From positions 1 to 44,822 of the forward strand of contig JADFLR010000032.1 in the NCBI GenBank assembly GCA_022564295.1: a stretch of 44,822 bases of DNA. The letters run 5' to 3'. Both the position numbers and the translations under genes were made by a program. This document shows, one piece after another, positions 1-44,822 of this stretch (positions within the stretch are counted from its first letter, which is position 1; each line of letters starts with the position of its first letter). The notes below the pieces were generated by a model that worked only from the letters and a program-made list of their open reading frames with translations, ran no database searches and was not told the origin of the DNA. This stretch comes from Bacteroidota bacterium. GTDB lineage: Bacteria > Bacteroidota > Ignavibacteria > Ignavibacteriales > Ignavibacteriaceae.

Positions 1-123
1 AACATAGGCTAAAGTTCCAGCGTTATTTATTGGCAGGTTAATGTTATTTATGAAATACCTGAATTCAGATTGGGCTTGTGCTGTAGCTATAAATAAAAGT
101 AAAGATAGAATAAAAGTTTTCAT
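1..123 (-). CDS. T9SS cargo protein, third tandem paralog (5' end only)
   Basis: These are the first 41 codons of a gene that leaves the window on the left. The N-terminus starts MKTFILSLLLFIATAQAQ, a typical Sec signal peptide, and matches the first 41 codons of the gene at 135..1832 exactly in DNA and protein. The ATG at 123 has GGGAGG five bases upstream and begins 11 nt after the stop of that gene, so the two are surely one transcript. It is therefore the third member of a tandem family of secreted proteins; whether its body and sorting domain match the others cannot be seen here. Confidence 0.85.
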   Translation of the reverse strand, partial: MKTFILSLLLFIATAQAQSEFRYFINNINLPINNAGTLAYV

Positions 124-127
124 TTTT
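1..127. repeat. Exact direct repeat, copy 1 (with 1710..1836)
   Basis: This block is identical base for base to 1710..1836. It covers the start codon region and the first 41 codons of two adjacent paralogous genes and continues beyond the window edge. Perfect identity at this length points to a recent duplication or gene conversion. Confidence 0.95.
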
Positions 128-134
128 TCCTCCC

Positions 135-1832
135 TTATTTTAAAACAATCATTTTCTTAGTCTCAACAAAAGAGCCAAACTTCAACTGATAAAAATAAAC
201 TCCACTTGGAAGTGAAGAAGCATTAAACTCAACTTTAAAATTTCCGCTTGGCTTTTCTTCATTTACTAATACAGCAATTTCGTTGCCCAAAATATCATAA
301 ACCTTTAGCGTTACCAATTGTTGTTCTGGAATTTGATAAGATATTATGGTTGAAGGATTAAATGGATTTGGATAATTCTGAAATAACTTAAACTCATCAA
401 CAATTAAGTTGTTTTCTTCTTCAACTGGTAAAATATTATCATCAAAATTTGATTGGTAAAATTGCTGCACGAAAGCTGATACCTCTTTACCAACAGTTAC
501 TGAGTTTAGAGGAGAATCTCCCTGTCCAATTGTGTAGCCAATAATAATTGTAATTGGTTTATTTTCTTCAAGGACAAATGGTCCGGTATGAACCAAAATC
601 CTATAATCAGCATCTATCACAGAGATCCATCCAAAATCAGTTTCAGGGTCACCGGAATACCAGTACAAAGGATTTACCTGGCTGCAATCAATACCTCCTC
701 TCACTTGTCCAAATTGCCAGGTGCAGGGGTCTATTAGCTGACCTAACTTTCCTCTTCCCAGCATATAATTTCTTGCTTCAAATTCATCATTCGGATCACC
801 GTTAATAGGATCGCTCGAAAGATAACTATTAGAAGCTGTCATAGATAAATTTTTTGCTCCCGGGAACAGTTGAATCCCTTTGAGAGGACCTTGAAAGTTG
901 TATGCAGTGTCCAATGGTGTATCTATGCTATCTTCATATGTGCCATTTGAATTATTATCAATAAATGTTTCCCCGGGAATGAATGAGTGGGGCTTCTGCA
1001 AGAAATTCATCATAAATGCGGGTGGGTTCTCACCAAATAGACCATCAGGACCCGAATTGTACGTAAATGCTGAAGATGATAATGTATCACAACCGGAGAG
1101 ATCATCTTCGTGAGCTGCTCCAATATCTGCATCCGCCCAGCTTGAGAAATAAACAGAATCTAAAGTGGAATTAACCATTCCTTTGTTTATTATTTTATAG
1201 CGGATAAACAAAACATTTTTTAATTGAGGTGCCGAACTTGATTTGTATCCAAAAACAGTTTGGTGTATTTCAATACCTAATGGAGGGACATTCTCAAATC
1301 TATTGCGGGGATAGACACCATCATTAAAAACACACCAGGCAATCTGATCTCCGATAATGTCAGGTCTGTCTTCATTGATATCCCATTCCCCATTGCCATT
1401 TAGATCAACAGGATTATAAATCCCATCATTATCTCCATCGTAAAATTCAGCCCCAATATCTACAGCGAAAGTCCATTCCTGCCAGGAACCGCCAAAGGGT
1501 TGGTCGCTCTCATTTACAACATAAATTCTATAACGTGGATCATATTGATTCGAATCAACATTACCTGGCTGATAATTCTCAATTAAAATAGACGATGCCA
1601 TTGCATTTGCCCAGAGAGTATCTGAGTTGTAACCTGATAACCAGAATCCACCTGAAAATAAAAAATTAGTGCCAAGATATAAACCCCCGGGTCCGTCTGG
1701 TGGGATGTTAACATAGGCTAAAGTTCCAGCGTTATTTATTGGCAGGTTAATGTTATTTATGAAATACCTGAATTCAGATTGGGCTTGTGCTGTAGCTATA
1801 AATAAAAGTAAAGATAGAATAAAAGTTTTCAT
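135..1832 (-). CDS. Secreted protein with T9SS type A sorting domain (tandem paralog 2)
   Basis: A 565-residue exported protein of unknown function. Residues 1-18 form a signal peptide ending AQAQ. Acidic loops such as DGDNDGIYNPVDLNGNG (about 132-148) and a similar one near 290 resemble calcium-binding thrombospondin type 3 or dockerin-like loops. From residue 484 (FQNYPNPFNP) to the C-terminal KKMIVLK is a complete type A sorting domain, so the protein should cross the outer membrane by T9SS and be anchored or released at the surface. It sits 10 nt downstream of the paralog at 1843..3540, of equal length, and 11 nt upstream of a third copy. Most of the sequence is shared with the 1843..3540 paralog, but the sorting domain is clearly different. 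No catalytic motif is recognised; a surface-structure or adhesin-like role is only a guess. Confidence 0.85.
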   Translation of the reverse strand: MKTFILSLLLFIATAQAQSEFRYFINNINLPINNAGTLAYVNIPPDGPGGLYLGTNFLFSGGFWLSGYNSDTLWANAMASSILIENYQPGNVDSNQYDPRYRIYVVNESDQPFGGSWQEWTFAVDIGAEFYDGDNDGIYNPVDLNGNGEWDINEDRPDIIGDQIAWCVFNDGVYPRNRFENVPPLGIEIHQTVFGYKSSSAPQLKNVLFIRYKIINKGMVNSTLDSVYFSSWADADIGAAHEDDLSGCDTLSSSAFTYNSGPDGLFGENPPAFMMNFLQKPHSFIPGETFIDNNSNGTYEDSIDTPLDTAYNFQGPLKGIQLFPGAKNLSMTASNSYLSSDPINGDPNDEFEARNYMLGRGKLGQLIDPCTWQFGQVRGGIDCSQVNPLYWYSGDPETDFGWISVIDADYRILVHTGPFVLEENKPITIIIGYTIGQGDSPLNSVTVGKEVSAFVQQFYQSNFDDNILPVEEENNLIVDEFKLFQNYPNPFNPSTIISYQIPEQQLVTLKVYDILGNEIAVLVNEEKPSGNFKVEFNASSLPSGVYFYQLKFGSFVETKKMIVLK

Positions 1833-1836
1833 TTTT
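1710..1836. repeat. Exact direct repeat, copy 2 (with 1..127)
   Basis: Second copy of the 127-base exact repeat, lying at the 5' end of the gene at 135..1832. Identity stops in the T-run just before the ribosome binding site: GGGAGG in copy 1, only AGG in copy 2. Confidence 0.95.
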
Positions 1837-1842
1837 CCTACA

Positions 1843-3540
1843 TTATTTTAAAAGGATCATTTTCTTGGTTTCAATGTATGAACCTGCTTTCAACTGGTAA
1901 AAATAAACTCCGCTTGCTAATCTGCTTGCATTGAAATCTATCTCGTAAATTCCTGTAGGTCGCTCTTCGTTTAATAAAGTCGTTACTTCCGCTCCAAGAA
2001 TATCATATATCTTAATTGTCACTTTTCCAGCCTGTGGTATTTGAAACTTGATTCTTGTTACCGGATTGAACGGATTTGGGTAGTTTTGAAATAACTTAAA
2101 CTCATCAACAATTAAGTTATTCTCTTCTTCAACTGGTAAAATATTATCATCAAAATTTGATTGGTAAAATTGTTGAACGAAAGCAGAAACTTCTTTACCA
2201 ACAGTTACTGAGTTTAGTGGAGAATCTCCCTGTCCAATTGTGTAACCAACAATAATTGTAATGGGTTTATCCACTTCTAAAGAAAATGGACCTGTATCTA
2301 CTAGCATTCTTTGATCTGTGGGCCCAGTATTCAGCCATCCATAATTAGTTTCCGGATCTCCAGAAAACCAGAATAGTGGATCTATCGCTTCACAAGGAAT
2401 ACCTCCAAAAACACTACTCCAGTAGTCATCACAAGGATCCATCGGTTCACCTAATTTCAACAGTCCAAGCATATAATTTCTTGCTTCAAATTCATCATTC
2501 GGATCACCCCGAATCGGATCAGATGCTATATAATGCGTAAATGCTGTCATTATTTGGTTCTTAGCTCCAGGAAATAATTGTATTCCCTTTAATGGACCCT
2601 GATGGTTGTATGCAGTATCAAGCGGCGTGTCTATACTGTCTTCATACGTTCCATTAAAATTATTATCAATAAATGTTTCTCCCGGAATATATGAGTAAGG
2701 TCCCTGTAAGAGATTTATGAAGAAAGAAGGAACTTCATCACCGAATCCAGGATCAGGATCCAAACCATATATAAATCCCGAATTCGTAAGAGTATCAGAA
2801 CCAACTAAATCATCATCAAATACAACTCCAAGATCAGCATCAGCCCAGGCAGTGAAATAAACAGAGTCTAAAAGGGAATTAACCGTTCCTTTATTAAGAA
2901 TTTTATAACGAATAAACAAAACATTTTTTAGTTGAGGTGCCGAACTTGATTTGTATCCAAAAACTGTTTGGTGTATTTCAATACCTAACGGAGGGACATT
3001 TTCAAATCTGAGCCTTGGCGTCACCCCATCATTAAAAACGCACCATGCAATCTGATCTCCGATAATATCAGGTCTGTCTTCATTAATATCCCACTCTCCA
3101 TTGCCATTTAGATCAACAGAATTATAAACGCCATCATTATCTCCATCATAAAATTCAGCTCCGATATCTACTGCGAGACTCCATTTTTGCCAGGAACCAC
3201 CAAAGGGCTGGTCGCTCTCTTTTACAACATATATTCTAAAACGTGGATCATTTTGGTTTGAATCAACATTCCCCGGCAGGTAATTCTCAATCAAGGATGC
3301 TGATGCCTGTGCATTTGCCCAGAGAGTATCACCATTGTAACCGGATAAAAAGAATCCGCCTGAAAATAAAAATTCAATACCAAGATATCTCCCTCCGCTA
3401 CCATCTGGTGGAATATTAACGGCAGCTAAAACACCGTAGTTATTTATTGGCAAGTTGATGTTGTTTATGAAAAACCTGAATTCAGATTGGGCTTGAAGAG
3501 TTGATACAAACAATAAAACCGATATAATAATAAGCTTCAT
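1843..3540 (-). CDS. Secreted protein with T9SS type A sorting domain (tandem paralog 1)
   Basis: First visible gene of the tandem cargo operon. An upstream in-frame start at 3555 is possible, but the ATG at 3540 has GGGAGG six bases upstream and directly opens the signal peptide MKLIIISVLLFVSTLQAQ, giving 565 residues, exactly the length of its neighbour. It has the same calcium-loop-like acidic segments and ends in a full sorting domain (QNYPNPFNP to KKMILLK). About 60 residues just before the sorting domain, from GYTIGQGDSP to FQNYPNPFNP, are identical to the neighbour; the sorting domain after that diverges. The function of the N-terminal body is unknown. Confidence 0.85.
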   Translation of the reverse strand: MKLIIISVLLFVSTLQAQSEFRFFINNINLPINNYGVLAAVNIPPDGSGGRYLGIEFLFSGGFFLSGYNGDTLWANAQASASLIENYLPGNVDSNQNDPRFRIYVVKESDQPFGGSWQKWSLAVDIGAEFYDGDNDGVYNSVDLNGNGEWDINEDRPDIIGDQIAWCVFNDGVTPRLRFENVPPLGIEIHQTVFGYKSSSAPQLKNVLFIRYKILNKGTVNSLLDSVYFTAWADADLGVVFDDDLVGSDTLTNSGFIYGLDPDPGFGDEVPSFFINLLQGPYSYIPGETFIDNNFNGTYEDSIDTPLDTAYNHQGPLKGIQLFPGAKNQIMTAFTHYIASDPIRGDPNDEFEARNYMLGLLKLGEPMDPCDDYWSSVFGGIPCEAIDPLFWFSGDPETNYGWLNTGPTDQRMLVDTGPFSLEVDKPITIIVGYTIGQGDSPLNSVTVGKEVSAFVQQFYQSNFDDNILPVEEENNLIVDEFKLFQNYPNPFNPVTRIKFQIPQAGKVTIKIYDILGAEVTTLLNEERPTGIYEIDFNASRLASGVYFYQLKAGSYIETKKMILLK

Positions 3541-3738
3541 TCTTACCTCCCGCAAATGTAAAACTAAACATGCTGGTTGAATGTAAATTAATCTGCACCC
3601 AAAAGCAATGAGCTATTAATGGTCAAAAATATTCTTGATTACAAAATTAAGTTTGTTTTCTTTGGAATTAGTTACTATTCCTCTTAATTTTTGATTCTCA
3701 ATTATTTGTAATTAGTACAAAAAAGAGGAGTTACGAAA

Positions 3739-4884
3739 GTGGTTATAGCTATTCCAAAAGAGATCCTCCCCGGAGAGAACAGAGTCGCTTGTGTTCCCGA
3801 TGTTGCTTCAAAGTATATCAAAGCCGGATTCGAAGTTCAAGTAGAAAGTAATGCCGGTTTGAACGCCGGATTCACTAATGAAGATTATGGAAAAGCAGGG
3901 GCAAAGGTCCTAGATAATTTGAATGACCTTTACTCATCGGCGGATATGGTTCTTAAAGTTCAACGCCCGTCAGATCATCCCGATGCAGGAAAACACGAAC
4001 TTGATTTGATGAAAAGCGGAACAATATTAATTACATTTCTTTATCCACTTCATTATTCTGATCTTGCCAAACATTGCGCTGCAAAAGGAATCAATGTTGT
4101 TTCAATGGATATGATTCCGAGAACAAGCATAGCTCAGAAGATGGATGCTTTAAGTTCGCAGGCAAACATTGCCGGTTACAAAAGTGTTATTATGACTGCA
4201 AATGAACTTGGTAAAATCTTTCCATTAATGATGACTGCGGCAGGGACAATTTCACCTGCAAGAGTTGTTATTATGGGAGCCGGTGTTGCAGGATTGCAGG
4301 CATTGGGTACTGCAAAAAGATTAGGAGCTGTTGTAGAAGTATCGGATATTCGTCCAGCAGTTAAAGAGGAAGTGCAGAGTCTCGGCGGGAGATATATTGA
4401 AGTTGAAACCGATGAAGATATGCAGGACGAAGGCGGTTATGCAAAAGAAGCTTCGGAAGAATTCTTAAAGAAACAGAAAGAACTTATCTTCAAACATATA
4501 ACTGAAGCTGATATTGTTATTACAACAGCGCTTGTTCCGGGTAAAAAAGCACCTGTACTCGTTAGCGAGGAAATGGTTAAAAATATGAAACCCGGCAGTG
4601 TAATTTTAGATATGGCTGTAGAGTTCGGTGGTAATTGCGAATTAAGCGAAAATGGTAAAACCGTTAAAAAGCATAATGTAGTAATTATCGGAGAACCAAA
4701 TCTTCCCAGTTTAGTTCCAACACACGCAAGTGAAATGTATTCAAAAAATATTTTGAATTTCGTTAATCACTTTACTAAAGAAGGTAAGTTTGAACTTGAT
4801 ATGGAAGACGAAATAATTCAGGGAGCATTAATTACTAATAACAGTGAAGTAATAAACCAGAGAATAAAAGATTTACTGCAGTAA
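3739..4884 (+). CDS. pntAA: NAD(P) transhydrogenase subunit alpha part 1 (domain I)
   Basis: Soluble NAD(H)-binding subunit of the proton-translocating transhydrogenase, which uses the proton gradient to move hydride from NADH to NADP+. It has 381 residues, close to the usual ~384 of three-subunit enzymes such as that of Rhodospirillum rubrum. Seen: the alanine dehydrogenase/PNT signature around 128-150 (IPRTSIAQKMDALSSQ) with the NAD-contacting R128, Q133 and D136 expected from that enzyme, and the Rossmann loop GAGVAGLQA at 180-188. The GTG start is chosen because GAGGAG lies eight bases upstream. It leads the operon pntAA-pntAB-pntB and is divergent from the T9SS cargo operon across ~200 bp. 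Confidence 0.96.
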   Translation: MVIAIPKEILPGENRVACVPDVASKYIKAGFEVQVESNAGLNAGFTNEDYGKAGAKVLDNLNDLYSSADMVLKVQRPSDHPDAGKHELDLMKSGTILITFLYPLHYSDLAKHCAAKGINVVSMDMIPRTSIAQKMDALSSQANIAGYKSVIMTANELGKIFPLMMTAAGTISPARVVIMGAGVAGLQALGTAKRLGAVVEVSDIRPAVKEEVQSLGGRYIEVETDEDMQDEGGYAKEASEEFLKKQKELIFKHITEADIVITTALVPGKKAPVLVSEEMVKNMKPGSVILDMAVEFGGNCELSENGKTVKKHNVVIIGEPNLPSLVPTHASEMYSKNILNFVNHFTKEGKFELDMEDEIIQGALITNNSEVINQRIKDLLQ

Positions 4885-4933
4885 TTGTATTTCCCTTCAT
4901 TTAAACATTTAAAACAAAAATAAGGTAGAAATT

Positions 4934-5218
4934 ATGGATGGACAAAGCTTTTTAATGCTAGTCTATATTTTCGTGCTTGCGATATTCGTTGGCTTTGAAC
5001 TAATAACAAAAGTTCCTCCTACACTCCACACACCTTTAATGTCCGGCTCAAATGCCATCTCAGGCATTACAATAGTTGGTGCATTATTAAGTGCAGGATT
5101 GGAGGAGTTTACTATCAGCACTATTCTTGGTCTTGTGGCTGTTATTTTTGCAATGATAAACGTTGTCGGCGGTTATCTTGTTACAGACCGAATGCTCAAA
5201 ATGTTCAAAAAAAAGTGA
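4934..5218 (+). CDS. pntAB: NAD(P) transhydrogenase subunit alpha part 2 (membrane domain)
   Basis: Small membrane subunit (94 residues) with three hydrophobic segments, supplying part of domain II, the proton channel. The family stretch VPPTLHTPLMSGSNAISGI (about 27-45) is present. It lies 49 nt after pntAA and 8 nt before pntB. The separate pntAB gene shows that this is the three-polypeptide form of the enzyme rather than the E. coli two-polypeptide form. AAGG precedes the ATG by eight bases. Confidence 0.96.
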   Translation: MDGQSFLMLVYIFVLAIFVGFELITKVPPTLHTPLMSGSNAISGITIVGALLSAGLEEFTISTILGLVAVIFAMINVVGGYLVTDRMLKMFKKK

Positions 5219-5226
5219 GATGAAAA

Positions 5227-6609
5227 ATGGAGTTAGTAATTCAATTAACATATTTGGTTGCCTCAGTATTTTTCATCTACGGATTGAAAATGTTGGGTTC
5301 ACCAAAAACTGCACGCAAAGGAAACATGTATTCCGCTTTGGGAATGCTGATGGCAATAATTGTAACTTTATTTGATAAACATATCATTAACTACGAATGG
5401 ATTATTATTGGTCTGATTGCTGGTTCTGCCATCGGATCTACATTTGCATTAAGAGTTAAAATGACAGGCATGCCGCAGATGGTTGGTTTGCTGAACGGAT
5501 TGGGCGGCGGTGCATCTGTTTTAGTTGCACTTTCAGAGTATTACAAAATCGTTCCCGAAATACCTGTAACCACAGGCACTACAATTATTATAAGTATTTT
5601 AATCGGCAGTGTAACTTTCACAGGGTCATTAATTGCATTCGGAAAACTTCAAGGTATAGTTACAGGTAAAGTTGTTAAATATCCATTACAGCATCCTATA
5701 AATGCTCTACTACTTTTGGTTGTAATAGCTATTGGTGTTTATATTGTCATCAATCCCGGAAATGCAGATATTCTTTTAAGTGTTGTGGGTGTTGCATTAG
5801 TGCTTGGTGTATTACTTGTACTGCCAATAGGTGGCGCCGATATGCCTGTTGCGATTTCCTTGCTTAACTCATACTCAGGTTTAGCTGCTGCATCAACAGG
5901 TTTTGTTCTGCAGAATAATATGCTGATAATTGCCGGCGCTCTCGTTGGTGCTGCGGGAATTATACTTACACTCATAATGTGCCGTGCAATGAATCGTTCG
6001 TTAATGAATGTTGTTCTCGGCGGATGGGCTTCAGCCGGAGCAGAAGGACCTGCAGCAGAAAGCGCAGGACCAAAAGGTGATGTAAAATCGGTTGATGCCG
6101 AAGAGTTGGCAATGATACTTGATTCCGTTAGCAGTGTTATTATTGTACCGGGTTACGGTATGGCAGTTGCGCAAGCACAACATGCGGTAAGAGAACTTGC
6201 AAACACTCTCGAAAAGAAAGGCGTAAAAGTTCGTTATGCAATTCATCCTGTTGCCGGAAGAATGCCCGGGCATATGAATGTACTGCTTGCAGAAGCACAA
6301 GTTCCGTACGATGAACTAATTGCACTTGAAGATATCAACGATGACTTCCCAAATACGGATGTAGTAATTGTCATCGGTGCAAATGATGTTGTTAACCCTG
6401 CTGCAAGGAATGATAAAAGCAGTCCGATTTATGGAATGCCAATCCTTAATGCAGATTATGCCAAAACAGTTGTTATAAATAAGAGATCGTTGAACGTTGG
6501 TTATGCCGGAATTGATAACGAATTATTCTTCTATCCGAATACACTTATGTATTTTGGCGATGCAAAAGACGCGATGAGTAAATTAAATAGTGAGTTGAAA
6601 GAACTTTAG
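5227..6609 (+). CDS. pntB: NAD(P) transhydrogenase subunit beta
   Basis: Membrane and NADP(H)-binding subunit (460 residues). About eight to nine hydrophobic helices fill residues 1-270, then a linker rich in A/G/E, then domain III. Domain III shows its hallmark motifs in order: VPGYGMAVAQAQ, HPVAGRMPGHMNVLLAEA, GANDVVNPAA, SPIYGMPIL and KRSLNVGYAGIDN, which bind NADP(H). Length and motif order are normal, with no sign of damage. The gene closes the operon and is followed by a strong intrinsic terminator. The likely job is keeping the NADPH pool charged for biosynthesis. Confidence 0.97.
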   Translation: MELVIQLTYLVASVFFIYGLKMLGSPKTARKGNMYSALGMLMAIIVTLFDKHIINYEWIIIGLIAGSAIGSTFALRVKMTGMPQMVGLLNGLGGGASVLVALSEYYKIVPEIPVTTGTTIIISILIGSVTFTGSLIAFGKLQGIVTGKVVKYPLQHPINALLLLVVIAIGVYIVINPGNADILLSVVGVALVLGVLLVLPIGGADMPVAISLLNSYSGLAAASTGFVLQNNMLIIAGALVGAAGIILTLIMCRAMNRSLMNVVLGGWASAGAEGPAAESAGPKGDVKSVDAEELAMILDSVSSVIIVPGYGMAVAQAQHAVRELANTLEKKGVKVRYAIHPVAGRMPGHMNVLLAEAQVPYDELIALEDINDDFPNTDVVIVIGANDVVNPAARNDKSSPIYGMPILNADYAKTVVINKRSLNVGYAGIDNELFFYPNTLMYFGDAKDAMSKLNSELKEL

Positions 6610-6634
6610 TTTATAGCTCAATTATTATTTAAAT

Positions 6635-6666
6635 ACCCTCATTCTTTTTGAGTGAGGGTTTTTAAT
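6635..6666 (+). terminator. Intrinsic terminator of the pnt operon
   Basis: The 10-bp stem ACCCTCATTC/GAGTGAGGGT (one G-T pair) has a five-T loop and is followed by a T-rich tail. It lies 26 nt after the pntB stop codon. Confidence 0.85.
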
Positions 6667-6753
6667 TTTTGCATAACCTTTATATGATGTTTAATTAATC
6701 CGAATCTTTTATATTGCAGTTAGATTATTCTTATTAACAGGAGATAAAACATT

Positions 6754-6993
6754 ATGCGTATAGATTGGACGGAATACCTGAACCAAACTATTAATGTAAC
6801 GATGAGCGAAAACTACGGAATGACCATCGATCCAAAAGCAGACACACCTGTTTATGAAATTGTTTTTAAGACAGGCAGGCTGGTAAATGCTTTTGATGAC
6901 GGTTTACTTTTGGAAGCGGACAGGGAAGGGCAGCTGGTTAAAATTTTTATTCCATACACATCAATAAAATGTGTAGAAATATTTGATATCTAA
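6754..6993 (+). CDS. Small hypothetical protein (79 aa)
   Basis: A 79-residue soluble protein with no signal peptide or membrane segment. It has AGGAG upstream of its ATG and normal-looking coding sequence. The second half (VYEIVFKTGRLVNAFDDGLLLEA, then IPYTSIKCVEIFDI, here quoted in parts) reads like a short all-beta barrel in which a strand, an acidic turn and a final IPY..I..VEI strand resemble Sm-like or PRC-barrel folds. That fold idea is inference only. It ends 13 nt before the start of the T9SS plug-like gene and is probably cotranscribed with it. Confidence 0.75.
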   Translation: MRIDWTEYLNQTINVTMSENYGMTIDPKADTPVYEIVFKTGRLVNAFDDGLLLEADREGQLVKIFIPYTSIKCVEIFDI

Positions 6994-7006
6994 AAGAGGG
7001 ACTAAC

Positions 7007-8230
7007 TTGTTAAAATATTTTGTTCTCATAATGCTTCTTCCGGGTTATAACTCTGTTTATACGCAAGATATCCAAATTAAAAGTCTTGTTACTTACACCA
7101 CCGATGACCGGTTAGCTTTTCCGGTATTAACCAGTGAGAATAAATTTGTTATTGAGTTTGATATTAAATCGGACTTTGAACCGACTCTGAGCATACTCTT
7201 CAGGTTTTGTAATGAAGGATGGATGCCAACAAAAAATATTTTTCTTCTCAATCAAAACAGAAATTCCACACAACTTTTTCAATTTGAGCGTCTCCCGGTA
7301 ACAGTTGAAGATGCTGATTATCATTTTAAAGGGAGCTTTCCCGACAGGGATGGTTTTATAGAACTTCCGTTTTCTGGTAAATGGAGATTTTATATAACCG
7401 ATCGGCAGGATACATCTTTGGTGTATGCTGAAGGCAGGTTTTTTGTTGTTAATAACCAGGTAAATCTGCGTTCAACACTTAATAGAGATGAGCTTGAAGA
7501 TAAAAACTATTGGCCGGTAGAACTTGCAAAAGTTTTTAACATCACAACTAATTTTGATTTACCCGATGACTTTTTCCCGAGTTATGTTGACCGCCTGGAA
7601 ATTATACAAAATAGAAATATTTATGAACCGATTGTAATTGAAAGAAATGCGAACACTTTGGAAAGACAGTTCAAGTGGGATGCAAACAGGATGTTTACTT
7701 ATATTTCGCGGGATATACCTGCAGGAAATGAGTACCGGCAGGTAGATATTCGTAATTTTAATTTCTTCAGTGAAAAGAATGTTAAAGCACAACGAGACGG
7801 GTTGGAATTTTCAAGATTCTTCTTAAATGTTCCTCCCGATCTCAACGGAAATAAAATTTTCAAGGATCATAAAGATCCTTATGCTACCTATCTTAATATT
7901 ACATTTTCAATCCGCCCGCCGGATGATGTTTATGGTGATATTTTTCTTGTTGGTGCATTTAATAACTGGCGTCTATCCCTTGAATATAAATTACAACCCG
8001 AAGCAGGAATTTATTCTATAACTATTCCTTTAAAAAGAGGGATTTACGATTATCAATATATAGTTGGTGATGAGATTGACGGTGAAATAGCTAATGCCGA
8101 TTGGTTAGTGCTTGAAGGCAACACGTGGAATAATAAAAAAGTTTATAATATTTTTCTTTACTATAACGAACCTTCTTTAGGCGGTTATGAAAGAATAATA
8201 GGTTATTTAAGATTACCGGGAAAACAATGA
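7007..8230 (+). CDS. T9SS plug-like protein (DUF5103 family)
   Basis: About 407 residues. It resembles the family once called DUF5103, now known as the type IX secretion plug, which in Flavobacterium closes the SprA outer-membrane channel from the periplasm. Seen: an N-terminal beta domain with the pattern LSILFRFCNEGWMPT (where relatives have HCNADW), F.G.FPDRDGF, and RFFVV near 140-155; then a C-terminal beta domain with LVGAFNNW, LKRGIYDYQYIV and ERIIGYLRL. The TTG at 7007 is preferred because AGAGGG lies six bases upstream and it opens a signal peptide; a TTG at 6983 would overlap the preceding gene and has no such site. A plug fits the several T9SS cargos in this window. Confidence 0.75.
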   Translation: MLKYFVLIMLLPGYNSVYTQDIQIKSLVTYTTDDRLAFPVLTSENKFVIEFDIKSDFEPTLSILFRFCNEGWMPTKNIFLLNQNRNSTQLFQFERLPVTVEDADYHFKGSFPDRDGFIELPFSGKWRFYITDRQDTSLVYAEGRFFVVNNQVNLRSTLNRDELEDKNYWPVELAKVFNITTNFDLPDDFFPSYVDRLEIIQNRNIYEPIVIERNANTLERQFKWDANRMFTYISRDIPAGNEYRQVDIRNFNFFSEKNVKAQRDGLEFSRFFLNVPPDLNGNKIFKDHKDPYATYLNITFSIRPPDDVYGDIFLVGAFNNWRLSLEYKLQPEAGIYSITIPLKRGIYDYQYIVGDEIDGEIANADWLVLEGNTWNNKKVYNIFLYYNEPSLGGYERIIGYLRLPGKQ

Positions 8231-8468
8231 TGAATAGAGTCTTACAATATAACCAGATGAAACGAGCATGAAAAAACATTTACACACAAAGGAATGATTA
8301 TATTTGTGAGATTAAAATATGCGTTGGTGCATGGTTGGATGGTTCCATGAAGTATGATTCAAAAAGGTTTTCAAAATGTGTCTATACGACAAGATTCGGA
8401 TTCATTACATACATTAATGCAATCAAACATTCATACTTAGCAACTGTGAAGATTAGAAAGAGAAACAA

Positions 8469-9464
8469 GTGAAAGAATTGAATATCGGTGTTGTAGGTAC
8501 AGGGCATCTTGGCAAACTGCACACAAAAATGTTCAAAGAAATTGAGAACTGTAATCTCGTTGGTATTAACGATTCAAACATCGAGCAGGCGAAAGTAGTT
8601 GGGAAGGAATTTGATGTAAATGTTTTTGAATCTATAAACGATTTATTAATTAAAGTTGAAGCTGTTTCAATAGCTGCAACAACTAGCGCTCATTACGATC
8701 TTGCAAAAATATGTCTCGATAAGGGTAAACATATCTTTATCGAAAAACCAATAACAGCTACCATTCCGCAGGCAGAAGAGATTGTTGAAATGGCTGAATC
8801 ATTAAAACTTAACATGCAGGTAGGGCACATAGAAAGATTTAATCCTGCACTCGTTTCCATGGAGAAGTATATTAATGATCCAAAATTCATTCAGACCGAT
8901 AGACTTGCGCAATTCAATCCGAGAGGAACAGATGTAGCGGTTGTTCTCGATTTAATGATACACGATATTGATATTATCCTAAGTTTAATAAAAAGTAAAG
9001 TAAAAAGCATTGAAGCCAGCGGCGTAGCGGTTGTTTCCGATAATCTTGATATTGCAAATGCACGCATACAGTTTGAAAATGGAGCAGTTGCAAATGTTAC
9101 GGCAAGTCGTATCTCGCAAAAGAAAATGAGAAAGATGAGGATTTTCCAGCGGGATGGCTATGTTGCATTAGATTTTGTAACGGGTGTATCTGAAGTTTAT
9201 ACACTATTGCCTGTTGATCAAAAAGTTAAAGAGGGTTCTATCTCATTTGGTGAAATTGGTGTCGGTGATAAAAAGAAAAGATTGGTTTACGAACAGCCGG
9301 AACAAAAAGAAATAAATGCTTTAAAATATGAGTTGCAATTATATGTTAATTCAGTTCTTCACAAAGAAAAACCTGTTGTAACAGGGAGCGACGGATTAAG
9401 AGCATTAAGAGTCGCAAAAATAATTATCGATAAAATTGAAAATTCAAGGGTTGATCTAAATTGA
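8469..9464 (+). CDS. Gfo/Idh/MocA family oxidoreductase (possibly GnnA-like)
   Basis: NAD(P)-dependent sugar oxidoreductase of 331 residues. Seen: the N-terminal Rossmann motif VVGTGHLGKLH (8-18), the active-site EKP in FIEKPITAT (about 92-100), and the GHIERFNPA segment, followed by the alpha/beta C-terminal domain. The GHIERFNP wording and the nearby envelope genes recall UDP-GlcNAc 3-dehydrogenases (GnnA) that prepare amino-linked lipid A, but no partner aminotransferase is visible, so the substrate stays open. The start is GTG with only a weak purine-rich site; the 238-bp spacer upstream may hold its promoter. The ROK kinase follows after 39 nt. Confidence 0.85.
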   Translation: MKELNIGVVGTGHLGKLHTKMFKEIENCNLVGINDSNIEQAKVVGKEFDVNVFESINDLLIKVEAVSIAATTSAHYDLAKICLDKGKHIFIEKPITATIPQAEEIVEMAESLKLNMQVGHIERFNPALVSMEKYINDPKFIQTDRLAQFNPRGTDVAVVLDLMIHDIDIILSLIKSKVKSIEASGVAVVSDNLDIANARIQFENGAVANVTASRISQKKMRKMRIFQRDGYVALDFVTGVSEVYTLLPVDQKVKEGSISFGEIGVGDKKKRLVYEQPEQKEINALKYELQLYVNSVLHKEKPVVTGSDGLRALRVAKIIIDKIENSRVDLN

Positions 9465-9503
9465 AAAATATTTTTTATCAATCTAAATATTCAAACAAAT
9501 AAA

Positions 9504-10466
9504 ATGAGTGCAAGAACCAAATATGCTGTAGGTGTTGATATCGGAGGATCTAATATTAAAATCGGTATGGTTTCTCAAGGTGGTAAAATTATTTATAAAC
9601 ATTCTATCAAAACAGAACCGGGTGAAGGTCCTCAGAAAGTAATAGAAAATATTAACACAGGCATTCATGCTGTTCTTAATAATACTAAGGTGCATATAGA
9701 TGGTATTGGAATTGGTTGTCCCGGCACTGTTGATCCTGAAAAAGGCACGGTTGAGAACCCACCTAATTTACATGGATGGAGAAAAGTAAATCTTAGCAGA
9801 ACCATTAGTATGGAATTTGAAAAGGATGTTTTCTTAGAGAATGATGCAAACGCTGCTGCTGTTGGGGAGTTGATTTTTGGCAACGGGAAAAAGATTAATT
9901 CATTTATTTTGGTAACATTAGGCACAGGAGTAGGAGGCGGAATTGTTATAAACAGAAAACTTTACCGCGGTGAATTTGGTGCAGCCGGCGAAGTTGGACA
10001 TATAACAATAAACTATAACGGACCTCAATGTAAGTGTGGCTCGTACGGATGCATAGAAGCTTATGCAGGAAATCAGTATTTAAAAGAAAGAGTTCGCAAC
10101 GAATTAAAGAATCATCCTAACTCTCTCTTATTGAAATTGATTGGCTATGATTTTAGTTTAATTTCCCCGAGGAAGATTCAAGAAGCAGCGGATAAAGGGG
10201 ACGAATTTGCTAACTTTGTGATAGTTGATTTGGGTACAAAACTCGGTGCTGCTTTTGCTTCTTTAAGCAACGTATTAGATGTAAGCACTTATATTATTGG
10301 TGGAGGAGTTGCGGGATTTGGAAAGCCTCTTTTTGATTCAATAAAGAAATCACTTACCTCAAGAGTTATGGCTCCGTTAAAACCACGAGTTAAAATACTC
10401 TCTGCAAAGTTAAAAAATGATGCAGGTGTTAAAGGTGCTTCGGCGCTTGTGTTCCACGGATATTGA
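9504..10466 (+). CDS. ROK family sugar kinase (glucokinase-like)
   Basis: A 320-residue ROK protein that phosphorylates a hexose with ATP. The ATP-binding phosphate-1 motif VDIGGSNIKIG lies at 11-21, the sugar-binding ENDANAAAVGE near 113-123, the ATP loop TLGTGVGGGI near 138-147, and the zinc motif CKCGSYGC at 176-183. There is no N-terminal helix-turn-helix, so it is a kinase and not an NagC/XylR-type repressor. Glucose is the most common substrate in this family; N-acetylmannosamine or fructose are alternatives. It is probably cotranscribed with the oxidoreductase upstream. Confidence 0.88.
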   Translation: MSARTKYAVGVDIGGSNIKIGMVSQGGKIIYKHSIKTEPGEGPQKVIENINTGIHAVLNNTKVHIDGIGIGCPGTVDPEKGTVENPPNLHGWRKVNLSRTISMEFEKDVFLENDANAAAVGELIFGNGKKINSFILVTLGTGVGGGIVINRKLYRGEFGAAGEVGHITINYNGPQCKCGSYGCIEAYAGNQYLKERVRNELKNHPNSLLLKLIGYDFSLISPRKIQEAADKGDEFANFVIVDLGTKLGAAFASLSNVLDVSTYIIGGGVAGFGKPLFDSIKKSLTSRVMAPLKPRVKILSAKLKNDAGVKGASALVFHGY

Positions 10467-10524
10467 AAATATTTTTACACTCCATACTTTGTAACAAATA
10501 TATTTTTCATTACGTCTTCAAATA

Positions 10525-10544
10525 ATGCATTACTCATAATGCAT
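10525..10544. promoter_or_regulatory. Perfect palindrome upstream of lptD
   Basis: ATGCATTA-ctca-TAATGCAT is an 8-bp perfect inverted repeat with a four-base spacer, 21 nt before the lptD start. It could be an operator or an RNA hairpin in the leader; no regulator is identified. Confidence 0.4.
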
Positions 10545-10565
10545 CTATATTCTTATCTTTAAATT

Positions 10566-13124
10566 ATGAATTTCCGATACTCAGTAATATTTTTTTTAGT
10601 GTTTTGTTCGCTTGCTTTTGCACAGAAGAAAGATTCGCTTTTAATTATTCCGTCAGATTCTCTTTTAATTTCTCAGGCAGATTCATTATTAAAAAACACA
10701 CCCAAATCAAAATCGGATATAGATACTGTAATTTACTCCACCGCTTCCGATTCCTTGATCTTTTTCGTTAAAGATAAAAAGATGCGCATTTACGGTGACG
10801 GAAAAATTGAATACCAGCGAATGCAAATTACAAGCGCCAATATTTTTATCGATTTTGAACGGAATGAAATTAAAGCAACAGGTGAGTATCCCGATTCTGC
10901 AAAAGATAAATTGATTAATACACCCGTTCTTACTGAAGCGGGAGAGAGTTACGATGGTAATAGTATGACTTACAATTTTAAAACCGGCAGGGGAACAATG
11001 TCTGCAGCAAATACTGAAATTGAGGGCGCTTACTTTACCGGTGAAAAAATTAAAATGGTAGATAGACAAACTTATTTTATTAAAAACGGAATTTATACAA
11101 CCTGTGATGAAACCTGCCCGCACTATTATATTGCTTCATCTAAAATGAAGATGGTGCAGGATGAAGAGTTAGTTGCAGAGTGGATTTGGTTATATTTTGG
11201 TGGTGTGCCGTTTCCGATTCCTGTGCCATTTGGAGTATTTCCCATTCAATCGGGAAGGCGGTCAGGAATAATTGCTCCCTTTTTTGGAACTGATGCTACA
11301 TACGGACCTTATATTGGAAGATTCGGATACTTTTGGGCAATAAATGATTTTATGGATTTAAATTTTACTGCCGACTATTATACGCGAGGCAGCTTCAACT
11401 TAAACAGCCGGTACAGATATGCAAAACGATATTCATATACCGGTTCAATCGAAGGTTCGTATTCTGATTTTAGTCAGGGAGAAACAACTGATCCGGAATT
11501 CAGCGAACAAATAGATTGGCGTGTTAAGTGGTATCATAATCAATCCATCACACCAACGCTGCGTCTCGATGTAAATCTTGAATTTGTATCTACAAATTAT
11601 TTAACCCGTAACGTTGCAAATTTTAATGACCTTTTGAGAAATCAAATTATTTCGAATGCCACTCTTTCAAAAACCTGGGAAGAATCGGGAAACAGTATGA
11701 ACATTAACTACAATAGGAGGCAGGTAATCGAAACGAATGATGTTTATGAGGTACTTCCTAATTTAACATTCAGCAAAGCTCAGAGCTATCCTTTCAGGGA
11801 TGAATTTAACACAAGTGATCGTACTTGGTATGAATTTTTCGGTTATACTTATAATGGAATCTTTCAAAACAACAGAAACAAAGTTGACGGACAATTGAAT
11901 ATCCGCGGTGGTTTCAGGCATAACATTAATATGGACTTTTCACCTAAAATTGGATTCTTTAGTATCACTCCTAAATTAAGATATCAGGAGAGATGGTATA
12001 ACAAAAAGATCGAGAAATTCGTTGTAGAAAGTTCAACGGGTGGAGATTCGGTAGTAACAAACGATGTTAATGAAATAAATTTCGTGAGAACTTTTGACAC
12101 CGGAATAAGTGCATCAACAAAGTTTTTCGGAATTTTCGGTTCTCCAATTCCCGGTATATCCGCATTCAGGCATACCGTTACACCAAGTATTACCTATTCA
12201 TTTCGTCCGGATTTTTCAGAACCCGGATGGGGTTACTATGATACTTATACAACTTTGGATGGTGCGGAAATAAAGTACAATAAATTTGAAAGAGAAATAT
12301 TTGGTGGTCCATCCTCACAAAAACAATCCAGTCTTTCATTTAATGTTGGAAATATATTCGAGATGAAATCTGAAGTAGACCCTACTGATACTACTTCTAA
12401 AGAAGAAAAATATCAGCTATTGAATTTTAATCTGGGTACAGGTTATAACTTCGCTGCCGATTCGTTAAAGTTTTCCGATATAAGACTAACTTACAGAACA
12501 CAGATAAGCAATATTTTTGATTTATCGGGATCCAACACATTTACATTATACGATTATTCCGGCACAACTTCGCGCATTAATAAATTTCTTATCAGCCAGG
12601 GCAAAGGTTTGTTAAGAATGACGAGTTTTAATTTTACAATTGCTACAAGAATTTCGGGTGATAGATTGAAATCAGATGATACAGGCGAACCGCTTCCTCC
12701 AACGAATCAAAGCGATGAATTTGGTTTGGGAGCAACAGAACAAAGAAATGTTTACCAGGGAATTTATAATGACAGAGACCCTGATTTTTCGATTCCCTGG
12801 GATGTTGCATTAACTTATACTTTTAATTTAAGCAGACAAACACCTGAAACGGAAACTAAATTTTCAAGTATTAATGGTAGCGTAAATTTTAATTTAACAC
12901 GTAACTGGAAGTTTTCCTTTACAGGAAGTTATGATTTAGAAGATAATGAATTTATTGCTCCACAGATAAAAGTAACCAGAGACCTTCATTGCTGGCTAAT
13001 GAATTTTACGTGGAACCCAATTGGTACTTACCAGGGGTTCAGATTTGAGATAAGAGTTAAGGCACCTCAATTACAGGACCTTAAGATAACCAAGCAGGAT
13101 CAGTTCTTTAATACAGTGAGATAA
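10566..13124 (+). CDS. lptD: LptD-like LPS-assembly outer-membrane protein
   Basis: An 852-residue outer-membrane protein. It has a signal peptide ending AFAQ, then an OstA/LptA-type beta-jellyroll (about 60-180, with repeated strands such as MRIYGDGKIEYQ, ITSANIFIDFE and NEIKATGEY). From about residue 200 to the end it has the alternating, aromatic-rich strands of a large beta-barrel. This matches the putative LPS assembly proteins of Bacteroidota, somewhat longer than E. coli LptD (784). It should deliver lipopolysaccharide to the outer leaflet. The usual C-terminal disulfide cysteines are not obvious. Neighbouring sugar-metabolism and heptosyltransferase genes fit an LPS-making cell. Confidence 0.85.
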   Translation: MNFRYSVIFFLVFCSLAFAQKKDSLLIIPSDSLLISQADSLLKNTPKSKSDIDTVIYSTASDSLIFFVKDKKMRIYGDGKIEYQRMQITSANIFIDFERNEIKATGEYPDSAKDKLINTPVLTEAGESYDGNSMTYNFKTGRGTMSAANTEIEGAYFTGEKIKMVDRQTYFIKNGIYTTCDETCPHYYIASSKMKMVQDEELVAEWIWLYFGGVPFPIPVPFGVFPIQSGRRSGIIAPFFGTDATYGPYIGRFGYFWAINDFMDLNFTADYYTRGSFNLNSRYRYAKRYSYTGSIEGSYSDFSQGETTDPEFSEQIDWRVKWYHNQSITPTLRLDVNLEFVSTNYLTRNVANFNDLLRNQIISNATLSKTWEESGNSMNINYNRRQVIETNDVYEVLPNLTFSKAQSYPFRDEFNTSDRTWYEFFGYTYNGIFQNNRNKVDGQLNIRGGFRHNINMDFSPKIGFFSITPKLRYQERWYNKKIEKFVVESSTGGDSVVTNDVNEINFVRTFDTGISASTKFFGIFGSPIPGISAFRHTVTPSITYSFRPDFSEPGWGYYDTYTTLDGAEIKYNKFEREIFGGPSSQKQSSLSFNVGNIFEMKSEVDPTDTTSKEEKYQLLNFNLGTGYNFAADSLKFSDIRLTYRTQISNIFDLSGSNTFTLYDYSGTTSRINKFLISQGKGLLRMTSFNFTIATRISGDRLKSDDTGEPLPPTNQSDEFGLGATEQRNVYQGIYNDRDPDFSIPWDVALTYTFNLSRQTPETETKFSSINGSVNFNLTRNWKFSFTGSYDLEDNEFIAPQIKVTRDLHCWLMNFTWNPIGTYQGFRFEIRVKAPQLQDLKITKQDQFFNTVR

Positions 13125-13152
13125 TTTTGTTAATTTAGTATTCTATTTTTAT

Positions 13153-13623
13153 ATGAATCACTATATAATAGACGGGAATAATTTAATTGGGAAAATAAAT
13201 TTCCTTCATAAAATTCAGCAGAAAGATAAGCAACATAGTAGAGAAAAATTAGCGTTTATGATTGATAATTATTTTCATGAAAAGAAAGCAAAAGTTACAA
13301 TTCACTTTGATGGATTTAAAAATCTTCCGATAAAACTTAACCAGGCAAAAATCATTTATTCAGATAGTAAAAGTGCGGATGATATGATTAAAAATCAGAT
13401 TGAATTAGCCAATAACAGGAAAAACCTGGTAGTAATAACTTCTGATAACAACATACAAGAATTTGCGCGTGTATGTTCATGCTTAATAATTAAAAGTGAA
13501 GAATTTGCCAGGACAATTCTAAGTAAAAAACAAGATGATGAAAAAGATATAATTGAAAAGATGAAAAATGATGTAGAAGAGTGGAGAGAATTATTTAATC
13601 GGGATGAAGAACAACAATTATAA
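13153..13623 (+). CDS. NYN/YacP-like RNase domain protein
   Basis: A 156-residue soluble protein with the NYN (PIN-like) fold of YacP/Rae1. Seen: the opening IIDGNNLIGK with the first catalytic Asp, a central IHFDGF strand, then KSADDMIKNQIE with the paired acidic residues, and VVITSDNN with the last acidic site. In Bacillus, the YacP relative Rae1 cuts mRNA on ribosomes; here only the family is known. It follows lptD by 28 nt and is probably translated from the same message. Confidence 0.82.
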   Translation: MNHYIIDGNNLIGKINFLHKIQQKDKQHSREKLAFMIDNYFHEKKAKVTIHFDGFKNLPIKLNQAKIIYSDSKSADDMIKNQIELANNRKNLVVITSDNNIQEFARVCSCLIIKSEEFARTILSKKQDDEKDIIEKMKNDVEEWRELFNRDEEQQL

Positions 13624-13651
13624 AAAAGCCGAACTCAAATTTGAATCCGGC
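13621..13651 (-). terminator. Intrinsic terminator between convergent genes
   Basis: On the minus strand GCCG...CGGC brackets an imperfect AT-rich inner stem (around TTCAAATTTGAG) and is followed by six T residues. It should end the transcript of 13668..13922 and might also stop the plus-strand one. Confidence 0.6.
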
Positions 13652-13667
13652 ATAGAAACAAATTTAT

Positions 13668-13922
13668 TTATTCCTTTTCAGCAGTGAGTTTATTATACAG
13701 CCACGCGAAAATAGCTCCACAGATGAAACCATCAACAAAGCCCCAAATTAATCCTATTATTCCCCCCAGCCAGCTTACTGAATAACCAAAATAGAACTTA
13801 TGAAGGAGACCGAGTGTACTTCCGGCTGAACCAGTTATGACTATCCAAAAAGTTAATAGTAAAACTGTTAATCCCCAAATTATTCCGCAGGTGAGACCGA
13901 ATGCTTTTATATTAAGTTTCAT
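13668..13922 (-). CDS. Holin-like small membrane protein
   Basis: An 84-residue membrane protein with two strong hydrophobic segments (about 8-30 and 45-75) and a short charged tail. The wording SWLGGIIGLIWGFVDGFICG is typical of a small family often labelled bacteriophage holin in genome annotations, although no phage genes are present here. That label should not be read as proven function. GAGGAC precedes the ATG. It is transcribed alone or after the heptosyltransferase gene, 71 nt upstream. Confidence 0.7.
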   Translation of the reverse strand: MKLNIKAFGLTCGIIWGLTVLLLTFWIVITGSAGSTLGLLHKFYFGYSVSWLGGIIGLIWGFVDGFICGAIFAWLYNKLTAEKE

Positions 13923-13993
13923 AGCGTCCTCTTTAAGTTAATGATACTTAAAATGATAAACTTTTTAGTTTAATGCAACAAAACAGTGAAAAA

Positions 13994-15001
13994 TTATTGT
14001 ATTAAATTAATTGTTTTATTTACCACAAGCTCTGCATTTATTCCACCATCTCCGGTAAAGTCGCATTTTTTAGGATCGCCGGGACAAACAGTAGAGCAGT
14101 AGTTTTCTTGCGGTAAAACTATTTCTGAAATATTTCCTAAAGGACCCCATAGTTTAGGTGAGCATGCAGTGAGCGGACAGAAAAGGGATATTGTTTTTGT
14201 ATTCAACGCAGCAGCAATGTGCATTGGTCCTGTGCTTGATGAAATTAAAATATCAATCGCAGCAAAATTTAAAATTGATTCTCTTAATGGTTTTCCTTTG
14301 TTTAAATAATCAACGCCGTTTATATTCTGTAATTCAGCAGGTGGATTGTAATCGGTAACAACAACTTTTATGTTATCAAATTCCAAAAGTTTATTGATGA
14401 TCTTTTTATATTCTTCCGGCTGTAAATTTGGTGCTGAATTTCCACTTGTGGAATTAATTCCTATTATAGTTTTTTTATTGTTGCTCAGCATTTTTTTTAT
14501 TTCACTTACTTTATGTTTTTCATCATTGCTTAAATATATTTCGGGGATGATGGATTGTGGTTCAATACCAATTTTTCTAATCATATCAAGGCAGTAATCT
14601 GCTTCGTGCCTTAGCGGAATATATTTTCTTCTATTAATATATTTAGTGAATGATATAAATTGATAAAACTTGTGTCCCACACCTATTCTGTTTTTAATAC
14701 TGCTGAAGAATAATAGCCAGTTTAGTCTTTCATCCGGAAGAAGCATAAAAGCATGGTTAAATTTGTATTTACGGAGTCTTTTCATCATTTGCCAAAAGCT
14801 GAAATCATTTTCATCTTTATTATAAACTATTATTTCATCAACGTAAGGATTGTTTTCGTAAATGTCTTTTGTATAATCCCGCACAAGCACTGCTACAAAA
14901 CTTTTTGGATACTTTCGTTTAACTTCCCGCGGAATAGGAGTTGATAGAACTACATCTCCAATTCTGTCAATTCTTGTAATTAAAAGTCTGATTTGATTCA
15001 T
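13994..15001 (-). CDS. GT9 glycosyltransferase (ADP-heptose:LPS heptosyltransferase-like)
   Basis: A 335-residue family 9 glycosyltransferase. It has the N-terminal ITRIDRIGDVVLSTPI (acceptor-side loop), an ADP-sugar Rossmann half with GINSTSGNSAPN, and the signature SSSTGPMHIAAAL near 255-267, followed by FCPLTACSPKLWGPLG. Members add heptose or other sugars to the LPS core on the inner face of the cytoplasmic membrane; heptose is assumed, not shown. The C-terminus contains several cysteines (YCSTVCPGDPKKC), a pattern seen in part of this family. The gene is divergent from the Asp-box protein gene. Confidence 0.88.
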   Translation of the reverse strand: MNQIRLLITRIDRIGDVVLSTPIPREVKRKYPKSFVAVLVRDYTKDIYENNPYVDEIIVYNKDENDFSFWQMMKRLRKYKFNHAFMLLPDERLNWLLFFSSIKNRIGVGHKFYQFISFTKYINRRKYIPLRHEADYCLDMIRKIGIEPQSIIPEIYLSNDEKHKVSEIKKMLSNNKKTIIGINSTSGNSAPNLQPEEYKKIINKLLEFDNIKVVVTDYNPPAELQNINGVDYLNKGKPLRESILNFAAIDILISSSTGPMHIAAALNTKTISLFCPLTACSPKLWGPLGNISEIVLPQENYCSTVCPGDPKKCDFTGDGGINAELVVNKTINLIQ

Positions 15002-15050
15002 TTTAATTTATTATTGTAAAAAAATAATTGTTGAAAAATCTTGAAAACTC

Positions 15051-15081
15051 TTTACTAATTTGTTATTAAATCATATATTTG
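15051..15081 (+). promoter_or_regulatory. Candidate Bacteroidota-type sigma-70 promoter
   Basis: TTTA at 15051 and TATATTTG at 15074..15081, separated by 19 bases, match the Bacteroidota pattern TTTG-N17-23-TAnnTTTG with one change. It would give a leader of about 160 nt before the gene at 15247. Sequence match only. Confidence 0.35.
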
Positions 15082-15246
15082 AAAAAAACTAAACAAAGAT
15101 AAGGTAAAAAAATATTTTTCCACTTGATCCTTTTTTTATGTTTTACGTTCCATAAAGAATTTAAAAATTCCGAACGATTAATGACTGGCATCAAAGATTC
15201 TAAAACAACTAAATAATCAATTATTTATTAACATTTAGGAGCAAGA

Positions 15247-17502
15247 ATGAAACCCAAATCACCTGTTGCAATTAATTCACTTTTTTTACTAACTGCTTTT
15301 TTATGTGCAAATAGTACTCTCTTTGCTCAGGGGGACAATCCCAATGTAGATGCTTTACCGTGGGAACAAATTCAGCAGATAAATTACAGTGATAATCCTT
15401 TTGCTGTTATTACTACGGCGGATGGTTTTGATAATTTTAACCTTGGTACTGATTTCGCAGAACCGCATATGGCACAAAATCCGAATGATCCGCTGCAGTA
15501 TTTTAATGCGTTTAATACTAACGGTACATGGCGTACTTCGGATGGTCACGACTGGACACATTCATTTCCATCATTTGGGTTTAATATGCGTGGTGATCCC
15601 GTAACAGCTTACGATAGTTTAGGCAATCTTTATTACGAAAATATGTACAACAGTCCTATTCTTGGCTGCAAAGTAATTGTATCAACTAATAATGGACAGA
15701 CCTGGTCAACAGCAGTAACATCAATTGCAGGTGTCGATAAGAACTGGATTGCTGCTGATCAATCTGCTGGACCATACTCGAATTATGTTTATACTACTAT
15801 GAGCATATCAGGTGGTCATAGGGTTGCTCGAAGTACCAACCTTGGAGCTACATGGACTGCTACCGGCACTTTCGGTAGTAGTTTGCGACTACCTGGGGCT
15901 ATGGTTGCCGTAGGACCGAATGTAAGTGGCGGAGATGTTCCGGGTGGTGCTGTTTATGTTGTAACACCTCATACAAGTATTTTTGCATCAATATATACAT
16001 TCCGTGTATCTACTGATGGAGGTGCTACCTGGACTATTAAATCTAATCAAGGATTTTCAGGTTATGTTGGTACAAATGTTAACAATAGACATTCAGTTCA
16101 AAATATGAGAACCCGCCCTTATCCTTTTATCTCAGTAGATAATAGTTACGGTACATACAGAGGCAGACTGTATCTTGTTTATGCTTCTAACAGTCCTGCA
16201 GGTAACGGAAACAAACCAGATATATTTTGCAGGTATTCTGATGACCAGGGAGCAACGTGGTCTTCTGCAGTAACAGTAAATGATGATGTTAATTCTCAGA
16301 ATCATAATCAATGGCATCCATCAATCTGGAACGATAAACAAACAGGCAAATTGTTTGTTAAATGGATGGATACACGAGATACACCGACAAGCGATAGCGC
16401 TTATATTTATGCATCATACTCCGAAGACGGTGGGCAAACATTCTTAACCAACCAGAGAATTTCAAACTCAAAGATGAGAATTAATTGTTCTAGTTGCGGC
16501 GGCGGCGGAACCCCTCGTTACCAAGGTGATTATGATGCAATCGTTTCCATGGATGGACAGGCACTTGCTGTATGGACAGATTTCCGGAGTGGAACCTTCG
16601 GCAGTTATGTTGGTTATTTTCCGGATTTTGCAATGCTTGTGTCACCATCCTTTATTCCAATAATTACGACTGGTGGTACTGCTTTTGTAACAATAGATGT
16701 TCCTGATGTAAAACTCTATTCTCAGGATGCAATATTTTCTGCAACCGTAACTCCCACACCTTCAAACGGTACAATAATCCTTGACTTTCCGTCGGGTAAT
16801 ACTTTAAATACATTTCCCGGCAGCGTTGATTTAAGAATTAGAACAGTAAATAATGTAACTTTAGGTACTTATACTATCAACATCCAGGGAGAAGGACCTA
16901 ATGGAACACCTGTTCATAGAAGAACTGTAACTATGGATGTTATTATTCCTGTCGAATTAACTTCCTTTTCAGCTCTAACTAATGCTAATGATGTAATACT
17001 AAATTGGCAAACCGCAACGGAAATAAATAATCAGGGATTCGAAATTCAAAGAAGCAGTGATGGTGAGTTTGAAAAAATAGGATTTGTTCCCGGTCACGGT
17101 ACAACAACCGAAACTCAATCTTATATTTTTATTGATGAGAATGTTTTACCGGGAGAATATTCTTACCGCTTAAAGCAAATGGATTATGACGGTACAACAG
17201 AATATTCAAACATTGTAGAAATAGATGTTACACAACCGATTGAATATAGTTTAAGTCAAAATTATCCGAATCCGTTTAATCCAAGTACAACAATTTCATA
17301 CTCAATTTCTAAAGATGGATTGGTAACACTAAAGGTTTACGATATACTTGGGAAAGAAGTATTAACGCTAATAAATGAAGTACAATCAGCGGGCACAAAG
17401 AACATAACATTTGATGCAAGTGAGCTATCAAGCGGAGTTTATTACTATCAGCTTGTATCGGGTGAATTTACATCAATTAAAAAATTAATTTTGATGAAGT
17501 GA
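15247..17502 (+). CDS. Secreted Asp-box (sialidase-like fold) protein with T9SS sorting domain
   Basis: A 751-residue exported protein. A signal peptide ends LFAQ (about 28). Residues 60-460 hold six Asp-box-like turns (SDGHDWT, TNNGQTWS, TNLGATWT, TDGGATWT, DDQGATWS, EDGGQTF), the sign of a sialidase/BNR beta-propeller. A beta-sandwich follows, then a fibronectin-like domain (VELTSFSA to EYSNIVEIDV) that commonly precedes sorting domains, then a complete type A sorting domain (QNYPNPFNP to KKLILMK). The propeller may be an exo-glycosidase or only a binding scaffold; the arginine triad of true sialidases was not established. TAGGAG precedes the ATG, and a good terminator follows. Confidence 0.85.
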   Translation: MKPKSPVAINSLFLLTAFLCANSTLFAQGDNPNVDALPWEQIQQINYSDNPFAVITTADGFDNFNLGTDFAEPHMAQNPNDPLQYFNAFNTNGTWRTSDGHDWTHSFPSFGFNMRGDPVTAYDSLGNLYYENMYNSPILGCKVIVSTNNGQTWSTAVTSIAGVDKNWIAADQSAGPYSNYVYTTMSISGGHRVARSTNLGATWTATGTFGSSLRLPGAMVAVGPNVSGGDVPGGAVYVVTPHTSIFASIYTFRVSTDGGATWTIKSNQGFSGYVGTNVNNRHSVQNMRTRPYPFISVDNSYGTYRGRLYLVYASNSPAGNGNKPDIFCRYSDDQGATWSSAVTVNDDVNSQNHNQWHPSIWNDKQTGKLFVKWMDTRDTPTSDSAYIYASYSEDGGQTFLTNQRISNSKMRINCSSCGGGGTPRYQGDYDAIVSMDGQALAVWTDFRSGTFGSYVGYFPDFAMLVSPSFIPIITTGGTAFVTIDVPDVKLYSQDAIFSATVTPTPSNGTIILDFPSGNTLNTFPGSVDLRIRTVNNVTLGTYTINIQGEGPNGTPVHRRTVTMDVIIPVELTSFSALTNANDVILNWQTATEINNQGFEIQRSSDGEFEKIGFVPGHGTTTETQSYIFIDENVLPGEYSYRLKQMDYDGTTEYSNIVEIDVTQPIEYSLSQNYPNPFNPSTTISYSISKDGLVTLKVYDILGKEVLTLINEVQSAGTKNITFDASELSSGVYYYQLVSGEFTSIKKLILMK

Positions 17503-17522
17503 TTGTGTTATCCTAAATCAGA

Positions 17523-17547
17523 AGGGAGCTTTGGCTCCCTTTTTTTA
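17523..17547 (+). terminator. Intrinsic terminator
   Basis: AGGGAGC-tttg-GCTCCCT, a 7-bp perfect stem with a four-base loop, ends in seven T residues 21 nt after the stop of the Asp-box gene. Confidence 0.92.
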
Positions 17548-17605
17548 TATGATTAATGAGCTTTTTATATGCAATATTTATCTAAAAATTAAATATACAA
17601 TTCCG

Positions 17606-17656
17606 GCCTCACCCTTAAGTCCCCCTCCTTACCAAGGAGAGGGACAGAGGGAGAGG
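17606..17656. repeat. C-rich/G-rich palindromic dispersed element
   Basis: A GC-rich, strand-asymmetric block, C-rich on the left (ACCCTTAAGTCCCCCTCC) and G-rich on the right (AGGAGAGGGACAGAGGGAG), stands out from its AT-rich surroundings. It resembles the REP-like elements that read as SPLSPPPYQGEG-type peptides when translated in many genomes. It lies exactly where the first part of a sorting domain should be. Confidence 0.6.
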
Positions 17657-17863
17657 TTTGTAACATTAATAGTTTACGACGTTTTGGGAAATGAAGTTTC
17701 AACTCTTGTCAATAAAGATCAGGATACCAGAAATTATGAGATAGTATTTGATGCATCTATACTTAAATGCGGAGTTTACTACTTTCAGTTAATTGCTGGT
17801 AATCCTTCGACGGGCTCAGGACAAGGTTTTGTTGAGACGAGGAAGATGATTCTTCTTCGTTAA
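17657..17863 (+). pseudogene. Broken T9SS sorting-domain remnant
   Basis: Translation gives VTLIVYDVLGNEVSTLV and, further on, GVYYFQL and ETRKMILLR, the last two thirds of a type A sorting domain ending in a proper stop. The first third (QNYPNPFNPSTTI) and any cargo protein are missing; in their place is the palindromic element at 17606..17656, and upstream is the terminator of the previous gene. An open frame runs on to 17531, but its apparent start is inside that terminator, so translation is unlikely. A second short palindromic insert adds NPSTGSGQG between QLIAG and FVETR. It is probably the tail of a deleted cargo gene. Confidence 0.75.
17803..17826. repeat. Short palindromic repeat inserted in frame (PSTGSGQ type)
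   Basis: CCTTCGACGGGCTCAGGA is of the CTTCGAC..GCTCAGG class of dispersed repeats that insert into coding regions and translate to STGSGQ-like peptides. Here it splits the conserved QL.AG-F(V/I)ETKK segment of the sorting domain. Confidence 0.6.
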
Positions 17864-17884
17864 ATTGTTAATGGATACGCCTTA

Positions 17885-17924
17885 AAGAATAGTAAAGAGA
17901 TAACCCGCACTTATGAGAAATAAT
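17885..17924. repeat. Direct repeat flanking the mannanase gene, left copy
   Basis: This 40-base block matches 19504..19543 at 36 of 40 positions, including GAATAGTAAAGAGA and ACCCGC. It ends eight bases before the GTG start of the mannanase gene. Confidence 0.85.
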
Positions 17925-17931
17925 AATAGTA

Positions 17932-19410
17932 GTGTTAGTTAAATTAAATCGAATTGCCGTGATAGTCACTTTAATCTATATAACTATAATATCATCTATT
18001 ACGTCTTTTATATATCCTCAAGAATATTTTATATCAAGTAGAAATAATAAATTCTATCAAGGTAACTCTGAATTTTATTTTTTAGGTTTTGGTGTTTATT
18101 ACTTGCAATGGATGGCAGCTGATGCATCCACTAAGTATATAGTTGATGATGTATTTAGAGTAGCTCATGATATTGGAGTTAAAGTAATAAGGACCTGGGC
18201 TTTTCATTCTAATTCAGATTCCACTAATCAATCAGTAATAAGGAATAAACCTTATAAGATAATGGAAAGTGGACTAAAGGCTCTAGACTATGTTGTTTAT
18301 AAAGCTAAACAGTATGATATGAAATTGGTTTTAGCATTGGAAAATAATTTCAGTGATTTTGGAGGGATAAAGCAATACATTGATTGGGCAAATCAGACAC
18401 TTACACCAATAACAGGCAAAGATTATAAACATAATGATTTTTTTATTGATGACTCTATAAAGAGTTGGTATAAATATTACGTTAATACGATACTGAATCG
18501 AGAAAATGTTTATACTTCAAACAGATATATAGATGAGCCTATTATTTTCAGTTTTGAATTAATTAACGAGGCGTCTAATACGGTCTTTGATGTTAATATT
18601 GTAAAAGAATGGTATCGGGAAATGGCTGATTACTTTAAATCTATCGATAGTAACCACTTGCTTACTACTGGAGAGATTGGTTATGATATTCATAGGGATT
18701 ATTATTCAGATTGGGATTTTTTTTACAACAGTTCGCAGTTCTTATTTAATGGATATAAGGGAACAAGTTTTGTTGAAAACACTTCTTTGGAGAAAATTGA
18801 TTATTCCTCATTTCATCTATATCCAGACGCTTGGGGATTTGAACCATTAGCAGGTAATACATGGATAAATGATCATGTAGATATTACAAACAATTTTGAT
18901 AAACCGGCTCTTTTGGGTGAGTTTGGAGTTATAAACGATAAAGTTGAAAATTATAAAATTTATTTTGATACAATAAGGAATACCCCATCTAAGTCAACAA
19001 TAATTTGGAATTATTTGCATCCTGATTTGATGCATATTGCTGATAAGTATGCTTTTAATGAGGTTCAAAATCCCGATCTTGTCGAACTATTTAAAGAACA
19101 TATTCAACTCTCCGAAAAAGAATCCGTAATATCGAATACTGCTAATTATATTCTTTACCAGAACTACCCCAATCCTTTCAATCCTACAACAACGATCCAG
19201 TTCAGTCTATTAAAAGAGCAATATATAAAAATAGAGCTCTTTAATAGTCTAGGTCAATCAATTAAAGTTTTAGAAGAAGGAGTTAAAGACGCGGGTAACT
19301 ATAAACTGTTTCTTTCATTCGAAAATTATTTGCTTCCAAGTGGAATATATTTCTATCGATTACTAGCAGGAGACTTCATTGAGACTAAGAAAATGATCCT
19401 CCTTCGTTAA
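17932..19410 (+). CDS. GH5 family endo-beta-mannanase with T9SS sorting domain
   Basis: A 492-residue secreted glycoside hydrolase, probably an endo-1,4-beta-mannanase of the GH5_7 kind. An N-terminal hydrophobic segment (about 8-30) acts as signal peptide. The TIM barrel opens with the substrate-side FYFLGFGVYYLQWMA (about 47-61) and VIRTWAF; the acid/base is E213 in FELINEAS and the nucleophile E330 in LLGEFGV. Residues from about 410 form the sorting domain (QNYPNPFNPTTT to KKMILLR). It would hydrolyse mannan outside the cell. The start is GTG without a clear ribosome binding site, and the leader is a copy of the 40-bp repeat that also follows the gene, so its present 5' end may come from a rearrangement. 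The gene is markedly AT-rich. Confidence 0.85.
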   Translation: MLVKLNRIAVIVTLIYITIISSITSFIYPQEYFISSRNNKFYQGNSEFYFLGFGVYYLQWMAADASTKYIVDDVFRVAHDIGVKVIRTWAFHSNSDSTNQSVIRNKPYKIMESGLKALDYVVYKAKQYDMKLVLALENNFSDFGGIKQYIDWANQTLTPITGKDYKHNDFFIDDSIKSWYKYYVNTILNRENVYTSNRYIDEPIIFSFELINEASNTVFDVNIVKEWYREMADYFKSIDSNHLLTTGEIGYDIHRDYYSDWDFFYNSSQFLFNGYKGTSFVENTSLEKIDYSSFHLYPDAWGFEPLAGNTWINDHVDITNNFDKPALLGEFGVINDKVENYKIYFDTIRNTPSKSTIIWNYLHPDLMHIADKYAFNEVQNPDLVELFKEHIQLSEKESVISNTANYILYQNYPNPFNPTTTIQFSLLKEQYIKIELFNSLGQSIKVLEEGVKDAGNYKLFLSFENYLLPSGIYFYRLLAGDFIETKKMILLR

Positions 19411-19503
19411 ACCTGCTTACCGCAGCCAATCTTGACCGCATTTGGTGGTACTATGGAGGACAGGTTTTACTGAAATAAGTAAAAGAGCTAATCAGATATT
19501 GAA

Positions 19504-19543
19504 AAGAATAGTAAAGAGAAAACCCGCCCTTTTGAGAAACAAT
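19504..19543. repeat. Direct repeat flanking the mannanase gene, right copy
   Basis: Right copy of the 40-base repeat at 17885..17924 (36/40 identical). It lies 93 nt after the mannanase stop and overlaps a terminator-like hairpin. Confidence 0.85.
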
Positions 19544-19573
19544 TAATTTGCCCCCAATTTGCAGGTTTTTTTT
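19521..19573 (+). terminator. Possible terminator after the mannanase gene
   Basis: AACCCGC can pair with GCAGGTT (one mismatch) around a ~33-base loop, followed by a run of T residues. The large loop makes this a weak candidate. Confidence 0.35.
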
Positions 19574-19650
19574 ATTGATTTTATTTACATTAAGATTGTA
19601 TATTTAATTTTATTAACATTTAACCAATTAATTATTTTTTTATAATAGAT

Positions 19651-20868
19651 ATGCTTTTAGAAACAAAAAATATTAGAGAGAATGATATAATAATTTATTC
19701 AAGAAATTCTACGGATGAAAACTACAATTTTAGAATTGTCTTTAAAAATGACCCGCATACTCATCACAGAATAATTAGTTTTAATTATGTAAAAAAACTT
19801 ATAACGGAATACTTCCCGAAAAATTTAATTGCTTATAGAATTTTGTGCAACTTACCAGATATTACAATTGGTAATGTAAATTACGGTTGTGTAATAATGG
19901 CGGATAACGAACCGGAACTTATTTTTACGGATCCTGTTTTTGCTGTACAAACAATTGAAGAATATATTCAGTACAACCATAGTATTGAATTCAGGTTCAG
20001 GATACAAAAGGTTGGATACACAACATTAAACAAAGTTGAAGGAAAAGCTAACTATAAAGAGGAGTTCGTTTTTGATCTTAATATTGATGAAGCAATAAAT
20101 CAAAATGATGAAATATTTGTAAAGGCAATAATTGAAAAACGAATTTCTTCAAGAAAGCGAAATAATACCGGAAGAGAAATTAAAAGGAATATAATTTTTA
20201 AACCTGAAAATCAAAATGCACTCGGATTTATAGATGAAGATGAGGTACCAGCTAAAACAAAAAAAGAAATAGTTACTCAAGAACTTGCGAAAAGGTATGA
20301 GCGTGTGGCAGAAGGTGATATGATTTACGTAGGGAAAAGATTAAATTTGGGTAAAATAGAGAGGGTGCAACCTGAAAAAAAACAGATTGAACTTTCTTTT
20401 TTAAATGAAAGACGATTGAGCAATGAAGATTATCAAATTATAGAATTATCCAGGGCTTTTCAGCAAAAACTTAGAGACCCAAGAAAAGAAAAAGAATTAC
20501 TTAGTGCTAATACTCCGAATGATTTGAGATTAGAATTTTCGGATGGTGGGATAAATAAAGAAGAAGAATTTCAAAAAGTGCAGAGCTCTGCTTCTGTAAT
20601 TATTCGCAGAGTAAAAATAAATGAAGACGGTTCGCAAACAGAGGTGGAAATGGAAGCAACCAAAAATCACAAGGATGATTTATTCTCTAATTTTCTAAAT
20701 AACTTGCAAAGCGAAAGTATATCGAAAATAATAAAGAAGAAAAAAAGATATAAAGAATCGGATATCATCCAGATGTTTAAATCAGTGCAGACTGCAAATT
20801 CAAATAAGGATGGTGATCAAAATAGTAATATCATTTTAAAAGCTGATAAAAACGGCAAACTTAAATAA
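19651..20868 (+). CDS. Unrecognised cytoplasmic protein (405 aa)
   Basis: Not recognised. It has no signal peptide or membrane segment and is rich in K, E, N and I. Residues 1-190 look like a mixed alpha/beta region with regular strands (DIIIYSRNS, FRIVFKND, IEFRFRIQKVGYTTL). The rest (about 190-405) is highly charged and lower in complexity, with KKKKRYK near 360 and a hydrophilic tail. The ATG at 19651 has no strong ribosome site, and an AT-rich spacer of 240 bp precedes it. It converges on the glycosyltransferase gene with six bases between stops. A structural, nucleic-acid-binding or regulatory role cannot be told apart from sequence alone. Confidence 0.7.
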   Translation: MLLETKNIRENDIIIYSRNSTDENYNFRIVFKNDPHTHHRIISFNYVKKLITEYFPKNLIAYRILCNLPDITIGNVNYGCVIMADNEPELIFTDPVFAVQTIEEYIQYNHSIEFRFRIQKVGYTTLNKVEGKANYKEEFVFDLNIDEAINQNDEIFVKAIIEKRISSRKRNNTGREIKRNIIFKPENQNALGFIDEDEVPAKTKKEIVTQELAKRYERVAEGDMIYVGKRLNLGKIERVQPEKKQIELSFLNERRLSNEDYQIIELSRAFQQKLRDPRKEKELLSANTPNDLRLEFSDGGINKEEEFQKVQSSASVIIRRVKINEDGSQTEVEMEATKNHKDDLFSNFLNNLQSESISKIIKKKKRYKESDIIQMFKSVQTANSNKDGDQNSNIILKADKNGKLK

Positions 20869-20874
20869 GCAGTT

Positions 20875-22032
20875 TTATTTCCCAGATATGATTTGACTAA
20901 TAAGTTTTGGCAGATTATAAAAACTGTTTTTATGGTTGTACTCAATAATGTTTTCCTTAAAAATTTCCTCATCTTTTTTTCTTAAATAATCTTCATATCC
21001 TTTTACAATTTCATCTTCTGAATCCGGTTTAATGACAAATCCTGTTTTTCCTTCGATTACAAACTCAGCCAAACCGCCCACGTTTGTTACAATCACCGGT
21101 TTATTAAAACCGTATGCAACATTTAGTATTCCGCTTTGTGTCGCGCTTCTGTAAGGAAGAACGATAACGTCTGAAGAAAGATAATAATTTGCAACTTCTT
21201 CGTTAGGCACAAATTGGTTAATAACTTTAACTCTTTCCGAGATATTTAATTCTTCAATCAAATTAAAATAACTATTGGGTTTATCATAAAATTCACCAAC
21301 CACAAGTAGAAACGTGTTTGGAAATTTTTGCAGAATCTTCGGAAATGCTTTTAACAGAATATCCAGCCCTTTATATTTTCTTATGTATCCAAAAAATAAA
21401 ATAACCTGGTCATCTTTTTTTATTCCTAATTGACTTTTAAATTTTGATATGTCCAGTAGATCATCACTTTTATAACAATCATAAATTGGTAATTCGGAGC
21501 GAAAGATTTCACCTCCTTTAGCAAACCTTTCAAGTTCTTCTTCAACATTTTTTGATAATGCTAAGAACATCGAAGCATTTCTTAGTCCAATTTTAGTAAG
21601 AATTTTATCAATCCTGTTTGCCTCATGCGAAACGACATTTTCGGTAATGAATAAAATTTTGTTTGAATATTCTTTTTTTATAAAAGAGGAGATTGCTCCA
21701 TGGCAAAACCCAAAAAATGGATGCCACCAATCAAATATAATTAAATCGGCTTTTTCCAGTATAATTCTTTTTGAAACTTTGTACCAGTTTAAAGGTGAGA
21801 TAGAATTTACTAACCTTTCATTTGGAACTTTAAACAATTGCTTTTCACTTTTATCAAACTGTGTTGTACCCGGGAATAAAAGGGAAGGGTAGAGCAGAGT
21901 GTAATTAAATATTTTTACATCGAAATGATCCTTTAACACATTAAAAGTTTGTGTTACGAACAGAGCATTTCCGCCTCTGTACGGATATGCCGGACCGATG
22001 ATGATTATCTTTTTTTTTGTTTCCGGTTTCAA
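20875..22032 (-). CDS. GT4 family glycosyltransferase
   Basis: A 385-residue retaining glycosyltransferase with the GT-B fold. The N-terminal GPAYPYRGGNALF opens the acceptor half. The C-terminal half begins DQVILFFGYIRKYKGLDILLKA (in parts) and carries the donor-binding YRSATQSGILNVAYGFNKPV with VGGLAEFV, where the second Glu of the E-x7-E pair is seen. It acts on the cytoplasmic side, probably in surface polysaccharide or LPS assembly; the sugar is unknown. The start is TTG, with no better in-frame start and only a weak ribosome site. It lies 97 nt downstream of the MoxR-like gene. Confidence 0.85.
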   Translation of the reverse strand: MKPETKKKIIIIGPAYPYRGGNALFVTQTFNVLKDHFDVKIFNYTLLYPSLLFPGTTQFDKSEKQLFKVPNERLVNSISPLNWYKVSKRIILEKADLIIFDWWHPFFGFCHGAISSFIKKEYSNKILFITENVVSHEANRIDKILTKIGLRNASMFLALSKNVEEELERFAKGGEIFRSELPIYDCYKSDDLLDISKFKSQLGIKKDDQVILFFGYIRKYKGLDILLKAFPKILQKFPNTFLLVVGEFYDKPNSYFNLIEELNISERVKVINQFVPNEEVANYYLSSDVIVLPYRSATQSGILNVAYGFNKPVIVTNVGGLAEFVIEGKTGFVIKPDSEDEIVKGYEDYLRKKDEEIFKENIIEYNHKNSFYNLPKLISQIISGK

Positions 22033-22129
22033 GTTAAAAATATTCTAGTAGTGTTAATTTTGTTATTCAACAACAACTAAAATACCAAATGGTATGAGAG
22101 TATAAAATAGGATTTCTGATTTATATCAA

Positions 22130-23638
22130 TCATTCTCTAAATAATGATGAATCATCAATACCCGGTTTATCATCGGAAGACATTGAAAACATTGAGCTGA
22201 TCATATCTTTAAATTGGATTCCATTCTCCATTCTTGATCTGCTTAGCAGTGAATGTTCGGATAAACCAAAAAGAATAAATTCCATCAATAAATATTTCGT
22301 ATCAGCATCTTCTTTAGGATGATATTTATCGACAACTTTTTTAACACCCGGGACAGATTTTAATTTCCTTTTGTAATCATCGTTTGAAAGTTCAGAAAGT
22401 AAATCAAATTTATTCCCTTTCTGAAACCATTGAATAATTGGCTGATAAGGGCTTACTGTTTCAGTTTTTTTGAGATTATCGGGTGATGGAAAAAGTTTTC
22501 CAAAATATTTTCGTATTGCTTTGCCTATTAAAATTTGTGCTACTTTATATGGTCCTTCCTGTTCACCTTCGTAAACTAATTCTATTTTTCCTGTTATGGA
22601 AGGAAAGACACCAAACAAATCGCTGACTCGTAATTGAGTTTCTTTTTCATTGTTAAGAAGATTTCTTCTCTCTGCCGTACTTATTAGATTTTCGTATGCA
22701 GAGATAGTTAACCTTGCAGAAACACCACTCTTCTCGTCTATGTATTCACTTTCCCTTGCTTCAAATGCAATTAGTTCTATCAACTCCTTCATCAAATCAC
22801 CAGCTTTAATCTGGTTCTTCTGATCGTTAGCCAAGTTTGCTTCATGTGCTGTAATTAACCGTGAGTGTTCAACATTTTTTGGATAGTGTGTTAAGATTTG
22901 GCTGTCAATTCTATCTTTCAATGGTGTAACGATTGATCCGCGGTTGGTGTAATCTTCCGGATTAGCAGTAAATACAAATTGAATGTCAAGGGGCATTCTT
23001 ACTTTAAAGCCGCGTATTTGTATATCTCTTTCTTCAAGAATGTTGAACAGCGCAACCTGGATTCTCGCCTGAAGATCGGGTAATTCATTAATAACAAAAA
23101 TTGATCGATGCGATCTCGGAATTAATCCAAAGTGTATTACCCTTTCATCAGAATAAGGCAGTTTGAGTGAAGCAGCTTTTATCGGGTCAACATCGCCAAT
23201 CAGATCTGCGACTGATACATCTGGTGTGGCTAATTTTTCTGTATATCTATCTTCCCGGGGGAGCCAGTTTATTTTTGTATTATCACCATCTTCAATTATT
23301 TTTTGTTTTGCAATAACTGAAAGCGGATTGAATGGATCATCATTTAGTTCTGAGCCATCAATTACCGGAATATATTCATCCAATAAGTTTATCATTAATC
23401 TTGCAATCTTTGTTTTTGCCTGCCCGCGTAAACCAAGTAAAATTATATTATGACGTGATAAAATTGCTGTCTGCAGTTCTGGAATAACCGTATTATCATA
23501 ACCAATTATCCCATCAAAAGGGTTCTCACCTTTCTTAAGAAAATATATGAGGTTTTCGCGCATTTCATCTTTAATCGATTTGGTTTTATAACCGCTCGAT
23601 TTAAGTTCACCTAAAGTTTTTATTGATTTTAAGTTCAT
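22130..23638 (-). CDS. MoxR/Mg-chelatase-like AAA+ ATPase
   Basis: A 502-residue AAA+ ATPase. The Walker A loop is GLRGQAKT (69-76), where Ala replaces the usual Gly before Lys, as in a ChlI-like subgroup. Walker B is IFVINELPDL, followed by NILEERDIQIRG, sensor FTANPEDYTNRGSIVTPLKDR (in parts) and a helical C-terminal lid. MoxR-type ATPases work with a VWA partner to insert metals or remodel protein complexes, and the VWA gene lies 17 nt upstream on the same strand. The target is unknown. It has no transmembrane segment, so it is cytoplasmic. Confidence 0.85.
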   Translation of the reverse strand: MNLKSIKTLGELKSSGYKTKSIKDEMRENLIYFLKKGENPFDGIIGYDNTVIPELQTAILSRHNIILLGLRGQAKTKIARLMINLLDEYIPVIDGSELNDDPFNPLSVIAKQKIIEDGDNTKINWLPREDRYTEKLATPDVSVADLIGDVDPIKAASLKLPYSDERVIHFGLIPRSHRSIFVINELPDLQARIQVALFNILEERDIQIRGFKVRMPLDIQFVFTANPEDYTNRGSIVTPLKDRIDSQILTHYPKNVEHSRLITAHEANLANDQKNQIKAGDLMKELIELIAFEARESEYIDEKSGVSARLTISAYENLISTAERRNLLNNEKETQLRVSDLFGVFPSITGKIELVYEGEQEGPYKVAQILIGKAIRKYFGKLFPSPDNLKKTETVSPYQPIIQWFQKGNKFDLLSELSNDDYKRKLKSVPGVKKVVDKYHPKEDADTKYLLMEFILFGLSEHSLLSRSRMENGIQFKDMISSMFSMSSDDKPGIDDSSLFRE

Positions 23639-23655
23639 TAAATTCCTAATTTGTT

Positions 23656-24753
23656 TTAGTGTACACGCTTTCTTCTATTTCTGATGTAATCTTCAAAAAT
23701 AAAATCACCCAATCCGTTTAAACTGCTGTAATAAGCTCTACCGTTGTTTGTCTTTGTAAATTCACGTACAAATTCCTGCAAAAAAGGATCACGCGCAATC
23801 ATAAATGTTGTAACGATAATGCCCATCTTTCTACATCTTGCTGCCTGGTCTAAAGTTTTGTTTATAATTCTTCTATCCAAACCAAAACTGTTTTTGTAGT
23901 ATTTTATTCCCACTTTTAAACAAGTTGGTTTACCGTCTGTTATCATAAAAATTTGTTTATTATTTGTCTTCCTTTTTCTTAAAATATTATTAGCAAGTTC
24001 TAATCCTGCAACGGTATTTGTATGAAAAGGACCAACCTGAAGATAAGGAATATCTTTCATTTTAATTTCCCACGCATCATTACCAAAGACAATTATATCG
24101 AGAGTATCCTTTGGATATTTCGTTGTGATAAGTTCCGACAGCGCCATTGCAACTTTTTTTGCAGGTGTTATTCTGTCTTCTCCGTATAAAACCATCGAGT
24201 GAGAAATATCTATCATCAAAACTGTTGAGTTCAGCGCTTTGTAATCCAGCTCTTCAATTTCAAGATCTCTTTCAGTTAATTTAAAATCGTCAATTCCATG
24301 ATTTATTTGTGCATTTTTAATCGAGTTAGTAATATCAATTTGATCGAGTCGATCGCCAAAATTATATTCACGTCGTTCTGATGTTAATTCATCTCCGTGT
24401 CCGGAATAAGGTGTTGTGTGATTTCCGCGAGTAGATTTTTTTAATTTGTTGAAAATTTCTTCCAATGATCGACGCCTGATAGTTCGTTCACTTTTAACAG
24501 TTAGATTTAGCACTCTGTTGGAATCATCTTCCTTAATGAAATCCCTATTTTTCAAATCATCAATAAAATCGCCCATACCATAATTTTCATCAGTAAGATT
24601 ATATTTTCTATCCAATTCATTCATCCAATTAAGTGTTTCGGATACATCACCCGAAGTAACAACAATAAGCTGCAAAAAGATTTTGAGAAGATTCTCAAAT
24701 CCTCCGTTATTTGAATCATCGGGAATATATTGTGTAAATCTGTGTCCGGTCAT
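23656..24753 (-). CDS. VWA-domain protein, partner of the MoxR-like ATPase
   Basis: A 365-residue soluble protein. Residues 1-170 are a helical, charged region with an RRR-rich stretch (93-95) and a GHGDELTSERREY linker. A von Willebrand A domain follows with a complete MIDAS: D182-I-S-H-S186, a Thr in GPFHTNT, and the Asp of MITDGKPT. There is no signal peptide, unlike BatA/BatB-type VWA proteins. Metal-dependent binding to the AAA+ partner or a client is the known mode for MoxR-VWA pairs. It is the first gene of the minus-strand operon. Confidence 0.85.
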   Translation of the reverse strand: MTGHRFTQYIPDDSNNGGFENLLKIFLQLIVVTSGDVSETLNWMNELDRKYNLTDENYGMGDFIDDLKNRDFIKEDDSNRVLNLTVKSERTIRRRSLEEIFNKLKKSTRGNHTTPYSGHGDELTSERREYNFGDRLDQIDITNSIKNAQINHGIDDFKLTERDLEIEELDYKALNSTVLMIDISHSMVLYGEDRITPAKKVAMALSELITTKYPKDTLDIIVFGNDAWEIKMKDIPYLQVGPFHTNTVAGLELANNILRKRKTNNKQIFMITDGKPTCLKVGIKYYKNSFGLDRRIINKTLDQAARCRKMGIIVTTFMIARDPFLQEFVREFTKTNNGRAYYSSLNGLGDFIFEDYIRNRRKRVH

Positions 24754-25050
24754 TGTTCTTTATGCTGCTCTTTTTTTTATAAGAATTAACTTTATGGTTA
24801 TTAATAAAGTTGATTATGAAGATATATTTTATTTCTTCATAACACAAGCTAATATTTAGGGAACATTAATTTGAAATGTTTTCTTGTGTGTTTTTGATGA
24901 GTTAGAAAAATACGAATAATTAATGTAGCTAACTCAAAAACATCATTTTTATTTATTCTCTATGCCTTAGAGACCTTGCGGCATTAGTTCTTTTCTGTTA
25001 CTAAGACATAAATTATACACAATAATTATTGGAACAGCCACAAAAGAAAA
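24754..25050. other. Spacer with an imperfect inverted repeat
   Basis: No gene is seen in this 297-bp AT-rich spacer. GAGTTAG (24899..24905) and CTAACTC (24929..24935) can pair, with flanking T5/A5 runs, but without a T-tail on either strand. The promoter of the VWA-MoxR operon is presumably here. Confidence 0.4.
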
Positions 25051-25677
25051 TTATTTTTTATCCGGTGTACCGCGGGTTTGTAATATGTTATCTATAAGAT
25101 GATATTCTTTTGCTTCTTCGGATGTTAGAAAATAATCACGGTCGCAGTCTTTAGCAATCTGCTCTAATGTTTTACCTGTATGTTTTACAAAAATATTATA
25201 CAACGAATCCCTGGTCTTCAGCATTTCTTTAGCATGTATTGCAATATCAGCAGTTTGCCCTTGCAGCCCGCCAACCCATGGTTGATGAATCATAATTTTC
25301 GCATTTGGCAAGGCAGACCTTTTACCTTCAGTACCGCCCGTAAGAAGAATAGCGCCCATACTTGCAGCCATTCCAACACAGATTGTAGAAACAGCCGGTT
25401 TTATGTAGCGCATTGTATCATAAATTGCTAAGCCGGCAGTTACGCTTCCGCCGGGAGAATTTATATAAAGGTTTATATCCTTTTCAGAATCTTCTGCTTC
25501 TAAAAATATTAATTGTGCAATTGTTAGACTTGCAATGTGGTCGTCAATCGGCATACCGATAAAGATTATTCTTTCGCGCAGTAATCTTGAATAAATATCC
25601 ATACCGCGTTCGCCACGACCTGTTTGTTCAATTACGTATGGTACTAACTGATTAAATATTTCGGGATGATTTTTCAT
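25051..25677 (-). CDS. clpP: ATP-dependent Clp protease proteolytic subunit
   Basis: A 208-residue serine protease that forms the two-ring ClpP barrel and degrades proteins fed by Clp ATPases. The catalytic triad is visible: S106 in GMAASMGA, H131 in MIHQPWVG and D181 in DRDYFLT. The oxyanion-side glycine motif INSPGGSV is at 72-79. The length is normal, with a short N-terminal stretch likely processed. Its ATG overlaps the trigger factor stop by one base (TAATG), indicating translational coupling. clpX, often next, does not follow here. Confidence 0.97.
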
Positions 25678-26990
25678 TATTCTTCCTTTGTTTTACTTTT
25701 ATTAAATTTTTCAGGATCAACCATTACAATATTGTTTTTTTCTTTAAGAAACTCGAATAATTTTTGATCCAATAATTTATCATTGAGACCAGATTTCTTA
25801 TAATAGTTGAGTAATTTTTCTGCAGGGATTCCTGTTTTTTTTGTATCTTTCTCTGCAAGTTCTTTTAGTTCATCATCGGTTACAAAGATATTTTCTTTTT
25901 TAAACAGCTCCGATTTTATGAGAAACCATTTTACATCATTTTCTGCGGTTGTTTTATAACGTTCTTTCAGCTCACTTGAATCCACCTTCGGATATCCCTG
26001 TTTCTTAAGATATTCCTCCTCATTTTTTACGAGTTCCCCAAGAATATTATTTACTAATGTAGATGGAGGAGTGAATTCATTATTTTTAATAAGAGTAGTT
26101 ATCAATGCACCTCTTAGAATTTCTTCAATCTTTCCCTCGTAATAATTTTCGATATCTTTTTTTATTTCTTTCTTCAGATCTGCTTTGTTCGAGACTTTAT
26201 TCTTGGATATTTTTTTTATAAATTCTTCATTTAATTCCGGGTAAATGATCTTCTTAATTCCTTTTATATCAACTTTATAACTGAAGTTTTCTTTTACTCT
26301 TTTCTCTTCACCCTTATCATTTGTTACAGTTCTTTCTTCATCAAAACTGAACGTAAAAGAATCACCGACTTTTTTCCCTTTTGAATTTTCAATTATATCT
26401 TTATTCACACTCTCATTTGTTAGGTCGATTTCTAACTTTTCACCCATTTCATTTTCTGGTTCACCGTTACTATTTAACCTATAAGCTAGAGCATCTAAAA
26501 GATAATTATTGTCATCGCCAACAACTTCAGTATCTTCTAAAGTTTTATTGGAACGAACCAGATGATCGATCTCTTTTTCAACATCCGAATCTTTAACCTT
26601 AAAATCCGGCACCTCAATTTTCTGATCTGTATAATCTTCCAATTCAATTTGAGGTAGAACTTCGTATTTAACTTTGAAATGCAGATCCTCACCCGGTTTG
26701 AAATCAAAATCGGTCATAGTTGGCTGTCCAATAGGGTTTAGATTTTTTTCTTTTGCAATTTCCCAGAATTGTTTATTGGCTATTTTTTCAGAAGCTTCAT
26801 ATTCTAGCGAATTACCGAATCTTTTCTTTAAAATGTTTTTAGGCACTTTGCCTTTACGAAAGCCTGGTATTTGAATATTTTTTGTCTGCTTTTTTACTTC
26901 TGTTTCAATATCGGTTTTAACATCATCAAATTTCAGTGATATCTCAATTTCTTTCTCCGATGCAGAAAGTTCTTTCACATTTAATTCCAC
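25677..26990 (-). CDS. tig: Trigger factor
   Basis: Ribosome-bound chaperone of 437 residues. The N-terminal ribosome-binding domain carries the signature [17 protein letters not shown] (about 43-59; usual form GFRxGKxP). A degenerate FKBP-like PPIase domain follows (about 155-245, [12 protein letters not shown]), then a long helical C-terminal cradle. GTG is taken as the start because GAGG lies seven bases upstream. The gene starts 54 nt after a tRNA-Leu gene on the same strand and is coupled to clpP. Confidence 0.93.
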
Positions 26991-27044
26991 TACAACCTCA
27001 ACTTAACTGATTGTTAAAATATAATCTTTTGGAAAAGAATAGCG

Positions 27045-27127
27045 TGCGAGAACGGGGACTCGAACCCCGACACCTCTCGGTACTAGATCCTAAATCTAGC
27101 GCGTCTACCAAATTCCGCCATTCTCGC
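27045..27127 (-). tRNA. tRNA-Leu (anticodon TAG)
   Basis: An 83-nt class II tRNA. The acceptor stem GCGAGAA/TTCTCGC is perfect with discriminator A. The D-arm contains TGGTAGACGC, the anticodon stem-loop is CTAGA-TTTAGGA-TCTAG giving TAG, the variable arm is long, and the T-arm is CGGGG-TTCGAGT-CCCCG. The 3' CCA is not encoded, so it depends on the CCA-adding enzyme (a gene at 32894). Confidence 0.96.
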
Positions 27128-27410
27128 AGTTATTTTACCTGAATCTAAATAGTTAAAATGTCTTCTCCGAACTCAAAAAAGGTAATAATTTATAATTCTA
27201 TAAAAAAGAATGATAAATATACTGCCTGTAACTGTGTATATCAATTCATTTTTTCACAGAAAATTTAATTTAGTAACGAGGCAAACAATGATATATCATA
27301 TTATAAAATGAGAATGTGTGATACATGGAATTAACAAAAAATTGGATTATATTTAAATAATAAAATAATCTATGAATTTTTAATATTACGATTTTAGTTT
27401 TCCAGTCCAA

Positions 27411-28139
27411 ATGTGTTACAAATACAAATCACTTACAAAAAAGGGCAGCGATAAGGACCGTAATGAAGATTCCATTGGTATTCTGGAATTGGAAGACGGA
27501 ATTTTATGTATCGTTTGTGATGGTTTGGGTGGTGGACTTGGTGCAAGGAAAGCTTCTGAGCTTTGCGTGAAATCTATTCAAACTTATTTCTTAGAATCGA
27601 ATGAAAAAAACCATCTTAGTAAAATAAGAGAATCTATTATTGCAGCTAATGCAGAATTATTCGGAATATCGATTTCCAGCAAAAAGTTTAAGGGGATGGC
27701 TACTACATCCGATGTGTTTTTTTTCAACAATCATACGATTTTTTGGGGACATATCGGCGATTCAAGAATTTACCATCTCAAAAACAGCAAATTACATCAA
27801 CTTACTAAAGACCATTCGCTTGTTCAGCAAATGGTGGACGAAGGTTACATTTCAATGAGAGCTGCTTCAAAACATCCTAACAAAAATGTCATAATGAATG
27901 CTCTTGGTGAGAGTCTCGATATTGACATCGATTCGAGTAAACTCATTTTAGATACAAAAGCTCGCCATCGATTTATGATTTGTTCCGATGGCGTAAATGC
28001 TGTGATTAGTAAAGAAGAATTAGAAATAATATTAAATGAAAATGATTTAGATAAATGTATAGATATGCTTGATAAGACGATACAATCCGCTGGTGCTCCC
28101 GATGATTATTCTATCATTGTGATTGAACGAACTAAATAA
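27411..28139 (+). CDS. PP2C-family protein phosphatase
   Basis: A 242-residue metal-dependent Ser/Thr phosphatase. Motifs in order: KKGSDKDRNEDSIG (N-terminal basic/acidic motif), CIVCDGLGGG (metal-binding Asp-Gly), FFNNHTIFWGHIGDSRIYH, LTKDHSLVQQMVDEG, MICSDGV (third metal Asp), and PDDYSIIVIE, where PDN is usual in relatives. It is compact, like stand-alone bacterial Stp/PrpC enzymes. No kinase is adjacent, so its substrate is unknown. A 283-bp AT-rich spacer precedes it. Likely cytoplasmic signalling. Confidence 0.88.
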   Translation: MCYKYKSLTKKGSDKDRNEDSIGILELEDGILCIVCDGLGGGLGARKASELCVKSIQTYFLESNEKNHLSKIRESIIAANAELFGISISSKKFKGMATTSDVFFFNNHTIFWGHIGDSRIYHLKNSKLHQLTKDHSLVQQMVDEGYISMRAASKHPNKNVIMNALGESLDIDIDSSKLILDTKARHRFMICSDGVNAVISKEELEIILNENDLDKCIDMLDKTIQSAGAPDDYSIIVIERTK

Positions 28140-28278
28140 GGTAAGTTTAACCACAATTTAGAATATTTCCTCAAAAGATTCTTTCAAATTTATAGATCCA
28201 AATTGATTTTACACCTCCGTATCCATAATTTGAATCAAGATAAAACAAAATTTTTAATCACAATATCGTAATAGATAG

Positions 28279-29544
28279 TTGGATAAATTTATTATAAACG
28301 GGGGTAAAACCCTTCAAGGTAAATTGGAAGTAAGTGGTGCCAAGAATGCAACACTTGCATTAATGCCGGCTGCAATTTTAGCTTCCGGTAAATCACTATT
28401 GATGAATACTCCCGAGTTGAATGATGTATTTACTATGATCAAATTGCTTAAACATTTAGGTGCGGTTATTAATTTCAGCAATCATATTCTAACAATCGAT
28501 ACCAGTAAAATTGTAGAATTCATAGCCCCTTACGAACATGTAAAAAAGATGAGGGCTTCGGTGTATGTTTTGGGTCCGCTTTTAGGAAGATACGGGGAGG
28601 CGAAAGTATCGTTGCCCGGTGGATGTGCATGGGGACCCCGCCCGATTAATCTTCATCTTGAAGCGTTAAAAAAGATGGGTGCTGAAATTGATTTAGTGGA
28701 TGGGTATATCGAAACAAAAGCAAAAAAGCTAAATGGCGCAAACATATCTTTCGATATTTCTTCCGTAGGTGCAACAGGCAATACCATTATGGCTGCCGTT
28801 CTTGCAAAAGGTACTACCTTAATCAATAATGCGGCAACCGAACCAGAGATAACAAACCTGGTAGAATTTCTAATAAAAATGGGTGCAAAGATTGAAGGCG
28901 AAGGAACCAAAACCCTCACGATAGAAGGAGTGGATGAACTGAATTCCGTTGAGATAAAGACAATTCCCGACAGGATTGAAGCAGGGACAATGCTTATTGC
29001 AGCGGCGATGACCAGGGGAAAAATAACTTTAACAAATGTTGATGCGGGTTTGCTTCGGGCAGTCCTATTAAAATTAGAATCGGCAGGATGTAAAGTTGAA
29101 ATTACGGAAGAAAAAATTGAGCTCGATGCATCTGATTTAGAAATAAATCCTACTAATATTTCCACTTCTATTTTCCCGGGATTTCCAACAGATATGCAAG
29201 CGCAATGGACTGCATTTATGTCTCTTGCTGATGGAACATCCACTGTGTGCGACACAATATATTTTGACAGGTTTAAACATGTTCCTGAACTTGTTAGATT
29301 AGGAGCAAATATATTAGTGAATGAAAACATTGCAATGATTAAAGGTGTGAAAGAATTAAACGGTGCAAAAGTCATGTCGACCGATTTGAGAGCTAGCGCA
29401 TCATTAGTACTTGCAGGATTAGCTGCTAAAGGCACAACAGAAGTTCTCAGAGTTTATCATTTAGATAGAGGTTACCAAAAGATAGAAGAAAAACTTAGCA
29501 GTCTTGGTGCAGATATAGTTAGAGTTTCCGGAAAAGAATATTAA
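28279..29544 (+). CDS. murA: UDP-N-acetylglucosamine 1-carboxyvinyltransferase
   Basis: MurA (421 residues) transfers enolpyruvate from PEP to UDP-GlcNAc, the first committed step of peptidoglycan synthesis. Seen: K22-N23 in SGAKNA and the reactive cysteine C116 in PGGCAWGPRP, so the enzyme should be sensitive to fosfomycin, unlike Asp variants. The two EPSP-synthase-like halves and the DLRASASLVLAGL motif are complete. The start is TTG, directly opening MDKFIINGG; no alternative in-frame start fits the family. It is followed after 12 nt by the membrane peptidase gene. Confidence 0.97.
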   Translation: MDKFIINGGKTLQGKLEVSGAKNATLALMPAAILASGKSLLMNTPELNDVFTMIKLLKHLGAVINFSNHILTIDTSKIVEFIAPYEHVKKMRASVYVLGPLLGRYGEAKVSLPGGCAWGPRPINLHLEALKKMGAEIDLVDGYIETKAKKLNGANISFDISSVGATGNTIMAAVLAKGTTLINNAATEPEITNLVEFLIKMGAKIEGEGTKTLTIEGVDELNSVEIKTIPDRIEAGTMLIAAAMTRGKITLTNVDAGLLRAVLLKLESAGCKVEITEEKIELDASDLEINPTNISTSIFPGFPTDMQAQWTAFMSLADGTSTVCDTIYFDRFKHVPELVRLGANILVNENIAMIKGVKELNGAKVMSTDLRASASLVLAGLAAKGTTEVLRVYHLDRGYQKIEEKLSSLGADIVRVSGKEY

Positions 29545-29556
29545 TTATCGATTATT

Positions 29557-31770
29557 ATGAAAAACATCTTTAAATGGAGAAATTATCTCGGTTTTTATCT
29601 TCTCATTGTACTTCTCTTTAATCTTGCCCTTCTTAAATTACCGTTAACAAACGTATTCGGTTATGAATTTTCAGTAATTAATTCCTTGTTAATTGTTCTT
29701 TTATCGGGAATTTACACCATCTATTTTTTCGAAATCAATTTTAATAAAGAAAATAGAAATTTCATTCCTGAATTATTTAAATCTCTTACACTTCTTCTTA
29801 TAATACCATTTTCTGTTTCTGTAATTAACTCTGTTTTTTCCGGCTTCTGTTCCTTCACAGATGGATTGTTGTTTTATATCGTTATCACTTGTCCATCAAT
29901 CATCATAGGTATTTCTTTAGGATTAATTTCAGTACTGATTGCTGATAGATTCCGTGTTGTTCTGCTTTCTGTGCTTTGCTTCGGAATATTAATGATTATT
30001 GCTTTTGAAATTTACTTTAACCCTCAGGTTTATGTTTTCAATCCTATCATTGGTTTTTTCCCAGGAACTATTTATGATGAAGGAATTTCTGTTTCGAGTA
30101 AATTAATTTTATACAGGTTTTTTAATCTACTCTTTTTTAGTTGGATTATTTCAGCAATTGTAAGATTGAAAAGAAACAAAAAGAAAAGATCAACATTTTT
30201 TATGGTAAAAGTACTTTTAATAGCTGCAGCATTTTACCTGCTTTCACCCATTTTAGGTTTTTCCACTACATTCGGTAGTTTAACAAACACGCTATCAAAT
30301 TCAGTTATTACAAGACACTTTGTTATTCATTTAGATAAAAGAATTGACACCGAAAAAGTAAAAATGCTTGCCTTAAACCATGAATATTATTACCAGGAAT
30401 TAGAAAAATATTTTGAAGTTAGGTTAGATGAAAAGATACACTCATTTATATTTTATAATAATGATCAGAAAAAGGAATTATTTGGTTCACGTAATGCAGA
30501 TGTGGCAAAGCCATGGTTAAATCAGATATATATATCTATAAGAAATTGGGAGCATACCCTAAAACATGAACTTGCTCATTGCTTCAGTGCAAAATTCGGA
30601 TCGGGGATCTTAAAACTTGCTTCAGGTTTAAATCCAATGTTGATTGAAGGCATTGCAGAAGCTGCCGATGGAAATTATGATGACAATTCTCTCCATTTTA
30701 TGGCTGCTTTGGCTTATAATTCAGGATATGAAGTTGATATTAAGTATTTATTATCAAAATTTGGCTTCTACAGCAAAACATCGAGTATTTCTTATATTTT
30801 TGCTGGTTCTTTCATACAATATTTAATTGATAATTATGGAATTAGTAAGTTTAAAGAATATTATCTAACTGGTGAATTTCCAAAGAGTTATAGACTTAAT
30901 TTAAATAATACTTTGAAAAATTATTATTCATTTCTTACTAATTCAGATTATTTTTATAATGAACATATAGCGCATTATTATTTTGGAAGAAAATCATTAT
31001 TTCAAAAGATTTGCCCAAGAGCAATTTCGGAGCAATTAAATGATGGCTGGGAGCAGCTAAGTGATTATGACTTTATCGGGGCACAGTTTTCATTTACTTC
31101 CGTTCTGAACAAAACAGATAATTACACCGCGTTAATGGGTTTGATTCGGACGTATGAAAAACAAGATAGTCTGTTCGAAGCAGTTAAACTTCTGAAGAAT
31201 AAGATTGAATTTTATGAATCTACCTCGTACCAATTCAATCTTGAATTAACATTAGCAGATTTATTTGTCAAATTAAATAATTTTGAATCGGCGGATTCAT
31301 TATATAAAGTATTAATTGAGCAGCAGCCAAATAGAAAACTGACCTATATCGCGAATATCAGAAGAGAATTAATTAAAAAAGAATTGATTAAAAAGTATCT
31401 TGTAGGAAGTAATTACGATAAATATTATATACTGCAGAAGTTGAACGGAAAATCGTATAATTATTGGTCAATTCCTGTTATGATTTATTTATCAAAACTT
31501 CTTGATGAAGATTATGATGTATTTCTCGAAAAATTAGATAAGAAATTTAATGTTAATAATTATTCCAGCAGTTATGCCGGTTTTTTAATTTCAAAATATA
31601 TGTTGGCAAATAATGATTTTGTTAATGCAAGAAAAATGGCTGGTCTTTCTTTAAGATACGATTCAGATATTAATTTTAACATTATTCTACAACAGCAGTT
31701 TAACAAAACCAGGTGGTTTTTAAGTAACGGAGATTCACTATTAAATAAAATTGAAATAATTAAGCGATAA
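29557..31770 (+). CDS. Membrane-anchored gluzincin-like metallopeptidase with TPR-like tail
   Basis: A 737-residue protein with an unusual layout. Residues 1-235 contain about seven hydrophobic helices; about 250-480 is a soluble domain with a zinc motif H337-E338-L-A-H341 in TLKHELAHCF and a downstream E364 in LIEGIAEAAD, the HExxH...E pattern of gluzincins. Residues 500-737 look helical with TPR-like periodicity (LFEAVKLLKNKIE, DLFVKLNNFESADSLYKVLIE). The peptidase domain is presumably outside the cytoplasm. The substrate is unknown. Its position between murA and a PerM-type transporter suggests an envelope role, but that is weak. No close named family was recognised. Confidence 0.7.
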   Translation: MKNIFKWRNYLGFYLLIVLLFNLALLKLPLTNVFGYEFSVINSLLIVLLSGIYTIYFFEINFNKENRNFIPELFKSLTLLLIIPFSVSVINSVFSGFCSFTDGLLFYIVITCPSIIIGISLGLISVLIADRFRVVLLSVLCFGILMIIAFEIYFNPQVYVFNPIIGFFPGTIYDEGISVSSKLILYRFFNLLFFSWIISAIVRLKRNKKKRSTFFMVKVLLIAAAFYLLSPILGFSTTFGSLTNTLSNSVITRHFVIHLDKRIDTEKVKMLALNHEYYYQELEKYFEVRLDEKIHSFIFYNNDQKKELFGSRNADVAKPWLNQIYISIRNWEHTLKHELAHCFSAKFGSGILKLASGLNPMLIEGIAEAADGNYDDNSLHFMAALAYNSGYEVDIKYLLSKFGFYSKTSSISYIFAGSFIQYLIDNYGISKFKEYYLTGEFPKSYRLNLNNTLKNYYSFLTNSDYFYNEHIAHYYFGRKSLFQKICPRAISEQLNDGWEQLSDYDFIGAQFSFTSVLNKTDNYTALMGLIRTYEKQDSLFEAVKLLKNKIEFYESTSYQFNLELTLADLFVKLNNFESADSLYKVLIEQQPNRKLTYIANIRRELIKKELIKKYLVGSNYDKYYILQKLNGKSYNYWSIPVMIYLSKLLDEDYDVFLEKLDKKFNVNNYSSSYAGFLISKYMLANNDFVNARKMAGLSLRYDSDINFNIILQQQFNKTRWFLSNGDSLLNKIEIIKR

Positions 31771-31785
31771 TAGAAGAATAAAATT

Positions 31786-32868
31786 ATGTCGGAAATAACT
31801 GAAAAAAATCAAAGATGGATTACCTATTTCCTCGGCTTTATTGTATCGGTAATAGTTGTTGTTATATTAATCACTTTTAAGGATATATTAATCCCGATTA
31901 CAATTGCTGTTCTGTTAACCTATTTGTTTCATCCATTGTTAGAATTAATGAAGGAGAAATTAAAAATTCCTAGACCGATTGGTCTTGTATTGATCTTCAT
32001 ACTAAACTTCGTAGTTATTTATGTGTTAGGATTAATTTTCTTTTCGAGTTTTGGTGGTTTTTCTGCCAAGATAGAATTTTATGGTGAGAGATTATCTCAA
32101 ATTACCAGAGATATTTTAAGCCCGTTCAATTTAACATTACTCGAGTTGGAAGGAATATTAGGTCTTGAAATTCAGAAATTTGATGCCGGCAGCCTCTTAA
32201 AAAAATTATTTGATGCTGGAATTATTCAGGGATTTGTTTCTTCATTTTCCAACCTACTAGGTAATTTCTTTATAGTTATGCTCTTTTGGGTATTCATGAT
32301 CATGGGCAAAAATAAATTTGAGGAACGATTGAAGGTAGCTTTTTCATCAAGTTCTGTTGATATTGAGAAACAGGTGCAAGCAATAAACGAACAATTACAA
32401 TCTTACTTGATTATTAAAACATTAATTAGTATAGCAACAGGAGTAACCTTCACAGTTATTTTAACAATTTACGGAATTGATTTTGCATTGTTCTGGGGAT
32501 TGCTTGCATTTGTTCTTAATTATATCCCCAACGTCGGTTCATTGCTAGCAACCTTGTTCCCAATAATAATTGCATTACTAGATTACGGATTTGGTTTCAC
32601 CTCCATTTCTATTGCAGTTTTACTATTAATAGCACAAAATATTTATGGTAATATTATTGAACCGAAGTTTTTAGGAAAGACGATGGATCTCAGTCCGGTT
32701 TTCATTTTAATGTCTCTTATTTTTTGGGGATGGGTTTGGGGAATTGTAGGTATGTTTTTAGCTGTTCCAATTGCTGCGGTTCTTAAAATATTTTGTAGTA
32801 ATATCGATTCTCTTAAACCCATTGCAATTATTATTGGCACAAAAGCCGAACCAATACAGAATAATTAG
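31786..32868 (+). CDS. AI-2E family (PerM/YhhT) transporter
   Basis: A 360-residue integral membrane protein with about eight transmembrane helices. Typical family wording is present: ILIPITIAVLLTYLFHPLLE near the N-terminus, then FALFWGLLAFVLNYIPNVGS and GNIIEPKFLGKTMDLSPVFI (with its neighbours) and the terminal WGIVGMFLAVPIAAVLK. Members were named for autoinducer-2 export (TqsA), but others are ion or unknown-substrate transporters, so AI-2 should not be assumed. It lies 15 nt after the peptidase gene in the same operon. Confidence 0.9.
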   Translation: MSEITEKNQRWITYFLGFIVSVIVVVILITFKDILIPITIAVLLTYLFHPLLELMKEKLKIPRPIGLVLIFILNFVVIYVLGLIFFSSFGGFSAKIEFYGERLSQITRDILSPFNLTLLELEGILGLEIQKFDAGSLLKKLFDAGIIQGFVSSFSNLLGNFFIVMLFWVFMIMGKNKFEERLKVAFSSSSVDIEKQVQAINEQLQSYLIIKTLISIATGVTFTVILTIYGIDFALFWGLLAFVLNYIPNVGSLLATLFPIIIALLDYGFGFTSISIAVLLLIAQNIYGNIIEPKFLGKTMDLSPVFILMSLIFWGWVWGIVGMFLAVPIAAVLKIFCSNIDSLKPIAIIIGTKAEPIQNN

Positions 32869-32893
32869 ATAAAAGTTTTTAAGTATTGCAAAT

Positions 32894-34291
32894 ATGAATT
32901 TATCAAACGAACTAAAAAAATATTCATTTCTTGAATCAGCAAAAAGGGTCGCAGAAAATCTTAATCTTCCGGTTTACCTAATTGGCGGATTCGTAAGAGA
33001 TATAATTTTAAATCGTAAAAGAGTGGACATAGATTTTTTGATAGTTGGTGACGGAGATCTTTTTGCCAGAGAATTTGCCGGAGAACTGGGAGCTAAAAAT
33101 GTTGTTACATATAAAACTTTTGGAACTGCACATTTTGAATATGAAAATTTAAATTTTGAATTTGTCGCAGCAAGAAAAGAATCTTATCAAAGAGACAGCA
33201 GGAAACCCAAAATAACAGAAGGCACTTTTAAAGACGATATTAATCGGAGAGATTTTACTATTAATACTTTAGCAGTATCTGTAAATAAAAAAGATTTTGG
33301 CGAACTGATTGATACCTATGATGGATTGAAAGACATAAATAATAAAATAATAAAAACACCCTTAGACCCGATGATAACGTTTAATGATGATCCATTAAGA
33401 ATATTACGTGCATATAGATTTGCCTCGCAGTTAAACTTTTCTGTTGATGAATCAATAAACATTGCTGCAAATAAATTAAAAGATAGGTTGGATATAATAT
33501 CGCAGGAACGAATAACAGATGAGTTTTTGAAGATTCTTGCATCACCAAAGCCCTCTATAGGTTTGAAATTACTTTACGATTCAGGTGTTATGGAGATTAT
33601 CTTTCCGGAAATTGCAAACTTAGCCGGAGTTGATCAGCGAAATGACTATCATCATAAAGATGTTTTCCTTCATACCTGCGAAGTTGTAGATAATATATCA
33701 TCGAAAACAGAAAACGTATGGTTAAGGTTTGCTGCTTTAGTGCACGATATCGCCAAACCACAAACGAAAAGATTTGTAGAAGATACCGGCTGGACATTTC
33801 ACGGACACGAAGAGCTAGGTGCAAAGATGATGAAATCTCTTTTTAGAAGAATGAAACTTCCGTTTAATAAGCTGCATTATGTTGAAAAACTAATCAGGTT
33901 ACATTTAAGACCTATTGCTTTGGCAAAAGATGAAGTTACCGATTCGGCTGTTAGAAGATTAATTGTTTCAGCAGATGATGACCTGGAAGATTTAATAACT
34001 TTTTGCCGCGCCGATATTACAAGTAAAAATCCAACTAAGGTGAGTATGTATCTTCAAAACTATAACAACGTAATGAAGAAGGTGATTGATGTAAAAGAGA
34101 AAGATGAATTGAGCGCATTCCAGTCTCCTGTAAAAGGTGAAACCATAATGGAAGTATGTAATCTCAAACCATCAAAAAAAGTTGGTGAGATTAAAAAGGC
34201 TATCGAAGATGCAATCCTGGACTGTAAAATAGGCAATAACTATGAAGAAGCTTATGAGTACTTGATAAAAATTAAAGATGATTTTATTTAG
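32894..34291 (+). CDS. CCA tRNA nucleotidyltransferase / poly(A) polymerase family protein with HD domain
   Basis: A 465-residue class II nucleotidyltransferase. The head shows LIGGFVRDIIL with catalytic DIDF (about 48-51), then EGTFKDDINRRDFTINTLA and DDPLRILRAYRFAS (in parts), the usual order. An HD domain follows with HTCEVVDN and ALVHDIAKPQTK. It probably adds CCA to tRNAs, which fits the tRNA-Leu here lacking an encoded CCA. A split CC-/A-adding role or poly(A) polymerase activity remains possible in this superfamily. It sits 25 nt downstream of the transporter gene. Confidence 0.9.
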   Translation: MNLSNELKKYSFLESAKRVAENLNLPVYLIGGFVRDIILNRKRVDIDFLIVGDGDLFAREFAGELGAKNVVTYKTFGTAHFEYENLNFEFVAARKESYQRDSRKPKITEGTFKDDINRRDFTINTLAVSVNKKDFGELIDTYDGLKDINNKIIKTPLDPMITFNDDPLRILRAYRFASQLNFSVDESINIAANKLKDRLDIISQERITDEFLKILASPKPSIGLKLLYDSGVMEIIFPEIANLAGVDQRNDYHHKDVFLHTCEVVDNISSKTENVWLRFAALVHDIAKPQTKRFVEDTGWTFHGHEELGAKMMKSLFRRMKLPFNKLHYVEKLIRLHLRPIALAKDEVTDSAVRRLIVSADDDLEDLITFCRADITSKNPTKVSMYLQNYNNVMKKVIDVKEKDELSAFQSPVKGETIMEVCNLKPSKKVGEIKKAIEDAILDCKIGNNYEEAYEYLIKIKDDFI

Positions 34292-34322
34292 TAGATAATA
34301 CCATAATTACAGCATCTTTAAA

Positions 34323-34763
34323 TTAAAACCTTACCGATACACCCATCATATATGTTTTATCGGATATGAATGCTTTATTATTCCGGATTCCTATCATAAA
34401 ATCAACTGGGAAATTGTCTTTTGCAACTTCATATTCAAATTCATTAAACTCAGAAGCAAAATCAGGTGTGTTAAAATTATTTAGGGTTGATGAAGTATCC
34501 GCTTCTTCTTTATCTTTCTTTTTGTTTTTGGTTATAACCATGTACGCAATAACACCAGCTACAATTAAACCGCCGACTACATATATTGCTGTGTTGTCTG
34601 AATCATCTGATTGCTGACCATTTCCGCCACTCCCACCACCAATTTCATCATATACTCCTAAGTAATTTTGCGAATATATAGTTGCACTTGGCAGCAAAAT
34701 TCCAAATGAAAGAGAAATTATTGTAATTATCAGTATCTTTAGTTTTAATTTTGTGTGTTTCAA
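34323..34763 (-). CDS. Small secreted/membrane protein (146 aa), unknown function
   Basis: A 146-residue protein. Residues 1-32 form a signal peptide or first helix ending TIYSQ, then comes a Gly/Ser/Asp-rich low-complexity linker (GGGSGGNGQQSDDSD), a transmembrane helix (about 59-79) and a lysine-rich stop-transfer (KNKKKDKEE). A final domain ends in the aromatic residue F (MMGVSVRF), as outer-membrane proteins often do. The start is TTG, with GAGGT about five bases upstream. It is a single-gene unit between two plus-strand operons. Function unknown. Confidence 0.7.
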   Translation of the reverse strand: MKHTKLKLKILIITIISLSFGILLPSATIYSQNYLGVYDEIGGGSGGNGQQSDDSDNTAIYVVGGLIVAGVIAYMVITKNKKKDKEEADTSSTLNNFNTPDFASEFNEFEYEVAKDNFPVDFMIGIRNNKAFISDKTYMMGVSVRF

Positions 34764-35110
34764 AGTTACCTCAATTTTATTTTCATTCTATTTGTAATTT
34801 AAACTAATTCTTAATAGTAATGCAAGTACCTATTTTATGCAGAAAAATTACTTACTGTTTTTTAAATTCAAACTAATAATACTAAAATATTGAAAAATAC
34901 TTCCAAATATCATTTAGCAGAATTACCGTTAATATAAATATTAAACCGTTTGTACAGTTGTTTATGGTAGTATTTAGTCATGTTATAATTTTATAATTAA
35001 ATTTAAACCAATATTAGTTGTGATTTTGTCATACAACATCAATGTAATATTTTTTATTCATACGTTATTCAAAATATTTTCAAATAAAAGAAAATAATCA
35101 GGAGATAATA
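34764..35110. other. Long AT-rich intergenic region
   Basis: No gene is visible in these 347 bases between divergent genes. AGGAGA lies six bases before the tolC-like ATG. Promoters for both directions must be here, but no convincing promoter boxes or operators were picked out by eye. Confidence 0.5.
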
Positions 35111-36457
35111 ATGCGCACAATTTTTGTTTTTATTTTATTTACAATAGTCTCACTCTCGGGATATGGTCAGGAAGAACTAACTTTAGATGATGCGATTCAA
35201 ATTGCACTTCACAAAAACTCCTCACTTCAGATAAGTATTAACGGACTTGAAGGATTTGAATCGAACGTAAAAGCATCTTACGGAAATTTCCTTCCATCAT
35301 TAGGTTTGGGTGCGACCTGGGACTGGTCACGTTCTGAAGTGCAGGGTGTCGGAGTAGAATTCATTGGTGGAACACCTGTTGTAACTGCTGCTTCAACACA
35401 ACAACGCAGTTATAGAACCAGCATCAATGGAAACTGGACATTATTTGATGGCTTATCAAATTTTGCTACACTCTCGCAAAGTAAAAATGATCTTGAATCT
35501 GCAGAGTATTCTTTAGATAGATTAAAACAGGATATTGTATTTACAACCACAAGTTTATTTTACGATATAATGAACACACAAAAACTATTAGAAGTAAAAG
35601 AAGATAATTTGAAATGGAATGAAAAAAATCTTGAAACTATAAGTGAAAGAAACAAACTTGGAGCAGCTACTCTTGCAGATGTTTACCAGCAGGAAGTAGC
35701 AACCGGTAATGCCGAATTGGATATCATAAGAACAAGCAACCAGTTGGAAGTAGCAAAAAATGAATTACTGTTTTATTTAGGGCTGGATGTATTAGAGGAA
35801 TATTACTTTTCTGATGAAATAACTGATGAAGAAGCAGATGTATTAAAAACAGATCTTGCTGAAGATTATGAAAAGATTTCTGAATTCGTAAATGATGCAT
35901 TGAAAAACCGTTTTGATTACCGCAGCGCTCAATTGAATCTGGAAGGTGCAAAGGATGGCGTAACTATTGCCCAGTCGGGTCACTGGCCATCCTTGGTTGC
36001 ATCAGGAGGATATTCCTGGACTGGTAGTAGTATTTCCGATCTCAATAATTTTAGACGAAGCCAGGTTGGACTTTCTCTGAATTTCCCGCTTTTCCTTGGC
36101 TGGTCGGTTGATAATCGTGTACAATTTGCTCAGGTAGATGTAAAAAATAAGGAAGTTGAACTTACCGATCTTGAAAGAAATATTAAGAGGCAACTACAAC
36201 AAACTTTTCTCGATCTTCAGGCAGCATTTAAATTTCTTAATGTAAGTGAAAATAATATTTCATTTGCGGGAGAAAATTTAAAAATAGAACAGGAGAAATA
36301 CTCTCTCGGGTCAGGTAAGCTTTTGGACGTTCTTATAGCAAACTCAAATTATACAACTGCACTTACAGATTTGATAAATGCTCAGTTTGTTTATCTCGTT
36401 CTGAGCGAACAATTAAAATATTATGTGGGTGTGTTAGATTACTCAAAGTATGAATAG
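35111..36457 (+). CDS. TolC-family outer-membrane efflux protein
   Basis: A 448-residue outer-membrane channel protein. A signal peptide ends GYGQ (about 20), followed by the opening LTLDDAIQIALHKNSSLQI and two repeats of long amphipathic helices with beta-strand turns (GWSVDNRVQFAQVDVKNKEVEL, in parts), the TolC-type coiled-coil barrel. It is the first gene of the exporter operon and supplies the outer-membrane exit duct for the periplasmic adaptor and MacB-like ABC unit that follow. The length is typical. Confidence 0.92.
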   Translation: MRTIFVFILFTIVSLSGYGQEELTLDDAIQIALHKNSSLQISINGLEGFESNVKASYGNFLPSLGLGATWDWSRSEVQGVGVEFIGGTPVVTAASTQQRSYRTSINGNWTLFDGLSNFATLSQSKNDLESAEYSLDRLKQDIVFTTTSLFYDIMNTQKLLEVKEDNLKWNEKNLETISERNKLGAATLADVYQQEVATGNAELDIIRTSNQLEVAKNELLFYLGLDVLEEYYFSDEITDEEADVLKTDLAEDYEKISEFVNDALKNRFDYRSAQLNLEGAKDGVTIAQSGHWPSLVASGGYSWTGSSISDLNNFRRSQVGLSLNFPLFLGWSVDNRVQFAQVDVKNKEVELTDLERNIKRQLQQTFLDLQAAFKFLNVSENNISFAGENLKIEQEKYSLGSGKLLDVLIANSNYTTALTDLINAQFVYLVLSEQLKYYVGVLDYSKYE

Positions 36458-36491
36458 TTTTTAATCAAAAAGTATGAATAATTTTTAATCA
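36445..36491. repeat. 23-bp tandem duplication over the tolC 3' end
   Basis: AAAGTATGAATAGTTTTT at 36445 recurs at 36469 as AAAGTATGAATAATTTTT; the two 23-base copies differ at one position and are one base apart. The first copy contains the TAG stop; the second would read KYE then TAA. It is a slip duplication in the short gap before the adaptor gene. Confidence 0.85.
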
Positions 36492-36507
36492 ATAGGAGAA
36501 TAGATCG

Positions 36508-37824
36508 ATGGCAAAGTCGAACAAAAAATCAAAAAAGAAATTAATAATCTTCGGAAGCCTGGGACTATTGGTAGTCATATTTATTGTGATTGCACTTGTT
36601 AGTGGAGGTAAGGAAGAAATTATTATGGTTCAAACCGAGAAAGTTGAGAAGAGAGATATTACTCAAACTGTAACTGCTACCGGTCAAATCGATCCTGAGT
36701 TTAAAGTATTGATCACTCCGGAAGTAACAGGTGAAATAATTGAACTTCCTGTTAAAGAGGGAGATAAGGTTAAGAAGGGAGACCTGTTGATCAGGATAAA
36801 AGGTGATCAGTATAAGGCACAAAAGGAAAGATTGGAGGCAAGCTTAAAATCTTCTGAAGCAACATTGAAGATAAGAGAAGCCGAGCGGAACAGACTTACT
36901 CTTGAATTTGAGAGAGTTAAGGAATTACATAAAAAAACATTAGTGAGTGATTCCGAATTAGAAACTGCCGAAAGTAATTTTTTAACGTCAAGGGCTTCTT
37001 ATGAACAGGCAGAAGCAAATGTTCTTCAAAGCCAGGCACAGCTTCGTGAAGTTCTTGAAATACTATACAAAACTACAATCTATGCACCGATGAACGGTAC
37101 TATAACTCAATTAAATGTTGAATTAAGCGAGAGGGTTCTCGGTAGTGGATTTAGCCAGGGCACTAACATTATGACTGTAGCAAACCTAAGTAATATGGAA
37201 GCAGTTGTTGAAGTTGATGAAAATGATGTTGTTCAAGTGTCTCTTGGTGATACTGCCACCATCAAAGTTGATGCATTTGGTGACAGAGAATTCATGGGTG
37301 TGATTACTGAGATAGGAAATAGTGCCCAGCAGGTAGGCTTTGGTACACAGGAACAGGTTGTGAACTTTGAGGTGAAAATAAAACTCTTAGATATGGACGA
37401 AAATTTAAGGCCCGGAATGTCTTGCAATGCCGATATTGAAACAGAAACTGTTTTTGAGGTAATCAGTGTACCCATTCAAAGTGTTACTGCCAGAGAAAAT
37501 GTTGGAGATTCAGATAAAAATCAAAACAACGATGAAGAAAATACTAATGAAAAGAAAAAAGGCAAATCCGAAAAGAAAAATGATGTTAAGAAAAACCGTA
37601 AAGGACCGACTGAAGTTGTATTCCTGGTTGAAAGCGGTACAGTAAAAATGGTGGAAGTAAAAACGGGAATTAGTGACGACAATTATATTGAAATCAAGGA
37701 AGGACTGGAAGACAGTGTTGAAGTGGTATCAGGTAGTTACAAAGCAATATCACGAGAATTAGAAGACGGTTCAAAAGTTAAAGTTGAGGAAAAACGAAAA
37801 GGCGGTAGAAATCGACATGAATAA
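36508..37824 (+). CDS. Periplasmic adaptor (HlyD/MacA family)
   Basis: A 438-residue membrane fusion protein. One N-terminal transmembrane helix (about 12-32) anchors it, followed by a split lipoyl domain (EIIELPVKEGDKVKKGDLL and later IYAPMNGTITQL), a coiled-coil hairpin (about 105-185) and beta-barrel domains. Residues 330-366 are an unusual Asp/Asn/Glu/Lys-rich insert (DKNQNNDEENTNEKKKGK) between the barrel and the membrane-proximal domain. It bridges the MacB-like ABC transporter to the TolC-like duct. AGGAGA precedes the ATG. Confidence 0.92.
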   Translation: MAKSNKKSKKKLIIFGSLGLLVVIFIVIALVSGGKEEIIMVQTEKVEKRDITQTVTATGQIDPEFKVLITPEVTGEIIELPVKEGDKVKKGDLLIRIKGDQYKAQKERLEASLKSSEATLKIREAERNRLTLEFERVKELHKKTLVSDSELETAESNFLTSRASYEQAEANVLQSQAQLREVLEILYKTTIYAPMNGTITQLNVELSERVLGSGFSQGTNIMTVANLSNMEAVVEVDENDVVQVSLGDTATIKVDAFGDREFMGVITEIGNSAQQVGFGTQEQVVNFEVKIKLLDMDENLRPGMSCNADIETETVFEVISVPIQSVTARENVGDSDKNQNNDEENTNEKKKGKSEKKNDVKKNRKGPTEVVFLVESGTVKMVEVKTGISDDNYIEIKEGLEDSVEVVSGSYKAISRELEDGSKVKVEEKRKGGRNRHE

Positions 37825-37850
37825 AATAATTAAGAATTCAGGGATTTAAT

Positions 37851-38570
37851 ATGAACATCATTAATATTGAACATATATCTAAAGTATATCATTTGGGTAT
37901 TGAGGAAGTACATGCTTTAAGAGATATTTCTCTTAGAATTGATAAAAATGAATATTTAGCGATTATGGGTCCTTCTGGTTCCGGTAAATCTACTCTTATG
38001 AATATGCTGGGTTGCCTGGATACACCAACTTCGGGAATATATGATTTTAATGGTCAAAGCGTAAGTACAATGAGTGATAATGAACTGGCAAAGATCAGGA
38101 ATAAAGAAATTGGTTTCGTGTTCCAGACATTTAATCTGCTGCCTCGCTCAGATGCACTGCATAATGTAGAATTACCATTGGTCTATGCAGGACTTCCATA
38201 TGCGGAACGAAGAGAAAGAGCAAAACAAACTCTTATTGATGTTGGACTCGGAGACAGGATTCATCACAAACCTAATGAACTTTCCGGCGGACAAAGACAA
38301 AGGGTAGCAATTGCACGTGCACTTGTTTCAAATCCTTCAATCATCTTGGCTGATGAACCAACGGGAAACCTTGATTCTAAAATCGGTGAAGAAATTATGC
38401 AGCTATTTGAAGAAATCCATTCAAAAGGAAATACTATCATACTGGTTACTCACGAGGAATATATCGCCGAACATGCAGCAAGAATTATAAGATTGAAAGA
38501 CGGACTGGTAGAAAAGGATGAGATTGGATCAAGAGGAAATATTCAAAAACCAAAAGTAGCAACGGAATAA
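37851..38570 (+). CDS. MacB/LolD-type ABC transporter ATPase
   Basis: A 239-residue ATPase with all ABC motifs: Walker [10 protein letters not shown] (40-48), Q-loop in [10 protein letters not shown], signature LSGGQRQR, Walker [12 protein letters not shown] and the H-loop VTHE. It powers the permeases encoded next. Unlike E. coli MacB, ATPase and permease are separate polypeptides here, as is common in Bacteroidota. Three permease genes follow but there is only this one ATPase gene, so it must serve them all. Confidence 0.95.
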
Positions 38571-38634
38571 ATTTATGTGTTGAACCGCAATCAATAAAAG
38601 ATATTTTTAAAGTAAAACAATTTAAGAGTGTGAA

Positions 38635-39870
38635 ATGAGAAATATAGTATTCGAATTTAAAGAAGGTTTGCTTATTGCGTTTCGTGCATTAAGAGCAAAC
38701 AAAATAAGGTCAGCATTAACTATGCTGGGAATTTTTATTGGTATTACTGTTGTTGTATTAATGTCCACTGCTATAAAAGGTATCGATAACTCATTCCAAA
38801 AGGGAATAAGTGCACTTGGTTCTGACGTGCTATATATTAGTAAATGGCAATGGTTTTCCAACGACGACTGGTGGACGATGAGAAATCGAAAAAATATTGA
38901 TATGGCTGAATTCGAAAAATTTAAGAACTTAGCTAAGCTACCGTTAGCCATTGCACCAACAACCAATTCCAGACGAACAGTAAAGTACAAAGATAGAAGA
39001 GTTGAAAGTGTTTTTCTTAATGGCTCAACTTCAGAATATGTGAAGACGACAAATTTCACATTCGAACACGGAAGGTTTTATAGTGATATAGAAAGTAATT
39101 CTTCCCGCCACGTAGCTATTATTGGCAGTGAAATTGCTAAAAGCCTTTTCCCGCGTGGAGATGCGATGGATAAAACTATAAAAATCGGAGGTGTTAACTT
39201 TAAGATTATTGGTGTACTTTCGGAGCAGGGAAGTGTTATATTAGGTCCTTTTAATCCCGATAACCAGGTTTTTATACCAATTGGTACAATATTCAAAAAT
39301 TTTGAATCACGGCATGGGAGAACCATAACCATAAATGTAAGGGCAATCAATCCGGGTATGGTTGCCGAAACTAAAGATGAAGCGGAAGGTATTATGAGAA
39401 AAGTACGGGGGCTAAGGCACAACGAAGTGAATGACTTTTCGATTAATCAGCAGGAAGCATTAATGGATCAGTATAATTCCGTTGTTGGTGTTATACAAAT
39501 CGCAGGTTTGTTTATTACCGGGCTATCTCTTTTTGTTGGTGCAATCGGAATAATGAATATCATGTTTGTTTCTGTTAGAGAGAGAACAAGAGAGATAGGT
39601 ATAAGAAAAGCAATTGGAGCCAAAAGAAGAACTATTCTTATACAATTTTTACTTGAGTCCTCTACAATTTGTCTTATTGGAGGAACAATAGGACTATTAG
39701 CCGCTGTGATTTTGAGCATGGTGGTAAATCAATTTATTCCTACATCTGTTCAGGTAGATGTAGTAATCATTGCCTTAGTTGTATCTCTCATGACTGGAGT
39801 TTTAGCAGGAATTGCTCCTGCATATATGGCAGCTAAATTAGATCCGGTTGAGGCATTGAGGTATGAATAA
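38635..39870 (+). CDS. MacB-type ABC permease 1
   Basis: A 411-residue permease with the MacB topology: one helix (about 25-48, RSALTMLGIFIGITVVVLM), a large periplasmic core domain (about 50-280), then three helices. It has the coupling motif ERTREIGIRKAIGAKRR and a final DPVEALRYE. It differs clearly from the two permeases downstream, for example in its YISKWQWFSNDDWW segment. It likely forms a heterodimer or alternative transporter with them. The stop is directly followed by the next ATG (TAAATG), so translation is coupled. Confidence 0.92.
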   Translation: MRNIVFEFKEGLLIAFRALRANKIRSALTMLGIFIGITVVVLMSTAIKGIDNSFQKGISALGSDVLYISKWQWFSNDDWWTMRNRKNIDMAEFEKFKNLAKLPLAIAPTTNSRRTVKYKDRRVESVFLNGSTSEYVKTTNFTFEHGRFYSDIESNSSRHVAIIGSEIAKSLFPRGDAMDKTIKIGGVNFKIIGVLSEQGSVILGPFNPDNQVFIPIGTIFKNFESRHGRTITINVRAINPGMVAETKDEAEGIMRKVRGLRHNEVNDFSINQQEALMDQYNSVVGVIQIAGLFITGLSLFVGAIGIMNIMFVSVRERTREIGIRKAIGAKRRTILIQFLLESSTICLIGGTIGLLAAVILSMVVNQFIPTSVQVDVVIIALVVSLMTGVLAGIAPAYMAAKLDPVEALRYE

Positions 39871-41094
39871 ATGAGAGCTGATCAATTATTATCAATATCA
39901 TTTCAATCTATACTTAATAATAAGCTTCGTACATTGCTCACCATCCTGGGAGTTGTGGTCGGTATATTCTCTATAATTGTGATTATGACGATCATCACAA
40001 TGCTTCAGAACAGTATTGAAGACGGACTTGCGATGCTTAATAAAAATACGTTCCAGATTCAGAAATTCGACATAATACAAAATCACTCTACAGATAAAAG
40101 TCAGAGAAACAGAAAGAATATTAAAGTTGAAGAAGCTTATAGGTTAAAGAAATTGCTTACGCAGGCAAAATATGTTGGTGCTGAACAATGGCAATTGAGT
40201 AGCGTAAAATTCGGCAATAAAAAAACCAATCCGAATATTAATATTGGCGGACAAACAGTAGATGCAATGCGCACTAACGATTTTAAAGTAGAATATGGAA
40301 GGGATTTGAGAGAAAGCGATATTCAAAATTCAACTGATGTGTGTATCATAGGGAAAGACATAGTTGAAAAGATCTTTCCGCATTTCAATCCTGTTGGTCA
40401 AACGGTTAGAGTTGATGGCAGACCTTTAAGAGTAATCGGTGTGATGGAAAAACAACCTGAAATGTTTGGGCAGAGCAACGATAATTACGTTTTAATCCCT
40501 ATAACAACCTGGCAAAATATGTATGGTAAGTACTCAAGAAGTGTGAATATTATGGTAACCGCGTATAGTACAGAAGAGTACGATGATGTTATTGAATCTG
40601 CAATTGGACATTTTAGAAAAATAAGAAAAGTTTCACCGGGAGAGCCAAATGATTTTTCAATTTTTAGTAACGAATCTATGATAACCACGGTAAACGATAT
40701 TACAGGTCCGATAAAAATCGGAGCACTTGTTGTATCGGTAATTGCACTTCTTGCTGCCGGTGTTGGAATTATGAATATTATGCTGGTTTCAGTTACAGAG
40801 AGAACTCGTGAGATTGGAATCAGAAAAGCAATTGGGGCAAAAAAATCAAGTATTCTAATGCAATTCTTAATTGAAGCTATTATACTTTGTCTTGTCGGCG
40901 GGTTTATCGGAATTGTTGCAGGAGTTGGAATTGGTAACCTTGCAGGCAGCCTGCTTAGTGCACAATCAGCTATTCCTGTAGACTGGGTTGTAATTGGAAT
41001 ATCTTTGTGTATAACAGTTGGTTTAATCTTTGGGACGTATCCTGCTTACAAGGCAGCCAATCTTGATCCCATCGAAGCGTTGAGGTATGAGTAA
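39871..41094 (+). CDS. MacB-type ABC permease 2 (tandem duplicate)
   Basis: A 407-residue permease with the same architecture as its neighbours: N-terminal helix NNKLRTLLTILGVVVGIFSI, periplasmic core, and a C-terminal three-helix block with ERTREIGIRKAIGAKKSS and DPIEALRYE. It is a close copy of permease 3 across the whole length and nearly identical in the first ~55 residues and in the C-terminal block, with most change in the periplasmic core. It starts immediately after permease 1 stops. Confidence 0.93.
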   Translation: MRADQLLSISFQSILNNKLRTLLTILGVVVGIFSIIVIMTIITMLQNSIEDGLAMLNKNTFQIQKFDIIQNHSTDKSQRNRKNIKVEEAYRLKKLLTQAKYVGAEQWQLSSVKFGNKKTNPNINIGGQTVDAMRTNDFKVEYGRDLRESDIQNSTDVCIIGKDIVEKIFPHFNPVGQTVRVDGRPLRVIGVMEKQPEMFGQSNDNYVLIPITTWQNMYGKYSRSVNIMVTAYSTEEYDDVIESAIGHFRKIRKVSPGEPNDFSIFSNESMITTVNDITGPIKIGALVVSVIALLAAGVGIMNIMLVSVTERTREIGIRKAIGAKKSSILMQFLIEAIILCLVGGFIGIVAGVGIGNLAGSLLSAQSAIPVDWVVIGISLCITVGLIFGTYPAYKAANLDPIEALRYE

Positions 41095-42327
41095 ATGAAA
41101 ATTAATCAGTTATTTTCAATTTCGTTTCAATCTGTTCTTAATAATAAACTTCGTACAACATTAACATTGCTTGGTGTAGTCGTTGGTATTTTTTCTATAA
41201 TTGTGATTATGACCATTATTACAATGCTTCAGAACAGTATAGAGGATGGGCTTTCTATGCTGAATAAGAATACATTCCAGATAGAAAAATTTGATCGGTC
41301 GCAGGCAAGAGGACCCGGGGGTGATAGGAGCTGGAGGAACCGAAAAGACATCACTATAAACGAAGCAAAAAGATTAAAGGAACAGCTTACAAATGCAAAG
41401 TATGTTGGAGCCGAGCAATGGCGGATGGGTACTGTAATTCAGTTTGGTAATCAAGATACGAATCCCAATATTAGTTTGTCCGGTCAGACCATTGATGGAG
41501 TTCTTACTAATAACTGGAAGGTAGAATACGGCAGAGACCTGAGACAAAGTGATATAGATAATTCAACCTATGTATGCATTCTTGGAAAAGACATTGTTGA
41601 AAAAATATTTGTGAATGTGGATCCTATTGGCAAAACAATAAGAGTTAATGGAAAACCTTTAAAGGTAATAGGTGTTTTTGAAGAACAACCATCTATGTTT
41701 GGACAAAGCAATGATAATTTTGCAGTTATTCCAATAACAACGTGGCAGTCCTTTTATGGTAAATACAGTGAAAGCGTAAATATAATGATTACTGCCTATA
41801 ATACTGAAGAATATGAAGAAGTCATTGAAGCCGCTATCGGTCATTTTAGAAAAATAAGAAAAGTAAAACCGGGAGAAGATAATGATTTTTCAATTTTCAG
41901 TAATGCATCTTTAATAACTATGGTAGACAATATTACCGAGCCTATTAAAATAGGTGCTCTGGTGGTTTCGGTAATTGCACTTCTTGCTGCGGGCGTTGGA
42001 ATAATGAATATTATGCTGGTTTCAGTTACAGAGAGAACCCGTGAGATAGGGATTAGGAAAGCAATCGGAGCAAAAAAATCAAGTATCCTGATACAGTTCC
42101 TATTCGAAGCAATCATTTTATGCCTGGTTGGTGGATTAGTTGGAATTATTCTTGGAGTAGGAATTGGCAATTTAGCAGGTAGTTTTCTTAATGCTCCTTC
42201 CGCCATTCCGGTTGATTGGGTTATCATTGGTATTACACTTTGTTTTATGGTGGGAATAATCTTCGGCACTTATCCTGCATACAAAGCAGCCAATCTTGAT
42301 CCCATTGAAGCTTTACGTTACGAATAA
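41095..42327 (+). CDS. MacB-type ABC permease 3 (tandem duplicate)
   Basis: A 410-residue permease, the last gene of the operon and the tandem duplicate of permease 2. The core differs mainly near residues 65-80, where RSQARGPGGDRSWRN replaces a shorter stretch, and in scattered exchanges. The ATG follows the previous stop directly. No strong terminator is visible after it. Which substrate the exporter handles is unknown; MacB-type units export macrolides, peptides, siderophores or lipoproteins. Confidence 0.93.
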   Translation: MKINQLFSISFQSVLNNKLRTTLTLLGVVVGIFSIIVIMTIITMLQNSIEDGLSMLNKNTFQIEKFDRSQARGPGGDRSWRNRKDITINEAKRLKEQLTNAKYVGAEQWRMGTVIQFGNQDTNPNISLSGQTIDGVLTNNWKVEYGRDLRQSDIDNSTYVCILGKDIVEKIFVNVDPIGKTIRVNGKPLKVIGVFEEQPSMFGQSNDNFAVIPITTWQSFYGKYSESVNIMITAYNTEEYEEVIEAAIGHFRKIRKVKPGEDNDFSIFSNASLITMVDNITEPIKIGALVVSVIALLAAGVGIMNIMLVSVTERTREIGIRKAIGAKKSSILIQFLFEAIILCLVGGLVGIILGVGIGNLAGSFLNAPSAIPVDWVIIGITLCFMVGIIFGTYPAYKAANLDPIEALRYE

Positions 42328-42981
42328 AAAAAGATTTTGCAACTCAAAAGATCAGGGGAAATTCCTAATATTCAGATTTTCGTGTAATGATTGTTTGTAG
42401 GACAAAGGACTACAAGAAAATCAGAAAGAATACTACAAATTTTTATTGTTATTTAATTTAATTTCCCTTCGTTGATATTTTATCTTAATGTATTGATAAA
42501 ATATATTTTGAATGTTCGAAGGGAAGGTATGCTGAGGAATTGGAAAATGTTAGCCTCCTATAAAATGCAGTTTCCTCTTAACCTGTGGTCCCCCCAATAT
42601 ACGGGTAATTCAGTATAACCACTCCCTTCGGCATTTATTACACTTCTAATCTATCATCGCATCAACTGTTTTAGATCATATCTGTCCTTCAGTTTACTGT
42701 CGAATATGCAGAACTACCTTCCCTACCTACCGAACATGCGGGAAGAAAACTTTTTATTGTAATGAGAAACATAAATAATATTGATTCGAAAAAAATTGAC
42801 AAGATTATTACTGAATGACAATTGGAGTTATCTTTATAATCAATTCAATCTGAAAAAACGAATTTCACCTGAAAAAAATTTAAAATTCCACCGGAGGCGG
42901 ACAAGTATAAACAGAAAAAAAGTAATTGTTCCATTGATATATTAAATTGAAAATGGAATAAAAAAAATAAAGGATACAATA
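42328..42981. other. 654-bp region without a recognisable gene
   Basis: Only very short frames are seen. It holds the nested palindrome at 42463..42525. It also has a GC-richer stretch (about 42580-42740) unlike the flanking DNA, with a short stem CTTCCC/GGGAAG near 42717..42745 followed by a T-run, and a purine-rich lead into the next gene. The composition suggests decayed or inserted DNA rather than a promoter alone. No transposase remnant could be proven. Confidence 0.5.
42463..42525. repeat. Nested double inverted repeat
   Basis: The outer arms TTCCCTTCG (42463..42471) and CGAAGGGAA (42517..42525) are perfect. Inside them ATATTTTATC (42475..42484) and GATAAAATAT (42495..42504) are also perfect around a 10-base loop. 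Together they make a long two-step hairpin, 135 nt after the last permease gene. Confidence 0.85.
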
Positions 42982-43242
42982 ATGGTTGAATGTTCTTTCA
43001 AATTTAATATCGATTCTAGTCCAGCCGCGATAATAAATAATGTAAAATCAAAAATTGAAAAAGAGGGTGGAAGTTTTACAGGTGATGAGAATGAGGGGAA
43101 TTTTAACTTACCCACACCAGTTGGTTCAATTGAGGGAAATTACTCGGTTATTGATAATGAACTGAAAATTGATATTACAAAAAAACCTATGATGCTTCCT
43201 TGCAGTATGATTGAATCGGAATTGGAAAAACGATTAAAGTAA
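42982..43242 (+). CDS. Small conserved-looking protein (86 aa)
   Basis: An 86-residue soluble protein with AAAGGA upstream of its ATG. It has an amphipathic helix (IINNVKSKIEKEGG) followed by alternating beta turns (GSFTGDENEGNFNLP, VGSIEGNYSVIDNEL) and a final IDITKKPMMLPCSMIESELEKRL. The alpha/beta alternation and the ITKKP..LPCS.IE wording look like a real small family seen in varied bacteria, but no name or function is known to me. It may be a mobile or accessory gene given its neighbours. Confidence 0.7.
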   Translation: MVECSFKFNIDSSPAAIINNVKSKIEKEGGSFTGDENEGNFNLPTPVGSIEGNYSVIDNELKIDITKKPMMLPCSMIESELEKRLK

Positions 43243-43263
43243 ATATCGCCGGCTGTTTTACTC

Positions 43264-43333
43264 AAAGGCGTACCGCTTTACCCCTTAGTCCAACACTGGA
43301 TTATCACAAGGTAAGCTTCGAGATGAATCCTTT
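43264..43333. repeat. Two-box imperfect hairpin before the HEPN gene
   Basis: AAAGG (43264) pairs with CCTTT (43329..43333), and inside them GCTTTACC (43275..43282) with GGTAAGC (43310..43316) with one bulge. Paired boxes separated by unpaired spacers are the layout of attC sites, and TATAACGTTATA follows at once. This may be a degenerate attC or a plain terminator-like hairpin. Confidence 0.35.
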
Positions 43334-43338
43334 ATAAC

Positions 43339-44020
43339 GTTATATGTATTTCTGGATTTCAGAATTCCCCCATCTTTTCCTATCAAAAAATTGGTACTCA
43401 GACCAATCAGAATCTATTTTATAAAGTGTCTCTGTAACAAGAAAAATAGAATTTATGGCGTCTTTAACATTTTGTATAAATTCTTTTTCTTCCTCTTCCC
43501 TTTGTTTTTTCAATTCAGGTGTAATTTTTAATATTCGAGATTTGTAATGAACTAAGTCATTACGATTTTTTATAAGTTTATCCAGAAATTCATATGCTTG
43601 AGAATCTTTATTAAAATCTTTGTTCAATATCAATTTTGGAATTAGAATCCATTTATTCTTCATATTAATATGATCGAGATGATTTTTAAAATATGATTTA
43701 GACAATTTTATAATTGCATAATGATTGATAATTGCTTCCAAACACATCGCTGAAAATACTATCACAATATCACCAGATTCGTCACGCCGATTTCTTGCTT
43801 CAGCAGCTTCATTCAGCAATTTTTCGTTTTTCTTAAAATACTTTTTGTCAAAATCCTCATCGAATTTTTTTGTGTTATCTTCAATTCCGATCCACTTATT
43901 TTTGAGAATGTTGCCATATTCAAAAAACAATTTGATATGTTTTTTAGCTATCTCAAAAAAATGTACATCATAGTTTGTTATTAAGATTTCTTCTTCCATC
44001 TTTTATTAAATACATATAAC
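43339..44020. repeat. 13-bp perfect inverted repeat bracketing the HEPN gene
   Basis: GTTATATGTATTT at 43339..43351 and AAATACATATAAC at 44008..44020 are exact inverted copies. The left arm overlaps the stop codon of the gene inside; the right arm ends nine bases before its start codon. GTT/AAC at the outer ends are the bases conserved in integron recombination cores. Confidence 0.9.
43340..43999 (-). CDS. HEPN-motif protein, possible RNase/toxin-like
   Basis: A 219-residue, mostly helical soluble protein. A helix VFSAMCLEAIINHYAI (about 81-96) precedes KNRNDLVHYK, where R146 and H151 form the R-x4-H motif that marks HEPN domains, many of which are RNases in toxin-antitoxin, CRISPR or abortive-infection systems. 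The C-terminal third is charged and helical. No antitoxin (MNT or other) gene is adjacent. The reading frame is tightly framed by a 13-bp inverted repeat, with its start 21 nt from a GTTATATG core and its stop inside the opposite core. This is the compact form of an integron gene cassette. Non-enzymatic HEPN-like proteins also exist. Confidence 0.72.
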   Translation of the reverse strand: MEEEILITNYDVHFFEIAKKHIKLFFEYGNILKNKWIGIEDNTKKFDEDFDKKYFKKNEKLLNEAAEARNRRDESGDIVIVFSAMCLEAIINHYAIIKLSKSYFKNHLDHINMKNKWILIPKLILNKDFNKDSQAYEFLDKLIKNRNDLVHYKSRILKITPELKKQREEEEKEFIQNVKDAINSIFLVTETLYKIDSDWSEYQFFDRKRWGNSEIQKYI

Positions 44021-44145
44021 GCTCCGCTTCACGCGCGGCGGGATTTTCACGCAAAGAACATTCTGAAAAGAAAATATTTTGAAAATGCAAAAAACCAACC
44101 CAGATTGACTGAGTCCCGGCGTCGCTGTGGAAGCGGTTGTTAGCT
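44014..44145. other. attC-like imperfect palindrome (integron cassette site candidate)
   Basis: About 132 bases begin ATATAAC and end GTTAGCT. CCGCTTC (44024..44030) pairs perfectly with GAAGCGG (44130..44136). Inside these, GCGCGGCGGGA and TCCCGGCGTCGC pair with a bulge and one mismatch, around a ~70-base AT-rich loop. Length, terminal AAC/GTT and bulged arms fit attC sites. The core GTTAGCT departs from GTTRRRY at one place, and no integrase is in the window. Confidence 0.5.
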
Positions 44146-44173
44146 GACTTTAACTCCGTTATTGCATGTGAAG

Positions 44174-44578
44174 CTATTCTCTATGTTCATTATTCCACAA
44201 TTCTTCAAAAGCTAAACATATTCTTGATTTCGTCTTTTGCTGACAAAATTCAACCAATTCATTGAGGTTGTTTTTATAACGATCCAACCTCGCGATCTCA
44301 TTGTCTATTTTCTCAAGTTTCGCATTAACAATAGTAAGGGCTCTATCACACGAATAAGATTGATTCTGAAACGACTTTATCAGTGCCTTTATTTCCGCAA
44401 GAGTAAATCCCAATTCTTTTGTTTTTTCTATGAATCTCAAAACCGAAAGAGTTTCAGGTCCATATTCTCGGTAATTACTTTCTCTACGATAATCAGGGCT
44501 AATTAAACCAAATTTTTCATAATAGCGAATCGTTTCCCGGGTGAAACCACTTTTCTTAGCAAGCTGGCCGATCAACAT
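44174..44578 (-). CDS. MerR-family metal-responsive regulator
   Basis: A 134-residue MerR regulator. The winged helix-turn-helix lies at 1-70 (IGQLAKKSGFTRETIRYYEK), then a dimerisation helix, then a metal loop. C77, C112 and C121 reproduce the spacing (35 and 9) of C82, C117 and C126 in Hg-sensing MerR, also shared by lead-sensing PbrR. It should bend the divergent promoter at 44606..44636 and open it when metal binds. AAGGAGGA precedes the ATG. The regulated gene runs off the window, so the metal cannot be settled here. Confidence 0.85.
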   Translation of the reverse strand: MLIGQLAKKSGFTRETIRYYEKFGLISPDYRRESNYREYGPETLSVLRFIEKTKELGFTLAEIKALIKSFQNQSYSCDRALTIVNAKLEKIDNEIARLDRYKNNLNELVEFCQQKTKSRICLAFEELWNNEHRE

Positions 44579-44605
44579 TTTTTCCTCCTTACTCTAAAAA
44601 AGTTC

Positions 44606-44636
44606 TTGACTCGGGAGTATACTCCAATGCTTATAT
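44606..44636 (+). promoter_or_regulatory. MerR-type promoter with 19-bp spacer and operator
   Basis: TTGACT and TTATAT are separated by 19 bases, the overlong spacer typical of MerR-controlled promoters. The spacer contains the perfect palindrome GGAGTATACTCC (44614..44625). It lies between the merR-like gene and the gene at 44677. Confidence 0.85.
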
Positions 44637-44676
44637 TCGATAAAAAGGAAATTAACATAATAAAAGGAGATTTCAA

Positions 44677-44822
44677 ATGAAGTATTTAGCTATTTTACTC
44701 ATAATTCTTATCAGCGTTGCACTCTTGGGGTTCTTCTATTATAAAGAGAATTTGTATTCAAAAAAACAAAGATTAGAAAATGTAAAATCTGTAGGCTCTG
44801 AAAATTCATTCATTGCATGTAC
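44677..44822 (+). CDS. Membrane or secreted protein under MerR control (5' end only)
   Basis: The window ends after 48 codons. The start MKYLAILLIILISVALLGFF is one hydrophobic helix (signal anchor or signal peptide), followed by a charged stretch (YYKENLYSKKQRLEN) and, just before the edge, SFIAC with a cysteine. AAAGGAGA precedes the ATG by six bases. It is the obvious target of the MerR-type promoter 41 bases upstream. A metal-binding or metal-transport role is suggested by that control only. Confidence 0.75.
   Translation, partial: MKYLAILLIILISVALLGFFYYKENLYSKKQRLENVKSVGSENSFIAC

What the first reader, a model, noticed from the sequence alone, without database searches (positions are those of the whole stretch)
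1..3540. Expanding tandem array of T9SS cargo genes
Three consecutive paralogous genes with signal peptides are spaced 10-11 nt apart; two share a 127-base exact repeat over their 5' ends. Both complete proteins have 565 residues with acidic, calcium-loop-like segments. Seen directly: identity, spacing, domain ends. Inference: a surface protein family still multiplying by unequal crossover.
Basis: partly seen in the sequence, partly recalled or inferred. Interest (0 to 1): 0.5.

Follow-up and report, generated by a model that had tools for sequence, protein, structure and literature searches.

The report
Tandem mosaic secreted surface-protein genes
A bacterium that appears to belong to the Ignavibacteria carries a short row of related genes for secreted surface proteins that seem to have swapped pieces with each other; the exact 127-base repeat that drew attention owes its length to the genome assembly software, although a third gene copy very probably does continue on another contig.

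Summary
Two complete 565-codon paralogues and the first 41 codons of a third lie head-to-tail, 10 and 11 nt apart. The exact repeat is 127 nt, but 127 is evidently the assembler's word size: 11 of 11 joinable contig-end overlaps of 18 nt or more in this assembly are exactly 127 nt. The shared tract is therefore at least 127 nt; its true length is unknown.

The third gene is very probably real. Contig C38 begins inside a paralogue beside an agmatine-deiminase-like gene, and that gene and pntA (next to the window's genes) are neighbours in related genomes. So the array holds at least three genes.

"Still multiplying by unequal crossover" is not what the sequence shows. Identity is patchy: 64-82% in the core, 92-96% in a strand-helix-linker block, 63-74% in the sorting domain, which suggests segment exchange among older copies. 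The passenger is predicted to be a beta-sandwich domain like the N-terminal domains of GH15/65/94/116-type enzymes (Z about 18), without their catalytic part; a surface glycan-binding or structural role is inferred. New member of a known kind; modest interest.

The parts
1843..3540 (-). gene 1: complete cargo gene, 565 aa, signal peptide (by eye) - passenger - linker - type A sorting domain
135..1832 (-). gene 2: complete paralogue, 565 aa, 76% protein identity to gene 1
1..123 (-). gene 3: first 41 codons, cut by the contig end; very probably continues (after a 398-nt gap if there are three copies) on contig C38 positions 1-1219
1..127 (.). copy A of the 127-nt exact repeat; 127 is evidently the assembler's word length
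1710..1836 (.). copy B of the 127-nt exact repeat
1213..1311 (.). 99 nt of gene 2 identical to the first 99 nt of contig C38 (opposite strand)
1833..1842 (-). 10-nt spacer between genes 1 and 2, TGTAGGAAAA
124..134 (-). 11-nt spacer between genes 2 and 3, GGGAGGAAAAA
3061..3153 (-). gene 1 acidic, calcium-loop-like segment (residues 130-160), rich in invariant columns
   Evidence: calcium binding is inference
1353..1445 (-). gene 2 acidic, calcium-loop-like segment (residues 130-160)
   Evidence: calcium binding is inference
2080..2256 (-). gene 1 homogenised block (residues 429-487: last strands, helix, low-confidence linker), 92-96% DNA identity among the three copies
372..548 (-). gene 2 homogenised block (residues 429-487)
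1855..2082 (-). gene 1 type A sorting domain (TIGR04183)
144..374 (-). gene 2 type A sorting domain (TIGR04183)
3739..4884 (+). NAD(P) transhydrogenase alpha subunit gene (pntA-type), right flank of the array and synteny anchor

Best explanation
This is a tandem array of at least three paralogous genes for secreted surface proteins, sitting between an agmatine-deiminase-like gene (here called aguA, on contig C38) and a pntA-type gene (in the window). Shown: the genes, their spacing, the sorting domains, T9SS genes in the genome, the synteny in relatives, and the patchy similarity. Inferred: the copies arose by tandem duplication and then exchanged segments by homologous recombination (gene conversion or crossover) - in the 5' half of gene 3 (like gene 2), in the strand-helix-linker block of all three, and in the sorting domains. 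The exact figure 127 nt is only the assembler's word length. Inferred function: the protein is exported by Sec, moved across the outer membrane by the T9SS with removal of the C-terminal domain, and displayed on the surface, where its beta-sandwich domain, which resembles the N-terminal domains of GH15/65/94/116-type enzymes, most likely binds or organises glycans. These genes lack the catalytic part of such enzymes. The sub-claims differ in strength (my estimates): word length 0.95, three or more genes between aguA and pntA 0.9, segment exchange 0.8, glycan role 0.45.
For: Word length: 11 of 11 joinable contig-end overlaps of 18 nt or more are exactly 127 nt, among 110 readable ends (118 minus 8 all-N); 127 is stated to be the largest k in SPAdes, and contig-end overlaps a product of SPAdes (PMC5481147, passages). 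Third gene: C38 2-1216 encodes residues 175-565 of a paralogue with 81% protein identity to gene 1; its first 99 nt equal gene 2; it is next to aguA. aguA and pntA lie 137 nt apart in G005 and in G001 (where the adjoining aguA is a fragment), and flank one other sorting-domain gene in G004 and G006. Mosaic: at 274 informative sites C38 sides with gene 1 or gene 2 in 77 runs against 125.1 +- 7.4 shuffled, 0 of 10,000 as low; same codon given same residue for gene 1 vs 2 is 46/58 in the block and 77/140 in the core (Fisher p 0.0013; gene 2 vs C38 p 0.0001; gene 1 vs C38 p 0.026). The block is 47-69% identical to other family genes in the 7 pairs computed and part of it is modelled with very low confidence, as disordered linkers are, so constraint alone is a poor explanation. 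Sorting-domain exchange: C38's sorting domain is 87% identical over 198 nt to that of a gene on C7 that is not a match of this family, and 78% over 179 nt to gene 2's. Fold: passenger model pLDDT 85.0, pTM 0.88, best Z 18.3 over 246 residues, rmsd 3.2.
Against: C38 ends 28 nt short of where a simple 127-nt word break against gene 2 would put it (99 shared nt, not 127) and C38's start joins no other contig end, so another copy or a strain variant may lie between C38 and C34, or that end has another cause. No reads were available, so strain mixture is not excluded. Genes 1 and 2 are also fairly similar (84%) in residues 43-173, so the block is not the only similar part. Runs and Fisher tests treat sites as independent. 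Several of the five models behind each prediction were weaker (best 85.0, worst 71.4 mean pLDDT). Fold matches are at 4-13% sequence identity, Foldseek E-values are only about 5e-4, and the list also holds the periplasmic domain of YidC and galactose mutarotases, so the fold does not by itself show glycan binding. No relative with a solved structure was found by sequence.
Confidence: 0.74

Rival explanations
1. Recent expansion by unequal crossover: the array is gaining and losing whole units now.
For: Constant unit length (spacing 1708-1709 nt), 10/11-nt spacers, and exact identity over the 5' ends of genes 2 and 3. Two neighbouring copies in G018 are 70-96% identical in 40-codon windows, so younger duplications exist in relatives.
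Against: Genes 1 and 2 differ at 25% of DNA positions; identity changes sharply within genes, which whole-unit crossover alone does not produce.
Confidence: 0.15
2. Assembly artefact or strain mixture: the third gene start is a chimera or comes from a second strain.
For: The repeat begins exactly at the contig end and has exactly the assembler's word length; C38 has no word overlap with C34.
Against: What follows the repeat differs in the two places, so two contexts existed in the reads; C38 supplies a third 3' end with the expected neighbour; the contamination estimate is 0.24.
Confidence: 0.08
3. The patchy identity reflects protein constraint rather than exchange: the conserved blocks are simply under stronger selection.
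For: Much of the family's invariant sequence lies in one region, and genes 1 and 2 are 84% identical there in DNA (residues 43-173).
Against: The most homogenised block (residues 429-487) is only 47-69% identical in DNA to other family members and includes a linker modelled with very low confidence; codon choice is also shared there.
Confidence: 0.12
4. The proteins are enzymes or parts of enzymes rather than glycan-binding surface proteins.
For: Most of the best fold matches are parts of carbohydrate-active enzymes.
Against: The 565-residue proteins end in a linker and a sorting domain; nothing in them corresponds to the catalytic helical barrel of those enzymes (barrel recalled).
Confidence: 0.12

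Closest known systems
T9SS type A sorting-domain cargo proteins (TIGR04183 / PF18962)
   Same: C-terminal type A domain above cut-off in both complete genes and in the C38 gene; SprA and PorU genes in the same genome
   Different: The passenger matched no Pfam or NCBIfam family; the families found match the sorting-domain end only
P. gingivalis gingipain/haemagglutinin domain rearrangement and allelic exchange (PMC5266723; passages read)
   Same: T9SS surface proteins reported to be diversified by recombination of modules
   Different: There it was compared between strains of one species (21 in the passage seen); here it is inferred from three paralogues in one genome, with an unrelated passenger
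N-terminal beta-sandwich domains of GH15, GH65, GH94 and GH116 enzymes (for example 1ug9, 7fe3, 6gh3, 5npf; family numbers partly recalled)
   Same: Predicted fold including the C-terminal helix: Z 15.8-18.1 over 221-260 residues for these four
   Different: Stand-alone with a sorting domain, no catalytic part in the 565-aa form; adds a conserved acidic loop

Membership tests
T9SS type A cargo | C-terminal type A sorting domain above the curated cut-off | tested here: met
   48.9 and 46.5 bits against cut-off 23; C38 gene 36.2 bits
T9SS type A cargo | N-terminal Sec signal peptide | tested here: inconclusive
   Read by eye (Lys, hydrophobic run, A-x-A or Q-A before Q); no predictor run
T9SS type A cargo | T9SS translocon and sortase in the genome | tested here: met
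   SprA 957.5 bits; PorU 953.2 bits
T9SS type A cargo | Secretion, removal of the sorting domain, surface display | not testable with these tools
   Needs cells or proteomics
Array growing by unequal crossover | Constant unit and spacing | tested here: met
   Spacing 1708-1709 nt; spacers 10 and 11 nt
Array growing by unequal crossover | Similar identity along the whole unit | tested here: not met
   64-82% in the core, 92-96% in the block, 63-74% in the sorting domain; genes 1-2 also 74% in residues 1-42 and 84% in 43-173
Array growing by unequal crossover | Copy-number variation between strains | not tested
   No reads or second strain of this species were available
Gene conversion / mosaic paralogues | Clustered switches of nearest relative along the gene, silent sites included | tested here: met
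   77 runs vs 125.1 +- 7.4, 0 of 10,000; codon sharing; sites treated as independent
GH15/65/94/116-type enzymes | N-terminal beta-sandwich domain | tested here: met
   Z 18.3, 246 residues, rmsd 3.2 on a predicted model; similarity of fold only
GH15/65/94/116-type enzymes | Catalytic helical barrel after that domain | tested here: not met
   The protein continues with a linker and the sorting domain and ends at 565 aa

The most novel reading that the evidence does not exclude
In these bacteria the many sorting-domain genes (150 of 150 scored matches above cut-off in this genome, out of 217 candidates) and the near-identical linker next to the sorting domain act as recombination handles: passengers and sorting domains are exchanged between tandem and dispersed cargo genes, and fixed chromosomal intervals such as aguA-pntA serve as slots in which different cargo genes are swapped in and out between species. 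This would be a general diversification system for T9SS surface proteins in Ignavibacteria.
Probability: 0.2. Interest if true: 0.6.

Novelty: new member of a known kind. Interest (0 to 1): 0.32.

Why it matters
This genome carries a very large set of T9SS sorting-domain genes. A predicted fold for one passenger family that has no Pfam or NCBIfam entry here, and signs that its genes trade segments and sorting domains, give a testable route into how such a surface repertoire evolves. The word-length check is also a practical warning: an exact repeat at a contig end whose length equals the assembler's k says only 'at least k'.

Tried and rejected
A direct 127-nt word overlap between C38 and C34 was looked for and not found (99 nt shared); adjacency therefore rests on synteny and on C38's paralogue. 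Sequence search of solved structures with the family profile: no match at E 0.1 or below. Pfam scan of the 11 members: only sorting-domain families. The 3D searches were limited to solved structures; the viral library was not searched. The tree placed gene 1 with C38 (100/99) and gene 2 next (100/97), but C38 is partial and the genes are mosaic, so it mostly reports the core; it is not used for the order of duplication. In one search the second half of the output was cut; only the pairwise table at its top is used.

Papers: 'type IX secretion' with 'gene conversion' gave 5 (one read in passages); Ignavibacteria with T9SS and C-terminal domain gave 2 (one read in passages); palindromic element terms gave 1, Melioribacter with T9SS gave 3, 'supersandwich' terms gave 0, SPAdes contig-end terms gave 24 of which 8 were listed (one read in passages). 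The rest were seen as listings with the start of the abstract. None of these listings names this family; nothing wider is claimed.

The aguA and aguB models scored below their curated cut-offs (253 of 382 and 319 of 410 bits), so those names are approximate; Pfam calls the first a PAD_porph deiminase. An earlier guess that the cargo gene at 17932-19410 is a GH5 enzyme was not borne out (only its sorting domain matched) and is dropped. 'Beta-supersandwich', 'helical barrel' and some GH family numbers are recalled.
Full report
What is there. The window is the whole contig C34 (44,822 nt) of a 4.07-Mb, 59-contig genome rated 100 complete and 0.24 contaminated. Of nine named loci found with the passenger, five are titled Ignavibacteriales or Ignavibacteriaceae, two Ignavibacteria and two Bacteroidetes; the genome itself is unnamed. 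On the minus strand lie gene 1 (1843-3540), gene 2 (135-1832), both 565 aa, and the first 41 codons of gene 3 (1-123). The spacers are 10 and 11 nt. The exact repeat 1-127 / 1710-1836 is there and is 127 nt long.

Why 127. I took 600 nt from both ends of all 59 contigs (115 stretches, the start of C38, both ends of C34 from the window). Eight of the 118 ends are all N and were left out. Among the other 110, 11 pairs of ends can be joined by an exact overlap of 18 nt or more, and 11 of 11 overlaps are exactly 127 nt; two further pairs share the same terminal 127 nt. [quoted passage not shown] So the repeat at the start of C34 is a lower bound, not a length. It still means that two different continuations of this word existed in the data (TCCTCCC and CCTACAT), hence a third gene start, or a second strain.

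The third gene. In the own genome C38 positions 2-1216 encode residues 175-565 of a paralogue with 81% protein identity to gene 1, starting at the very end of the contig. The first 99 nt of C38 equal window 1213-1311 in gene 2. Beyond it C38 carries a gene of the agmatine deiminase / PAD_porph type, an N-carbamoylputrescine amidase-like gene and a repeat protein. In 25 genomes searched (own included), the pntA-type gene and the deiminase-like gene lie on one contig within 5 kb and in the same orientation in 5: G001, G004, G005, G006, G009. In G001 the adjoining deiminase is a fragment (residues 193-343), the rest of it lying elsewhere on the contig. The interval is 137 nt in G001 and G005, holds one other sorting-domain gene of the BNR/Vps10-like kind in G004 and G006, and a TonB receptor and an EamA transporter gene in G009. 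G002 has a family gene cut by the contig end beside pntA in the same arrangement, its deiminase being cut by the end of another contig. In the other 19 genomes (own included) one or both genes are missing or partial, more than 100 kb apart, or on separate contigs; in the own genome they are at the ends of C34 and C38. So C38 and C34 are very probably neighbours, and the array lies between the two genes. If gene 3 is the C38 gene, 398 nt of it are missing from the assembly. Against the simplest joining, C38 stops 28 nt before the point expected for a 127-nt word break, so a further copy or a variant is possible.

Mosaic structure. Comparing genes 1, 2 and C38 by codons: genes 1 and 2 are 74% identical in residues 1-42 and 84% in 43-173 (C38 has no sequence there); in residues 174-209 gene 2 and C38 share 102 of 105 nt; in the core (210-428) C38 is 82% identical to gene 1 but 64% to gene 2, and genes 1 and 2 are 67%; in residues 429-487 all three pairs are 92-96%; from 488 on they are 64% (1-2), 63% (1-C38) and 74% (2-C38). 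At 274 sites where genes 1 and 2 differ and C38 matches one, the matches fall in 77 runs against 125.1 +- 7.4 in shuffles (0 of 10,000). The block 429-487 is 47-69% identical to four other family genes in the 7 pairs computed, and residues 465-492 are modelled with pLDDT under 50, so conservation alone is unlikely to explain 92-96% DNA identity. C38's sorting domain is closest to that of a gene on C7 (87% over 198 nt) and shares with it an in-frame palindromic insert; gene 1's is closest to that of a C19 family gene (72% over 169 nt) (compared with the window and 58 partly overlapping loci held, not with every sorting domain of the genome). A tandem trio in G018 shows a related pattern: copy 3 is 42-64% identical to copies 1 and 2 up to column 520 but 77-82% in columns 521-560 of the sorting domain.

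The family. With the gene 1 passenger, 39 of 41 genomes (own plus 40 relatives) had a match at E 0.001; by my count of the listing 22 of 41 had one at E 1e-79 or better. With a family profile, 13 of 198 genomes drawn from the phylum, own included, had a match at E 1e-50. The own genome has 10 matches (8 of them shown), one a fragment with a stop on C7. Forms seen: 565-610 aa like the window's, about 1,000 aa with an N-terminal extension, and about 1,100-1,230 aa.

Structure. The full-length model of gene 1 has pLDDT 76.7 and pTM 0.74; the passenger alone, 12 sequences, has 85.0 and 0.88. Foldseek's best matches for the passenger are laminaribiose and other phosphorylases (E about 5e-4), and further down the periplasmic domain of YidC and galactose mutarotases. 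The second look ranks dextran dextrinase, glucodextranase, exo-arabinanase and GH116 glucosidase chains highest, Z 17.5-18.3 over 227-266 residues at 7-9% identity. The matched ranges lie towards the N-terminal side of those chains (for example 21-256 of 1ug9, 71-388 of 5npf), which by recalled knowledge is the beta-sandwich domain and the following helix, not the catalytic barrel. The 565-aa proteins go straight from that helix into the linker and sorting domain.

How it most likely works. Step 1, shown by domains only: export by Sec and T9SS. Step 2, inferred: signal-peptide cleavage before a glutamine, as reported for most signal peptidase I substrates of Bacteroidetes, with a predicted value of 77% for Ignavibacterium album (PMC5837995, passages). 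Step 3, inferred: surface display of a sandwich domain that binds or arranges glycans. Step 4, inferred: tandem copies diverge in the core and are re-homogenised elsewhere by recombination, giving several versions of one surface protein.

Verdict. P. gingivalis offers a precedent for recombination among T9SS surface proteins (PMC5266723, passages). I rate it a new member of a known kind, interest 0.32.

Noticed in passing
window 17500-17860, + strand: An orphan, decayed sorting-domain-like frame with no passenger, between a sorting-domain gene (15247-17502) and another cargo gene (17932-19410). It is 78% identical to the C38 sorting domain over 195 nt and carries the same palindromic insert, but matched no NCBIfam model at 1e-5.
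   Followed up: partly
window 17621-17643; L051 1001-1023; L216, L217, L219: A dispersed palindrome (core CCCTCTCCTTNNNAAGGAGAGGG, up to 2 mismatches) occurs at 5 sites in this genome; 4 of the 5 lie in frame in the same loop of sorting domains or of the orphan one (reading SPLNPSPYQGEGQRER or close to it). It was found in 18 of 25 genomes, own included; in 2 of 9 relatives' loci read it was in frame in a sorting domain.
   Followed up: partly
aguA-pntA interval: window left end, L221, L222, L223, L224, L225, L227: The same chromosomal interval is empty in two genomes (in one the aguA side is a fragment), holds another sorting-domain gene in two, other genes in one, and this family in two: a variable slot.
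   Followed up: partly
L051 1250-1330: A hairpin-forming, repeat-like sequence (CGTCATTGCGAG...) lies between the C38 cargo gene and aguA; folding is only mildly better than shuffles (z -1.9, 8 of 200 as good); no exact second copy in the 242 loci held.
   Followed up: partly
G000 C7:7936-8463 and C19:77523-79217: Two other family members look damaged: a fragment with an in-frame TGA, and a gene with a TAG inside its sorting domain.
   Followed up: no
window 3490-3540 and 1782-1832: Both signal peptides would be cut before a glutamine, in line with the Q-rule reported for Bacteroidetes; judged by eye.
   Followed up: no
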